Source: a virus
Length of the DNA: 51,754 bases
Virus record (IMG/VR): IMGVR_UViG_3300046488_000201
Span: 1 to 51,754 of that record
Direction: 5' to 3' (one strand)
Notes under the pieces: generated by a model
Database searches by the model: none
What the model saw: only the letters and a program-made list of their open reading frames with translations
What the model was told of the DNA's origin: nothing
Shown here: positions 1 to 51,754 of the stretch, one piece after another
Layout: each line of letters opens with the position of its first letter
Position numbering within the stretch: the first letter of the stretch is position 1
Program-made: the position numbers and the translations under genes

Positions 1-1
1 C

Positions 2-106
2 ACGGCGGCCGCGCGGAGGGCCGTCGAGATTCCGGGGCGCGCCGGCGCCCGGGCGCGAAAACCGGCGCCCCGTTTACGTCCCGTTGCCGGGTCTGGCGAA
101 GGTTAG
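2..106 (+). CDS. Integrase C-terminal end (continuation of the gene at the right edge)
   Basis: An open frame enters the window here and stops at TAG (104-106). Its start reads T-A-A-A-R-R-A-V-E-I, which is the kind of tail that follows the catalytic tyrosine in phage tyrosine recombinases. The plus-strand integrase that runs off the right edge ends ...EIYGEGSTA with the same last seven bases (CACGGCG) that open this window. Overlapping those seven bases keeps the frame and gives a protein of about 379 residues. This is a piece of one gene split by linearising a circular sequence. It is inferred from frame, motif and the 7-base match, not from a spanning read. Confidence 0.6.
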   Translation, partial: TAAARRAVEIPGRAGARARKPAPRLRPVAGSGEG

Positions 107-136
107 GCCGAAAAGACCAGCGTTTGAGGTTGTTGG

Positions 137-186
137 CCGCGTTCGCAACGCGGAGGTCGGGAGTTCGAGCCTCCTGCCGTCCACCA
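137..186 (+). other. attP core: 3' part of a tRNA-Ala(CGC) gene
   Basis: The sequence folds as the 3' half of a tRNA. It has an anticodon stem CCGCG/CGCGG (137-141, 149-153) around loop TTCGCAA (anticodon CGC, alanine), a five-base variable loop, a T arm with loop TTCGAGC (stem 159-163/171-175, one G-T pair), acceptor strand GCCGTCC, then A and CCA at 184-186. No 5' half is present: the GGACGGC needed to pair the acceptor strand is absent upstream. It lies 30 bases past the integrase stop. Phages that integrate into tRNA genes carry just such a 3' segment so that the host tRNA is rebuilt, so this is most likely the attP core. Confidence 0.75.
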
Positions 187-226
187 ACCTTCTTTCCCGC
201 CGGTATTGACCGATTTGCCTGTCGCA

Positions 227-249
227 GCCTCGGATCGCTCATCCGAGGC
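227..249. terminator. Hairpin between integrase/attP and late operon end
   Basis: A perfect 9-bp inverted repeat (GCCTCGGAT / ATCCGAGGC) encloses a 5-base loop. It lies between the plus-strand integrase and the 3' end of the minus-strand late operon, where a bidirectional terminator would be useful. There is no T-run on either strand, so it could also be an integrase accessory site. The rest of 187-466 holds no convincing gene. Confidence 0.35.
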
Positions 250-448
250 CGCCCCTGCCCTACCGAGAATTCCTAAGCGTTTCTGTGACCTTCGCTGAGC
301 TTCGTTTACGTTCGGACACACGGCATCCGGCCAGGTCGTGCTATGCTGGATCTCGGCCGGGCCGCCCCGCGGGGGAGCGGCAGAACGCGATCCGACGCGG
401 CCCTCATCCAGCCTCGACACCGGCGCGATCCCCCGCTGCACCCCACCG

Positions 449-469
449 CCTTCTACCTTCTGCCTTCTA
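449..469. repeat. Three tandem 7-bp CCTTCTR units
   Basis: CCTTCTA, CCTTCTG and CCTTCTA follow one another directly, ending at the stop of the last minus-strand gene. The distance to the tRNA-like core (about 265 bases) is long but possible for integrase arm-type sites. They may equally be chance low complexity. Confidence 0.3.
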
Positions 470-646
470 CTTCCCGTCCGCCGCGTCCTGCGCCCGCTTG
501 ATGCGCTCGTCGTAGAGCGCGTCGATCTCGAGCAGCTTCGCGTCGGGAATGCCGCTGCTCGCGAACAGGCCGCGCAGCGCCGGCCAAGCCACCTGACCCA
601 CGGCGACCAGTTCTTCGCCGATCTTCACGTATGCCAGCACGTCCAT
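467..646 (-). CDS. Small hypothetical protein, last gene of late operon (59 aa)
   Basis: It starts MDVLAYVKIGEELVA and ends with an acidic and basic helix (YDERIKRAQDAADGK). The ATG at 646 is one base after the stop of the gene before it, so translation is probably coupled. There is no signal peptide or clear membrane segment, and I recognise no family. It lies in the lysis-type tail end of the late operon, the only hint of a role. Confidence 0.6.
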   Translation of the reverse strand: MDVLAYVKIGEELVAVGQVAWPALRGLFASSGIPDAKLLEIDALYDERIKRAQDAADGK

Positions 647-647
647 G

Positions 648-1319
648 TCAGCCTCCGGTCGAGACGCCCGCGAGCGCCCCGAGAATGGCCTGCTCCACGA
701 CGGCGACTTTCGCGAGCAGGCCGTCTCGCGTCGCGCCACTGAGATACTGCGACAGATCGCGCGTGAGGTCGCCGAGCCGCTGGGTGATCGGCACCAGTTC
801 CGCCGGCGCGGGCATGCCGGGCTTCCAGGTCATCATCACGTGGTTGAAATCGCGACCGGCCTGCAGCGCGGGCACAAGCTTTTTGTTGATCGCCTGATGC
901 TGGGGCTGGGTGATCTGGCCAGCCGCATAGAGCGCGTTCTCCGCGTCCTGCACGGCGGCGAGCGCCGTATAAACGCCCACATCCGCGCCCCGCGCGACCT
1001 GCATCTGCTTCGGACTGCAGGCGGGCAGCCACATACCGAGCCCGAGAACGATGGCCAGGAATGCGGGCAGGACCCGTGGGGCGATGTTGCCGACGCCGGC
1101 GCCGGCCGGATCGTCCTTCGCGCGAAGTGGCGAGAGCCCGAGCTTGCCGCCGACGATCGTCAGCAGCAACAGGATCACGCTCAGCCTGGTCATGGCCATC
1201 GGGGTGAGCCAGATGGCGGCCGCCTGGTCGGGCGTCAGCGTCATCAACGCCTCGAGCACGAGCCACAGACCGCCGGCGCCGTAGAAGAGAATCCGCCAGA
1301 TCTTCGAGTCACGAGCCAT
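648..1319 (-). CDS. Membrane protein of the lysis region (223 aa)
   Basis: The N-terminal half has three hydrophobic stretches: around residues 8-25, 40-58 (SVILLLLTIVGGKLG) and 82-100 (PAFLAIVLGLGMWLPAC). The rest is soluble and helical. LPAC resembles a lipobox but is internal, so lipidation is unlikely. The start at 1319 is preferred over an ATG four codons upstream because GAGGTG sits 6 bases before it. The position after a DUF5675 gene and a single-span protein suggests a holin or envelope role, but no family is recognised. Confidence 0.6.
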   Translation of the reverse strand: MARDSKIWRILFYGAGGLWLVLEALMTLTPDQAAAIWLTPMAMTRLSVILLLLTIVGGKLGLSPLRAKDDPAGAGVGNIAPRVLPAFLAIVLGLGMWLPACSPKQMQVARGADVGVYTALAAVQDAENALYAAGQITQPQHQAINKKLVPALQAGRDFNHVMMTWKPGMPAPAELVPITQRLGDLTRDLSQYLSGATRDGLLAKVAVVEQAILGALAGVSTGG

Positions 1320-1355
1320 CACACACCTCATGTCGGGGGCAGGGAAAACGAATCG

Positions 1356-1556
1356 CTACACGCCAACGGGCTTGCCGTCGGGTGAATACAGTTGGGCGAT
1401 CTCTGCGATCTGCCGAACCTCGAACTGCTCACCGTCGCCGGCCTCGGCCTGGTTCTTGTGCAGCCGCGATACGACCGTCTCGATGTCGGGCGCCCGCATC
1501 GACCATTCCTCCTCGCCCTTGGCGGTGCGGACGCTCATGAAGAACAACTTGTCCAT
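1356..1556 (-). CDS. Small hypothetical protein (66 aa)
   Basis: A soluble, charged 66-residue protein that begins MDKLFFMSVRTAKGEEEW and ends YSPDGKPVGV. It lies 14 bases after the zinc-ribbon gene and in the same direction, consistent with the operon. There are no membrane segments, cysteine motifs or repeats. No function can be given. Confidence 0.55.
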   Translation of the reverse strand: MDKLFFMSVRTAKGEEEWSMRAPDIETVVSRLHKNQAEAGDGEQFEVRQIAEIAQLYSPDGKPVGV

Positions 1557-1570
1557 CGGGGAGCCTCACT

Positions 1571-1768
1571 TCATGGCGCGGGGGACGTTGCCACCTTGAT
1601 GATGCTCGGATTCAACACCCCGACCGCCGACGGCGCCTTCGTCTGGGTCACCGTGACCCGATACTCCGCGTGGCAGTGGCGGCAGACCACGTGCCCGTCG
1701 CGGACGAGCACATTGAACTTGCAGTTTCGACAGACGATCAGATCGACGATGCGCGCGGCGGAATTCAT
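1571..1768 (-). CDS. Small zinc-ribbon protein (65 aa)
   Basis: Two CxxC pairs (CRNC and CRHC, about residues 13-33) are spaced as in a zinc ribbon. A short tail follows. The start at 1768 overlaps the stop of the preceding DUF5675 gene by ATGA, which fixes this start against a longer frame. Such small ribbons are common in phage operons and may bind nucleic acid or protein. The function is unknown. Confidence 0.55.
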   Translation of the reverse strand: MNSAARIVDLIVCRNCKFNVLVRDGHVVCRHCHAEYRVTVTQTKAPSAVGVLNPSIIKVATSPAP

Positions 1769-2205
1769 ACGCTCGCCACCGCGGCCGCGTTGCGCACCTC
1801 GATCGTGACCCGCTCGCCCGCAGCGATCGCCGCCTCGATGCGCGGCTGGATCTTGTCGCACGCCTCACGCGAGCGTCCGACCGACTCGCCGTCGGTGCTC
1901 ATGCCGAGCAGGACGCAGCCCTCCGTGTCCTGGTCGGTGTTGCCAGGATGGATCCGGATGCCACTGAAGCCGGGCACATCGACGAGCAGCGGCAGCGGAC
2001 GTCCGAAGCGTGCGCTCATCGTGATGACGACCTGGTAGACGCCAGCGGGGATCGCGGTCGCGCCGAGGATCTTCACGCCGACGGGCCTGGCGACGTCCTC
2101 GCAGGTAAAGCAGAGGCCGTGCGCGCCGCCGTTCGGAAGCAACTCGAACAGCTGCCCGATCGTGCTGTGGGGTCCCGATCGACGTCGCTGCAGCAAGAGG
2201 TTCAT
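1765..2205 (-). CDS. DUF5675 family protein, possible cell-wall enzyme (146 aa)
   Basis: The protein has the layout of DUF5675: HGLCFTCEDV near residue 30, IPAGVYQVVI around 50, then GIRIHPGNTDQDTEGCVLLG around 85-105. The His followed by a Gly-Cys centre resembles the His/Cys arrangement of L,D-transpeptidase-like folds. That is my reading of the motif, not an established activity. The start at 2205 is set by the ATGA overlap with the gene before it. It sits with membrane proteins at the end of the late operon, where lysis genes usually lie, so a peptidoglycan role is plausible. Confidence 0.7.
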   Translation of the reverse strand: MNLLLQRRRSGPHSTIGQLFELLPNGGAHGLCFTCEDVARPVGVKILGATAIPAGVYQVVITMSARFGRPLPLLVDVPGFSGIRIHPGNTDQDTEGCVLLGMSTDGESVGRSREACDKIQPRIEAAIAAGERVTIEVRNAAAVASV

Positions 2206-2627
2206 TTCACCACTCCCGCGTCGAGCAGATGGTGCACCACGCTCGCGAGCGCCTGCACCGCCGTGAAGACGGCATAGGCCAGTGCCGAAAGACTCACCCC
2301 GGCCGCGACCTTCACTCGGTTGTCGCGCCAGTTGATCGGCCCGCGGCTGGGCGGCTGGGGGCCACCATCCTCCAGGAGCGCCCGGTGCACTTCCAATTGC
2401 GCGCACCCGTGGAGACGGACGTCCGTCGCGATCTCTTCGTTCTTCGAGATCCGCCCGTTGGCCACATCCTGGCGCGCATGGACGCCGGAGAATCCGTCCG
2501 CGATGAACTGGCGGAGGTCGGCCAGATGCGTCTGCGCCGCCTGGAAGCGCTCATCGAGTCGAGCATCCAGTCCGCGAGCGAATCGGTCGAACTCGGCGGA
2601 GGAAATCAAGTCGCGTTCTCCTGCCAT
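2202..2627 (-). CDS. Coiled-coil protein with C-terminal membrane span (141 aa)
   Basis: Residues 1-70 are charged and predicted helical (FDRFARGLDARLDERFQAA). A single hydrophobic segment lies near the C-terminus (VSLSALAYAVFTAVQALASVV, about 110-130). AGGAG stands 8 bases before the ATG. A helical cytoplasmic part plus a C-terminal anchor next to a possible wall enzyme suits a holin-like or anchoring protein. No named family is recognised. Confidence 0.65.
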   Translation of the reverse strand: MAGERDLISSAEFDRFARGLDARLDERFQAAQTHLADLRQFIADGFSGVHARQDVANGRISKNEEIATDVRLHGCAQLEVHRALLEDGGPQPPSRGPINWRDNRVKVAAGVSLSALAYAVFTAVQALASVVHHLLDAGVVK

Positions 2628-2680
2628 GAGTCGGGCTCCTCGTCTGTCGTCGTGACGGGCGGCAACTCCCCGGTCGTCGG

Positions 2681-4765
2681 TTATCGGCCGGCCCAGTCGT
2701 GGATCGTGCGCGTCGCGATCGCGGCTTGGTCACCGCCCTCGACGAACAGCACCCGCACGAGGTGGACGCTCTCCTGCCAGGCGAGGTGACGCGACGGCCT
2801 CGACACCGACACCATCAGGTCGTCGTAGTGCGCGATCGCCTTCTGCATCGTGCCCACGTCGGGCAGGTCAGGCCCCGGCCCAGGCGCCGGCTTCGCCGGC
2901 GCGAGGCGGTTGATCGCCTCGACCAGCGGCTGCTGCGCTTCCTGCACGGCGGCGACCACATCTTCCTTCGTCACGTCATCCTCCGGAACGATGATGGCCG
3001 GCGGCACGCCGCCCATCGCGTGAAAGAACGCTTCGTGCCAGGGCCGCAGGACGCCCGCATATGTGCGCGTCCCACCTGGGCGTGAATAGGCGAAGCGGAA
3101 CAGGCCCTGCACGCGCGCGTCATCTCGCGCGACGTCGGCATAGACCGGCTGCAACGCCGCCAAGGTCGTCGGCACCCGCGTCGCGCCCCATGCCCCGCTG
3201 CGGTCGTAATCCTGCGCCACGAGGTAGACCGGCACGTTCCCCGGGACGAGCGCGAGCTGGCGGGCCAGGAGATCACGCAACTGCTGCTGCGCCTCCGCGA
3301 TCGTGTCCGGCGAGGCGGGCCCGAGATAGCCGCGGATCTGCACCGCGTGGCAGCCGACCGGCATCCGCCAGCTGCCCGTGCTGATGTCCCCGTCGAAATA
3401 GGCCGAGATGACGCGCGGCGCGAGCCCGTGGGCCTCGAGGAGCGCCGCGGCCGCCGCCGCATGCGCTTCACAGCGGGCGACGTAGCTGTCCCATCCGCTG
3501 ACGCCGGCTTCGGCCTCGGCCGACACGCCGACGCCGGCACAATGGTCCCAGTACGGCGCGGCGCATGCGATCGACGCCTCGCACGAGTCGATGAGGAAAT
3601 GCTTGCCGAGCGCCACGATCTCCCGGATCGCCTGGGTCGTCAGCGCCACCGGGTCCTGACCGCCGCCGAGGTCGAAATCGCCCGCGCTCGCGCCGAGCAG
3701 CGCGCCCGTCGCGGCCCCGGCCAGGGCCTCAACCACGTAATCGCCATCCGGGTGCATCGCGTCGCGATAGCGGCCGGCGACCTTGTAATACAGGATCTCG
3801 AGCGGCCGGCCGATTGGCGCGACGTGCACCGGCAGCGGCGACTCGCCCAGAATCGGCTGGCGTGGCGCGTCGTAGGGAACCGCGTGATAGACGGTCAGCT
3901 GGCCCCTGTCATCCGTGCCGGCGACCGTCCAGCCCCTGGGTCCCGCAGCGACGTCCAGATCGAGCCCGGCCATCGGCAGGCGCACACACGTCGGGTCGCC
4001 CTTGGGCCGGCCGAGCACGAGCACGCCCGCCGGACCGTAGCTGAAGGTCCAGACCCACGGCACGCCAGCGACCTCGACCAGGACCGCGATGGTTTCCGTC
4101 ATCGGCGCGGTCGTCGAGAGGTTCACCCGCTCGACCTGGCCGTCCGGGTAGGACAGCCAGATGTCCGTCCCAGTCTGGTAGGACAGCACGCCGCCGGCGA
4201 ACACGCGCCGGAAGTTGATCGCGCCGGAAATCTCGCGGTACTGCGTCCCGTCGATCTTCATGACCGCCGAGGGCCACCCCTTCGCATCGTCCCGCACCTG
4301 GAACCCGAGCCACTCGCCGTCGAGCGACAAACCCCCGGCCGGCACCGGCATCGCGAATGGCCTGCCGTCCACCACGTAGCGGAATCCACCCGGTCCCCCG
4401 AGCACGGACGCCCAATGCCCGTGCGACGCCCCCAGCGTGTTGCCGGCACAGTCGGTCGGGTCGTCGAGCGGCACTTGCTCGCGCGTCCAGGCCGCCACGG
4501 CGCCGGCGTGATCCTCGACGGGCCGGATCTTCCACAGTTCGCCGGTCCACGATCCGCCGCTGCGCACGCCGCTGATACAGAGCGTCGTCTCCTCGATCCA
4601 GCCCATCGCCGCGCCGTCCATGATGTCGTGCTCGACGGGTGCGCCGGACGGGTCCTCGAGATCCACGATGCAGACGTGTTGATTCCCGTAGGCGACGTAG
4701 CGCCCAGAAGGACTTACCCTCGGGAACCAGCCGTTATTCGTCTGACGTGGGCTCCACGGCTGCAT
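2681..4765 (-). CDS. Beta-propeller plus glycoside-hydrolase-like tail protein (694 aa)
   Basis: The first roughly 300 residues look like propeller blades: repeated short strands with GRYVAYG, DGEWLGFQV, GTDIWLSYPDG and aromatic turns. The second half resembles a TIM-barrel glycosidase-like domain (FLIDSCEAS, VISAYFDGDISTGSW, VPVYLVAQDYDRSG, GLFRFAYSRPGG). The last 100 residues have a proline-rich linker and a helix. ATG 4765 is one base past the stop of the exported-protein gene, so the longer upstream frame is not used. It belongs to the tail-tip block and probably binds or cleaves a surface glycan. The catalytic acids cannot be assigned with confidence, and it may be a lectin rather than an enzyme. 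Confidence 0.7.
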   Translation of the reverse strand: MQPWSPRQTNNGWFPRVSPSGRYVAYGNQHVCIVDLEDPSGAPVEHDIMDGAAMGWIEETTLCISGVRSGGSWTGELWKIRPVEDHAGAVAAWTREQVPLDDPTDCAGNTLGASHGHWASVLGGPGGFRYVVDGRPFAMPVPAGGLSLDGEWLGFQVRDDAKGWPSAVMKIDGTQYREISGAINFRRVFAGGVLSYQTGTDIWLSYPDGQVERVNLSTTAPMTETIAVLVEVAGVPWVWTFSYGPAGVLVLGRPKGDPTCVRLPMAGLDLDVAAGPRGWTVAGTDDRGQLTVYHAVPYDAPRQPILGESPLPVHVAPIGRPLEILYYKVAGRYRDAMHPDGDYVVEALAGAATGALLGASAGDFDLGGGQDPVALTTQAIREIVALGKHFLIDSCEASIACAAPYWDHCAGVGVSAEAEAGVSGWDSYVARCEAHAAAAAALLEAHGLAPRVISAYFDGDISTGSWRMPVGCHAVQIRGYLGPASPDTIAEAQQQLRDLLARQLALVPGNVPVYLVAQDYDRSGAWGATRVPTTLAALQPVYADVARDDARVQGLFRFAYSRPGGTRTYAGVLRPWHEAFFHAMGGVPPAIIVPEDDVTKEDVVAAVQEAQQPLVEAINRLAPAKPAPGPGPDLPDVGTMQKAIAHYDDLMVSVSRPSRHLAWQESVHLVRVLFVEGGDQAAIATRTIHDWAGR

Positions 4766-4766
4766 G

Positions 4767-5144
4767 TCAGTCTCCCGGGCCCTTCGGCGCGGCCGGTTTC
4801 GCGGGCGGCTCCAGTTTCGGCGCCGGCACGATCGCCAGCTTTCCGTCCTGCCCCCATTGCAGCGTCGCCCCGGGCTTGTCCTTGAGCAGGTCGCCCGCGA
4901 GCAGCGCCAGCCGCAGCTGTGCCACCTGGCCCTGTAGGTCGGCGATCTGCCGGTCCTTGTCGGCAATGAGCGCGGACGTCCTGAGCCCCTGGGCGGTCGC
5001 CTGCTGCTCGTCAGAGATGGCAAGCAATGCATTTGCAGTGGCGGTGCCCGGCGTGATGCCGGCCTGGACCTTCGGCTTCTCCTGCGCCCAGCCGGCGCCC
5101 GCGAGCGCCACCAGAAGCACCGTACAGATAAGAATCAGTCTCAT
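4767..5144 (-). CDS. Exported coiled-coil protein with Sec signal peptide (125 aa)
   Basis: MRLILICTVLLVALAGAGWAQ is a standard Sec signal peptide with a cut after A-x-A-like GWA. A coiled coil follows (DKDRQIADLQGQVAQLRLAL, about 62-82), then a Pro/Lys-rich tail. GGAGG lies 9 bases before the ATG. A periplasmic coiled coil near lysis genes could be a spanin-type protein, though it has no lipobox and no paired inner-membrane partner overlaps it. It faces the plus-strand lipoprotein gene across 48 bases that may hold divergent promoters. Confidence 0.65.
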   Translation of the reverse strand: MRLILICTVLLVALAGAGWAQEKPKVQAGITPGTATANALLAISDEQQATAQGLRTSALIADKDRQIADLQGQVAQLRLALLAGDLLKDKPGATLQWGQDGKLAIVPAPKLEPPAKPAAPKGPGD

Positions 5145-5192
5145 GTCGCTTCCCCTCCAGAAACGCGCTACCCTCTTACTCGGAGGTGCGCG

Positions 5193-5528
5193 ATGCGGTC
5201 GTTCTTACTCGCCGTCGTTGCCGTCATTTTCCTCACCGCCTGCGGTTCCTCGGCGACGGCTCCGGGCGCCCCTCCCTCGGTTCGGTTCTTTGCTGCCGAC
5301 AAGACCACGATCGCGGCCGGTGAAACGACGACGTTGCGGTGGACGATCGTCGGCGGAGAGTCTCACGAACTCTCTTATGTCGGTGCAGTGTCGGCTGTCG
5401 ATACCTGCGACGTCCATCCAGCCACCTCGACCACCTACGTGCTGACCGCTCGCAATCGTGCGGGCGAGGTCACCCAGTCCGTTACCGTCGCGGTCCTCGC
5501 AATTCGCCCGCACCTGCCGGCTCGGTAA
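5193..5528 (+). CDS. Lipoprotein with Ig-like fold, lysogeny-conversion (moron) candidate (111 aa)
   Basis: MRSFLLAVVAVIFLTAC is a lipoprotein signal with lipobox LTAC, so Cys17 would be lipidated. The mature part is a short beta protein of Ig-like type (TTIAAGETTTLRWTIVGG, then TSTTYVLTARNRAGEVTQSV). GGAGGTG precedes the start. It is the only plus-strand gene inside a long minus-strand block, and its end overlaps the convergent fibre gene by 47 bases. That fits an independently expressed prophage gene acting at the cell envelope, for example in exclusion of other phages. The exact role is unknown. Confidence 0.7.
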   Translation: MRSFLLAVVAVIFLTACGSSATAPGAPPSVRFFAADKTTIAAGETTTLRWTIVGGESHELSYVGAVSAVDTCDVHPATSTTYVLTARNRAGEVTQSVTVAVLAIRPHLPAR

Positions 5529-7401
5529 TCCCTCCCGCGCGCAATTGAGAGACGAGCGACCGCAGCGCCGAGACCTCTGCCCGCAGATCCACGAGATCGC
5601 GAGTGAGACTGGAGAGAGGTGCCGGCGTGTCGCAATTGAATGACACGACGAAGCCTCGCTCGATCGTCCAGCCATTCACGAACGAGCCGCTGCTGCAACC
5701 ACTCGTCTCGTTCAAACCGTTGTCTTTGTAGTAGAAGAAGTGATTGCCGGACGAATAGACGACCGGCCAGTCGCCCGAACTCGTGGCGTCCGGATCGTTG
5801 TAGATCTTGTCAACGTAGATCTGGCCCCAGTGCGCCGACCACTCCCCAAGTGAGCCGCCACTATTCGAGAAGGCCGCGGCGGTGCCAGCGCCCGTCCTGA
5901 AATAGTAGGAGTTAGCACCTCCGCCGGTGTCGAGACGGAACATGCCTGGAGACACGATGGTGACGTAGTCGTTGGTTCCGCCGCCGTATTGCTCCATGTA
6001 GGCGAGACCAGAGCCGTCGTGGCCGATGAACCCGTAGTAGTAGTCATTGTTCGGCCAACCCGCGCCTGTCGATTGCGGAGCGATTTTCAGGCCGTGGCCA
6101 TCCATCCGGGCCAGCGTCGTGCCGCTCGAGTCGACGGAGCGCAGGTTCGTGCCGTCCATGAGCGCGCGCGCCCCGCTCGCCGCCGTCTGGATCGTTGCGC
6201 CGGTTACCGTTCCGGCCGTGATGGTGCCAAGGTCGGCGGCGATCGCCGAGAGCGTCGAGACGTTCATCTTCCCGGCCGTTATGGTACTCGCCGCAATCTC
6301 GTTCGCCGTGATCGTCGACGCCGCGATCTGAGACGCGGTGATCGTGTTCGAGGCGATCTGCGTCGCGGTGACAGTTCCAGTCGTGATGTTCCCGCCGTTG
6401 ATGGCCGTGATGCCCGACCCGTCACCGGTGAATGTGGCTGTCGCGCCGGGCCCGATCGTGACGCGCGCGGTTCCGGCGGAGTCATAGATGTTGATCCCGT
6501 TCGTTGGCTCGATCGTGAGTCGATTGCCGGCGGGCGTTCCGAACCCACAGCCGTAGATGTTCGTGGCGTAGCCATAGAGCCCGTTCAGGTTGCCGCAGGC
6601 CCAGCGCGTGGCCACGTCGGAGAACGTCGTCCCCGTGCGCACCAGGCCCTCGAGTGTAGGCCCGTAGGCGCGGCCGAGAATCCCTACGCCCGCGCGCTGG
6701 TCGATGAACCCCGCGCCCGTTGTGCCAGTGTCCACGACGGCGTCACCGGTATACCAACTGTTCGCGCCGGTGCCGTCGAGATTACGCGTCACCGAGTAGG
6801 TGTAGGGCCCGGCGCCGGACGCTCCGCTTGCGACGGCCATCCATTCCACGTTGCCGTTGGCCTGCAGCCATATCCGATCGCCGTTGACCAGATTGTTGTG
6901 CTTGACGCTGATCGAGGTCGCGCCGGCCGTGAGATCCGCGGCCAGGTAGGTCGTCGGCGCGGTCAGGAGCTCGCCGCCGATCGTGGAGCGCACGCTCGTC
7001 GCGATGAGCGTCTGGACGTTCAGTTCGTCGAGGTAGGCCGTGCGGAGCTTCAGCGCGGCCGCGCCGATGTCACTCGTCCACGCGGTCGACGCGAGGATGT
7101 GCCCTCCGAACGTCTGGTCGTAGGCCCCGAAGGTATTCGCTCGATCGGTGCGGACGTTCCCCGTCCGCGTCCAGGTGCCGGAGACCTTGGTCCAGATGAT
7201 GGCGCCAGGAAACTGCAGATAGACATCGCCATCCGCGCCGGCCGACGGATCCGCCGCGCCGAATGACACCGCGGGGCCCTTCGTCGTGCGGTCGCTCATG
7301 AACTGGATGATCTTCGGATAGACGATGCCTGCAACCTGGGCCTGCACCTGGCTGGTCATCATCACGAGCACGACCGCCGCACCAAAGAGCAGTCGTCGCA
7401 T
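5482..7401 (-). CDS. Tail fibre protein with N-terminal signal peptide (639 aa)
   Basis: Start 7401 gives MRRLLFGAAVVLVMMTSQVQAQ, a clear Sec signal; the stop of the hub gene is 3 bases away, supporting this start. The middle (about 290-370) has repeats of the form AS-T-I-T-A-N-E-I and G-T-I-T-A-G-T-V, typical of the rod part of phage central fibres. The C-terminal region is Gly/Tyr-rich (NNDYYYGFIGHDG, GNHFFYYKDNG) and ends in a heptad-like helix (LVDLRAEVSALRSLV). It follows the hub gene and probably forms a receptor-binding fibre. A signal peptide on a virion fibre is unusual. Confidence 0.8.
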   Translation of the reverse strand: MRRLLFGAAVVLVMMTSQVQAQVAGIVYPKIIQFMSDRTTKGPAVSFGAADPSAGADGDVYLQFPGAIIWTKVSGTWTRTGNVRTDRANTFGAYDQTFGGHILASTAWTSDIGAAALKLRTAYLDELNVQTLIATSVRSTIGGELLTAPTTYLAADLTAGATSISVKHNNLVNGDRIWLQANGNVEWMAVASGASGAGPYTYSVTRNLDGTGANSWYTGDAVVDTGTTGAGFIDQRAGVGILGRAYGPTLEGLVRTGTTFSDVATRWACGNLNGLYGYATNIYGCGFGTPAGNRLTIEPTNGINIYDSAGTARVTIGPGATATFTGDGSGITAINGGNITTGTVTATQIASNTITASQIAASTITANEIAASTITAGKMNVSTLSAIAADLGTITAGTVTGATIQTAASGARALMDGTNLRSVDSSGTTLARMDGHGLKIAPQSTGAGWPNNDYYYGFIGHDGSGLAYMEQYGGGTNDYVTIVSPGMFRLDTGGGANSYYFRTGAGTAAAFSNSGGSLGEWSAHWGQIYVDKIYNDPDATSSGDWPVVYSSGNHFFYYKDNGLNETSGCSSGSFVNGWTIERGFVVSFNCDTPAPLSSLTRDLVDLRAEVSALRSLVSQLRAGGITEPAGAGELRGPRR

Positions 7402-7403
7402 GG

Positions 7404-9470
7404 TCACTCCACGTAGCCCCAGACGCCACAGGCCGTCGCCGCGTCCAGATAGTTGACTTCCAGCCGATGCGGAGCCCCGTCGAGGACCGCGATGAGCAGG
7501 TCCTCCCACGCCGCCGCCGCCATAGGATCGCTCCCGGTCGCGGCCGTGCCGGTCGCGAGCACTGTCCAGGCCGCGCCGGTCCACGCCGACACCCGTAGCT
7601 GCACCGCCACCGCCGGATCGCTCGTCACCCGACAGGTCTTCACCGTCGCCACGCCGCCCGGGAAATCCGTCGCGCGCAAAACCTTCGGGCGGCTCTCGTA
7701 GACCGGCTGCCAGCCGGTGAGCGGCTCACGGTCCGCCAGGGACCCGCCGAGGTCCGCATACGTGCGGCCCGTGGCCGGCACGGGGGTCGCCGCAACGGTC
7801 GCGCCGCCGCCGCCGGACGCCCCGCCAGAGGCGACCGCGCGCCAATCCTCGAGCGGGCTGCCGCCGAAGGTCCCACCTTTGACTTCGGTCGTCCGATAGA
7901 CGCGTTCGTCGCCGTCCTGCTCCATGTCGACGCCGGTAATCAGGGAGTCGTCATCGACCTCGAGGAGGCTGCAGGCCACATGGTGCGACCGGCCGGGGCG
8001 CAGGCCATCCGTGTCGGTGGAGAACGTGAATTCCTCCACCTCCGCCGAGGTCTGCGCGCGGATGGCATCGGCGAGCGCCTGAGCCGCCGGCAATTCGAGG
8101 CACGCCGCCCGGGTGGCCAGTGCCTCGACGGGCGTCGGCGAGCCTGCATCGGAGATGACCTCGATGGGGTACTGTGCCGTGTATCCGGGCCCGACAATCG
8201 TGACCGCCGCGACGGCCGCGATGTCCCCGTACGTGCTGCTCTCGTAGGCGAGGCGCTGATGACGGAAGTCCCAGCACCAAGTTGCCAAGCCGGGCCACGG
8301 GTCGACGGAAGAATCCCACCAGAAGCAGGGGCCCGAAATGTCGTCGCGACCGGAGACGGCGATCTCATTGGGCCAGACGCCGTAGTAGTTGTCGGTCGGG
8401 ACCGGATAGTCGCAGCGGAAGTAGCGGCGCGTGCCGTCCACCACGGCGTCGGCGCCCGTCCAACTCTGCGTCTTGATGATCTGCGAGCTATCGCCGCACC
8501 GCAGGATGATGTAATCGGCATAGCCCGAATCCGAGTCGTGGATCTCCGGCTCCGGGTCGGCGAGGATGTGACCGTCCATCTCCTCGATCACCCACGCGGC
8601 CGCCTTCGTCCCGGGTGCCCACATCTCGAGGACCATGTCCGGGTCTGATTCGAAGAGCCACGGGGCCACGCCGGCGCCGGCATATTTCGCGATGTCATTC
8701 CAGACATCGATGAGCGGGGCGTTGTCGAACTCGAGCGCCGGGAGCGCAGGACCAGCGACCTGCGCCGGATTCAAGGTGAACCCATAGCGGGCCAGCGGGC
8801 CCGGGGTGAGCGTATGCTGCAGGGCTTGCAGCACGGTCAGGCCTGCCGGCGCCGACCAGGTGAGATGGCAATTACTGAGGTGGATCAGATGGCCGGCCGC
8901 CTGGATGTTCGTCTGCAGCCAGTCGCTGCGCCCGGGCCGCGACGGCGAGGTGATGAGTCCCCCGAACCACTTGACGCCGATCGTCTCGGACGGCAGGGCC
9001 GCAACCGTGGTCGCATCGATGCCCCACGTCGCCGTGACCAGCGAACCCGCGATCCACCGGTCGGCGGCCCCGTGGAGGAACCCATAGACGCGCACCGCGA
9101 CGGCCCCCGGCATGGCGGCCCACCGCATGATGATCGTCGCCGCACCGCCGCCGCCAGCGACGGTGAACGCATATTCCGGCGAAACCCGGATGAACCCGTC
9201 GGCATCATAGGCGACCAGGCGGAAGTACCAGGTGCCGTCCGACACCACGCCGCCCGTGCCCTGGGTGAACAGGATGGGCCCCGGCGCGCGCATGCCGCGA
9301 TAGACAGCCACCGTCTGGCGCTTCCGGGGTCGGAATCCCGCCAGCACGTCTTCGTCACCGAACTGCAGACGGACCTGGTCCGGCTCGTTCTGGCGCCAGG
9401 AGATCTTCAGCTGACCCTGTTCCGCCCAGTCGGTGCGGTCGACGCCGTCGATGAAGCAGATGAAGTTCAT
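7404..9470 (-). CDS. Tail-tip / baseplate hub protein (688 aa)
   Basis: The start MNFICFIDGVDRTDW overlaps the tape-measure stop by ATGA. The N-terminal 100 residues are beta-rich as in the first barrel of hub proteins (ISWRQNEPDQVRLQFGDED). The central part (DVWNDIAKYAGAGVAPWLF) and the region around 470-540 (QTSAEVEEFTFSTDTDGLRPG) resemble gp27-like tail hubs. A Gly/Ala linker and a C-terminal beta domain, possibly carbohydrate-binding, follow. It lies directly downstream of the tape measure and upstream of the fibre, the canonical hub place. Confidence 0.75.
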   Translation of the reverse strand: MNFICFIDGVDRTDWAEQGQLKISWRQNEPDQVRLQFGDEDVLAGFRPRKRQTVAVYRGMRAPGPILFTQGTGGVVSDGTWYFRLVAYDADGFIRVSPEYAFTVAGGGGAATIIMRWAAMPGAVAVRVYGFLHGAADRWIAGSLVTATWGIDATTVAALPSETIGVKWFGGLITSPSRPGRSDWLQTNIQAAGHLIHLSNCHLTWSAPAGLTVLQALQHTLTPGPLARYGFTLNPAQVAGPALPALEFDNAPLIDVWNDIAKYAGAGVAPWLFESDPDMVLEMWAPGTKAAAWVIEEMDGHILADPEPEIHDSDSGYADYIILRCGDSSQIIKTQSWTGADAVVDGTRRYFRCDYPVPTDNYYGVWPNEIAVSGRDDISGPCFWWDSSVDPWPGLATWCWDFRHQRLAYESSTYGDIAAVAAVTIVGPGYTAQYPIEVISDAGSPTPVEALATRAACLELPAAQALADAIRAQTSAEVEEFTFSTDTDGLRPGRSHHVACSLLEVDDDSLITGVDMEQDGDERVYRTTEVKGGTFGGSPLEDWRAVASGGASGGGGATVAATPVPATGRTYADLGGSLADREPLTGWQPVYESRPKVLRATDFPGGVATVKTCRVTSDPAVAVQLRVSAWTGAAWTVLATGTAATGSDPMAAAAWEDLLIAVLDGAPHRLEVNYLDAATACGVWGYVE

Positions 9471-12400
9471 CGGGGCGGCCTCACACCGCGATTGCCGATG
9501 CGACTCCAAAACCGGTTTGCGATGAACCGGACGAGGACCTCTTCGTCGACCTTCGCTTCGAAGGTCACGTCACCGCTGTCGGAGGGTCCAGTCGGCAGCA
9601 TCCCGGCGCGCAGCGCCTCGACGTTCGCGAGCCCGCCCCAGCGCGCGACGTCCGCGCGCGACCAGATGTCCTCGCCGGTCTGCGCGATGACGGGCACCTC
9701 GCCGAGCGCGAGGCCGGCGTGCGCCGTGACGACCCGCCCGAGGTGACCGAAGTAACTGCCGCCGGCGTAGTCCATGACGCGGCCGCCCACGTGGTAGCGT
9801 CGGGACCCGTCCGGGGACGTCGTCTCTCCCGGGATGGTCTCGATGGCCGGCCCGAGCCGTCCGGCGATCGTGTCGGAGAGATGGTTGACGGAATCGACGA
9901 TGTCTTTCCCGACGCCCTTGAACACGTCACCGAGATCCTGGCTGTTGTCGGTGATCAGTCCGTAGGCCTTCGCCTGGTCGATGAGCTTCTGCGTGTTCTC
10001 ATCGATCGGCGTGCCCATCTTCTCGTGCGCGTCGTAGACCGCCTGCAGGCCGCCCTTGATCTGCGCGAGCGCCTGCGACTCGGTCAGGCCCGCCGCCGTC
10101 AGCTTGTCGTAGTTGTCGACGCCCTGCTGCTGCATGGAGAGCAGCGCATCGCTGTCGGTCACGCCGAGATTCACCATCGCCGCGTACGTCGTGCCCCAGG
10201 ATGTCTCGGCCGCGGCCAGTTCCTTGTTGGCGGTGAGTTTCGCCCGGAGCGCGATGAGTTCCTGGACGCCGGCGTTCTTCGACTCGACACCGAGGTTCTG
10301 CTCGATCGAGACGAGGCCGTCGAGCGCCGGGGCGAGCTCGTCGAGCAGCGTGAGTTGGTCGAGGCCCTTGGCGATGCCGGCGTTGAAGGAGGCCAGGACG
10401 GACTGGCCGACGCGGTCGAGCGACGCCTGCGACGCCTGCGCCCCGGCCGCCTGCGTGTCGAGCAGGCCGTTCAGTTTCCCGACTTCGGCCTGGTAGTCCT
10501 TCGAGAACTGATTCTGCCCCTGCTGCGCCAGCGTGAGGTTGACGACCGCCAGGCGCCACTCGTCGGTCCCCGACTTGCCCGCGGCCACCAGGTCGTCGAC
10601 GTCCTGCTGTGCCTTCGTGACGGCCGCGTTCTGCTCGAGGATCCCCTGCAGGACCTCGGGGCTCCCGATCTGTTTGTTCAGGTCGTCGATGACCTTGCGC
10701 TGGGCCGCAATCTGATCCCCCAGCGTGCCGTATTGCGTGGTCAGCGGACCGAGTTGCGACGCTAACCCGGTGCCGATCGTCGTGACCTGGTCGTTCAGCA
10801 CCGCGTTCACGGACTCGAGGTCCAACTTGAATCGGCGCGCCAGCGTCATCAGGTCCTGGAACTGCTGCGACCAGACCCCGCCTTCCTTCGTGACGACCTC
10901 GGTCAGCTTCGGGAAGACGTCGTCGAAGGTCTTCTGCAGGTCGTCCGCGGTGTAATGGGCGTTCCAGGACTGCACCGCGAACGCGTCGTGCAAGGCTGCG
11001 GTCCATTTCGCCAGGTTCTTTTTGGTCACCCCGCCGGTGTCGTCGATCACTTTCGCCATCAACTGGAACGTGGCGGCCACTTCGTCGCCCGCCTGGTGCG
11101 CGGCCTCGGTTAGCTGGTTCTTCATCGCCTCCGAGATGGTCACGCCCCATTCGCGGCCGATCGTCTTCGCGGCGTCCTTGCCGGCCTTCGTCTGCCACTT
11201 GATCGCGAGGTCGATGATGCTCCCGGCGGCCGACCCGATCGCCGCGCCAGCCGCGCTGCCCACGGCGCCGCCGAGCGTGGACCCGATCGCCTCCCCGATC
11301 TTCTGGCCGATGTATTTGCCGAGGGCCGCGCCGAGCACGGAGCCGACCGCCGACGCGACGCCCTTGGCTGCGCCCACGAGTCCGCCGCCGCTGGTCAGCG
11401 CGCTCACGACGATGTCCGGGATGCTCTTGAGCGTCTTGATGAGGTCGACTTCAAGCTGGTCGCCTATCTTTCCGGTCGCGTTGGCTTGGGCCTGCAGGCT
11501 CGCGATCCAGGCCTCGCCGACCTGGTCAGCGGTGTATTCGCCCGAATCGCGCATCGCCTCGTAATCGCGTTTGGCCTGGTCTGCGGTGCGCTGTAGTTCG
11601 GCGCGCGTGACGATGCCCTGCGCCCGCATGCGCTCTTCGATGGTGCTGGCGGTCCCGTTGGCCAAGTCGCGTTCGTGCTGGTAGTAGTCGGTCGCCGCCT
11701 TGTGCGCGACGCCGTAGGACCACGGGGCGAGAATCGACAGCACTTTCAACTGGCGTTCGGTCGCCTGTTCCTCGCGGTCAATCTGCGCCAGGCGCGCGTC
11801 CGTGGCGGTCTTGGTCGCGTCTGAGAGTTTGTCCTGGAGGTCCGTGCCAACCTTCAGGGCGGACATGCCGGCTTCGACCTGCGCGGTCGTCAACGCCGCG
11901 GCGGCTTCCCGTTGCGCCTTGTCGCCCTCGAGCACCGCGGCGGCCACTTCCTTCTGTGCGGTGATCTGACCCTTGGCCCACGCGTCCTCGGCTGCGGTCT
12001 CGGCCTTCACGCGCTCGACGGCGATCTCGGTCGCCTTCGCGATCGTCTCGTCGCCGATCCCCATCGCGTGGAGGTTGCCGATCCGGATCTTCTCCTTGTC
12101 GCTCAGTTCGACGTGGGCCCGCGCGATCTCGCGCAGTGCATCCTGGTGCTGTTTCTCCTTCTGCGCGGCTTCGTCCAGGGCCTTGACGTATTTGCTGACC
12201 GCCCCGATCGGCTTGTCGAGGGTCGTCGCGATCTCCGCCTCACCGACGTTCGCTTCGTGCATGACGCGCACGTGCTCGCGATCGGCGGCCGTCAAGGGGA
12301 TCAGCGCCTCGTCGCGCAGGGCCTGAAGCCGCTTCTGGAGCAGCTCCTCGTCCGTCATCGCGTGCTCGGCGCCAGCCGCGACGTCGCGCACCGCGTCCGC

Positions 12401-13327
12401 GTTGATCTTGAATGCGCCCGCGACCGCGAGCAGGCCCTCGGCTTGCTGCTTCGCCTGATTCTTGTCGGGCGCGATCGGCGTTCCGGGCTGCCCGGGTTGT
12501 CGGAGCAGGCCCTGCCGTCCGGATGGCGGTGGGGTGTTCCCGAGATGGAGCAGACGCAGGACGTCGGCATAGGCATCGACCGCGCCCGCCTTCACCTGGC
12601 CGAGCATCACGCCGAATTGCTCACCGAGGTTGTGGACGCGCGTGATGGACTCGTCCGAAGCCACCAGCCCCATCTGCTCGGCGAATTGCTTGGCCTCCGG
12701 CAGGCCGGACTTGATGAGCGCCATCAACTGGCTGGCGCCGCGCCCGAAGAGTTCCTGCGCGAGCTTCATCTGGGTCAGCGGATTCGCGACGTTCTTCACC
12801 GCGGCGGCGACTTTGTCGAAGATCTCATCGGGGGAGAGCGTGCGCAATTGCTTGACGTTCAGACCCAGACTCTGCACCGCCGCGGTCGCCTTGGCATCCC
12901 CGTCCGCGATCCGCCGCGACAGCTGGAACATGCCGTTCGACATGGTCTCCATGTCGATGCCGACGCTCTTGCCCGCCGCGCCATACTCCTGCACGGCCTT
13001 CATGGAGACGCCATAGGCCATGGCCGTGTTGTAGATGGTGTCCGCGTACTCGGTCAGTCGCTTCGCACCCTCGATCGCGCCTTCGAACGAGAGCGCGACG
13101 CCGAACGCGCCGGCGATCTTCGTGACGACCCCAAACGTCCCGCCGAGGCCGGAGGTCAGATCGCCGAGTTTCCCCTGCTGCTGGCCGGCGCGCTCGGCTG
13201 ACTGGCTGGTGTGATCGAAGGTGGTCCCCAGATCCTTGCCGGCAGTCTTCGCCGCGGCGAGGTCCGCAAAGAACTTCGCCCCGTCTGTTTTCAGTTCGAG
13301 GACCGCTTGGCCGAGGGTCTCGCTCAC
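9467..13327 (-). CDS. Tail tape measure protein (1286 aa)
   Basis: The longest gene in the window begins with a helical head (SETLGQAVLELKTDGAKFFADLAAAK) that contains ordinary tape-measure N-terminal motifs. Long coiled-coil stretches follow, and around residues 640-720 a Gly/Ala-rich membrane-like zone (GAALGKYIGQKIGEAIGS). The start is GTG; GTGA overlaps the stop of the frameshifted chaperone. In siphoviruses the tape-measure length sets tail length, so roughly 190 nm would be expected at 0.15 nm per residue. It comes right after G/GT, as in lambda H. Confidence 0.92.
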   Translation of the reverse strand: MSETLGQAVLELKTDGAKFFADLAAAKTAGKDLGTTFDHTSQSAERAGQQQGKLGDLTSGLGGTFGVVTKIAGAFGVALSFEGAIEGAKRLTEYADTIYNTAMAYGVSMKAVQEYGAAGKSVGIDMETMSNGMFQLSRRIADGDAKATAAVQSLGLNVKQLRTLSPDEIFDKVAAAVKNVANPLTQMKLAQELFGRGASQLMALIKSGLPEAKQFAEQMGLVASDESITRVHNLGEQFGVMLGQVKAGAVDAYADVLRLLHLGNTPPPSGRQGLLRQPGQPGTPIAPDKNQAKQQAEGLLAVAGAFKINADAVRDVAAGAEHAMTDEELLQKRLQALRDEALIPLTAADREHVRVMHEANVGEAEIATTLDKPIGAVSKYVKALDEAAQKEKQHQDALREIARAHVELSDKEKIRIGNLHAMGIGDETIAKATEIAVERVKAETAAEDAWAKGQITAQKEVAAAVLEGDKAQREAAAALTTAQVEAGMSALKVGTDLQDKLSDATKTATDARLAQIDREEQATERQLKVLSILAPWSYGVAHKAATDYYQHERDLANGTASTIEERMRAQGIVTRAELQRTADQAKRDYEAMRDSGEYTADQVGEAWIASLQAQANATGKIGDQLEVDLIKTLKSIPDIVVSALTSGGGLVGAAKGVASAVGSVLGAALGKYIGQKIGEAIGSTLGGAVGSAAGAAIGSAAGSIIDLAIKWQTKAGKDAAKTIGREWGVTISEAMKNQLTEAAHQAGDEVAATFQLMAKVIDDTGGVTKKNLAKWTAALHDAFAVQSWNAHYTADDLQKTFDDVFPKLTEVVTKEGGVWSQQFQDLMTLARRFKLDLESVNAVLNDQVTTIGTGLASQLGPLTTQYGTLGDQIAAQRKVIDDLNKQIGSPEVLQGILEQNAAVTKAQQDVDDLVAAGKSGTDEWRLAVVNLTLAQQGQNQFSKDYQAEVGKLNGLLDTQAAGAQASQASLDRVGQSVLASFNAGIAKGLDQLTLLDELAPALDGLVSIEQNLGVESKNAGVQELIALRAKLTANKELAAAETSWGTTYAAMVNLGVTDSDALLSMQQQGVDNYDKLTAAGLTESQALAQIKGGLQAVYDAHEKMGTPIDENTQKLIDQAKAYGLITDNSQDLGDVFKGVGKDIVDSVNHLSDTIAGRLGPAIETIPGETTSPDGSRRYHVGGRVMDYAGGSYFGHLGRVVTAHAGLALGEVPVIAQTGEDIWSRADVARWGGLANVEALRAGMLPTGPSDSGDVTFEAKVDEEVLVRFIANRFWSRIGNRGVRPPR

Positions 13328-14030
13328 GGCTTGGACCTCCGCCGCACTCCGATGCCGATGCCCGCCAGCGCCGCCGGCGAGGGCGCGGGCCGGCCCGCTC
13401 CGTGCCCCGCCTCGCCCTTCGCCAGCCGCGCCCAGGCCTGGACCAGTTCCCGCTGGGCGCCCTGTTTCATCGCGCCGCTGCCCGCCGCCGTCCGCTGCAC
13501 GGCCGCCAGGGACTCATCCGCCTCGAGGCGCGGCAGCATGACGAGGTGCGCGTGCACGACGGCGCGCGGAACCTCGGTCAGCCACTGCATCGGATTGCCT
13601 CCGTAGAACCGCACCAGCCGCGGAATCAGTTCGCCCCAGTCAGTCCGTCGCTCACCGCCGGCGTCTCGGCCGGATCGCCCGCCACGGCGGCGACCATCGG
13701 CTCGGACGCCGAGGGCGTCGGCGGCTGGGGCCGGAAAAAAACCTGCAGGATCTGCGACCGCTGCCGATCGGTCAGCCGCCGATGCACCTCGTCGGGCGCG
13801 ATCAGCACCGCGCGGCAACGCGCGTCGAGCAGCCGGCTCATCTCCGCGTCCTGCTCCTCCGTCAGCGAGTCCGCCGCGAGGAGCGCGTTGATCTGATCGG
13901 CCTGCCGATCGAAGCGCGTCTCGTGAGCGATCGGCAGTTCGCCGAGGTTGCGCAACTCGTAGGGCGCGCTGTCAATCCGGACGATCGCCCGCGTGAACAG
14001 GGTATTGAGGTCGAGGACCGGGTCGGCCAT
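13324..14030 (-). CDS. Tail assembly chaperone GT fusion made by -1 frameshift (about 235 aa)
   Basis: Ribosomes that start at 14030 and slip back one base at TTTTTTC (13734-13740) continue into the overlapping frame and stop at 13324. The first 99 residues equal the G protein through LQVFF. About 136 residues follow: a Pro/Arg-rich linker, then a T domain with WGELIPRLVRFYGGNPMQW and a basic Ala-rich end. There is no good start codon for the T frame alone. Lambda G/GT and many relatives use the same scheme before the tape measure, where GT recruits the tape measure and tail tube protein. Confidence 0.8.
13626..14030 (-). CDS. Tail assembly chaperone G (134 aa)
   Basis: The unshifted product begins MADPVLDLNTLFTRAIVRID and is mostly helical with a short proline-rich tail. 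GGAG lies 7 bases before ATG 14030, which sets the start against a longer frame. It precedes the tape measure and shares its 5' part with the GT product. It should act in the cytoplasm during tail assembly and be absent from the virion, as for lambda gpG. Confidence 0.8.
   Translation of the reverse strand: MADPVLDLNTLFTRAIVRIDSAPYELRNLGELPIAHETRFDRQADQINALLAADSLTEEQDAEMSRLLDARCRAVLIAPDEVHRRLTDRQRSQILQVFFRPQPPTPSASEPMVAAVAGDPAETPAVSDGLTGAN
13734..13740 (-). promoter_or_regulatory. Programmed -1 ribosomal frameshift site TTTTTTC
   Basis: Read on the minus strand, the frame is GTT TTT TTC CGG, which contains the classic slippery heptamer T-TTT-TTC. Slipping back one base gives TTT TTT CCG and joins the G frame to the T frame. 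It is the only 7-T run seen in an otherwise GC-rich coding region. Confidence 0.8.
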
Positions 14031-14223
14031 GGATTGCTCCTTCGCCGTCTGGCTGCACGAGGACGAGGCCGATGCCCAGACGCTGGCATTCGGCCTCCAG
14101 GGTGACGAGGGCGGCCTGCGCCGCCCCCAGTTGCTCACGATGCCGCTTGATCGCCGACTTGTGCCCGGCCACCTCCGCCCGGAGGCTCATCACGCGGCCG
14201 GGTAACTCGTCTCTGAGCGCCAT
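13972..14223 (-). CDS. Small coiled-coil protein before the chaperones (83 aa)
   Basis: The first 50 residues form a plausible coiled coil (LRAEVAGHKSAIKRHREQLG, AALVTLEAECQRLG). It overlaps the G gene by 59 bases, which is long, so it may be spurious. AGGAGG is 13 bases before the ATG, far for a ribosome site. The direction and place match the operon. No family is recognised. Confidence 0.4.
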   Translation of the reverse strand: MALRDELPGRVMSLRAEVAGHKSAIKRHREQLGAAQAALVTLEAECQRLGIGLVLVQPDGEGAIHGRPGPRPQYPVHAGDRPD

Positions 14224-14336
14224 AACCTTCGGCGGCCTCCTGCATCCGGCCGGACGGACGATGCGGTGGCGCCCGGTGATACACTGGACGTTCCCGCTAC
14301 GGCTCCCCGCGCCCTCTCCCCAGACTGCGAGGTTCT

Positions 14337-15182
14337 ATGTCTCCCTCTGTCCAGGCGCCCGCCGTCTCTCCGCCCACCGACTTCCAGACGTTCCTCGTGC
14401 TCGAGAAGGGCCTGCAGCCGGTGACCGTGCGCAACCACGTGCGCGCGATCGCCCGCATCGAACGGCGAACCGGCCCGCTCTCGCTGTCCGTCGCGCAAGC
14501 CTTCGTGGCCAGCCTCTACCAGTCGACGGCCAGCTACAGCCACAAGAGCAACAGCGTCACGTCGATCGAGCACTACCTCGAGTACTTGGGCACGCCGCAC
14601 CGGTTCCACCGGCAGCGCAAACCGCGGCCGCTCGTCGTCCAGGTGCTCTCCGAGGCCGAGATCGCCAGCCTCGTCTTCGTCTGCCGCACCGTCCGGGAGA
14701 AAGCGATGGTCGCGCTCCTGGCGCACTCGGGCGTCCGGCCGAAGGAACTCTGCCAACTGCGCTCGTGCGACGTCGACACGACGCACAACCAACTGCGCAT
14801 CATCCAGGGCAAGGGGCTGAAGGACGGCGTCATCCACATTCCAGCCGCATGCGTGCAAGTGCTCCGGGACTACCTGGTCGAATCCCACCGGGCGCCGGGC
14901 GACTTCCTGTTCGTGACCCACCGCGACGGCCATCCCTACACCCAACTGGCGCTGCGCAAGTTGATTCGACGGGTCGGCAAGCGCGCGGGTATCGCGCGCC
15001 GGATTTACCCCTACCTGCTCCGCCACAGCCTGGCGACGCACATGATCAGCCGAGGCGCGCCACTGCTTGCGGTCAAGCAGCAACTGCGGCACGCCTATCT
15101 GGAGACCACCTGGCATTACGTCGCCTCGCTGGGGTATGACCCGGAATCGCAATTCGACCGCTTCTTCCCGTCCTACCTCTGA
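14337..15182 (+). CDS. Second tyrosine recombinase, XerC/D-like (281 aa)
   Basis: The N-terminal core-binding domain spans about residues 14-90. The catalytic part has Arg in HSGVRPKEL, Lys near IQGKGLKDG, YLLRHSLATH (the first His of HxxR is Tyr here), His in LRHAYLETT and nucleophile Tyr in WHYVAS. GAGG precedes the ATG. It points opposite to the late operon, lies between the chaperones and the retroelement, and is followed by its own hairpin terminator. The domain order and compact size fit Xer-type enzymes. Possible jobs are dimer resolution, an inversion switch or an inserted element; no flanking inverted repeats were found by eye. Confidence 0.85.
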   Translation: MSPSVQAPAVSPPTDFQTFLVLEKGLQPVTVRNHVRAIARIERRTGPLSLSVAQAFVASLYQSTASYSHKSNSVTSIEHYLEYLGTPHRFHRQRKPRPLVVQVLSEAEIASLVFVCRTVREKAMVALLAHSGVRPKELCQLRSCDVDTTHNQLRIIQGKGLKDGVIHIPAACVQVLRDYLVESHRAPGDFLFVTHRDGHPYTQLALRKLIRRVGKRAGIARRIYPYLLRHSLATHMISRGAPLLAVKQQLRHAYLETTWHYVASLGYDPESQFDRFFPSYL

Positions 15183-15192
15183 CCCGCGTCAC

Positions 15193-15221
15193 GAGCCTGG
15201 CGCCCCATCAGCGCTGGGCTC
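15193..15221 (+). terminator. Terminator hairpin after the second recombinase
   Basis: An 11-bp stem (GAGCCTGGCGC / GCGCTGGGCTC, two G-T pairs) has loop CCCATCA and is followed by GTTCTCATCTCC. It lies 10 bases past the recombinase stop. The core GGCGCCCCATCAGCGC recurs exactly at 49528-49543. Confidence 0.6.
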
Positions 15222-15309
15222 GTTCTCATCTCCCGAGTGGCCCAGCCGAATCTCGTAGACCCACGGCCGCGCCGTGCGGCGCCTGCGCAGTCGCACCACG
15301 CGCCACCAC

Positions 15310-15720
15310 CTACGCGAGCCCAAGAGCCACGCGCTGCGCCTTTCCCCACGCCCGGCACGCCTTCACGTGCTGGAGATACTCGTCGTAGTCGGCCCCGGCC
15401 AGCACGCTTTCTCGGAGCATCTGCAGCTCGTCGTTGAGGTCGTACTTTTCGCGGATGCGCTCGACCACCCGCTGGTTGATGAGCCGCACGTGTGGGCTGC
15501 GTGCCTTGATCGCCTTGATGACGGCCGGCGTCAGCGCGGTGGACACCGGAGCGATACTGGTCGGCTGCTCGGGCAGCGTCACGCCGTCGGGCACGTGGAC
15601 GTAGGTCGTGCCGTCGATGGTCGCCAGTTCGGTTCCGACCGGATGGCCGTCGCCGTCAACAGGCAGCCGCAGTTCCACCGACCGCACTGCATCGATAGAT
15701 TTCTGGTACGCGAGGATCAT
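15310..15720 (-). CDS. Hypothetical protein downstream of the reverse transcriptase (136 aa)
   Basis: It starts MILAYQKSIDAVRSVELRLP and has a small beta part (GTTYVHVPDGVTLPEQP). The helical C-terminus (IREKYDLNDELQMLRES, then DEYLQHVKACRAWGKAQ) recalls the ends of tail-fibre assembly or DUF4376-like phage proteins. The start lies inside the last 65 bases of the reverse transcriptase gene, so expression is linked to it. It may be an accessory tail-fibre chaperone or a DGR accessory protein; neither is certain. Confidence 0.6.
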   Translation of the reverse strand: MILAYQKSIDAVRSVELRLPVDGDGHPVGTELATIDGTTYVHVPDGVTLPEQPTSIAPVSTALTPAVIKAIKARSPHVRLINQRVVERIREKYDLNDELQMLRESVLAGADYDEYLQHVKACRAWGKAQRVALGLA

Positions 15721-16675
15721 GTCCGTACTGCTCCTGGAGTGTGCGCACAAGGCGCCGGAAACTGTGGGTGCGCCGGGCATGGCCCAGCACAGAAATGGCC
15801 GACTGGAGACGCCCGTGGCGTAACGCGCGGGTGAAGACGAAGAGGCTGCGCTTACGGAGGAACCGCTTACTCGCCCACGTGCGGTAGCCGACAAAGTTCA
15901 CGCCACGCTGGATGGGCGCAATAGTGAACCGCGAGAGTTCGAGGGCCAGCCGCTCGTGCAAGAACGCGATGCTGCGCGCGAGGAGATCTCGCCCCTGGGA
16001 GAGCGACACGCCGAAGATGACGATGTCGTCCACGTAGCGGCAGTACCACCGACAGCCCAGCGTGCGCTTCGCGAAGTGGTCGAACGTGTCCAGATAGATC
16101 AGGGCATAGACCTGGGACAGCAGGTTTCCGATGGGAATCCCAATCGGCTCCCCATAGTCTGCGAACAGCATCATGACGGCGACAAACCGCCGATCTTTTA
16201 TCTTGCGCTCGACGAGCCTCCGCAGAATGGCCCGGTCGATTCGATAGAAGAACTTGCGGATGTCCATCTTCAGCGTGTAGCTGTCGCGCGACACGGACCC
16301 GATGGCCCGCTGGGCGTAATCGGCGGCGGCGTGCGTGCCCTTCCCCTTGCGACACGCGAATGACTGATCGATGAACGTGGCGTTGAAGATCTGGTAGATG
16401 ACGCGGTAGATCGCGTGCTGCACGACCAAGTCCCCGAACGACGGCGCGAAGATTCGACGCGGCTTCGGTTCGTAGACCATGAACGTGTAGTACGGCTGCG
16501 GCCGATACGACCCGTCATGGAGCGCCGCGTGGAGTCTGTCGAGGTTGAACGCCAGCCGGCGCTCGAACTCGAAGCACGCACGCTTGCCGTGCTTGTGGCG
16601 GCTCGCGTCCTCGTAGGCCGCATAGAGGTTCTCTGCCGAGAACGCCTGTTCGAAGAGATGGCCGATGCGTTTCAT
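15656..16675 (-). CDS. DGR reverse transcriptase (339 aa)
   Basis: It copies the TR RNA into cDNA with errors at adenines. Motifs run in order: RRIFAPSFGDLVVQHAIY (73-90), SFACRKGKGTHAA (105-117), LKMDIRKFFYRID (136-148), PIGNLLSQ (181-188), YVDD (214-217) and VNFVGYRTW. The SQ of IGNLLSQ sets DGR enzymes apart from group II intron and retron types, and no maturase or endonuclease domain is present. The length is normal for the family. The ATG at 16675 is preferred over one three codons upstream. It lies just downstream of TR and Avd in the usual DGR order. Confidence 0.95.
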   Translation of the reverse strand: MKRIGHLFEQAFSAENLYAAYEDASRHKHGKRACFEFERRLAFNLDRLHAALHDGSYRPQPYYTFMVYEPKPRRIFAPSFGDLVVQHAIYRVIYQIFNATFIDQSFACRKGKGTHAAADYAQRAIGSVSRDSYTLKMDIRKFFYRIDRAILRRLVERKIKDRRFVAVMMLFADYGEPIGIPIGNLLSQVYALIYLDTFDHFAKRTLGCRWYCRYVDDIVIFGVSLSQGRDLLARSIAFLHERLALELSRFTIAPIQRGVNFVGYRTWASKRFLRKRSLFVFTRALRHGRLQSAISVLGHARRTHSFRRLVRTLQEQYGHDPRVPEIYRCSAVGGTAAAC

Positions 16676-16811
16676 AATGCCCACCCCGTGACGGTCGAGA
16701 CGTGTGGTCCTACTAGAAACAGGGGTGGCCTGCCGATTTCGCAGCCTTGCGGCTGCCGGAAAGCGCCTCCCTTTGCTCCACCCTTCGCTTGCGCGATGCG
16801 AGGCGAAACAG

Positions 16812-16927
16812 AGTCAGCGCGGAACCCGACATTGTTGTTGGAGTTCGCTCGGTCGTTGTTGCAATTGAGCGTCCAGACTCCCGCATTCGAACTGTTGTTC
16901 CAGTTACCGCCGGAAATCGGACACATG
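16812..16927 (-). repeat. DGR template repeat (TR)
   Basis: This 116-base segment matches the VR except at adenines and is rich in AAC and AAT codons (about 30 A in all). It starts at the avd stop codon and lies upstream of the reverse transcriptase, so it is transcribed with both. It shows the template character: at all 11 coding differences TR has A where VR has C, G or T. A short open frame across it (MCPISGGNWNNSSN...) exists only because the repeat is a copy of coding sequence. Confidence 0.95.
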
Positions 16928-17326
16928 TTAAGACGCCTCCCGTTGCGTGCGCTCGTGGACGATCCAGCCGCCGATCATGCGACCGAGTTCGTCGACGAGG
17001 CGGCCGATGGCCAGATACCGATGCTTCGCCTGGGCGGAGCCGGAGGCCCCCTTGCCATCCTTGAAACCGAAGTAGTCGAGTGCATGGGCGAGATTGATCA
17101 ACATCCTGAGTTGTTCGTGCCGAATGTCGAGCGCCGTCAGTGACGTCTTCTTCTGGTACCGCTTCTCGCACTCGACGATCAGTCCGTACACGTCGTAGAG
17201 TGCAGTGCGAATCGCCTGACAGAGCGCGTACTTCTCGTGCTTCGGGAAGTGGTTGAGATACACATTCAGCAGCTTCGCCGTCTCGACGAACTTCCGATTC
17301 AGCTCCGCCGCCGAATGCACCCCCAT
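16928..17326 (-). CDS. avd: Avd-like accessory protein of the DGR (132 aa)
   Basis: The protein is almost entirely helical and basic (ELNRKFVETAKLLNVYLNHF, then KYALCQAIRTALYDVYGLIV, then LDIRHEQLRMLINLAHALDY, then YLAIGRLVDELGRMIGGW). These are four helices, as in the pentameric four-helix-bundle Avd family, which binds the reverse transcriptase and template RNA. Its stop codon touches the TR. Size and gene order (VR protein, avd, TR, RT) match classical DGRs of the Bordetella phage type. Confidence 0.9.
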   Translation of the reverse strand: MGVHSAAELNRKFVETAKLLNVYLNHFPKHEKYALCQAIRTALYDVYGLIVECEKRYQKKTSLTALDIRHEQLRMLINLAHALDYFGFKDGKGASGSAQAKHRYLAIGRLVDELGRMIGGWIVHERTQREAS

Positions 17327-17341
17327 ACTCCAGTCTTCCTT

Positions 17342-17363
17342 GGGCGGCGCTACCGCACCGCCC
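17342..17363. repeat. Hairpin/cruciform just past VR
   Basis: GGGCGGCGC and GCACCGCCC form a 9-bp stem (one mismatch) around the 4-base loop TACC (GGTA on the coding strand). It starts 20 bases after the end of VR and 9 after the gene's stop. Several DGRs have an 8-10 bp stem with a 4-base loop here that raises retrohoming efficiency. Confidence 0.65.
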
Positions 17364-17371
17364 TCACATCC

Positions 17372-18700
17372 TCACAAGAACAAGGCAGCGCGGAACCCGA
17401 CAGTGTTGGTGGAGGCCGCCCGGGCGTTGTTGCAATAGAGCGTCCAGACTCCCGCAGTCGAACTGGTGTTCCAGGTACCGCCGGAAATCGGACACATGCT
17501 GGCCGGACGATAGTCGTACAAGATGTCGTTGCCGAAGGCGTTGGTTCCGCCGACGCCGCCTACGAGCGGAATGCCGAGGCCGGTCGCTTGCCACGGCAGG
17601 CCACTCACGGCCTCGGACAGCACCTGCGCGGCGTTGCCGAACGTCTTCCCGGACGAACTGGCGGTCAGCGCGCCATACGTCGCGCCGAGTTCGTCGTAGA
17701 GCGCCGCGATTCCCGCCGCGCCCCAAAGGTCAGTCGCCAGCGCCGTGCCGCTCGTGACGTCCTTCATTCGCACCGAGGTCTTCAGCGCGTAGTATTTCGC
17801 GCCTCCATCGTCCGTGGCGAGGCCGGGCGAGATCTCCCACATTGTGCCGTTCAGATCGACGACGCCTGAGTTCTGGCCGTTGTGCGCGGTCCGCGCGAAG
17901 AGATTGGCGCTGCCCGTCTTCGCGCAGTTTGAATAGCCGTCGCTCACGAAGGTGAGCGTGGCATCCTGCGCATCCCCGAGGGCGTTGTTGTTGCAGCCCT
18001 TGGGGAAGTTGTTCGTCGCGTGGTACCACGCGCACCAGGTCGTAGACGACGACGCCTGCGCGTGCGCCAGCGCCAGCAGCGCCAGCGCGCCGCGAATGTG
18101 CTGCGGGCAGCAGAAGAAGGCCGCGCCGCGCGTCTTGGCGGCGACGATTGCGCCGTGGTAGGCGTTGGTCGGCGCGCCAGTCAATCCCGCGAACGGATTG
18201 CGGTCGGCGGCAGACGACAGCGGGTTGCCCAGCTTGAGACTGGAGGCTACGCCGCCATTGTTGCTGCACAGGTACTTGTCCACGAACACGCCCGGCTGCA
18301 CGCCGCCATCGTAGAAGGCGCGATGCAGCGCGTAGCCAGCGGCGTTTGCTGTCGCGACGTCGGCGTATTCCGAGAACGGCTTGATGGCGACGGCGTTGAC
18401 GGCCAGGCCGTTCGCCCCGGTCCCGTACTTGTAGTAGAACGCCGGCATCCACACCATGACCGAGCCGTCGGCGCACTGGTAGTTGCCGTAGTTGTCCGAC
18501 GCGGAATCGGTCGTGCCGAACATCGCGCCCATGCCGGCGGGCAACGGGCCAGGGCAGATGCCCACGCCAAATCCCATCTGGCCGGGGATGCCGATCTGAT
18601 TGACGTTGGACGCGGCGCCTTGGCCGATGGTCAGACCGTAAGGAAAGTTCGCCGGGCGCTGGCCGGGTCCCTCGAAGTGGTCGAAAATGGCTTTACTCAT
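17372..18700 (-). CDS. Variable protein, target of the DGR, C-type-lectin-like fold (442 aa)
   Basis: The C-terminal 200 residues have the formylglycine-enzyme/C-type-lectin pattern used by DGR targets. Evidence is DLNGTMWEISPG (around 290) and a final strand-rich part with GGTWNTSSTAG, WTLYCNN and VGFRAALFL, where variable residues sit among fixed W, G and C. The first 200 residues are beta-rich with two Cys-rich loops and probably attach it to the virion. It is encoded between the tail tube and the tape measure and so is probably a receptor-binding tip protein. It has no signal peptide. Confidence 0.93.
   Translation of the reverse strand: MSKAIFDHFEGPGQRPANFPYGLTIGQGAASNVNQIGIPGQMGFGVGICPGPLPAGMGAMFGTTDSASDNYGNYQCADGSVMVWMPAFYYKYGTGANGLAVNAVAIKPFSEYADVATANAAGYALHRAFYDGGVQPGVFVDKYLCSNNGGVASSLKLGNPLSSAADRNPFAGLTGAPTNAYHGAIVAAKTRGAAFFCCPQHIRGALALLALAHAQASSSTTWCAWYHATNNFPKGCNNNALGDAQDATLTFVSDGYSNCAKTGSANLFARTAHNGQNSGVVDLNGTMWEISPGLATDDGGAKYYALKTSVRMKDVTSGTALATDLWGAAGIAALYDELGATYGALTASSSGKTFGNAAQVLSEAVSGLPWQATGLGIPLVGGVGGTNAFGNDILYDYRPASMCPISGGTWNTSSTAGVWTLYCNNARAASTNTVGFRAALFL
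17383..17498 (-). repeat. DGR variable repeat (VR)
   Basis: The last third of a hundred codons of the gene at 17372-18700 lies in this segment, which equals TR outside A positions. Nine amino acids differ from TR (six N and two D changed to T or A, one N to Y) and one CGA is CGG. The non-varying 3' part (GTCGGGTTCCGCGCT) is the likely initiation-of-homing site. VR and TR diverge two bases past it. Confidence 0.95.
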
Positions 18701-18724
18701 GGTGTCCTCAATGCGCTCGACGCG

Positions 18725-18916
18725 CTATCCAAGTCCGACGAAACAGGCGTTGCCTTCGCCCTTGACGGTCACATCAGGGCCGACCTCGAAGGGGCCGATC
18801 ATTACGACGTTGTACCCGTCCGGGATCGTCACGTCGTGGTCGATGCGATTGACGAGGGCGACTTGCCCGCCGAAGAGCGCCAAGGCGCCGGTGCCGCAAA
18901 TGTGTACTGGTTCCAT
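18725..18916 (-). CDS. Small beta-rich hypothetical protein (63 aa)
   Basis: It is a short beta-strand protein (GQVALVNRIDHDVTIPDGYN, ending ACFVGLG) with a good AGGAG site 7 bases before the ATG. It overlaps no gene and lies between the fibre-like protein and the variable protein, so it may be a small tail or adhesion accessory. No family is recognised. Confidence 0.6.
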   Translation of the reverse strand: MEPVHICGTGALALFGGQVALVNRIDHDVTIPDGYNVVMIGPFEVGPDVTVKGEGNACFVGLG

Positions 18917-18925
18917 CAGGCGCTC

Positions 18926-19540
18926 CTACATCACGACGATCTTGCCGGTGGCGTCCACGCCGATGGCGCGAATGCCGGTGCCCGTGAGCGTGGGCAGTGT
19001 GATGGTGCCGCCGACGACCGCATCGCGGGCAAGGTGGAAGTCGCGAAACCGGCCCGATGCGACACCGCCGAGATCGCTAGTGGCGTCGGTCTTGGCGAGG
19101 AGGTCCCCCACGACACCGCCTGAGAGTTGGAGGTCGGTGGAGTAGATGCGGCCGAGGATTTTGAGTGCGTGGCCGCCCGTCAGGTCCGTCGTGCCGATCC
19201 CGACCGCCCCACCGAAGGTCGTCCCGAGGCCATCGGCGTCGATCGACACCTTGTCGCCGGCCGTCACGCCGATCAGTTTCTTCGTGACGCCAGCCGAGGT
19301 CTTGCCCGACAGGGAGATCGCGTTGGCGAGGAGTTGGTCGGCGCTGAGGGTCACCGCCCCGGTCACCGGATCAATCGTCACGTTCGGGGCACAGACCCAA
19401 CGCTTCGTCGTCGTCGACCAGGTCGGCACCTGCCCGGCGGCGCAGAAGGCCGGCAGCCGCCCGGGGACGGTCGTTACCTGGGCCGCGGCCGGCACCGCGA
19501 GCGCGAGGAGGGCGAGTAAGATCAGCAGTCGTCGCGTCAT
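18926..19540 (-). CDS. Exported fibre-like protein (204 aa)
   Basis: The N-terminus MTRRLLILLALLALAVPAAAQ is a Sec signal peptide with an AAA-Q cut site. The mature part has fibre-like features: WSTTTKRWVCAP, then NVTIDPVTGAVTLSADQLL, and a C-terminal beta part (IGTTDLTGGHALKILGRIYS). Its pattern, signal plus short strands, repeats that of the large fibre gene at 5482-7401, as if the two were assembled the same way. Placed next to the DGR target, it may form part of the adhesion tip. Confidence 0.7.
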   Translation of the reverse strand: MTRRLLILLALLALAVPAAAQVTTVPGRLPAFCAAGQVPTWSTTTKRWVCAPNVTIDPVTGAVTLSADQLLANAISLSGKTSAGVTKKLIGVTAGDKVSIDADGLGTTFGGAVGIGTTDLTGGHALKILGRIYSTDLQLSGGVVGDLLAKTDATSDLGGVASGRFRDFHLARDAVVGGTITLPTLTGTGIRAIGVDATGKIVVM

Positions 19541-19917
19541 GGCCGTCCTCCTACGAGCAGCGTCACGACACCCGCATTCGCCGCGCCCGCGTGCGCAATC
19601 GTCGGCCGAAGCAACCCGCCCGCATACGGCACCGGCGGATCAAGCAGCACCAGTTCACCGAGCGTCGCCGAGCGGTCCAGACCCTGGCCCGCGAGCAGGT
19701 CAACGCCGTCCTCATCGAGGATCGTCAGGTCGTAGAGCGCATCCGGCGCCGAGGCGGCCCCGCCTGGCATGGTCTTGAGCGATCGCAGATACCCGGCGCG
19801 GACCTCGACCTCGTTTCCGCTGACGGCGCCGGCGCCGTCGGAGAGCCAGGCCATCGCATACTCGACGAGCTGCGAGCCCAACAGGCGGTCGGTCGTCACG
19901 AGTGTTCCAGCCGGCAT
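19537..19917 (-). CDS. Virion-associated hypothetical, copy 1 of a duplicated pair (126 aa)
   Basis: It shares VEYAMAWLSDGAGAVSGNEV, LRSLKTMPG, DEDGVDLLAG and LLDPPVPYAGG with the next gene upstream. The start at 19917 puts MPAGTL in line with MRKGTL of the copy. It is soluble and beta-rich. Its stop overlaps the start of the fibre-like gene, so it belongs to the tail operon. The function is unknown. Confidence 0.7.
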   Translation of the reverse strand: MPAGTLVTTDRLLGSQLVEYAMAWLSDGAGAVSGNEVEVRAGYLRSLKTMPGGAASAPDALYDLTILDEDGVDLLAGQGLDRSATLGELVLLDPPVPYAGGLLRPTIAHAGAANAGVVTLLVGGRP

Positions 19918-19931
19918 AGGGTCCTCGTCGG

Positions 19932-20309
19932 TCAGTCGACGATGAGCGTGAGCCGTCCCGCGTTGGCAGCGCCCGCGCCGGCGATGACCGGTTGCAGGCG
20001 GCGGCCAACCCACGGGATCGGCGGATCGAAGATGAGGAGTTCGGGCGTCACGTTCGACCGGGCGACGCCCATCCCGCTCAGCAGGTCAACGCCGTCCTGA
20101 TCGAGCAGCTGCACGCTGTAGGCGTTGGTCGGTTGCAGGTCGCCGGTGCCGGGCACGACCTTGAGCGAGCGGAGTGCGCCGCCCTGCACCGCGATCGAAT
20201 GACCCGACACGGCCCCGGACCCATCGGACGTCCAGGCCATCACGTATTCGGCCATGCGGAGACCCCATGCCCGACGCGCGATGGTGGCGAGTAGCGTTCC
20301 CTTGCGCAT
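19932..20309 (-). CDS. Virion-associated hypothetical, copy 2 of a duplicated pair (125 aa)
   Basis: This is the tandem paralogue of the gene just downstream: AEYVMAWTSDGSGAVSGHSI, LRSLKVVPG, LDQDGVDLLSG, FDPPIPWVGR, AGAANAGRLTL. By eye the two share close to half of their residues. The M1 start is kept because it aligns with the copy. Duplication beside the DGR target suggests two similar subunits of the tail tip or a shared fold. No function is known. Confidence 0.7.
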   Translation of the reverse strand: MRKGTLLATIARRAWGLRMAEYVMAWTSDGSGAVSGHSIAVQGGALRSLKVVPGTGDLQPTNAYSVQLLDQDGVDLLSGMGVARSNVTPELLIFDPPIPWVGRRLQPVIAGAGAANAGRLTLIVD

Positions 20310-20333
20310 GGAGGCCCTTCACTTTCGGGCCCA

Positions 20334-20362
20334 CCGCGCGGCCTGTATGCCAGACCGCGCGG
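20334..20362. repeat. CCGCGCGG paired palindrome hairpin
   Basis: CCGCGCGG (20334-20341) and CCGCGCGG (20355-20362) can pair as an 8-bp stem with a 13-base loop. They lie in the 91-base gap after the tail tube gene, where transcription could be attenuated. No T-run follows. Confidence 0.35.
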
Positions 20363-20400
20363 CGGAACCTGACCAGACGTCTCAGAGGTGCGTCAGGGAC

Positions 20401-21006
20401 CTAACTGGCGGCCTCTTCGGTCTGGACCACCAGGCGGCCGAACCGCTCGCTGTCGTCCTCGGCATCCGGGTCGACGAGTGCCGTCCATTCGAGCGCGAGC
20501 GCCGCGGGCGTGTCCTTCTTGAACACCGGCTCCGGGTTCCCGGTCTGCGCCGCCAACGGCACCTCGTACTGCGACGCGCCGTTCTCCATGTAGGCGGACG
20601 GCCCGCGCACGAGCAGCGCATGCGTCGCGACGCCGAAGCCGCGCGAGAGGCCGATCTTCTTGACGCCGGCCACGCCGGGGGACGCGGGCGTCTCGTCGAT
20701 CAGGGCGTCGTTGAGCGCGAGACTGTAGGCCTCGAGCGTCAGGTCCGCGAGCGTCAGCGAGATCTTCAGGTCCTCGCTCGTGCGGAAGACCTTGCGCGAG
20801 CCGCAGTCGCCGAGCGCGCGGAAGAAGTTCATCGACTGCGCGTGGCTGACCTTCACGCCGTCTTCGAGGTAGTTCAGGTCGCCGCTCGACCCGACCTTCA
20901 CCCATGGCGCGGTTGGGTCCTCGTCGATGTCCGGGAAGGGCGTCCCCACCGGGGCGAGCCACGCGGTGAAGGGCGCGGCGATGATTTCGTACGGTTCACT
21001 GTTCAT
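20401..21006 (-). CDS. Major tail tube protein (201 aa)
   Basis: The gene has a lambda-V-like or phage-tail-tube place and look: N-terminal APFTAWLAPVGTPFPDID, then strand-rich blocks (LTLADLTLEAYSLALNDALI, and LLVRGPSAYMENGASQYEVP), and an acidic C-terminus. It lies downstream of a Z-like protein and upstream of tail-tip genes. Its product should polymerise around the tape measure. A gap with a hairpin follows, perhaps to tune expression. Confidence 0.75.
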   Translation of the reverse strand: MNSEPYEIIAAPFTAWLAPVGTPFPDIDEDPTAPWVKVGSSGDLNYLEDGVKVSHAQSMNFFRALGDCGSRKVFRTSEDLKISLTLADLTLEAYSLALNDALIDETPASPGVAGVKKIGLSRGFGVATHALLVRGPSAYMENGASQYEVPLAAQTGNPEPVFKKDTPAALALEWTALVDPDAEDDSERFGRLVVQTEEAAS

Positions 21007-21021
21007 GGCTGCTCCTCCGCT

Positions 21022-21681
21022 TTATGCGGTCTTGCGCATCGCGTATTGAAGTTCCGACTGCAGATTCTTCACGAGCTGCTCGCGACCTCGCGCGAGACCG
21101 ACCTGCACGTGCTTGGTGAAGACCCGCGCGATCGACGGGCCGTGGAGTTCGTAGATGGGCAGTCGGCCCGCGGTCTTCGCCCCGGCCACCGCCGCCTGGA
21201 ACCGATCGAGGGCGCTCTTGCGCTTCATGCCGCGAAACTCGGCCCCGAGCCGGCGACTGGCCCCGGCCTGCGCCGCGTTCAACCGTTCGAAGACGCCCTT
21301 GTGCCCGCTCTTCATCGTCGCGATGAAGGCCCTCGGATAACGCTGGGCGCCGCCCTTCAGCCGCGACGTGACCCCGTGGCCCTTCCCGCGCGATGGCTCC
21401 GGGCCGCGCGCGCCATAGGCGAAGAGCGGCACCGGCGTGACCGAAGCGGTCAGTTGCGCGACCAGGTGCGTCGGGTCCGCCAGGTGCGTGCCGATGCGAT
21501 CGCGCACGTCGCTGACCTTCAGGCCCGTGTCATTGGAGACCTCGCGCGTCATCACGGTGTTGGCGCTGCCGATGGCCCGGTTCAAAGCCCGGGCAAACGC
21601 GGCCGGCGCATTCTGCTGCAGTCGGTCGATGCTCTGTTCGAGCCGCTTCGTGTTGAACTTGAGCGAGATGTTCGTGGGCAT
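21022..21681 (-). CDS. Minor tail protein Z-like (219 aa)
   Basis: The start of the protein (SIDRLQQNAPAAFARALNRA) and the later HKGVFERLNAAQAGA and LPIYELHGPSIARVF are typical of the GPZ family. The last part is basic and helical. In lambda, Z acts late in tail completion. Its place between a terminator-like gene and the tail tube gene supports the call. Confidence 0.8.
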   Translation of the reverse strand: MPTNISLKFNTKRLEQSIDRLQQNAPAAFARALNRAIGSANTVMTREVSNDTGLKVSDVRDRIGTHLADPTHLVAQLTASVTPVPLFAYGARGPEPSRGKGHGVTSRLKGGAQRYPRAFIATMKSGHKGVFERLNAAQAGASRRLGAEFRGMKRKSALDRFQAAVAGAKTAGRLPIYELHGPSIARVFTKHVQVGLARGREQLVKNLQSELQYAMRKTA

Positions 21682-22131
21682 CTACGGCGTGCCCCACAAC
21701 TCGGCATATGAACAGAAATAGGCGACCGCCGCGCCGACGACCGTGCTGCCCTGCTCCCGCGGGAGGGTCCGGGTCGTCCCGCGTTCGAGTTCTGATTTCA
21801 GGAGGCCCCCTAACGTTCGGTCCTCCAATTCGATCGCTTGCTTGACATCCCCGATCGCGGCCTCGACCGTCTTCCAGGATTCCGCAAGGTCGGCGTTCGC
21901 CACGATCGCGATGTGCACCGGCAACCGGATGAGCAGTTGCGCCCCCTGATACTTCGACGTGTCGTCGCCCACGAGCAGCGCCAGGACGACGGCCGGATCA
22001 TCTGGGCCGAGGTTCGGCACCTCGCCCAGCAGCACGGTCTGGCCCGCATCGGTGGCAAATCCCATGGCCACTTGGATCGCGCCCAGCCGCGTGCTGAGCG
22101 CGTCGAGAATGGCCTGGCGGCGAGTGGACAT
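21682..22131 (-). CDS. Tail terminator-like protein (149 aa)
   Basis: MSTRRQAILDALSTRLGAIQ is typical of phage gpU/terminator-type proteins, which begin with a helix of this kind. A beta core follows (QLLIRLPVHIAIVANADL) with a late Tyr/Trp end (AAVAYFCSYAELWGTP). The start shares a base with the stop of the connector gene. Position and size (about 150 aa) match U-like terminators, but the similarity is only structural. Confidence 0.65.
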   Translation of the reverse strand: MSTRRQAILDALSTRLGAIQVAMGFATDAGQTVLLGEVPNLGPDDPAVVLALLVGDDTSKYQGAQLLIRLPVHIAIVANADLAESWKTVEAAIGDVKQAIELEDRTLGGLLKSELERGTTRTLPREQGSTVVGAAVAYFCSYAELWGTP

Positions 22132-22481
22132 CAGGACTCCGGTTCGGGGGCTGGCACGACGACGACGCGCACGTGGTCGACTTCGATCCGCTCCGTCCCA
22201 TCCACCTGCCAGCGCTGCGGTTCCGCGCCGGCCCGCTCCGGGGCCATGACGATGGTGCCTCGGGGCACCGTCGGCACCGCGTCGCGCGAGAGCACCAGAG
22301 TTCGCCTCGGCTCCTTGCGGCGCAGTTCCAATCCGGACGGGGGCTCGTCGGTCACCGGCGAGACCCACACCCCGATTGTGTCAATGGGGTCGTCATCCGG
22401 GGCCGGCCGTATCACGACGGCCGGCACCCCGAACGCGTCCAGAATCGGATCCATCGGGATCCGCACATCAGCCACGGCCAC
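22131..22481 (-). CDS. Head-tail connector, FII-like (116 aa)
   Basis: It follows the capsid gene directly (6 bases) and is the size of lambda gpFII-class adaptors. MAVADVRIPMDPILDAFGVP leads to a beta-rich body (TIGVWVSPVTDEPP, then GTIVMAPERAGAEPQRWQVD). Such proteins bind the portal after packaging and hold the tail. The assignment rests on order and shape. Confidence 0.6.
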   Translation of the reverse strand: MAVADVRIPMDPILDAFGVPAVVIRPAPDDDPIDTIGVWVSPVTDEPPSGLELRRKEPRRTLVLSRDAVPTVPRGTIVMAPERAGAEPQRWQVDGTERIEVDHVRVVVVPAPEPES

Positions 22482-22487
22482 CTCGCC

Positions 22488-23501
22488 TTACGACCCGGAG
22501 ATCGTGACGCGGATGACGGCGCGCGGGCGCGTGCACATCGCCAGCGGGTTCGACTGCGAGTGCAGCTTCGCCCACCGGTTGAGTTCGGCGTCGAGCGCAA
22601 TCTTCGCGTAGACCGGCAGGCCGACCGTGTTCACGGTTTCCATGAAATCGGCCGGCGCGAAGTACGTCGCGAAGATCGACGTGCCGATCGGCACCACGAA
22701 GGCCTCGTCCGTCGGGAAGAAGTCGACACTGCCGCCGACCCCGGGCACCTTGCCGCGGTAGTTCTCCCAGGTGATGCCGCCGTACTCGAACCCGCTGCGC
22801 TGGTCCGTCCGCAGGAGCGCCGACTCCTGGAACTTCAGGGATTCGACCACGTTCGGGTGCGAGATGAACGCGTCGAAGAACTCGTCCCCGCAGAACGCCC
22901 GGTAGCCGCTGACCGGCTCGGCGCCGAGTTCGGACTCGCTCTTGCGCTGGATGGCGACCGCCGCGCCGCGGATGTCGGCCTTTTCGTCCGTCAGGTCGAT
23001 CCCGTGGGTCTGCTGCTCGATGCCGAACTCGTCGAACAGGTTGTAGATCGGCGTGGCACCGTCGGCGTCGAGGATCTTCCCCTGGATGGCGCCCACGCGA
23101 TGGAACTCGAGGGTCACCTCGTGCATCGCCCGGAGGTCGGTCAACCGCTCGCTGACGATGTCCTTGACGGCCTGTTCCGCGTTCTCCGACCCGAACGCGC
23201 GGACGTTTTGGACCTCGTCGGCCATGATGGTCGACTCGCGCTCCAGGTGCGGGACGACGAAGCTGCGCGCCGTTCGGCGTTCTGCGCCGATCGTGCTCGC
23301 CGGGCCGCCGCGCGGGCTGACCGGGATGAGCGAGAGGCGGCCATTCTTCGATTCGACGACCGCGACGGTCGTCGTCATTCCGCGTTCGCGGAACAGGCCG
23401 AGCGAGCCGATCCGTCCCGGCTTGTAGGGCCGCTTCAGAATCGCGTCGGTCAGCGAGACCACCGAAAACGCGTCGGAGCGAAAGACATCGAGCATGGGCA
23501 T
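22488..23501 (-). CDS. Major capsid protein, lambda gpE type (337 aa)
   Basis: The sequence shows the gpE family traits: LDVFRSDAFSVVSLTDAILK at the N-terminus, RERGMTTTVAVVESKNG, IPVSPRGGPAS around 60, RSFVVPHLERESTIMADEVQ around 80, and the late WENYRGKVPGVGGSVDFFPTD and AKLHSQSNPLAMCTRPRA. The length is near the family's 340. It lies after the decoration gene, as in lambda D-E. It forms the HK97-fold shell. Confidence 0.93.
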   Translation of the reverse strand: MPMLDVFRSDAFSVVSLTDAILKRPYKPGRIGSLGLFRERGMTTTVAVVESKNGRLSLIPVSPRGGPASTIGAERRTARSFVVPHLERESTIMADEVQNVRAFGSENAEQAVKDIVSERLTDLRAMHEVTLEFHRVGAIQGKILDADGATPIYNLFDEFGIEQQTHGIDLTDEKADIRGAAVAIQRKSESELGAEPVSGYRAFCGDEFFDAFISHPNVVESLKFQESALLRTDQRSGFEYGGITWENYRGKVPGVGGSVDFFPTDEAFVVPIGTSIFATYFAPADFMETVNTVGLPVYAKIALDAELNRWAKLHSQSNPLAMCTRPRAVIRVTISGS

Positions 23502-23571
23502 GTGCGTAATCTCCTCAGTGCTGAATGGTCAGGCAGACGCGGCTAGACCCCGTCCTCGCCTCGGCGCGACT

Positions 23572-23949
23572 TCAGTCCCGCGCCTTGATGTGCAACGCGG
23601 CGAGATCGGCCAGCCCGCCCGCCTCGTCGACGCCCTCGCCCCACACGAGGTCATCCTTACGGACCTCGGCGCCGAAGTTCAGGACCACGCCGCTCCAGTT
23701 GGATTCGCCCTCGGTCGCCGGGTTCTCGACGCGGTCGATGAGAATCCCCGCGGCGACTTCGGAGCCGTCGGAGTTGGACTCGTCGTAGGGGACGTACATG
23801 CCGGTCCCCGCGATCTGTCCGAGCACCGTGCCGGGTTCGAGCACCGTGGCGGCCTTCACCGTCACGAGGACCGCATCGCGGCTGAGCGCGCCCGGCAGCT
23901 CGCTCGAGATGAATTCGCCGGTGTACCGGCCTTCGTTCAGTTCGGGCAT
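23572..23949 (-). CDS. Head decoration protein, lambda gpD type (125 aa)
   Basis: Family marks are EFISSELPGALSRDAVLV, the GTVLGQIAG turn (V-L-E-P-G-T-V-L-G) and a C-terminal AALHIKARD. A trimer of such proteins caps capsid threefold sites. Its place between protease and capsid agrees with lambda C-D-E. Confidence 0.9.
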   Translation of the reverse strand: MPELNEGRYTGEFISSELPGALSRDAVLVTVKAATVLEPGTVLGQIAGTGMYVPYDESNSDGSEVAAGILIDRVENPATEGESNWSGVVLNFGAEVRKDDLVWGEGVDEAGGLADLAALHIKARD

Positions 23950-23981
23950 CGTTCTGCTCCTTCTGCTGCGCGCGATCCCTG

Positions 23982-25079
23982 TTACTGGGCGCGCACCTGG
24001 TTGCGGTCGGCGTAGATCTTCGCGGTGTCAATCCGCGCCTTCGGCTGCGTGCCCTGGTCGGGCTTGAGACTGCCATCGATTTCGATGCGGTCGAGTTTTG
24101 CGGTGACGATCGTCAGCTGCATCCGCACCGCGTCGGGGGTCATGCCGCCCGCCACGTAGCCGTCGGCGAGGTCGGGCAACTTGGCCTTCGCGCAGAGGGC
24201 GCGGATCTCGGTCGCGCGCGCCGCGGCCGCCGTCCGTGTCTGCCGCTCGGTGGTCACGCTCGCCTGCACCGTCTCGAGCGTCGCGCCGGAGGCCACGAGG
24301 CTCTCGGCCAGGTCGAGGCACTCCCCTTTGCGGCAGAGGCGCAGGACGTCGGTGGCGGCGGCCGCCATGGGCGCCGGGGGCGTCGGTTCGGGCTTCGCGA
24401 CCAGGGCCTCGATGCGCGCGCGGAACTGCTCCGGCACCTTCAGCTTGCCCACGGTGCGCGGATCGATGCTCGCCGCGGCCTTCAGACCCGCGACCTTCTC
24501 GTCCACGAATCCGTTGGCGATCGCCTGGTCCGCATCCATCCAGGTCTCGGCGTCCATGAGCGCCTGGATCGCCTCGGCAGTCATCGGCGAGTGCCACTGG
24601 TAGGTCGGCACGATCTGCGCGTTCCGCAACTGGTCGAGCGTGTCGGCAGCCTTGCGCATCTCGGCCGCGTTGCCGATGGCGATCGTCCACGCGTTGTGCA
24701 CCATCAACAGGCCGTTGTCCGACATGCGCGCCGGCGAGCCGGCCATCACGATGAGCGACGCGGCGCTGGCCGCCAGGCCGTCGACGATCGTCTCGACGGC
24801 GCGGCCTTTGGTGGCGCGCTGGTCCCGCAGGGCGTTCGCGATGTTGATCGCGGCGAAGACGTCCCCGCCCGGGGAGTTCACGTGCACCCGCAGCGTCTTC
24901 ACGGACGCGGGGATCGCCGAGAGCGCGTCAACGAAGGCCTTGGCCGTGATCGAGATCTGCTCGCCCCAGGCCTCGTTCATCGCCTGATCCATCCAGTCGC
25001 CGATGAAGTCGATGATGTGGATGTCCAGCACCGACGGGTCGCTCGCGGCGGGCGCTTCCATTCGAAACCACGGTTTCAT
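23982..25079 (-). CDS. Head maturation protease, ClpP/S14 type, with scaffold-like tail (365 aa)
   Basis: The N-terminal 200 residues are a ClpP-like protease: RVHVNSPGGDVFAAINIANA (64-83), GLAASAASLI with Ser105, and LLMVHNAW with His128. The C-terminal 150 residues are helical, Ala-rich and charged, and may serve as scaffold like lambda C/Nu3. ATG 25079 is chosen because the conserved MKPWFRME starts there. It cuts scaffold and portal during procapsid maturation. A small start for a separate scaffold could lie inside but is not evident. Confidence 0.9.
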   Translation of the reverse strand: MKPWFRMEAPAASDPSVLDIHIIDFIGDWMDQAMNEAWGEQISITAKAFVDALSAIPASVKTLRVHVNSPGGDVFAAINIANALRDQRATKGRAVETIVDGLAASAASLIVMAGSPARMSDNGLLMVHNAWTIAIGNAAEMRKAADTLDQLRNAQIVPTYQWHSPMTAEAIQALMDAETWMDADQAIANGFVDEKVAGLKAAASIDPRTVGKLKVPEQFRARIEALVAKPEPTPPAPMAAAATDVLRLCRKGECLDLAESLVASGATLETVQASVTTERQTRTAAAARATEIRALCAKAKLPDLADGYVAGGMTPDAVRMQLTIVTAKLDRIEIDGSLKPDQGTQPKARIDTAKIYADRNQVRAQ

Positions 25080-25107
25080 ATCAGTTCTCCTGGCGCTGGC
25101 CGCGGCG

Positions 25108-26643
25108 TCACGCCGCCGCATTCTGCGCGGCATTCGGGTCCGGTTCGGCGTTCGGATCGACGGGCGCCGGGGCGGGCGCCGGCGTGCCCTTTGGCGTCTG
25201 GCGCCCGTCCGAGTCGTACTTCAGCCCGAGCCCGTCCGCGCGCGCGTTGTCGATGGCCTGCTCGGTGTCGATGGCCTCGGCGTCCTCGCCGTATTCGCTG
25301 ACGACCGCGGCGCGAGACGTCAGGCCGGATCGGATGGCCGCCTTCTGCGCCTCGATGTCCTGCACCGGCTGGATGTAAGGCACGCGCGGCGGCGTCCACT
25401 TCACCGCGGCCCACTGTTCCGGGTCGGTCAGGTATTCCGCCGGGATCGGCAAGGCGCCCGACAGGAACACGCGGTCCATCCAGGCGCGCCACACCGGCCG
25501 GCAGAACTTGAAGGCGACGATGTGATGCTGCCAGGCCGCCACGCGGCCGCGGAATTCGTTCAGGATGACGCGCACCGTGCGATCGTTCACGCCGCGCATG
25601 TCGCCCGTCAGGACCTCGTAGGGCACCCCGGTCGCCGCGGCGATGCCGGAGAGCTGCTGGCGCATGAAGTCCGGATAGCCGTGGGCCTCCGGCGGATCCG
25701 ACCAGGTGACCTCTTCGCCCTCGTCCAGTTCCTGCATGATGCCGGCTTCTAGGCTCACCATCGGCTTGCCGTCCGACGACTTTGCGACGGGCAGTCCGGT
25801 CAGCGGGTGCAGGTCCTCGGCCACGCCGGCGGAGGGGGGACGCGTGATGAACCCTGCGAAGAGATTGGCGAGCTGCTGCCGGAGCAGGACCGCGTCATCG
25901 AACTTGTCGAGCTCGTAGAGGTCGACGAGCGCCTGGGTCAGGTGCGGCATGCCGCGCAGTTGGCCCGGGCGCAGCGGATCGTAGAGATGCGAGACCGCAT
26001 CGGCCGGCACGCGCCGCAGCTGCGACGCGTCGAAGTCGTCGAGTTCGGGACGCGACGGGTAGAAGTAGTAGGCGACCCGGCGCCCGATCGCGTCGAACTC
26101 GATGCCCGCTCGGACGGGCCCCGTCGTGCTCCAGACGCTGTAATCGTGCGGGCAGAGCTCCGGTTCGAGCACCTGGACCTGAATCGGCACGCAGAGCCCG
26201 TCGATCGGCAGCCGCAGACGGATCCGCCCAAACCCCTCGCCCGCCTCGAGCCAGGTGCGCACGGCCTGCGCCTGCTGGCCGTACCAATCGAGTTGCCCGT
26301 CGGCGTCGCTCTGGTCGGTCCACCGGAGCCAGAGCGCCTGCACCGCCTTGCGGAATTCGGGGTCCTTCGCCTGCGAGAGCGGTTTGATGCCGGTGCCGAT
26401 GATGTTCGCCACCAGCTTGTCGATGACGCCCTTGGCGTACCCGTCGTTGCGCGTGGCGGCGCGCGACCGATCGCGCAGCGTCGTGAGGTTGCCGAGGATC
26501 GCCGCATTCGCCGAGACGGTGGGCGCGCGCCAGCCGACCGTGCGGCGCGATTGGGAGCCCGCCTCATAGGTCGCGACAGAATTCCGCACCTTCCGGACGG
26601 CCCGGGGCATCGGCGTCGCGTCGCGGAGACCGAGGCTAATCAT
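25108..26643 (-). CDS. Portal protein, lambda gpB type (511 aa)
   Basis: Recognisable parts include YEAGSQSRRTVGWRAPTVSA, RDRSRAATRNDGYAKGVIDK (residues 55-75), LWLRWTDQSDADGQLDWYGQ and PYEVLTGDMRGVNDRTVRVI, all typical of the lambda-type portal. The C-terminus is Pro/Ala-rich, as is usual. It forms the dodecameric ring for DNA entry. It is followed by the protease and preceded by gpW, as in lambda W-B-C. Confidence 0.92.
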   Translation of the reverse strand: MISLGLRDATPMPRAVRKVRNSVATYEAGSQSRRTVGWRAPTVSANAAILGNLTTLRDRSRAATRNDGYAKGVIDKLVANIIGTGIKPLSQAKDPEFRKAVQALWLRWTDQSDADGQLDWYGQQAQAVRTWLEAGEGFGRIRLRLPIDGLCVPIQVQVLEPELCPHDYSVWSTTGPVRAGIEFDAIGRRVAYYFYPSRPELDDFDASQLRRVPADAVSHLYDPLRPGQLRGMPHLTQALVDLYELDKFDDAVLLRQQLANLFAGFITRPPSAGVAEDLHPLTGLPVAKSSDGKPMVSLEAGIMQELDEGEEVTWSDPPEAHGYPDFMRQQLSGIAAATGVPYEVLTGDMRGVNDRTVRVILNEFRGRVAAWQHHIVAFKFCRPVWRAWMDRVFLSGALPIPAEYLTDPEQWAAVKWTPPRVPYIQPVQDIEAQKAAIRSGLTSRAAVVSEYGEDAEAIDTEQAIDNARADGLGLKYDSDGRQTPKGTPAPAPAPVDPNAEPDPNAAQNAAA

Positions 26644-26649
26644 CAGCGG

Positions 26650-26850
26650 TCAGAACCCCTTGTTGCCGACGCCGTAGGTCTGTTTCGAACGGCTGGTCCG
26701 CGTGCGCAATTCACGTAGGATGTCCTGCTCGACCTGGCGCATCTCCGCGTCCGACGTGTAGGTCACCATGCGATCGGCGAACTGCACGGTCCGGATGCCC
26801 CGCAACCGCGCCGCACGAACGTTTTCCAGGTCGGATTCCGTGAAGGCCAT
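26650..26850 (-). CDS. gpW-like head-tail joining protein (66 aa)
   Basis: MAFTESDLENVRAARLRGIR with VQFADRMVTYTSDAEMRQVE matches the short gpW family: a helix, a beta hairpin with R-x-V-x-Y-T, and a second helix. The length (66) equals that of lambda W (68). It sits 6 bases before the portal gene. The ATG at 26850 was chosen over longer upstream frames because the family starts here. Confidence 0.88.
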   Translation of the reverse strand: MAFTESDLENVRAARLRGIRTVQFADRMVTYTSDAEMRQVEQDILRELRTRTSRSKQTYGVGNKGF

Positions 26851-26911
26851 CGCGTGTTCCCGTCGAGCATGCCTGCGACTGCGCGAATCCGTACTTTTAA
26901 AGAACAGAAAT

Positions 26912-27922
26912 TCAGACGCCGCCAGACGCCCCGCCAGGTGACAAGGCGCCACGCAGGGCCGAGGACACCACCGATGCGAGCGGTGTCCGCGTGGCCAGCG
27001 CCCGCCGGCAGTAGGCGTCGTAGACGTCCTGCGGCAGGCGGAGATGCGCCACCACGGTCTCCTGCGGCGCCCTCGGCCGGCCGCGCGGCCGCGGGGGCGC
27101 CTCGGCGTCGACGGTCTGCGCGGCGGACTCCGGACTTGCGACCTCGGACCTTGGACTTGGGCTCTCGGCGGCGGGAGGTGCCGGGTGTCGTTCCGCGTCC
27201 AGCGCCTCTCGTTCGAGGTGCCGCCACAGCGTGATGAGCGGGCGAAGATGGGCAGGCGCGACATGCGCGCGCAGAAACAGCGACGCCCGCAGGCTGCTCT
27301 TCACATGGACGATTCGCGTCGCAGACGAGTAGCTCGCCCACGATGCGTCTTCACAGTTCCACTCGACGCACGGCAACGTCGCGAGGCTCAGGCCGTCCTG
27401 AGCGCCTCGCTCGAGCATGTAACCGAACGACGCCTGGTTGATGCCGCCAAACCGCTTGCGCCAGATCTGATGGTGCCAGCGGTCGCCGAGCATGCGCCGG
27501 TTCTCCTTGCGCCAGGCCGCGATGAAGGCCCGCAGGCGCGGCGAGACGCGCGCGAAGATCACTCCCGAATTGAAGGGAAAGCGACTCTCCTTGGTCGTGT
27601 AGGCGAGGTCGAAGTCCCGCTCCCACACATCATCCAGCGGATGCAGGATGATCGTGTCGGCGTCGATCATCAGGAGCCGCGTCCCGTCTGGCGCAGCCGT
27701 GACGAGCTGGTGCCAGTGCTCCATCTTCTGCGTGTTCTCGACGTGCGAGGCGATGCCGAGCGCGGAGGTCAGACGCGGCGGCACGATATGGCGGATCTGC
27801 ACGTCCCAGGTAGCGCAGTGCTGCGCGGCGGTATAGGCGAGCACGCGAACCATGCGGGCCCACTGCCCCGTGCGATCGTCGCCGAAGTAGCAGGCCTCGA
27901 GCCGCGGTCGCTCGTCATCCAT
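26912..27922 (-). CDS. Glycosyltransferase-like protein fused to a ribbon-helix-helix-like tail (336 aa)
   Basis: The N-terminal 230 residues resemble a GT-A type glycosyltransferase: ACYFGDDRTGQWARMVRVLA, the DADTIILHP motif (DxD, about 87-95), AYTTKESRFPFNSGVIFA, and a late WNCEDASW. A linker with many P, S and E follows. The last 50 residues (PRAPQETVVAHLRLPQDVYD, AYCRRALATRTPLASVVSSA) look like a CopG/Arc-type DNA- or protein-binding fold. It is not part of the lambda set. With the two next genes it makes a modification cassette inside the head operon. The sugar and target are unknown. Confidence 0.65.
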   Translation of the reverse strand: MDDERPRLEACYFGDDRTGQWARMVRVLAYTAAQHCATWDVQIRHIVPPRLTSALGIASHVENTQKMEHWHQLVTAAPDGTRLLMIDADTIILHPLDDVWERDFDLAYTTKESRFPFNSGVIFARVSPRLRAFIAAWRKENRRMLGDRWHHQIWRKRFGGINQASFGYMLERGAQDGLSLATLPCVEWNCEDASWASYSSATRIVHVKSSLRASLFLRAHVAPAHLRPLITLWRHLEREALDAERHPAPPAAESPSPRSEVASPESAAQTVDAEAPPRPRGRPRAPQETVVAHLRLPQDVYDAYCRRALATRTPLASVVSSALRGALSPGGASGGV

Positions 27923-28754
27923 GGGACTCGTCCTCGCGCTGAATGACCTGGCCGGCCGTTTCGAGCGTGTCGGATAGGTGATTGACGGCGTCAACGATGG
28001 CCTTGCCGACCGCCGTGAATTCATCCCCCAACGCCGGCCGTGGCCGCTGCGCCGGCCAGCGCGGGATCACGCGTCCCTTCCAATTCGCGCGATCCTGATC
28101 GCCGAGGTGCAGCACATAGAAGGGCCACAAGCCGCGGCGGCGAGCGAACTGGTCGCGGAAGTCCAGGTCGTACTTCCCGGCCGTGCGAGAGGAGCCAAAG
28201 GCCAGTCCGGGCCGCCAGCGAAACAGTTGGAAATAGCCGAGTGCTTTGGTGGCCGTCTCCACTGCGTTGTTACGCGTGTTCGTGATGGTCGTGTAGGACT
28301 GGCCTTTGACTTTCGGGGGGATCAGATCGAGACTCGCGCGGCGGCTGAGGCCCCGGACATGCGACCGCAGCGCCGACGCCGACGGGCACCGGTAGCGCGC
28401 ACAGCCGTAGATCGTCTCGCGCTTGATCTCCTGCTCGGACGGGAACCGACCAAAGGGATAGACGTCGCAGTCGAGCGATAGGCACAGCTCGCCGACGGCC
28501 GGCGCCTCGCGATACCTGGGCGTGATGCCGAAGGCCTCGTCGAGCGCCGCGGCCTTGTTGAAGATCGCGTCGTCGCGCGACCAGGCGTCCGTCACCAGCA
28601 ACCCGACGCCGACGGTCTTCGCGACGGCCTGCGTCTCCATGTCATCCGGAGAAGTGACGACGGTCAGCTCGTCGAGCGCGACGACGCGCAGCCAGGCCGG
28701 CAGGATGACGGTGAGGAAATCGGCATAGTGCACCGACGGGATGACCACCCTCAT
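27915..28754 (-). CDS. Glycosyltransferase-like protein (279 aa)
   Basis: It starts MRVVIPSVHYADFLTVILPA and shows LTVVTSPDD, NKAAALDEAFGI, then LSLDCDVYPFGRFPSE with a D-x-D-like DCDVYP. This is the layout of nucleotide-sugar-binding GT-A folds. The end of the protein repeats words of the tape measure (AIVDAVNHLSDTLE against DIVDSVNHLSDTIA), probably by phage-internal copying. Its stop and start overlap both neighbours, so it is co-translated with the methyltransferase and the fused glycosyltransferase. Confidence 0.65.
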   Translation of the reverse strand: MRVVIPSVHYADFLTVILPAWLRVVALDELTVVTSPDDMETQAVAKTVGVGLLVTDAWSRDDAIFNKAAALDEAFGITPRYREAPAVGELCLSLDCDVYPFGRFPSEQEIKRETIYGCARYRCPSASALRSHVRGLSRRASLDLIPPKVKGQSYTTITNTRNNAVETATKALGYFQLFRWRPGLAFGSSRTAGKYDLDFRDQFARRRGLWPFYVLHLGDQDRANWKGRVIPRWPAQRPRPALGDEFTAVGKAIVDAVNHLSDTLETAGQVIQREDESHG

Positions 28755-29329
28755 CGGCGCACCCACCAGATCGAATCGCAGTGGTTGACCTTGCCGAGGC
28801 GCTCGTCGACGGCGCGCTTCACGCCTGGCCATGATTTGTGCGAGTAGTCATGGCCCGCGAGGATGCCGCCCGGCCGCACCAGATCGCGATACAGGTCGAT
28901 GTCCTGTCGGCAGGCTTCATAGCGGTGGTCACCGTCGATGAAGACCAGGTCCGCGCGTGACACGTGACAGTCGTCGCGCAAGATGGCGCGCGCGTCGGCG
29001 GACGGGTATCGCAACGCAATCACGCGATCCGTCGCGAGGTGGTCGGAGAGGTTCTTCTGGAACGTCTCGACGATGCGGGTCCAGTTGCCACCGCCCGCCT
29101 CGGCCATCCACTTGGCCTGTGAGCCGTCGTCGTTGCTGTAACCCTCCCACAGATCGATCGCGTAGACCGTGCCCGGGCAGTGGTCGGCGAGCGCGCGCGC
29201 CGAGCGTCCGTGGAAACTCCCGATCTCGACGATGGTGTGGGCGGTGAGGGCATGCTCGGCGAGCCACCGGAGTTCGGTTGGGCTCATCCAGCCCGTGATC
29301 GCGAGGGCGCGCGCGAGATCGATCGGCAT
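28751..29329 (-). CDS. Class I SAM-dependent methyltransferase (192 aa)
   Basis: Motif I is VEIGSFHGRSARAL (34-47), and then VYAIDLWEGYSND, FIDGDHRYEACRQDID and GGILAGHDYSHKSWPGV follow. These are hallmarks of the Methyltransf_24 group that often modifies sugars or small molecules in glycan loci. It overlaps the next glycosyltransferase by four bases. The context suggests that it methylates a sugar or a glycosylated protein made by the neighbours. Confidence 0.85.
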   Translation of the reverse strand: MPIDLARALAITGWMSPTELRWLAEHALTAHTIVEIGSFHGRSARALADHCPGTVYAIDLWEGYSNDDGSQAKWMAEAGGGNWTRIVETFQKNLSDHLATDRVIALRYPSADARAILRDDCHVSRADLVFIDGDHRYEACRQDIDLYRDLVRPGGILAGHDYSHKSWPGVKRAVDERLGKVNHCDSIWWVRR

Positions 29330-29341
29330 GTTGTGAGAACT

Positions 29342-29424
29342 GGTGCGGCCGCACCGAGGGGGCGACGATCAGTATGTGGTGTGAACTGTCGAGGTGAGAC
29401 GCGACCACTATTCAGATAGTGGTC
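29342..29424. repeat. Two hairpins in the gap before the methyltransferase
   Basis: GGTGCGGCCGCACC (29342-29355) is a perfect 14-bp palindrome. At 29403-29424, GACCACTAT and ATAGTGGTC form a 9-bp stem with loop TCAG. They lie in the 114-base gap between the small gene at 29444 and the methyltransferase at 29329, where they could separate the added cassette from the terminase unit. No clear T-run follows on the minus strand. Confidence 0.5.
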
Positions 29425-29443
29425 CTACTGCTGCGGGACGGGC

Positions 29444-29698
29444 TCAAAATGCTGTTATGTCGGCGCTCGTAGACTTCGATAGAGCTAGGCGCAAGTCGCC
29501 GCAAGCACGCTCCAGTAGTTCATCTCGCATGCAGAGATGGCTTCGGGCCTGTTCCACTCGAAGGAGGGCCGTCGCGACGCGCTCGATAATGACGGCTAGA
29601 TCGCTGGCCAAGATTCTGACCCGTCCATCCATCTCTCGAAACGCCTTCGCCTGCTCGAGCGCATCGTCGGCGAGTTTGGCCGTGGCTACTTCGGTCAT
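29444..29698 (-). CDS. Small helical hypothetical protein (84 aa)
   Basis: It is almost wholly helical (KLADDALEQAKAFREMDGRV, IIERVATALLRVEQARSHL). GGAGGG stands 8 bases before ATG 29698, which fixes the start. It lies 14 bases after the zinc ribbon. The function is unknown; a coiled-coil or packaging accessory is possible. Confidence 0.6.
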   Translation of the reverse strand: MTEVATAKLADDALEQAKAFREMDGRVRILASDLAVIIERVATALLRVEQARSHLCMRDELLERACGDLRLALSKSTSADITAF

Positions 29699-29712
29699 GC
29701 GAATCCCTCCGT

Positions 29713-29916
29713 TCAGATGATGATAGCAGGCCCCGACGCCACCCGACGCACGGTCACCTTGCGCGGATCGATAACGCTCTGGTAGCTGCTCCAGCGGTGG
29801 CCGCATTTGGGGCATTCATGGCGCCTCCGGCGGTAGCCGGGCACTCGACGACTGTCGATCACTCGGCCTCGTTGGTGACAGACGCGGCAGGTCTCCGGGT
29901 CGGGTAGGTTGGTCAT
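29713..29916 (-). CDS. Zinc-ribbon protein beside terminase (67 aa)
   Basis: CRVCHQRGRVIDSRRVPGYR is followed by RRRHECPKCGHRWSSYQSVI; two CxxC pairs flank a basic stretch with R-R-R. This is like the NrdR-type or late-activator zinc ribbon and should bind nucleic acid. It overlaps the terminase stop by ATGA. It is most likely a regulator or packaging helper. Confidence 0.7.
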   Translation of the reverse strand: MTNLPDPETCRVCHQRGRVIDSRRVPGYRRRRHECPKCGHRWSSYQSVIDPRKVTVRRVASGPAIII

Positions 29917-31862
29917 CGTCCTAGATACGCACTTCGCGCGACCCGCCGCATGGACGCGGGAGGCGCCGGGGATTGGGCTGGCGTTCGTGATGGTGCGACG
30001 GACGCCGGCGCCGGCGCCCCAGGGAGCGGAGTCGCAGCCAGCATCTCCGCCATCTGCCGGATGTTCGGGTTCAGTAAGCGATAGGCCGCCAAGCAGAGGA
30101 CGGCCGTGTCGAGCGCCTCGTTGCGGTCCCGGTCCTGCACCCAGACGACGTGGGTCGCGATGCCCGACTTGTTGTAGCGGGTCTCGCGATGCTCCGCGCA
30201 GAGTTGCGCGAAATACTCCTCATCGACCGAGACCGGGAAGTGCATGTAGCCCGGACCCTCCACCGGCAGCGCCAGGCTGTCCATGACGTTCGTCTTCGCG
30301 TCGTCGACGTTGATAGGCCACAGGCGCACCGGCCGCGGCGCGCGGCCGTACCGCTTCTCCGCCGCCTTGCCGACGATCGGCTCGCCGGTCCGTCCGGCGA
30401 ACCCCTTCGTCGCGAAGATGCGCCGCACCTGGTAGGCCAGCACGAAGTCATAGACCGCCTCGGTCGCGTAGCCGCTATCGATGCAGGTCGCATGGATCGG
30501 CAGGAGGTGCCCGGACGCGTGGGCATACCGTCGCGCGAGGGCCTCGAGGAGCGCGTCCTTGGCTTCGGCGGGCTGCTTCTGCATGTTCCCCGGGACGGTG
30601 CGCCAGTCCACAACCCACCGCTCGCCAGCCGGGCCCCAGGCGTGCACCTGCAACTCGAACCGGTCCTCTTGGACGTCGACGCCGGCGGTCAGCGCGATCG
30701 CCGCGGCGGGCACCTCGACGTCGACACCATAGGATTCGCGACGGGCCAGGAGGATCTGCGCGTCCATCCGCGCGCCGCGATCCTCCCAGCCCTCCGCGAG
30801 CGACGTGTTGATGAACACGCGCAGCGCTTCCTTCCCCCGGGCGCGGGCGGACAGCCACTTCTCGACCAGGTGCTGCAGCGTGACGCCCAGCGTCGAGATC
30901 ATCTCCGGCACGTGGAAGCCGATGAGGCCGACTTCCTTCGGCGTCTGCGTGGGCATCCACTCGCCGCCGGCGACCATCACGCGGCGGTCCGCCTCCGTCA
31001 TCCGCGCGCCGCACCCGCCGTGCTCTCCGTCCGGGCACGCGATGTAGGCGGTTTCGGGATCGCCCTCGTCGTAGGCCACGCGGAAGTGCGTCGGATCTCC
31101 CCAGGTGATCCAGTCGCGCCGGCCGCAGTGCGGACAGGAGACGAAGTATTGCCGCTGGTCGCTGCGCTCATAGAGCGTGTCGATGCGGCCACCCTTGAGC
31201 GTGGGCGTCGAGACGAACAGCACGAGCGCATCGAAGAAGGTCTTCGTCCGTTGCATCAACAGGTCGGCCGGATCGCCTTCGTCGCCGACGACCGGAGGAA
31301 ACCGGTCGACGTCGTCGCCGATCGCTAGGCGCACGGCGCGGCGGGCGAAGGTGTTCGGCGTGTTCGCGCCGCCGAGCGCGAGATAGCCGCCCGGGAACAT
31401 CTTCAGCGAGAGCGTGCTCTCGACTTGCTGCGCCCCGCGCGGCTGGCGCTTGTCGCGCACGACGGCCTGCAGCGCCGGCGTCGTGCGGATCATGTCCGCC
31501 AGACGTTCCTTGCTCCACTCCTCGGCGACCTGCGCAGTCGGGTGCACGAAGAGGATGGAGCACGGATCGTGCTCGATGAAGTAGCCGATGATGTTGTGGA
31601 GCGCTTCGCTGCCCCCGAGCTGCGCGGCCTTGCGCACGGCGATCGTCTTGACGCCGGGCTCATGGACCGAATCCATGATGCCGCGCAGGTAGGGCGTCGC
31701 CGCGGTATGCCAGCGTCCGCCGCGGGCCCCGCTGGTCTCGGGCAGTAGCCGCTTGGCGTCGGCCCATTCGCTGACGGTGAGCGCCGGGGGCGGCGTGGCG
31801 GCCAGGGCCCAGCCTGCGTAGAGTTCGTCGGCCTCGACGGTGACCACGTCCACGTCGCTCAT
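29913..31862 (-). CDS. Terminase large subunit, lambda gpA type (649 aa)
   Basis: The ATPase part contains VRKAAQLGGSEALHNIIGYF (deviant P-loop 77-86) and IEHDPCSILFVHPTAQVAEE. Other parts are SCPHCGRRDWITWGD and the late nuclease region with ALTAGVDVQEDRFELQVHAW and CIDSGYATEAVYDFVL, which carries Asp residues. The tail is Pro/Ala-rich. It overlaps the small subunit by ATGA, which sets the start at 31862. It cuts and pumps DNA into the head; membership of the gpA family suggests cos-type ends. Confidence 0.93.
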   Translation of the reverse strand: MSDVDVVTVEADELYAGWALAATPPPALTVSEWADAKRLLPETSGARGGRWHTAATPYLRGIMDSVHEPGVKTIAVRKAAQLGGSEALHNIIGYFIEHDPCSILFVHPTAQVAEEWSKERLADMIRTTPALQAVVRDKRQPRGAQQVESTLSLKMFPGGYLALGGANTPNTFARRAVRLAIGDDVDRFPPVVGDEGDPADLLMQRTKTFFDALVLFVSTPTLKGGRIDTLYERSDQRQYFVSCPHCGRRDWITWGDPTHFRVAYDEGDPETAYIACPDGEHGGCGARMTEADRRVMVAGGEWMPTQTPKEVGLIGFHVPEMISTLGVTLQHLVEKWLSARARGKEALRVFINTSLAEGWEDRGARMDAQILLARRESYGVDVEVPAAAIALTAGVDVQEDRFELQVHAWGPAGERWVVDWRTVPGNMQKQPAEAKDALLEALARRYAHASGHLLPIHATCIDSGYATEAVYDFVLAYQVRRIFATKGFAGRTGEPIVGKAAEKRYGRAPRPVRLWPINVDDAKTNVMDSLALPVEGPGYMHFPVSVDEEYFAQLCAEHRETRYNKSGIATHVVWVQDRDRNEALDTAVLCLAAYRLLNPNIRQMAEMLAATPLPGAPAPASVAPSRTPAQSPAPPASMRRVARSAYLGR

Positions 31863-32410
31863 TTGGCCTTCCGCTTGCGGGGCTTCGGCGCGACGACGGT
31901 CTTCCACGACGAGATCTCCGTCAGGATCTCGCGGCACAGCGTGGAGACGATGCCCTCCTGCGCGCGCGTGATGAGTCCCGTCTCGATGAACCGCCGCGGC
32001 AGCGACCGCACCTTGGCTGACCAGGCCTTGGTGTAACTTGCGCCCGCCAACAACACGGCATCGCGCGAGACGAGTTCGCTGCGCCGCTCCATCAGCCGCT
32101 GTTCGTTCATCTTCGCGGCCGCTTCGTAGGCGCGAGTCTGCGCGGCCTCCTTCGCGTTGTGCCCTTGCTGGGCTCGCCACCAGGCGAGCGACTCGACCGC
32201 GTCGTAGACGCTCTCCTGGCCGGCGCCGCCACGCGTGATGGTGGGCATCCCGCCGCGCGTGTAATCGGAGACGGTATCCGGGTGCACGCCGATCAACTCG
32301 GCCAGCTGCAACCGGCCAACGCGCCGCCACGCGGACGGGTCGGCAGGCGGCTGCGCCTTGCGCGGGCGGGGCTTGGCGGCTGGCTGAGGTGCCTTCTTGG
32401 TCATGTTCAT
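31859..32410 (-). CDS. Terminase small subunit, Nu1-like (183 aa)
   Basis: After a Lys/Pro-rich start, WRRVGRLQLAELIGVHPDTV with SDYTRGGMPTITRGGAGQES is the winged-helix Nu1 module. Later helices include AKMNEQRLMERRSELVSRDA. The end is Lys-rich. A second ATG two codons in (32404) is an equally good start; no strong ribosome site decides. The region upstream (32411-32478) is a likely cos or recognition site by analogy, and contains hairpin CCCGCT-CTC-AGCGGG, but no cos sequence can be named. Confidence 0.85.
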   Translation of the reverse strand: MNMTKKAPQPAAKPRPRKAQPPADPSAWRRVGRLQLAELIGVHPDTVSDYTRGGMPTITRGGAGQESVYDAVESLAWWRAQQGHNAKEAAQTRAYEAAAKMNEQRLMERRSELVSRDAVLLAGASYTKAWSAKVRSLPRRFIETGLITRAQEGIVSTLCREILTEISSWKTVVAPKPRKRKAK

Positions 32411-32478
32411 GGTCTAGTTGCTGCCCCTATAGGCCCTGCTGCGAGGCAGGCAAGGCTTGCGCCCCCGTTGACCCGCTC

Positions 32479-32700
32479 TCAGCGGGGTGGACCCAGGGGC
32501 CCCCGCGATCCGACGAGCGAGTTCACCTGCCCTCGCGCGATGCGCGCCGCGCCGGCGGCGAGCCAACGCATCTGGTCGGCGCGCGCACGATTCATCGCGG
32601 CGCGAAAACAGCGCGGGCACATCGTGTGATGTCCATCCGATCGCACCTTGCCCTTATAGCGATAGAGCGCCTTGCGTCCGCATCGGCAGAGCAGCGACAT
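32479..32700 (-). CDS. Small cysteine-rich protein before terminase (73 aa)
   Basis: MSLLCRCGRKALYRYKGKVR and HTMCPRCFRAAMNRARADQM provide CxC and CxxC pairs spaced as in a zinc finger, followed by a basic helix. A DNA- or RNA-binding role is likely. It lies between the early block and the terminase genes. The 126 bases between it and the HerA-like gene hold no further gene. Confidence 0.65.
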   Translation of the reverse strand: MSLLCRCGRKALYRYKGKVRSDGHHTMCPRCFRAAMNRARADQMRWLAAGAARIARGQVNSLVGSRGPLGPPR

Positions 32701-32826
32701 CGTCGCGCGTCTCCAATCGAGACTTCGGCCGTTGGAATGTGTGGAGAGGAAATGAGGGGAGAGGACTATCGAACTGCCCTACAGCGTATGGTGCACCCGC
32801 CCTACATGCAAGACCCAAATGTCGAA

Positions 32827-34656
32827 CTATCCGAACAGCGTATCGCTCGCGCGGATTTCGCTGCGACCCTCGACCAGTTCGAGCGTCTTCAGTTTGCCCA
32901 GATACGTGCGAAAGGTCCCGCCCTCGCGTGCGATGTTCGTGCGCTCGGACAGGTTCTCCAGCGTCAGAGTGCGAGGATATACATCGACGACCGCATCGAA
33001 CATCGACCGCAGGCCCGAGTTGCCGAGTTCCTGTTGCCACCATGCGATCAGCGCGCGTCCAGTCGGCAGCGGCTCGTAGTCGCCCAGCATGCCCAACCCT
33101 TCGTCCGTGATGACCAGCCGTCCCCCGTCCGCCTGCACCCAACCGGCAGTCTTCAGTTTGCCGAGGTAGGTGCGGAACGTCCCACCCCGCTTTGCGATGC
33201 CGATCAGGATGGACAGTTGCGAGGCGGTCAGACCATCGGCGTGCTGCGCCAGGGCGACCAGCATGCGGGCATCACCGCCCTTGCCGAGCACGATGCCGTC
33301 ATTCGAAGCAGGTCGATTGGGTTCGCGCCGGGCCATCGAAACCGGGCGGTCTCCACCTTGTGGCGAAGTGATAGAACGCTGAGCATTTCGCTCGAGATGG
33401 CCCGGCTTCGGATAATCGGGCGAAGCCTGCGCAACCGTTCGAATCTTCCCTGATAGCAGCGAGGTCAGACCAACGATCTCCGACGCCAGCGCGCTGCGGG
33501 CCGCGGTCAGCGCGTTCTGGACGTGTTCTTCATACGACTTCGTCGCCTGGAGGACGGCGTCACGGATCGCGTCGATGCGCTTCCATTCATCCGCCGTGAT
33601 GACCGGCACCGTAACGCGTTCCGCCGGCGCCGGCGCGTCCGGCTGGGCCTTGAGCCGCGCCATCTCCTTTTGCGCCGCAGTCACAGCCTGCTGCGCCGCA
33701 GCCAGCTGCCGCCTCAGTTCACGCGGATCCTCGGCCTTCGCGCGCTCGATCGTCGCGGCCATCTGCCGCTGCAGCGCCTCCAGGTCGACGTCGGCCAGGT
33801 GCTTCGGCTCGACGCGCCGTTCGCGGGCTGTCGGTGTCGACCCGCTGTCGAACGTCTCGATCGGCAGCACGTGCACGTGCTCGAAGATGCCGGTGACCGT
33901 CGGCCAGCCCGGGGACCACACCCACGCATCGCCCACCGGTAGCGCCGGGAGCGACGCCATCAGCGTCTTCTGCTGGTCCGGCGTGCCGTGGACGTCGATC
34001 CACGCGTTCAGCGCCTCGAGATCCTGCGGCGCGATCGTGCGCAGCGCGATGAGGACCTGGACCTGGGTCAGCAGATTCTTGTTCAGGACCGCCGACCGTT
34101 GCGTGACCAGCGTGCACCCGATCCCGCGCTGGCCGCCGCGGCGGACGATGTCTTCGGCGGCGCCAAGCATCCGCTCCTCGCCCTTCATCGGCTTCTGCGG
34201 AGCGATCGCGTCCGCCTCGTCGACCATCAGCATCATTGGCGTCCGATAGACTTCACGGGCCTTGAGCCGGTAGATGGTCTCGAGAAACCCGGTCATAAAC
34301 GTCGCCACCTCATGCTTCCGGAAAAGCGAGAGGTCGAGCAGGACGCTGAGGCGCTCCTCGACGACGAGCTTCGCGACGACTTCCCCGCCGTTCGCTTCGA
34401 GCTGCTTCACGTCGCCGTGCTCGCCGCCGAGAATCACGACCGGCAGTCCAGGCGCCTGGCCGTCGGCCGCCGAGCGGATGCCCCACCAATCGCCCTTGGG
34501 GTCGACGATCACCACCTGCAACCCGGCATGAAACAGTTGCTCGGTCAGGCGGCGCGCTGCATATGACTTCCCGGCCCGTCGCTTTGCGAGGATGCCGATC
34601 GCCTGGGTGACCGTCTCGACCGGCAACGCGAGGTTGTTAGCGATGCGCAGTTTCAT
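32827..34656 (-). CDS. HerA/DUF87-like ATPase with two winged-helix repeats (609 aa)
   Basis: Residues 1-260 form a HerA/FtsK-like pump ATPase: Walker A AKRRAGKS (24-31), VDPKGDWWGI (51-60), Walker B MMLMVDEADA (141-150) and VTQRS around 190. A long coiled coil follows (about 300-400). The end has two winged-helix-like units, each with GGTFRTYLGKLKT. HerA-type ATPases usually translocate DNA with a nuclease; a DUF1064 nuclease gene lies nearby. It is not a lambda gene. DNA segregation, repair or exclusion are possible roles. Confidence 0.8.
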   Translation of the reverse strand: MKLRIANNLALPVETVTQAIGILAKRRAGKSYAARRLTEQLFHAGLQVVIVDPKGDWWGIRSAADGQAPGLPVVILGGEHGDVKQLEANGGEVVAKLVVEERLSVLLDLSLFRKHEVATFMTGFLETIYRLKAREVYRTPMMLMVDEADAIAPQKPMKGEERMLGAAEDIVRRGGQRGIGCTLVTQRSAVLNKNLLTQVQVLIALRTIAPQDLEALNAWIDVHGTPDQQKTLMASLPALPVGDAWVWSPGWPTVTGIFEHVHVLPIETFDSGSTPTARERRVEPKHLADVDLEALQRQMAATIERAKAEDPRELRRQLAAAQQAVTAAQKEMARLKAQPDAPAPAERVTVPVITADEWKRIDAIRDAVLQATKSYEEHVQNALTAARSALASEIVGLTSLLSGKIRTVAQASPDYPKPGHLERNAQRSITSPQGGDRPVSMARREPNRPASNDGIVLGKGGDARMLVALAQHADGLTASQLSILIGIAKRGGTFRTYLGKLKTAGWVQADGGRLVITDEGLGMLGDYEPLPTGRALIAWWQQELGNSGLRSMFDAVVDVYPRTLTLENLSERTNIAREGGTFRTYLGKLKTLELVEGRSEIRASDTLFG

Positions 34657-34837
34657 GCGTCGTCTTTCTCAGCTGGCGCGCGAGCACCACGTGCCGCTCG
34701 CCGCCGTCGAATTGCACCAGCATGTTGCCGTTACGGCCGCGGGTGCATTTCCCGTCTGCTCGCCTCACGGCCTGGCAGCGCATCCCGCGCAGTTCTGGGC
34801 GAGTGAAGCGATCGCCGCGGTAGGTGTACTCGGTCAT
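34637..34837 (-). CDS. Small hypothetical protein before HerA-like gene (66 aa)
   Basis: It is a short basic protein (MTEYTYRGDRFTRPELRGMR, then NMLVQFDGGERHVVLARQLR) that looks like a small beta barrel. Similar short proteins occur in many phages without a known function. It overlaps the HerA-like start by 20 bases, so they are probably co-translated. Confidence 0.65.
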   Translation of the reverse strand: MTEYTYRGDRFTRPELRGMRCQAVRRADGKCTRGRNGNMLVQFDGGERHVVLARQLRKTTHETAHR

Positions 34838-34848
34838 GCCGACTCTGC

Positions 34849-35235
34849 TTACCCTCCAGCGCTTCGCCCGATCCCCACCGCGTGCGCGTTTCCGATCGGC
34901 ACTTCGCGACGGCTGCGACGACGCTTCCCGGGCAGCGCAGGGCCGTCATCGACGCCCGTCGCCGGCGGAAGCGCTTTCGGATGGACGACCTCCGCATCGA
35001 CGACTTCGCCAGCTGGCAAGGCCGGCGCCTGAAGGATGTAGACGCCACGGGTCGCGTCGATCTCGATCGCCCGCGAATACGACCCATCGCCTTCGCGCAC
35101 GAGAATTGCGTAGCCACGGCGCTGCATCTCGGTGAGCAACCGCACGGCCTTGGACCGTTCAGCGTCGTCGTGCTGGTTCCATTTCAGTTCGATGTCACCG
35201 GCCCCGGCGTTCAGAATACAGAGCGACCCGGTCAT
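34849..35235 (-). CDS. Hypothetical protein (128 aa)
   Basis: The N-terminal 70 residues are compact (GDIELKWNQHDDAERSKAVR, LLTEMQRRGYAILVREGDG) and resemble small phage proteins that fold as an alpha/beta unit. The rest is Pro-, Ala- and Arg-rich and probably unfolded. It overlaps the preceding gene by ATGA. No function can be given. Confidence 0.65.
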   Translation of the reverse strand: MTGSLCILNAGAGDIELKWNQHDDAERSKAVRLLTEMQRRGYAILVREGDGSYSRAIEIDATRGVYILQAPALPAGEVVDAEVVHPKALPPATGVDDGPALPGKRRRSRREVPIGNAHAVGIGRSAGG

Positions 35236-35954
35236 AGTCCGGCCTCCGGTCGATGCGCCTGGTGCTGGTTCGCCCGGCGCCAGAACAGGTGCTCGTCACC
35301 ACGCATCAACAACAAGTGGGCGATCACGTCATCCGTTGGGCAGAGCCCGCCGGCGTTCGAGTCCGCGTAGTACGCCACCGGGTGCAGGCAGAGGGCGGCC
35401 AGGAACCGCTCGTTCCGGATGGCCACGGTCGGCCGAAGACGGCGAAAGATGTAGGTGACTCCCGATCGCTTGCTCGTCTCGAGGAATGAGCCGGTCAGGA
35501 TATAGGCCTTGAAGAGATGCGGCTTAATGAGCGCTTCGAGCCGATCCCACGCACAGGCCTCCGCTTCGAGCGTCCAGGCGTCACTCGATTGCATCGTGTT
35601 GAAGTGGCAGCGGATCCGTACGCCGTTGTCGTGCTCGGTCCGGTCGATCCGGAACTTCCCATTGACGCGACTGAGGACATGCCAGCAGCGCTCAGGGGTC
35701 GAATACCACGCGTTCACCTGCTGATAGTCCTGGATCTCCATCGCCTCGTCCGGGCACGTCCTGACCTGTGGCGTCGGGCCGTCGACGGCGTCCTGCAGGG
35801 CCTTGAATAACTCGGCATTCGGATGACGGCTTTCGACGACCAGCCGCTGACCGGGAAGCGGGATCGGAATTCCCGCGATCTCGTCGCCGCGTTGGAACAG
35901 GAGGGCGTTCATCTTCCGGCTCAGATCCGCGTACGTCGGCATCGCCCTGGGCAT
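35232..35954 (-). CDS. Hypothetical protein (240 aa)
   Basis: The start is at MPRAMPTYADLSRKMNALLF. The body has mixed alpha/beta features: PIPLPGQRLVVESRHPNAEL, QQVNAWYSTPERCWHVLSRV, KAYILTGSFLETSKRSGVTY. Cys and His are frequent in the last third (ALCLHPVAYYADSNAGGLCP). It is transcribed with the DUF1064 gene 2 bases upstream. No known family was recognised. Confidence 0.65.
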   Translation of the reverse strand: MPRAMPTYADLSRKMNALLFQRGDEIAGIPIPLPGQRLVVESRHPNAELFKALQDAVDGPTPQVRTCPDEAMEIQDYQQVNAWYSTPERCWHVLSRVNGKFRIDRTEHDNGVRIRCHFNTMQSSDAWTLEAEACAWDRLEALIKPHLFKAYILTGSFLETSKRSGVTYIFRRLRPTVAIRNERFLAALCLHPVAYYADSNAGGLCPTDDVIAHLLLMRGDEHLFWRRANQHQAHRPEAGL

Positions 35955-35956
35955 CG

Positions 35957-36481
35957 CTACGTCTCCCTGATCGCGAGGTGGTATTCCCGCTGGAACAGTT
36001 TCCGCTTCCGGAGATACTCGCGGGTGCGGCAGCCCTTCGCGTCCTCGACCACCGGGCGGCCATCCTCGTGGTAGGTGAAGTCCGCGACGTAGACGCTGAT
36101 GACCACGCCCTCCTTGTGCAGTTCGAACGGCACCTGGCGTTCCAGATTGGTGATGAGCCCGAGGCGCTCGCGTGTCTTCAGGTCGCACCAGCGACGGCCC
36201 TCACGTCCGGAATCGAAGACGTGCCCGATGAAGCCCAGATCCTCCGCCAGGTCTGCCAGCGGCCGGGCCTTGGTGACCGGCCCATGCTTCTTCGTCGCGA
36301 CAACGACCTGCGTCGGGACCTGCAGGCACGACACCGCGGCGAGCGCTTCGAAGTCCGCGCGGCTGAACAGCGTGAGGTCCTCGGTGACGAAGACGTGCTC
36401 AGCGCGGAACTTCGACCGCTTCGGCTTCGTGGCCTGCCGGATCGCCGCGGGATCGAAGTCGGCCCAGCCTGGCCAGGTCAT
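35957..36481 (-). CDS. DUF1064 phage endonuclease-like protein (174 aa)
   Basis: The family marks are WCDLKTRERLGLITNLERQV, VISVYVADFTYHEDGRPVVE and DAKGCRTREYLRKRKLFQRE, which include the D-x-K-type metal site of restriction-nuclease folds. The ATG at 36481 overlaps the preceding stop. DUF1064 proteins are Holliday-junction or replication nucleases in several phages. Its closeness to the HerA-like gene may indicate joint DNA processing. Confidence 0.8.
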   Translation of the reverse strand: MTWPGWADFDPAAIRQATKPKRSKFRAEHVFVTEDLTLFSRADFEALAAVSCLQVPTQVVVATKKHGPVTKARPLADLAEDLGFIGHVFDSGREGRRWCDLKTRERLGLITNLERQVPFELHKEGVVISVYVADFTYHEDGRPVVEDAKGCRTREYLRKRKLFQREYHLAIRET

Positions 36482-37005
36482 GGGCGGACCTCGAACGCCC
36501 GGCGGTGCCGCTCGGTGATGGTTTTGACCTGTGCGGGCGTCAGGATGCGACGGCCGCGTTCGTAATCCGCGAGGGCGTCGGGCATCCAACGCCCGCGGCG
36601 ATCCCTGAACTTCACCCAGCACCCGTTCCGGCGCCAGTCGAACCGCGCGTCCAACTGGTTCATCAGGCCGACGAATCGACGTTGCCACGCCTCCGGCATC
36701 GACTGCAGGATCGACCGCGGGAGCGCCAGATAGTCGGCATACGTCAGTTCGAACCAGTCGTGGACGGTCGGGCCGTCGTCGAGGTCCTCGCCGGTCAACC
36801 GGAGCAGGATGTTCGCTTCATGGGCCGCCTTGGTCGCCCACTCGCCCGAGTATTCGATCGCCCCCGCCTGGCAATTCGGGTTCTGGCAGTAGCCGTAGGC
36901 GCGCGGTCCAAGGCAGCAGACTCCGCCTGGCTCAGTCCAGCTGCGCGCGTGCCGGCTCGCCGTCTCCATGCGCGCCACGCACCCGACGATGTCCTCTGCG
37001 GTCAT
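36478..37005 (-). CDS. Hypothetical phage protein (175 aa)
   Basis: The centre (SILQSMPEAWQRRFVGLMNQ, LDARFDWRRNGCWVKFRDRR) is typical of a widespread phage protein of unknown role. Four cysteines near the N-terminus (CCLGPRAYGYCQNPNCQ) suggest a metal site. The C-terminus is helical and basic. The gene overlaps the next by ATGA. Confidence 0.65.
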   Translation of the reverse strand: MTAEDIVGCVARMETASRHARSWTEPGGVCCLGPRAYGYCQNPNCQAGAIEYSGEWATKAAHEANILLRLTGEDLDDGPTVHDWFELTYADYLALPRSILQSMPEAWQRRFVGLMNQLDARFDWRRNGCWVKFRDRRGRWMPDALADYERGRRILTPAQVKTITERHRRAFEVRP

Positions 37006-37496
37006 GGCTTCTCACCGAGGAAGATGCAGCCCTCGTCCGGGTATTCGGTGTCGAACACGTAGAGTCCGGGTCCGGAGTGCGCTCCCTGCTCGTATTTGAT
37101 GACCGTGACTGTGGCGTCCGGCTCGCTGTCTCCCGCCTCGATGAACACCTTCGCCACCTCGGCAAGCCGTTCGACTTCGTGGAGGGTGAATGCAAGCGAC
37201 TGCTCTCCGGACTTCGGCGGTTCGGCTGGCTCCGGCGCGGACTTGTCGTCGCCGGCCAGGGCTGCACGGGCAGCACGGTAGAGGCATGTCGCCGCCTCTC
37301 CGTACGGGTTGACGTGCCGTATCCAGCCGCTTTCCTCAGCTCTCGCGTAGTCTTCCAGCGCCGCCCGCAGCCGCGCGATCTCCTCGCGCTGGGAGGTGAC
37401 TTCGGAGTGGAGAGTGAGCCAGTCGTCCGGCAAATCGAGCGCGGGATCTTCGTTCAACCACGCTTTAACCGCCGCCTTCGTGTAGTGCAGCGTCAT
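37002..37496 (-). CDS. Hypothetical protein (164 aa)
   Basis: MTLHYTKAAVKAWLNEDPAL is followed by a coiled coil (DDWLTLHSEVTSQREEIARL, RAALEDYARAE) and a beta C-terminus (ATVTVIKYEQGAHSGPGLYV, FDTEYPDEGCIF). The ATG at 37496 is set by the four-base overlap with the gene before it. The role is unknown. Confidence 0.65.
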   Translation of the reverse strand: MTLHYTKAAVKAWLNEDPALDLPDDWLTLHSEVTSQREEIARLRAALEDYARAEESGWIRHVNPYGEAATCLYRAARAALAGDDKSAPEPAEPPKSGEQSLAFTLHEVERLAEVAKVFIEAGDSEPDATVTVIKYEQGAHSGPGLYVFDTEYPDEGCIFLGEKP

Positions 37497-37759
37497 CGTC
37501 CCGTCCCTCCCGGCGCCGCCGGGGGCGCAGCCAACGCCTCGTCCACGCGATCCCTCCACTCGGATTTAGGGAACGGGCGTGCGTAAAGAAACGCGATGAT
37601 CTCACCTACGCTGAACCCGCCACGGCAACCGCGCCCTTCCAAATCCATCATCGCGGGCTGCGGACCATAGACATGGCAATAGACTTCGTAGGCGGCTCGG
37701 GTGACCGCCTCAGGAAGCTGCTTCGGCGGTCGATTGGCCTGCACGGGATGAAAGGCCAT
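37493..37759 (-). CDS. Small hypothetical protein (88 aa)
   Basis: It begins MAFHPVQANRPPKQLPEAVT, and continues AYEVYCHVYGPQPAMMDLEG with a short GGFSVGEIIAFLYARPFPKS motif. AAGGAGG lies 9 bases before ATG 37759, which rules out a much longer frame. The gene overlaps both neighbours. No known family. Confidence 0.7.
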   Translation of the reverse strand: MAFHPVQANRPPKQLPEAVTRAAYEVYCHVYGPQPAMMDLEGRGCRGGFSVGEIIAFLYARPFPKSEWRDRVDEALAAPPAAPGGTGR

Positions 37760-38478
37760 CACTTCCCCTCCTTGTCCGCTGGGGGCGCGGGTAGCGGCGT
37801 CCAATGGGTCGGCCGACCAAGCGAGTAAGACACCCAGCCGCCGCCGTTGTGAACGGTCCAACTCGCGACAGCCGCTCCGACGTCTTCCTCGGGGTCTTCT
37901 CGCCAGTGCACACGTCGCACGTACCACGCCAGAACAGGCGTCCCGTCCTTCGGCGCCGTCTCGATGGGTTGCCACGGGCTCGCCGCCTGCGCGGGCGGCG
38001 AGAGCCGCAGGGCGCGGACGGCATCCCACACCCTCGACGCCTCGAAATAGACGCCGTGCGGGACCATGCAGCCCTTGTAGTCCTTCGATGGTCCCCAGGT
38101 GGGCAGAGTATGAATTGCGGCCTCCACAGCGAGTAGCGCCGTCTCCCTGACCCCCGCCGCCTGCTCCAGCCCCTCCCGCACGCCCTGGGCACGGGCTGCG
38201 ACCGATCGCTGATTTGCCTCCACCACCATCTCGGCCGTCCGGACCAGCTCGTCCTGCGCTGCGTCCAGCTCGGTTTCGGCCTGCCGGCGTAGTTCCACGT
38301 TGCGAGTGCTCTCGGCTTGCGCGGCATTGCGGGTGGCCCGCGCTTCGACGACTTGCTCGATCAACCATGCCCCGATCTGGTCTGGGTTGCCGCCCGGATC
38401 TCTCTGCGCAATGCCCACGATCGCCGCGCAGATCTCGTTCCTGATCTCGTCGGCTGTTTGCGTTTTCGTCTCGGTCAT
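37759..38478 (-). CDS. Protein with C-terminal DUF551 domain (239 aa)
   Basis: The first 130 residues form long helices (ARATRNAAQAESTRNVELRR, and so on). The final 75 carry the DUF551 signature PWQPIETAPKDGTPVLAWYV with WTVHNGGGWVSYSLGRPTHW. DUF551 is common in phage early genes, but the function is unknown. The gene shares its last base with the next start. Confidence 0.75.
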   Translation of the reverse strand: MTETKTQTADEIRNEICAAIVGIAQRDPGGNPDQIGAWLIEQVVEARATRNAAQAESTRNVELRRQAETELDAAQDELVRTAEMVVEANQRSVAARAQGVREGLEQAAGVRETALLAVEAAIHTLPTWGPSKDYKGCMVPHGVYFEASRVWDAVRALRLSPPAQAASPWQPIETAPKDGTPVLAWYVRRVHWREDPEEDVGAAVASWTVHNGGGWVSYSLGRPTHWTPLPAPPADKEGK

Positions 38479-38906
38479 GCCGATTGCTCCTGCCGCGCGG
38501 CCGCGGCGAGCGCCCCGATCTTCCGGGGCCCGCAGCGCTGCTTCGGATTCTGTCCGGACGCGTGCCCTTCGATGAACACGGCGGCCGCCGGCCCGTGGGT
38601 TGACGTGATGAGCGCGAACAATCCGCACCCGCAGGCGCAGCGCCGGAGCTGCTTCGCGCGGAGCGGGGGCGTGGCGTCCTCGACGACCGGCGCAGGCTTC
38701 GAAGCGCGCACCCGCAAGATGCGCCGCGGCGCCGGCGACTTGGCGCCCAGGTGGCCACGCCGGCGCTCCGGCCGGATCCCTGAGTCGCCGAGGGACACCG
38801 CCCCGGCGACTCGACGTTCGCGGTCGTCCAGGCCTTGGCGGATCCGCCTGATCTGCGAATCCAGAAACACCAGAAACGGCGGCTGGCCGCCCACTGCGCT
38901 GATCAT
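38475..38906 (-). CDS. Hypothetical protein with Cys cluster (143 aa)
   Basis: A helical N-terminus (LVFLDSQIRRIRQGLDDRER) leads to a basic region and CACGCGLFALITSTHGPAA with NPKQRCGPRKI, a probable zinc or DNA-binding motif. It overlaps genes on both sides by ATGA. Its high Arg content is normal for the window. No family. Confidence 0.6.
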   Translation of the reverse strand: MISAVGGQPPFLVFLDSQIRRIRQGLDDRERRVAGAVSLGDSGIRPERRRGHLGAKSPAPRRILRVRASKPAPVVEDATPPLRAKQLRRCACGCGLFALITSTHGPAAAVFIEGHASGQNPKQRCGPRKIGALAAAARQEQSA

Positions 38907-39706
38907 GCTGTGCCTCCGATCGTCAGGGCCTGACGGCGAAGCAATTCCGTCCGTGCACGGTATTCGTCTTCACTCAACGCTTCTGGGTTCGTCTTCGTCT
39001 CTGGGGCACGGCTGGCAACACGCGCCTTCAACTTGGCGAGTAGATCGGCGGCCTCCTGCGGGCTCGGCTCCGCTTCCCCGCTCGGCAGCGCCGGAATCTC
39101 CCCGCCCAGGAGCGCCAGCGGATTCACTCCGATCGGCAGCGCCTTTGGTTCTATCGCTCCGTCTCGCCCCACTAGCGCCACCCGTTCCGGCGGCTCGTTG
39201 CCTCGCGTAAACGCGCCTCGGTTCATGCCGTTCGCGATCGCCGCCTGCCCGGGCAGATACATCGGTTCGTGCGACTGCAGCGGGTAGATGCGCCCGAACT
39301 CCTTGCGCCTGCTCGCCCACATTTCCTCGCTATGTTCGGCGAGGCAGGCCCCCGGCCAAGACGTAAACATCGCGACCAGCGTCCGCGCGATCGCGCCGTC
39401 CTCGAAGAGCACAGAGTCGTACGACCCCGACTTGCCCGCGGTGGTCTTCCATGACTGCCAGGCGCGCTCGACGGCCTGCTCTCTGCCCTCGACACCATGA
39501 CCGCACAGATCGCGCAAGTCGGCAGGCCGGGGCATGAATTTGGACGATGCGAGGGCCGCCCGCGCCGCCCGCTTGAGGTCGTCCAGGTCGATGTCCTGTA
39601 GCGCTTCGAAGTAGAGCGTATGGACCGTCTTCGACAGTTCGGCGCCGAAGATTTCGGCCAGTCCGGTCAACAACGCCGCCAGTGGTTTGCGGTCGTGTTC
39701 AGTCAT
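38903..39706 (-). CDS. Replication accessory, helicase-loader-like (267 aa)
   Basis: The N-terminus (MTEHDRKPLAALLTGLAEIF, ELSKTVHTLYFEALQDIDLD, then LKRAARAALASSKFMPRPAD) matches the loader/inhibitor type helical domain found next to phage initiators. It lies directly downstream of the initiator, like lambda P after O. The C-terminal half is variable and helical. It would bring the host DnaB to the origin. The assignment rests on position and the N-terminal pattern. Confidence 0.7.
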   Translation of the reverse strand: MTEHDRKPLAALLTGLAEIFGAELSKTVHTLYFEALQDIDLDDLKRAARAALASSKFMPRPADLRDLCGHGVEGREQAVERAWQSWKTTAGKSGSYDSVLFEDGAIARTLVAMFTSWPGACLAEHSEEMWASRRKEFGRIYPLQSHEPMYLPGQAAIANGMNRGAFTRGNEPPERVALVGRDGAIEPKALPIGVNPLALLGGEIPALPSGEAEPSPQEAADLLAKLKARVASRAPETKTNPEALSEDEYRARTELLRRQALTIGGTA

Positions 39707-40572
39707 GCCTGCCCTACCTCACGGAGATACGCTTCGGCACTCGCCAGATTGCGCTGGCCTTTCGCGGAGAGTCCGGACCCGGGCGCTCCGCGGACGCGGG
39801 CTTCGCACTTCCCCGCCCAGTACGCCAGCCAGCCGATGGTGATGGGTTTGGCCCGGATCTCCCGGTCGGCCGACCGCACGAAGTCGAGCATGACCTGGTC
39901 GAACAGCGCATCGTCTGGGTACCGCGACAGCAACTCGGTCAGCTTCGGGAAGTCCGCCGGTTTGAGGCTGAGCGGAAGCGATTCGTGCTGGTGTTCGGCG
40001 GCGAGCGTGACCAGGCGCTCGTAAACGCGCGCTGGACGGCCATCGTCTGCGTCGTCTGTCCGGCGTGCCGGCGGCGAAGCCGGCGTGAGCACACCTTCAC
40101 CCGCCCGGGTACTGAGACGAGATTTAGATTCCGGATCAGAGACAAGAGATCCAGATTCCGTACAAGCCTTACTCGCAGTTGCATCCAATTGCCCGCCGTT
40201 GGATTTCACGGCAAGCCGTGGTTCTTCACTGGCGCCGCCGGTATTCCCATCTGGCGGCGGGGGTATAAGTGACCGTGTCTCATCGGGATGCGGATGCTGG
40301 TGCTCCCGGAAATGACGGATCTGGATGTAGCGTGTGCCATCGACCTCATAGCGGAGAATGTGGTGTGGGGCCAGCGCATCGAGCAGGGCGTCGATGTCGC
40401 AGTCGTCGTACGGCAGCAGCTGCACCTTCAGCCGCCGCGGCTCATCCTTCAGCCGACCTTCGCGGTCCGCCCGTGTCCACAACCCGGCGAACAGCCACCG
40501 CGCCAGCGGCGGCTTCGTGTTCAGGTCCGGGTCGTCGAACGCTTCCGGCTTGATCTGTCGTTTGCGCGCCAT
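39703..40572 (-). CDS. Phage replication initiator (O-like) (289 aa)
   Basis: The first 100 residues are typical: IKPEAFDDPDLNTKPPLARW, LFAGLWTRADREGRLKDEPR, LPYDDCDIDALLDALAPHHI and GTRYIQIRHFREHQHPHPDE. This is the winged-helix of phage initiators. The middle is polar; the end (AKPITIGWLAYWAGKCEARV) resembles a DnaD-like helix. O-like proteins bind repeats inside their own gene; none stood out by eye. It precedes the loader gene. Confidence 0.8.
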   Translation of the reverse strand: MARKRQIKPEAFDDPDLNTKPPLARWLFAGLWTRADREGRLKDEPRRLKVQLLPYDDCDIDALLDALAPHHILRYEVDGTRYIQIRHFREHQHPHPDETRSLIPPPPDGNTGGASEEPRLAVKSNGGQLDATASKACTESGSLVSDPESKSRLSTRAGEGVLTPASPPARRTDDADDGRPARVYERLVTLAAEHQHESLPLSLKPADFPKLTELLSRYPDDALFDQVMLDFVRSADREIRAKPITIGWLAYWAGKCEARVRGAPGSGLSAKGQRNLASAEAYLREVGQA

Positions 40573-40575
40573 TGG

Positions 40576-41205
40576 CTACTCGCTCACCTTCGAAGTCAGC
40601 AGTCGGAATCGGTCGAGGAATGCGCGTTCGGCCTGCGCCGGGGACCAGGGCGCGATGACCGCCCGCAGCACCGGCCCGCTGCGTTTGTGGTCGGACGGCA
40701 GGTTGACCAGGTCCCGCTGCTCCGTCTTGCAGAGCAGTCGGTCCGCGATCTTCACGGGCGCCGGCTCCTGCAGGGGCAGGCCGAAGGCCGCGCACACCGC
40801 CGCCTGGATGACCTGCTCGGCCCGCCGGTATCCGTCCGCCGCGTCCAGGCCGCGCTTCAGTGGCGACACGAGGTCTGAGCAGTAGGCTTCAGATGCGTCG
40901 TGCAGGAGGCCCCAGAGCGCGTTCACCGGGGCGTGGCCGCACGCGTGGCCCATGAACCCGCCCGGCCCGCTGTGGTCGCACCGTTCGGGCGCGCCGGGCC
41001 AGTGGCAGGGCGGTTTGGCGCACACCATGGAGACGAGCACGCTGTGCTGCGCCGTCGAGTAGAACTCGCGAGTGGCGCCGGCGAACCGACACTGGAAGGC
41101 CAGATGGTGAGCGATGTCTTCGATCGCCACGTCCTCCTGGCGGGGGTCGAGCGGCCAGAAGCGCCGGCCGGTGAACGTGGTCATCCAGTCGCCGTTCCGA
41201 GTCAC
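40576..41205 (-). CDS. HD-domain phosphohydrolase (209 aa)
   Basis: HD residues include STAQHSVLVS (His54) and GLLHDASEAYCSD (His102-Asp103), as in YfbR-like nucleotidases; further D/H residues follow. The GTG start at 41205 overlaps the previous stop as GTGA. Such phage enzymes act on dNMPs or nucleotides and shift host pools. It lies in the replication block. Confidence 0.8.
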   Translation of the reverse strand: MTRNGDWMTTFTGRRFWPLDPRQEDVAIEDIAHHLAFQCRFAGATREFYSTAQHSVLVSMVCAKPPCHWPGAPERCDHSGPGGFMGHACGHAPVNALWGLLHDASEAYCSDLVSPLKRGLDAADGYRRAEQVIQAAVCAAFGLPLQEPAPVKIADRLLCKTEQRDLVNLPSDHKRSGPVLRAVIAPWSPAQAERAFLDRFRLLTSKVSE

Positions 41206-42191
41206 GCGTGCACCTCCGGCAACTGTCGCACGCGCAGACCTTCGGGCCACTCAGCCGGATCCGCTCCGGCCCGATCGCGCAGTTGCACTTGACCGTGGTC
41301 GAATCCAAAGGCGCCGGGAGCGCGGAACGGACCCACGGGGTGGGCGCCGAGCTGCTTCACGTAACAGCGGATCCCGCCGGCCTCGCAGTCCGTGACGATT
41401 TGCGAGATCCATTCGACGTCGCACGGGCGGTCCGAATCGCTCTCGCCGCCCGGCACCATCCATTCGAGGTTCAGGCCCTGTGCCGTGCCGGTGCCGGCGC
41501 AATACTCACAGTCCGGCCTGTCACAGCACGGGATCTGCGTGCCGCACCGTTCGGTGGTACCCAGCACGTCCAGCGGCCCCAGCAGCGGCTCCGCCGAACA
41601 CCAGGCGCGCCAGCCGACCAACCGGCTCACATCCGCAGCCCGTCGCTCGAACCGCGGTTGGTTCTCGGCGGTGTAGCCGATCAGGATGTGTCTCGGCGGC
41701 CAATTCGCGAGACCTTCCTCGAGACGCTGCATGTAGTAGGCGGTACTTGCCATCTGTCCGTGCGCGATGTCCGTGCCGGCGTCCTCGAGCCTGTCGCGCA
41801 GGTCGGGATCCGTGAGGTAGGTCACGAGTTCCGCGGTGCGCTTTGTGAGCGTGAAGAACAGGTGGCGGTCCGAGGCCAGTAGCATGACCGCGAGGATCGC
41901 GTCGCGCGTCCCGTTGGGCACGTTCTCGTGTGCCCAGTCCGACTGGAAGCAGACACCGCACCGGCGCGGCGTTCGGTAGCTCAGTGGTTCGAGCAATCGA
42001 TCGTCGAGCAACTGGATGGACGAGAACGGCCGGCGGTACTGGGCTGGCATCTTCTTGCCGCGCAACCAGGCGGCGTGACGCATGTCATGCAGCGCGCGGG
42101 CCCAGCAGTTCGCGCACCCCTCGGATGCCGGTGTGCATCCGATAAGAGGATTCCAGCCTTCGGTGAGATACGGGATCCCGGTCTTGCTCAT
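41202..42191 (-). CDS. DUF5131 (phage Gp37/Gp68) family protein (329 aa)
   Basis: MSKTGIPYLTEGWNPLIGCT, then SEGCANCWARALHDMRHAAW is the family's opening with its CxxC-type cluster. SDWAHENVPNGTRDAILAVM, LTKRTAELVTYLTDPDLRDR and AEPLLGPLDVLG follow. Its fold is related to radical-SAM-like barrels, but the reaction is unknown. A Cys-rich insert (IPCCDRPDCEYCAGTGTAQG) could bind zinc. The start at 42191 is the natural family start. Confidence 0.9.
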   Translation of the reverse strand: MSKTGIPYLTEGWNPLIGCTPASEGCANCWARALHDMRHAAWLRGKKMPAQYRRPFSSIQLLDDRLLEPLSYRTPRRCGVCFQSDWAHENVPNGTRDAILAVMLLASDRHLFFTLTKRTAELVTYLTDPDLRDRLEDAGTDIAHGQMASTAYYMQRLEEGLANWPPRHILIGYTAENQPRFERRAADVSRLVGWRAWCSAEPLLGPLDVLGTTERCGTQIPCCDRPDCEYCAGTGTAQGLNLEWMVPGGESDSDRPCDVEWISQIVTDCEAGGIRCYVKQLGAHPVGPFRAPGAFGFDHGQVQLRDRAGADPAEWPEGLRVRQLPEVHA

Positions 42192-42194
42192 GGC

Positions 42195-42452
42195 CTACAC
42201 CGCAGCCTTCAGCCGTCGCGCGGCCGGCTTCACCTCGTCGTCCGTATCCACCGGAAGGAAGTTCGTGCTTCGAAGGGCGCCCGTGACTTTCAGGAACGAC
42301 ACTTCCACCTTCGCCGAGTCCACAATCACCTTGGCCACCTCCGCGACGGCGCGGGCGCGATCGAGGTCCATCGGCTTCTCCTCGTCCTTCAGCGCCTCGA
42401 GCGTCTCGAACAGGTGGTTACGCAGATCGTCGATCTTGTTGCGCGGCGCCAT
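42195..42452 (-). CDS. Small phage protein (85 aa)
   Basis: MAPRNKIDDLRNHLFETLEA with LKDEEKPMDLDRARAVAEVA is a widely shared short phage pattern. It is helical and probably oligomeric; no reaction is known. It overlaps the preceding HNH gene by 35 bases. Confidence 0.75.
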   Translation of the reverse strand: MAPRNKIDDLRNHLFETLEALKDEEKPMDLDRARAVAEVAKVIVDSAKVEVSFLKVTGALRSTNFLPVDTDDEVKPAARRLKAAV

Positions 42453-43143
42453 GGGTTCTCCTTCGGATCTGTCGATTCAATGCGCCGAGCAGCTGGACGG
42501 TGCGCGCGAGCGGCTCGGGCAGGTTGTGGATCGTGTTCCGCGCCATTAATGCGCGGCGGGTGATCAGTTCCAGGTTGTCGAGTCGGATGTCGGCCTTGTC
42601 GCCGTTGCGGAAGGCGACCGCGTGACTCTTGGGCACCGGTCCGTGCACCGATTCCCACAGAATCAGATGCACGGCTCGCCAGCGACGTTGGAGCGGGAGG
42701 TCGTTGTTGATCTTCCGCTCCAGGTATCCGTCTTTGCTGACCCGCTCTGTACCGATTGGCTTCCAGAGTCGCAGCGCGACGCCGCGCCGTTCACCGCGCT
42801 TGAACTGTGTCTCGCGCATGCGCCCTCGGAACCAGCCCGGCCGGCGCAACCCCTTGTTCGCCGGCACGTGCCCCGCCGCAAACCGCGTCCCCGCGCCGAC
42901 GTTGTCGCCGCGGCGCAATCGACACGCCTGCGGACCCGCGAGATACGCAGCGCTCTTCGTCAGACCAAGTCGGTCCGCGCGCGCGTAGATGGCCGTCGGC
43001 GTCCTCCGCAGCCGCTTCGCGAGCGCGGCGGTGGGCGTCTCTGGGTACGCCAGGCGCAGCGCCTTGTCGTCGGCCGCGCTCCATAGGCGCCTCCCCGCGC
43101 GGTATTGGTCGGCCGCGATGCTCGTCCTCGTCAGCTTCTTCAT
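42418..43143 (-). CDS. HNH endonuclease with DNA-binding N-terminus (241 aa)
   Basis: The N-terminal 70 residues are Myb/SANT-like (WSAADDKALRLAYPETPTAA, LAKRLRRTPTAIYARADRLG). The HNH part has WRAVHLILWESVHGPVPKSH, then VAFRNGDKADIRLDNLELIT. It starts at 43143, set by ATGA overlap. Such stand-alone HNH enzymes are homing-type, or help packaging and repair. It overlaps the following small gene. Confidence 0.8.
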   Translation of the reverse strand: MKKLTRTSIAADQYRAGRRLWSAADDKALRLAYPETPTAALAKRLRRTPTAIYARADRLGLTKSAAYLAGPQACRLRRGDNVGAGTRFAAGHVPANKGLRRPGWFRGRMRETQFKRGERRGVALRLWKPIGTERVSKDGYLERKINNDLPLQRRWRAVHLILWESVHGPVPKSHAVAFRNGDKADIRLDNLELITRRALMARNTIHNLPEPLARTVQLLGALNRQIRRRTHGAAQQDRRSA

Positions 43144-43412
43144 CGGTGCCACGGGCAGACGAAAAGACGAAGGTCCAGCAACGACCACAGCACGAACTCG
43201 GGCACGTTGAGGTCGTGCGGGCGCCCGAACGGCGCCGCGCAATACAGAGTCCGCAGCGTGCGCCCCTTCCATTCGACGGCCGGCAGGTTGTTGATTTCCA
43301 TCTGGCGCAATCCGGCCGCGGCCTCACCGTACATCTCGGCGAACGCCGCCCGCGTGCGCGCGAGGACGGCCTCGTAGACGTAGCTGCTCTGGGGGAGAAC
43401 CCGGTGCCTCAT
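43140..43412 (-). CDS. Small hypothetical protein (90 aa)
   Basis: It reads MRHRVLPQSSYVYEAVLART, then FAEMYGEAAAGLRQMEINNL and a C-terminal VPEFVLWSLLDLRLFVCPWH. It is compact, with no obvious motif. It overlaps the HNH gene and lies 9 bases after the ParB-like gene, so it is part of the same unit. Confidence 0.65.
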   Translation of the reverse strand: MRHRVLPQSSYVYEAVLARTRAAFAEMYGEAAAGLRQMEINNLPAVEWKGRTLRTLYCAAPFGRPHDLNVPEFVLWSLLDLRLFVCPWHR

Positions 43413-43421
43413 CTGGCGTCG

Positions 43422-45080
43422 TTACCGCTTCTTCGCTGGCTTCGCCTTCTTCGCCTTAGGCTTCTTGGCCTTCTGTGCGCACCGGTCACAGAGCGTTTCC
43501 GTCGCGTCCGCCCAACCGCAGCCGCCCTCACACGCCTCCTCATCCGAGCAGCCGCACTCCCGGCACACGCCCGGCTTTACGGTGCCGTTCTCCGCGGCTG
43601 GCTTCTCCTGGGCCTTTAGGACGGCCGCGACGTCGATGCCGAACGCCTTCGCCGTCGCGGTCCACCGGTCGCGGTCCCGGTAGTTATTGAGACCATCGTG
43701 CAACTCGAGCGCAGCCAGGTGGCGAAGGAGGACGTCCGGAGTCTTCGGCGCGCCGAGCTTCCGCGTCATCTCCGCGGCGTCCGTCTTCGAGACGCCCTTG
43801 AAGAGCAGCGCGAGAATCTTCGGGAGTTTCGCTTTCCTGACCGACTCGAAGGCTGCAGCGCGCAGCGCTGGCTCGGCGCGCGACCACGCCGCACGCTCCG
43901 CGTCGCGCCGGGCCTGCTCTGCCTTCTGCTTGCGCTCCTCGGTCTCCTGGCGCTTCTGCTCGGCGCTCGCCGACGTGGACTTGCCCGCCGTCGCGCGTTT
44001 CTCTCGCGCCTTCTTCTCGGCGGCCCAGTGGATCTCGCAGTCCTTGTGGACGCAGACCTGGTGCGTCTTCCCGTATTCGGGCCCAACCACAATCACGCCG
44101 AGCACCGACCGATCGCACGTCGGTGACTTCTTGTCGCGGCCGTCGGCGAGGTTCCACGACACGGCCGTGTACGTCCGCTCCTCGGTCTTCGCGTCGGGCT
44201 GGACGAACGAGTCGTGCGTGATGGAGATGACCCTCTTGCCGCGGCCAGGCTGCGCGCCGGCCGCGACCACCTGTTCGGCGACGGGCCCGAAGTCGAGCGG
44301 CGCCGCGGCGGCCGCCTGCTGCGGATCGAAGCGCACATAGTCGGCGATCCACGCTTCGAATTCGCGCACGGTTTTCGCCTTCAGGCCCGCCCACGGATCG
44401 CCCTTGCGCCGTGCCGCCGGCGTGACTGGTCCGTCCGGATCGAAGTCGAGACCGGCGGCCTCGGGGATGAACAGCCCGCCGTGCCGTTCAGCGTATTGGT
44501 CTTTCGGTGGCGCGATCGCCTTTTGCTGCTGCGGCGGCGTCAGGCGCGCGAGCGGGATCGCGTGCCTGGTCGTGATGAGGCCTCGCTCGAGCAGCGCCGC
44601 GGCCTCGGGGATCAGGTCGGCCAGCTTCGCGAGGTCCCAGACGTAGGTCGCGGACTTGCCGATCCGCTCCGCAATCGTGTGGGCGGCGCGCGCGCGCCCG
44701 CCGTCGCCGGCGCCGTCGAGTAACGCTTTGAAGCTGCGCGCTTCCTCGAGCGGGGTCAGCTGCTCGCGCTGGACGTTCTCCACCACCGCGTCTTCGAACG
44801 CCTGCTCCTCGTTGACGTGAGTGTCGATGATCGCGGGCACCGTGACCAGGCCGGCCGCCTGCGCCGCGCGGTACCGCCGCTCGCCGGCGATGATCTCGTA
44901 GTGCCGGTTCACCGGCCGCACGCGGATCGGCGTGAGGATGCCGCGCGCCTTCACGCTCGCGGTCAGTTCCTTCAGCGCCTCGGCGTCGAAGTGCTGCCGT
45001 GGATTGCGCGGCGAGGGCTGGATCCGGTCGATCGCAATCTCCTGAATCCCCTCGTTGATCTTCTGAGTCGGCTCGTTCAT
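43422..45080 (-). CDS. ParB/Srx-domain protein with zinc-rich C-terminus (552 aa)
   Basis: A ParB N-terminal domain fills residues 10-120: RIQPSPRNPRQHFDAEALKE, IIAGERRYRAAQAAG (63-76) and VVENVQREQLTPLEEARSFK. A helix-turn-helix follows around 130-160 (RIGKSATYVWDLAKLADLIP). A coiled coil (about 355-410) and a C-terminal Cys cluster (CRECGCSDEEACEGGCGWAD) complete it. Phage ParB-like proteins act in DNA binding, nicking or segregation; no ParA gene is present. It may switch early transcription. Confidence 0.85.
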   Translation of the reverse strand: MNEPTQKINEGIQEIAIDRIQPSPRNPRQHFDAEALKELTASVKARGILTPIRVRPVNRHYEIIAGERRYRAAQAAGLVTVPAIIDTHVNEEQAFEDAVVENVQREQLTPLEEARSFKALLDGAGDGGRARAAHTIAERIGKSATYVWDLAKLADLIPEAAALLERGLITTRHAIPLARLTPPQQQKAIAPPKDQYAERHGGLFIPEAAGLDFDPDGPVTPAARRKGDPWAGLKAKTVREFEAWIADYVRFDPQQAAAAAPLDFGPVAEQVVAAGAQPGRGKRVISITHDSFVQPDAKTEERTYTAVSWNLADGRDKKSPTCDRSVLGVIVVGPEYGKTHQVCVHKDCEIHWAAEKKAREKRATAGKSTSASAEQKRQETEERKQKAEQARRDAERAAWSRAEPALRAAAFESVRKAKLPKILALLFKGVSKTDAAEMTRKLGAPKTPDVLLRHLAALELHDGLNNYRDRDRWTATAKAFGIDVAAVLKAQEKPAAENGTVKPGVCRECGCSDEEACEGGCGWADATETLCDRCAQKAKKPKAKKAKPAKKR

Positions 45081-45202
45081 GGGTGCGTTCTTTCAGAATG
45101 CCGTGCGGGTAGTGTCGAGTGCCGGGCCGCGCCGCTCCCCGAGTCCTCTCCCCAGATTCCTCAGTTCGACGCAGGCCCGGCACAACTCAGGACGGACCCG
45201 TG

Positions 45203-45946
45203 TCAGGCGAGAATGGCGACGCCGAGACCCTGCAGAGCCTCTTCGAGCCAGCTCGCGATGCGCTCGACGGCCGTCAGCCGCCAGGTGCCGGCGTCCGCCT
45301 CGAACAGGGCCGCCTTCGGCAACTCCCCGTTTCCGCCGCCCTGCACCCGGAAGACGAACGCCGAAGGTGGCTGCACGACGTCGCGGAAGGTCCGGAACGG
45401 CGCCAACTGCACCGGGTTCGGCACCGTCACCTGGGCGACCAGCGCGATGCCCGCCTTTGCGGTCACCGTCTGGGTGACCCCGTCGTCCTGCGAGGTGAGC
45501 GCCCGCTCGTCCTTGACGGTCCCGAGCAGCCCGAGCAGCTTCTGGCGGTCGCCGTCGTCTGCGAAGCGCGTCTGCAGGCCGATGATGAAGTTCTCGACCG
45601 TCATCCACTGGTTGAGGAACTCCTCGCTCGTGTCGATCGTCTTCGCCACGAGGAAGTACTCGCGGTCCCGCGCGCGGCTGTCGAGCGGGCCCATCACGGA
45701 GACCTGCGACGGACTGACGACGTGCACGGCCAGGTGCGCGAGGTCGAGGCTGTCGCGGTTCGACTTCAGGTAGTCGCGCAGGGCGCCGAGCCGGGCGACC
45801 TCGATGTATTTCGCCCGGGGGCCGGCCTTGATGAGCGACGCCGGATCTTCCAGGGTGAAGCCGGCCGGACGCGCAAGGAAGCCCCCGATCTCGATCGGCT
45901 TCTGTGCGAGTTCCGCGATCTTGGTGACAACGCCTTCTTCCATCAC
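45203..45946 (-). CDS. DUF2303-like phage protein (247 aa)
   Basis: Family-like parts are HVVSPSQVSVMGPLDSRARD (79-98), REYFLVAKTIDTSEEFLNQW and MTVENFIIGLQTRFADDGDR. The C-terminus is beta-rich. DUF2303 proteins occur in early operons, without a known role. No gene is seen in the 122 bases between this and the ParB-like gene. Confidence 0.75.
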   Translation of the reverse strand: MMEEGVVTKIAELAQKPIEIGGFLARPAGFTLEDPASLIKAGPRAKYIEVARLGALRDYLKSNRDSLDLAHLAVHVVSPSQVSVMGPLDSRARDREYFLVAKTIDTSEEFLNQWMTVENFIIGLQTRFADDGDRQKLLGLLGTVKDERALTSQDDGVTQTVTAKAGIALVAQVTVPNPVQLAPFRTFRDVVQPPSAFVFRVQGGGNGELPKAALFEADAGTWRLTAVERIASWLEEALQGLGVAILA

Positions 45947-46309
45947 TCACTCACCGCCTTTCGGTTTCTGAAACTGCGACACGGCCATGGGCAGCGGCCG
46001 CTCCTGGTCGAACAGCTTCGACTGCTTCGGGTCGTTCTCCACGGCGACGTACTTGCCACCGCGCTTCCCGATGTAGAGGTACGAGTCCACGGTTTCGATG
46101 CCCGCGAGCACCGAGACGCACTTCAGCGTGATCTCGGAGGCGGTGCGCTCCTTGTTCGGCTTGAACACGACCTCCATCTTGATGGCGCGCTTCGCGGTCG
46201 CCCGGGTATTCGGGTCGCCGATGTTCTCGAGGATCCGGTCCAGTTCCGCGCCGAACAGTTCCGCGAGGGCCCCGCCCCCGACGGTCGCCAGGGTGATTGC
46301 TTCTTCCAT
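45947..46309 (-). CDS. Conserved hypothetical phage protein (120 aa)
   Basis: MEEAITLATVGGGALAELFG with AELDRILENIGDPNTRATAK is a common phage pattern. The rest is beta-rich with a YIGKRGGKYVAVENDPKQSK stretch. It directly adjoins the DUF2303-like gene, with which it often travels. Perhaps both act on recombination or replication, but this is unproven. Confidence 0.7.
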   Translation of the reverse strand: MEEAITLATVGGGALAELFGAELDRILENIGDPNTRATAKRAIKMEVVFKPNKERTASEITLKCVSVLAGIETVDSYLYIGKRGGKYVAVENDPKQSKLFDQERPLPMAVSQFQKPKGGE

Positions 46310-46758
46310 CACATCTCCTTCGTTGCCGCCGGTGCGGTCTTCAGGCCCCACGTGCTGCAGGGCGAGCCGTTCGGACTCGTGGTCTTGCCGACCTCTTCGA
46401 CCAACTTCCTGATCCACCCCCGATTGCGCAGCCCGTTGATGCTCGAGAGCGGACAGCCGAGCCGTCTGGCCGACTCGTGGTCGCTCAGCGGCCCGTGCGC
46501 CGCGAGCAGTGCCAGATACAGGGCCGGCCGGCTGCCATCCTTCGCGCGCGCCCGCTGCGCCGCCTGGTGCGAGTGATGGCGCGACTGCGGGCTGCGCCCC
46601 GAGAACGGCACCGACGCGGGGGGCGGCGTCTGCGGGTGCAGGGGCGGCAGGTCCGGCACCGTCGAGAGCGGCAGCGCCACCTGGCCGGCGTCCTCGCGAC
46701 GCTGATGCCATGAGCGACGCATCCCCGCCGACGAATGACCTGCGGAGCTGCCGGGCAT
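46309..46758 (-). CDS. Winged-helix protein (149 aa)
   Basis: The N-terminal half is unstructured and Pro/Ser/His-rich. The C-terminal 70 residues (ALYLALLAAHGPLSDHESAR, RLGCPLSSINGLRNRGWIRK) are a typical winged helix of the early regulator type. The start at 46758 is kept since it is next to the upstream gene's end; shorter starts are possible. It probably binds DNA. Confidence 0.65.
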   Translation of the reverse strand: MPGSSAGHSSAGMRRSWHQRREDAGQVALPLSTVPDLPPLHPQTPPPASVPFSGRSPQSRHHSHQAAQRARAKDGSRPALYLALLAAHGPLSDHESARRLGCPLSSINGLRNRGWIRKLVEEVGKTTSPNGSPCSTWGLKTAPAATKEM

Positions 46759-46759
46759 C

Positions 46760-47320
46760 TCAGGCGACGTCCTTGTCCTTGCGATTCAGCCACCCGCGGG
46801 CGCCGCCCTTGCTGGTGTCCCAGAAGTAGATGACCTCGGCCCGACTGGACGGGTCCGCGAAGATCTCGCGCGCCCGGGCCACCGCTGCCTCGAGCGTCGG
46901 CCGGGAATCGAGGATCTGGCCCTCGGAGATGAGGTCCACGCGATTCTCGACCTTCACGCGCCTGCGCACCCGGCGCCTCGGACGCTGCGTCGCCTGCAGT
47001 CGCGCGCGTCTGGCGGGCCCCTCCTGGTCGTGCCCGATCCACGGGCCACGTCCGGTCCGCACGCCAGGGGCAGCCGCGCGGATGCTCCTGCCGGCCTCGA
47101 GGCTCCGCTGGATGGCCGCCCGGTGCGCGGTTGGAACCTCACTGCGTTGCACGTCCGACGACGCCCCGATGCTGTCGAGCACCGCCTGGCTTGCCTCGCG
47201 CTGCGCCATGTCCGCCTCCGTAGCGGCGTCCGACCCGGCGGACGCCCGGCACATCCCGATGACCAACAGCACGCCCGCCAGCACGAACAGGCCGATGACG
47301 ACATAACCGGGCAGTGACAT
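46760..47320 (-). CDS. Membrane-anchored hypothetical protein (186 aa)
   Basis: The N-terminus MSLPGYVVIGLFVLAGVLLV is one membrane span. A soluble helical part, a very basic linker (RRARLQATQRPRRRVRRRVK) and a compact C-terminus (AREIFADPSSRAEVIYFWDT) follow. AAGGAG precedes ATG 47320; a start at 47443 would add 41 unlikely residues. Its function is unknown. The 143-base gap upstream holds no other gene. Confidence 0.6.
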   Translation of the reverse strand: MSLPGYVVIGLFVLAGVLLVIGMCRASAGSDAATEADMAQREASQAVLDSIGASSDVQRSEVPTAHRAAIQRSLEAGRSIRAAAPGVRTGRGPWIGHDQEGPARRARLQATQRPRRRVRRRVKVENRVDLISEGQILDSRPTLEAAVARAREIFADPSSRAEVIYFWDTSKGGARGWLNRKDKDVA

Positions 47321-47463
47321 CGTCTGCTCCTTGCGCAGGCCGGCTCGCGCGCCGGGTCTGCGCTCTTCGACTCGCTCGTGCTGCAGGGGTCCTACGTGCG
47401 GGGGCTGGGGGCCGAGAACGACGCTGACGCGCGGGCCCATCACCCGCGCCGATGTTCCTCCGG

Positions 47464-47664
47464 TCAGACGGCCGATCGCTGCGCCACGGCCTGCTCGACG
47501 TAGGCGATGAGATCGCCCACGGTGCCGTTGGACAGGGCCTGTTCCGCCGCTTCGTCCGGAATCTCGAGGTCGAAGATCGTCGCCGCGTCGGTGGCCTCCG
47601 CTTCGTCCACGCCGAGTTGCTCGACCAGCAACGCCCGCACCTGATCTCTGATCCCGATCGTCAT
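47464..47664 (-). CDS. Acyl-carrier-protein-like protein lacking the Ser arm (66 aa)
   Basis: RDQVRALLVEQLGVDEAEAT looks like helix I of ACP; FDLEIPDEAAEQ and TVGDLIAYVEQAV match its later part. The segment between, which in ACP holds the D-S-L phosphopantetheine site and helix II (about 22 residues), is missing: ATDAATIFDLEIPDE runs straight on. The protein can therefore not be loaded with phosphopantetheine as in ordinary ACP. The start and stop are normal, and the downstream gene overlaps by four bases. It may mimic ACP and bind a partner of host ACP. Confidence 0.7.
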   Translation of the reverse strand: MTIGIRDQVRALLVEQLGVDEAEATDAATIFDLEIPDEAAEQALSNGTVGDLIAYVEQAVAQRSAV

Positions 47665-47801
47665 GGCGTCTCCACGGGGGCTTGCCGGGTCACTCCGCCG
47701 ATCGCTCGCCAGCAGGCGGCGCAGAAGATCCACGTGCCGAGTCGATACCCGGCGGCCAGCCATCGCGTGCAGTGGTCGCACCGCTGGCAGGGCCGGCGCA
47801 T
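47661..47801 (-). CDS. Tiny Cys-rich protein (46 aa)
   Basis: MRRPCQRCDHCTRWLAAGYR followed by LGTWIFCAACWRAIGGV has CxxCxxC and CxxC, a likely zinc finger. ATGA overlap with the ACP-like gene downstream and TGATG overlap with the tiny gene upstream tie it to the operon. No other information. Confidence 0.6.
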   Translation of the reverse strand: MRRPCQRCDHCTRWLAAGYRLGTWIFCAACWRAIGGVTRQAPVETP

Positions 47802-47950
47802 CACGCGCGCCCTGCCGCGCGCTGGAACTTCGGATGCCGACCGAGCCGCTCGCGGATCTTCCGTGCGGCCTCGCCCAAGAGTCCGCGCACGATCCCGCGG
47901 CGGTACCGCGCCGCACGCCGCTCCCACTTCGCTCGTGATGCTCGTCCCAT
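47801..47950 (-). CDS. Tiny basic protein (49 aa)
   Basis: It reads MGRASRAKWERRAARYRRGI, then VRGLLGEAARKIRERLGRHP and ends QRAAGRA: very Arg-rich and helical, as in small nucleic-acid-binding proteins. The ATG directly follows a TAG of a remnant frame, and its stop overlaps the next start. It is supported only by its place in a tightly packed row of genes. Confidence 0.5.
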   Translation of the reverse strand: MGRASRAKWERRAARYRRGIVRGLLGEAARKIRERLGRHPKFQRAAGRA

Positions 47951-47989
47951 CTATGCTCTCGCTTTCATCGCCAGCACGCGCGCCGGTTC
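47948..47989. pseudogene. Remnant of a duplicated gene end, 42-bp direct repeat
   Basis: This segment equals 48250-48291 at 39 of 42 bases. In both places it reads, on the minus strand, EPARVLAMKARA-stop followed at once by the ATG of the next gene. Here the upstream part of the coding copy is gone, so a second copy of the 110-residue gene was probably lost. The similarity fades on both sides. Confidence 0.65.
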
Positions 47990-48015
47990 CGGCCCCGCTG
48001 GCCGTTTCGAGATAC

Positions 48016-48252
48016 CTACTCGGGAACGTCGTCCGACATCTCGGGCAGCCGGGCGTATTCCTCCGAGCGCATCGTCTCGGTCGAGAGCAGCACGTCCGCC
48101 TCGGGGTGCGCGTCCACGCACCGCTTGATCTGGGCGGCGGCCTCATCCCACGTGTCGTATAACCACGCGCGGTCATCGCACATGCGACGCCCATCGACGT
48201 TGCTGAAGCACAGATGGACGTTGTAGACGAGCACCATTTCCACCTTCGGCAT
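48016..48252 (-). CDS. Small hypothetical protein (78 aa)
   Basis: MPKVEMVLVYNVHLCFSNVD, then DTWDEAAAQIKRCVDAHPEA shows an alpha/beta unit of the small phage type. It begins just after the TAG of the 110-residue gene. The end of the frame overlaps the remnant repeat region. No family. Confidence 0.65.
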   Translation of the reverse strand: MPKVEMVLVYNVHLCFSNVDGRRMCDDRAWLYDTWDEAAAQIKRCVDAHPEADVLLSTETMRSEEYARLPEMSDDVPE

Positions 48253-48585
48253 CTACGCCCTCGCTTTCATCGCCAGCACGCGCGCCGGCTCGGACTTCGC
48301 GACCCGCACCCGACTCTTGCGCACCGGCCCGACGATCTGCTCCCCCGTCCGATGCGCGTAGAGCACGCGGGCGACGTAATCGTCGGCGTACTCGCGCAGC
48401 AGCTGCTCGCGCCGGCGCTCGGTCCCGAGGAACGGCTGTGAGACGTGATGCGCACGGGCGACCGTCGGCGCCGGCGTCACCGGCAGGTGCAGCCACCGCG
48501 CGATCCGCTGGCGCCGCGTCTCCGGCTCCGGGGCCGCGAGGATGCGTGACCAGGTGTCGATGTCGGCGGGCAGAAACATCCTCAT
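48253..48585 (-). CDS. Hypothetical protein (110 aa)
   Basis: A helical protein: MRMFLPADIDTWSRILAAPE, ERRREQLLREYADDYVARVL, ending EPARVLAMKARA. GGAGGAA precedes ATG 48585 by 6 bases. The C-terminus is duplicated at 47948-47989. No family is known. It overlaps the small membrane gene before it. Confidence 0.6.
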   Translation of the reverse strand: MRMFLPADIDTWSRILAAPEPETRRQRIARWLHLPVTPAPTVARAHHVSQPFLGTERRREQLLREYADDYVARVLYAHRTGEQIVGPVRKSRVRVAKSEPARVLAMKARA

Positions 48586-48695
48586 GCTTTCCTCCGCGTC
48601 ATCGCCTGCGCCGCACGAACCACAAGCAGCGCGACCGTTCCCGCGAGCAGGGCCCACAAGCCGAAGGCCATCAGGAGCAGGCCCACCGTGCCCAT
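48582..48695 (-). CDS. Tiny single-span membrane protein (37 aa)
   Basis: The protein is a single hydrophobic segment, GLLLMAFGLWALLAGTVALL, with a basic end (MTRRKA). It overlaps the next gene by ATGA. Its place in the early block, near another tiny membrane gene, hints at a paired envelope role. It is too short for firm support. Confidence 0.5.
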   Translation of the reverse strand: MGTVGLLLMAFGLWALLAGTVALLVVRAAQAMTRRKA

Positions 48696-48700
48696 GGCCG

Positions 48701-48793
48701 TTACCACAGCGCCACCAGCGCCCCGATTGCGCCGAGCATGCCGGCGAACGCGAGCAGGTCGACAAGGTCCACGTCGCCGAGATGAATCTTCAT
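48701..48793 (-). CDS. Tiny single-span membrane protein (30 aa)
   Basis: MKIHLGDVDLVDLLAFAGML with GAIGALVALW is a short amphipathic start and a membrane stretch. The ATG overlaps the stop of the excisionase-like gene and its stop lies 5 bases before the next tiny gene. The row of small membrane genes is not unusual for phages. Low support because of size. Confidence 0.45.
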   Translation of the reverse strand: MKIHLGDVDLVDLLAFAGMLGAIGALVALW

Positions 48794-49089
48794 GCTGAGA
48801 CTTTCTTCCGCCGCACGTCGGCGAGAATCTCCCGCGCGCGCTGTTTCGGGTCGACGCGCTGGGTGCCCTCGTGCAACCACTCATCGATCGCGAGCCGATC
48901 GAAGAGCACGCGCCCGCCACGCCGGCAGATGCACCAGTTCGGGATCCGCCCGCTGCTCATCGCCGCGTAGACCGCGTCATTGCGATGCGCCTTCGACTTC
49001 CCTGTCGGGAATCGCAGGTATTCGCGGACGTCGTCGACGGTGAGGTAGCGCGGGCCGTCCATAGTCTGGGATGCGACTTTCACGGTCAT
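48790..49089 (-). CDS. Excisionase-like DNA-binding protein (99 aa)
   Basis: The HTH_17/MerR-like part reads PRYLTVDDVREYLRFPTGKS, then VYAAMSSGRIPNWCICRRGG and RVLFDRLAIDEWLHEGTQRV. Such proteins act as excisionases or early regulators. It follows the CII-like gene and precedes the tiny genes. The start at 49089 overlaps the regulator stop. Confidence 0.75.
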   Translation of the reverse strand: MTVKVASQTMDGPRYLTVDDVREYLRFPTGKSKAHRNDAVYAAMSSGRIPNWCICRRGGRVLFDRLAIDEWLHEGTQRVDPKQRAREILADVRRKKVSA

Positions 49090-49478
49090 CGGACTGCCTT
49101 CGCCATCCGAACCTTCACCCTCACGAACTGCATCGCGGCTTCCGCCAGGCGCGTGGCCGCGAGCACGGCCGCGTCCTCGCGTTCCACGTGGGCGCCGCGC
49201 TCGTGCGCCATGCGATCGAGGTAATCGAGCACGATCGAATCCGGCAGTTGATCGAGCAGGGACAGCGGGAAGCCCTGGACGCCGCTGGTGAGCCGGGAGA
49301 ACTGGGCCTCGCTCATCCGACAGTCGCCAGCGAGCGCCTTGCGCGCCGTCCCTCCGGCGTCGATCGCATCGTTGAGGCACCGCAGGGCGAGGCGCTTGTC
49401 ATCGCGATCGACGAGCGCCGCGTCCGGCTCCTCGTGGTAACGCGTGGTAAGTGCATTCCCTAGCGTTGCAGTGCTCAT
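49086..49478 (-). CDS. Early regulator, CII-like (130 aa)
   Basis: The pattern LRCLNDAIDAGGTARKALAG, then MSEAQFSRLTSGVQGFPLSL and LPDSIVLDYLDRMAHERGAH is that of a well-known group of phage early regulators with a helix-turn-helix. It is the first gene after Cro, as CII is in lambda. It probably decides lysis or lysogeny by activating promoters. Activity is inferred from place and fold. Confidence 0.7.
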   Translation of the reverse strand: MSTATLGNALTTRYHEEPDAALVDRDDKRLALRCLNDAIDAGGTARKALAGDCRMSEAQFSRLTSGVQGFPLSLLDQLPDSIVLDYLDRMAHERGAHVEREDAAVLAATRLAEAAMQFVRVKVRMAKAVR

Positions 49479-49524
49479 CGGCGGGATCCTTCTGCTCGTG
49501 AACCTCAGTCAGCCCACCACCACG

Positions 49525-49547
49525 CCGGGCGCCCCATCAGCGCCCGG
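49525..49547. terminator. Hairpin after the Cro-like gene
   Basis: CCGGGCGC and GCGCCCGG form a perfect 8-bp stem with loop CCCATCA, the same loop as at 15193-15221; the core GGCGCCCCATCAGCGC is shared. It lies 8 bases past the Cro-like stop. On the plus strand TCCCTTCTC follows. It may limit transcription of the early operon. Confidence 0.55.
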
Positions 49548-49554
49548 TCCCTTC

Positions 49555-49776
49555 TCACGCTGCGGCCTCAGTCGACTCCATGTACCGGCGTATTGGCTGG
49601 CCGAGGGCCTTGGCGAGCTTCTTTGCGGTCCGCGCGGTCTGGAATTCGCCCCGGAAGAATCGCGTGACAGTCATTTCCGAGACGTGGGCTGCCCGGGCCA
49701 GATCCCGCTGCAGCCAGCCCTTGGCCGCCATGTCTTCTTGCAGCGCCTGAACCTTGAACCTGACCGTTGCTCTCAT
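49555..49776 (-). CDS. Cro-like HTH repressor (73 aa)
   Basis: AAKGWLQRDLARAAHVSEMT, then VTRFFRGEFQTARTAKKLAK is a standard Xre helix-turn-helix of 50-60 residues. The start ATG lies inside the left arm of the operator palindrome, and no ribosome site is seen, so the mRNA may be leaderless. It is divergent from the CI-like gene. Size and place are those of Cro. Confidence 0.85.
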   Translation of the reverse strand: MRATVRFKVQALQEDMAAKGWLQRDLARAAHVSEMTVTRFFRGEFQTARTAKKLAKALGQPIRRYMESTEAAA

Positions 49777-49811
49777 TGTGAGGAAACGATAGCGCCTGAG
49801 TTCTCACAATG
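49774..49811. promoter_or_regulatory. Operator inverted repeat CATTGTGAG-N20-CTCACAATG
   Basis: A perfect 9-base inverted repeat lies between the divergent Cro-like and CI-like genes. The left arm, extended by two bases, also contains CTCA-TTG-TGAG. A third, weaker half-site (ACAATGAG) occurs at about 49838. It is the obvious binding place for the two repressors. Confidence 0.75.
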
Positions 49812-49815
49812 TCAA
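49786..49815 (-). promoter_or_regulatory. Promoter for the Cro-like gene and early operon
   Basis: Minus strand: TTGACA (49815-49810), an 18-base spacer, then TATCGT (49791-49786). The -35 is a perfect consensus; the -10 matches 4 of 6. Transcription would start about at the ATG of the Cro-like gene. The right operator arm overlaps the -35. Confidence 0.6.
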
Positions 49816-49831
49816 GAACATTTTTTATCAC

Positions 49832-50320
49832 GTGCTAACAATGAGGGAAATGGCGGTGGTAGGCTTCGTGACGATGGCTTCGCCGCGTCCAGTTTTTCAT
49901 CCTGAACTAGGCCGGTTTTTCGTGGACCTACGCGAGCGGCAGACGTCCTGGAATCAGAACGCCGCGGGGAGGATGGCCGAGGAGCGGGCGCTCCCAGGCC
50001 TATCGCGCAAGGTGCTTCCCAGGCTGGAGCACGGCAAGATTAAGAACTTGGAGCCCGAGACGTTGCGCTCGTTGGCCGCGCTCTACAACGTCTCGTACGA
50101 GTGGCTCGTGCACCACTGGGTGAGGATCCGCTACAGCGTAGACGTGAAGGCCCAGCCGATCGCCCCACCCCCTTTCCGGCCAGGCGAAAAGGAGATGCTC
50201 GCTGCGCTCCGCAAATTGACAGACGAAGGCCGCCACGAGGTGCTCGACGTGATCAGGGGCAAACTCAAACGGGCCTCTCGGTCGGCGCGCGACCGGCCTC
50301 CGCGCGCCTCGGGTTTTTAA
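49832..50320 (+). CDS. CI-like repressor, Xre HTH (up to 162 aa)
   Basis: FFVDLRERQTSWNQNAAGRM, then LSRKVLPRLEHGKIKNLEPE and LRSLAALYNVSYEWLVHHWV form the DNA-binding domain. The rest is a linker and a helix (EKEMLAALRKLTDEGRHEVL) as in short repressors without a peptidase part. The start is uncertain: GTG 49832, ATG 49841, ATG 49850 and ATG 49874 are all in frame, and none has a strong ribosome site. It would hold the lysogenic state. Confidence 0.8.
   Translation: MLTMREMAVVGFVTMASPRPVFHPELGRFFVDLRERQTSWNQNAAGRMAEERALPGLSRKVLPRLEHGKIKNLEPETLRSLAALYNVSYEWLVHHWVRIRYSVDVKAQPIAPPPFRPGEKEMLAALRKLTDEGRHEVLDVIRGKLKRASRSARDRPPRASGF
50284..50318 (+). terminator. Intrinsic terminator overlapping the CI-like stop
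   Basis: GGCGCGC and GCGCGCC (50284-50290, 50302-50308) form a perfect 7-bp stem with an 11-base loop, followed by TCGGGTTTTT. The T-run touches the stop codon. A second hairpin, CGCCGCG/CGCGGCG, follows at about 50322-50343. Confidence 0.65.
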
Positions 50321-50384
50321 TCGCCGCGTCAAGCCCCGCGGCGCATACTGCCCGAGTGATCCCATTTGAACGCCGGAGGACGCG

Positions 50385-50717
50385 ATGAAGAAATGCCCAC
50401 TCTGCGGACTCGTGAATCCTGATACGTCCGTCGGCTGCGATTGCGGCTACTCGTTCGCTGGTGGCGTGCACATGATGGCGCCGCCGAGGGCCGCCGCGCG
50501 CCCGGCCGCGTACGGTTTCCTCGTCCTCGTGCATTCCGTCTTGTGGTGTGGCGTCGCGGTCGCCGCGGTCGTCGCCGGAATCTCGTTGTTCATGACCACG
50601 CCAGCGAACGCCATCCAGCAGAGCGCCATCGGTTCCTTCGTCGCGCCGCCGCTCATCGCCTACGTGCTGGCGCGCGCGTTCGACGAGTTGGCCCTTCGTT
50701 GGCCGCCCACCGCGTGA
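50385..50717 (+). CDS. Zinc-ribbon membrane protein before the integrase (110 aa)
   Basis: CPLCGLVNPDTSVGCDCGYSF is a zinc ribbon (CxxC and CxC) at the N-terminus. Two membrane spans follow: about 43-68 (GFLVLVHSVLWCGVAVAAVV) and 80-96. CCGGAGG lies 6 bases before the ATG. It overlaps the integrase start by GTGA, so it is expressed with it from the lysogeny side. It may act in prophage-mediated exclusion; the role is unknown. Confidence 0.7.
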   Translation: MKKCPLCGLVNPDTSVGCDCGYSFAGGVHMMAPPRAAARPAAYGFLVLVHSVLWCGVAVAAVVAGISLFMTTPANAIQQSAIGSFVAPPLIAYVLARAFDELALRWPPTA

Positions 50718-51754
50718 GCATCTACATCCGGCCCGACTCGAAATATTACTGGATGACGCTCGAGCGCCGCGGCGCGCGGCCGATCCAGAAGAGCACGCGC
50801 GTCCCGCACGAGGCGGCGACGCCCGCGCAGCGCAAGGCGAACCAAGCGCTCGCCGACGAGATCTACCACGCCGCGATGGGCGACCTCGCGCGCGAACAGT
50901 TCCGGCTGCCGACGCACCAGGTGACGCAGACGTTCGACGCGTGGGCGACCTGGTATGACGCGAACGTCATCGCGACGCACCGCGGAGCCGAGCGCGAACG
51001 CGAGATCCTCGCGGTGCTGCGCAAGACCTTCGGTTCGATCGCGCTGGGTGATCTCGATCGCACCGTGGTGACCGAGTGGATGACTGCGCGCGCCGCGACG
51101 GTCTCCGCGCGCACCGTCAACCGCGAGATGGATGTCCTGAAAGCGATGTTGCGCGCGGCCGTCGAGCACCGTGAGATCGTGGCGTCCCCGATCGCCGGGA
51201 TGCGCCGCCTGCAGGTGCGGCGGCCGCAACGGCGCCTCCTGAAGCCCGCCGAAGAGGACCGCCTCCTGAAGCTGCTCGCCCCGGACATCCGCGCGATCGT
51301 CATCATGGGGCTCGACACGCTCTGCCGGCTGGGAGACATCCTGGATTTGCGGCGCGACCAGGACCATGGCCGCGATCTCTGGATTGGCGACCCGAAGGAC
51401 CCGCGCCAGGCCGAGCCCTACACGGTGCCCGTGAGCAAGCGCCTGCGCGCCGCCCTGGACGCGCTCCCGAAGACGAAGAAGCAGGCCTACTACTTCCCCG
51501 CCCGGCGCGTCGCCACGACCGAGCGGGACCGCCGGAACGCCATCGCGCATGCGCTCAAGCGCGCCTGCAAACGCGCGCGGCCAAAGATCCCCTATGGCCG
51601 CAACGTCGGCGGCATCACGTTCCACTGGGCGACCAGGCGCACGGGCGCCACGCGGATGATTCAGGCGGGCATCGACCCGGCGACCGTGCAGCGCGTGGGC
51701 CACTGGCGGCGGGCGGACGTCGTCCTCGAGATCTACGGTGAGGGGAGCACGGCG
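50714..51754 (+). CDS. Integrase, tyrosine recombinase (partial at window end)
   Basis: N-terminal arm part SIYIRPDSKYYWMTLERRGA (1-60); core-binding part around 70-170; catalytic Arg in LDTLCRLGDILDL; FHWATRRTGATRMIQAG with His and Arg; VGHWRRADVVLEIYG with His and the nucleophile Tyr. The GTG start at 50714 is fixed by GTGA overlap with the zinc-ribbon gene. The frame is still open at the last base. It continues at the left end of the window (2-106), giving about 379 residues, and attP follows. It inserts the phage into a tRNA-Ala gene. Confidence 0.92.
   Translation, partial: MSIYIRPDSKYYWMTLERRGARPIQKSTRVPHEAATPAQRKANQALADEIYHAAMGDLAREQFRLPTHQVTQTFDAWATWYDANVIATHRGAEREREILAVLRKTFGSIALGDLDRTVVTEWMTARAATVSARTVNREMDVLKAMLRAAVEHREIVASPIAGMRRLQVRRPQRRLLKPAEEDRLLKLLAPDIRAIVIMGLDTLCRLGDILDLRRDQDHGRDLWIGDPKDPRQAEPYTVPVSKRLRAALDALPKTKKQAYYFPARRVATTERDRRNAIAHALKRACKRARPKIPYGRNVGGITFHWATRRTGATRMIQAGIDPATVQRVGHWRRADVVLEIYGEGSTA

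Follow-up and report, generated by a model that had tools for sequence, protein, structure and literature searches.

A diversity-generating retroelement between the neck and tape-measure genes

The viral DNA analyzed here (the window) is the whole 51,754-nt stretch of IMG/VR record IMGVR_UViG_3300046488_000201, and it raises the question of whether a reverse transcriptase (RT) gene and a nearby pair of repeats, differing only at adenines, form a complete diversity-generating retroelement (DGR) that still operates. Our answer is that the element is a complete, intact, and probably active phage DGR, to which we assign a probability of about 0.95. The four parts that had been predicted in classical order were all found from ORFs, Pfam and PHROG matches, and the repeat pair; each lies on the minus strand, in the order target gene with a C-terminal variable repeat (VR), bAvd, template repeat (TR), and DGR-type RT. 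Parts and order are identical to those of the Bordetella phage BPP-1 DGR (mtd-avd-TR-brt). The element is a good further example of a well-known kind of retroelement and not a new kind: more than 30,000 DGRs have been described, many of which belong to phages and have C-terminal C-lec targets, and the phage DGRs of that global survey are, like that of the window, viral, with a C-lec VR at the C-terminus of a presumed attachment protein (PMC8144416). The genes at the locus are:

17372–18700, minus strand: DGR target, 442 amino acids, with a C-terminal C-type-lectin/FGE-like domain (ORF, profile, Foldseek)
16928–17326, minus strand: accessory protein bAvd, 132 amino acids (PF22296, 1.5e-15; PHROG 3206, Avd of DGR, 3.3e-20)
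15656–16684, minus strand: DGR reverse transcriptase with IGNLLSQ and YVDD (PF00078, 2.8e-12; PHROG 1423, 8e-99; PDB 8ub7, 1.3e-55)
15310–15720, minus strand: neighboring conserved phage gene, ~136 amino acids, after the RT in most relatives

The cassette had been assigned to a tail operon, which is roughly right but only approximate because its exact site is between the neck and tape-measure genes. The interval originally proposed, beginning at 15310, was too generous, as it takes in the conserved phage gene, which is no part of the DGR. That gene was considered as an extra DGR component since it trails the RT in most relatives, but it was rejected because it remains in relatives that have lost Avd-TR-RT. 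The stretch separating the DGR from the tape-measure gene carries, on the other strand, a tyrosine-recombinase integrase (PF00589, 1.5e-30; 14337–15182, plus strand), for which the loci of the DGR relatives contained no match.

The RT probably starts at the ATG at 16675. It groups with those of DGR relatives on a tree, and its PDB match is to the BPP-1 DGR RT, with which it is 38% identical over 93%; the enzyme is thus of DGR type, and the lack of such a family match, which would have spoken against a DGR, is not seen. Both the Pfam and the PHROG assignments confirm the Avd-like protein. In the DGR of Pseudomonas phage Bise (OR683401), the RT and Avd are 59% and 65% identical, respectively, to those of the window. 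Bacterial contigs with related RTs are chiefly proteobacterial MAGs (e.g., Rhodocyclales, Dechloromonas, Thiobacillus), which may offer a lead to the host, but a lead only.

Adenine-only differences between TR and VR

16812–16927, minus strand: TR, 116 nt, beginning right after the Avd stop codon
17383–17498, minus strand: VR, whole repeat, 116 nt, 571 nt from the TR
17386–17498, minus strand: mutagenized part of the VR, with 10 A-site changes relative to the TR
17383–17401, minus strand: IMH-like 3' end of the VR with the fixed GCC(TT) junction (comparison with relatives)

Alignment of the two 116-nt repeats (134 nt in BPP-1) bore out the 11 differences that had been read from the sequence, all of them at TR adenines (8 A>C, 2 A>G, and 1 A>T). 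None occurred at the 86 non-A positions, so there is no sign of the equal off-adenine rate that would speak against a DGR. Given 30 adenines in 116 nt, the chance of 11 out of 11 mismatches falling on A is 7e-8. Across the whole 51.7-kb window, a search for further VRs found none beyond the known one.

The 11 mismatches change nine residues and one synonymous Arg codon, but they are not all equivalent. The last (TR 16814, VR 17385; GAC>GCC, Asp>Ala) is, judged by comparison with relatives, a fixed IMH*/IMH-type junction difference and not a random misincorporation, because practically all relatives share it (TR GACTC and VR GCCTT at the 3' ends, in a comparison of 55 TR/VR pairs of relatives) and the Ala of the junction codon is invariant across 37 target proteins. 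The window therefore carries the IMH/IMH* difference by which DGRs are recognized, and only 10 mismatches and eight residues count as mutagenesis: nine residues do differ, as predicted, but one of them is fixed. The eight credited changes are five Asn>Thr, one Asn>Tyr, one Asp>Ala, and one Asn>Ala, accompanied by the silent Arg codon. Without the junction site, the 10 remaining mismatches have a chance probability of 3.2e-7, which, with the A-only pattern of the relatives, upholds the view that adenine-specific mutagenesis has happened here. The A>C skew (8/11, one of the eight being the fixed junction) has P = 0.006 relative to the relatives, in one test among many; AAC>ACC selection would account for it.

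Hairpin and structured spacer RNA

17342–17363, minus strand: hairpin after the VR, with a 9-bp GC stem GGGCGGTGC, loop GGTA (GRNA), and stem GCGCCGCCC
16692–16815, minus strand: structured spacer RNA from TR to RT (covariation; model R1, 104 bits, E = 2e-28, a score that is not independent, as the window is among the 28 spacers used to build R1)

A GRNA-loop hairpin following the VR is characteristic of DGRs and is present in the window. In BPP-1-like DGRs, the consensus is a 7–10 bp GC stem with a GRNA loop, and Guo et al. found such a post-VR hairpin to be important in BPP-1 (PMC3240598). BPP-1 and the window are alike in this GC hairpin and also in that the TR follows immediately on the avd stop. 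In a large share of the relatives, the GC hairpin gives way to an outer stem that covaries and encloses a nearly invariant GAGC-GATA-GCGA core, possibly with tandem G.A pairs and a 2-bp inner stem, which differs from the 7–10 bp GC stem. This second type overlaps the Avd start codon (e.g., in L006, L012, L032, L047, and L073). On the RT tree, the two hairpin types are clustered, though not each of a single origin.

A structured spacer RNA, a further DGR hallmark, was likewise found. In the common structure of the 28 aligned spacers, 95.7% of cells pair, and 15 of the 27 pairs show two-sided changes; the covariation score was 0.50, whereas shuffles gave 0.16 and sliding no more than 0.11. The covariance model R1 matched the spacer in most of the DGR-bearing bacterial contigs tested, none of which was used to build it, and a strongly covarying spacer RNA is present in DGRs of many proteobacterial contigs. 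It also matched the spacer of phage Bise, but not that of BPP-1, which is 144 nt long as against ~127 nt in the window. Rfam yielded only a sub-threshold match in the spacer region, probably by chance. In BPP-1, RT-Avd is recruited by the folded spacer, which also serves to prime cDNA synthesis; the BPP-1 system has been reconstituted in laboratory E. coli in the same work (PMC12875486).

The target protein

A C-type-lectin fold had been proposed for the target, and this was supported in two ways. A profile of 37 target relatives matched TaqVP, a C-type-lectin DGR variable protein of Thermus aquaticus (5vf4; 2.9e-6), in two stretches that include the VR, and Foldseek with the predicted fold placed 5vf4 on top (4.3e-4) as the sole convincing match, albeit at only 15–16% identity. 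TaqVP is known from a bacterial genome, not from a free phage. Confidence in the structure model is middling overall and lowest over the VR domain (mean pLDDT 62), so that the VR is placed at the C-terminal end of a target with a C-type-lectin fold, as in other DGRs, with low model confidence in the VR itself. The profile was needed: phmmer with the target sequence alone had no match in PDB, and Pfam has no family for it. By tblastn, the BPP-1 target showed no similarity, and that of phage Bise has only the C-terminal part in common (27%). Given a weak PHROG tail match (4.7e-6) and a gene position between neck and tape-measure genes, the target is presumed to be a receptor-like tail or attachment protein of the virion that would bind the host.

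Activity of the element

Pooling the loci of 68 relatives, 1060 of 1886 TR-A sites were changed (56%, a count to which each locus contributes roughly one fixed junction site), compared to 43 of 5930 others (0.7%). Seven contigs have identical TRs and flanks (0 differences over 600 nt on the target side and 900 nt on the RT side), but their VRs differ: pairwise comparison gives as many as 18 differences at the 23 TR-A sites and 0–1 elsewhere in the VR, and one pair has identical VRs. Several further groups of relatives are similar. Because relatives with identical flanks differ in the VR almost only at TR adenines, the DGR family of these relatives is active. A VR-pattern search of IMG/VR revealed no near-identical relative of the window, so that current mutagenic retrohoming in this phage itself is a probable inference.

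By homology with BPP-1, the avd-TR-spacer transcript would fold via the spacer RNA and bind RT and Avd. The RT would then copy the TR from near the IMH* end, misinserting opposite adenines, and the mutated cDNA would replace the terminal VR of the target gene, helped by IMH homology and the downstream hairpin. Surface residues of the C-type-lectin-type tail or attachment protein would thereby vary, and probably with them the receptor range of the phage.

Could the 10 changes instead be old, left by a DGR that once worked but has since fallen silent or begun to decay? In the window, changes are confined to 10 of 29 A sites, versus ~55% in relatives, and the mutator has been lost repeatedly among those relatives. 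However, the target, Avd, and RT frames are open, the motifs of the RT are intact, as are the hairpin and the spacer RNA, and there is no non-A drift between TR and VR; we consider a silent element very improbable. More remote still is a plain duplicated repeat, lying beside an unrelated reverse transcriptase, with copies that came to differ only at A through chance or selection. Chance is of course always possible, and the A>C-skewed spectrum could be held in its favor, but A-only mismatches have a P of 3e-7, and dozens of relatives share the same arrangement and the same A-only rule, a pattern that already refutes it. We give it virtually no weight and retain the reading of an intact, probably active DGR.

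Relatives lacking Avd-TR-RT

Several relatives have kept the target and the next gene while Avd-TR-RT is absent: L005/L007/L008, L141/L142, L164, L195, and L204/L206/L218. This state is a loss, because in L195 the start of Avd is fused to the end of the RT, and L164 and L141 retain Avd starts. The losses in L005/L007/L008 (versus L006), L141/L142, L164, and L195 are apparently independent. No RT was found on the cassette-less contigs, which are fragments, except for the L195 remnant. Collapse of the TR/VR repeats during assembly is unlikely because the junctions lie outside the repeats and the same junction recurs in three metagenomes.

L204, L206, and L218 (IMGVR 3300050140_000030, 3300050190_000039, and 3300048762_000328, respectively) have that common junction, and the hairpin is gone. 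Over 10,245 positions, L204 and L206 show 25 differences; 19 lie in the VR, and 18 of those 19 coincide with TR-A sites of the closest relative that still has the cassette. L218 has a third VR, and a block of changes immediately upstream suggests recombination. The three VRs differ from one another at 18–22 TR-A positions and 1–2 others, a diversity that may reflect either trans-mutagenesis or VR import by recombination. That the mutator is a separable public good, lost repeatedly while cassette-less VRs are still diversified in trans, is a speculative and rather unlikely reading that concerns the relatives and not the window; the trans source would be a co-resident phage or prophage, or would lie elsewhere in the genome. 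Another relative, L088 (IMGVR 3300045918_000398), has an apparent second DGR (~6590–7760, minus strand), with one TR and two VRs, beside its first.

Implications

Fixed TR/VR junction sites should be left out when DGR mutations are counted. The window contributes a complete DGR with clear limits to a family whose members are mostly DGRs of proteobacterial phages, and it brings a covarying spacer RNA that matches no Rfam family. Relatives that kept the target but lost the mutator are natural knock-outs, which make the role of the DGR, and its possible action in trans, testable.
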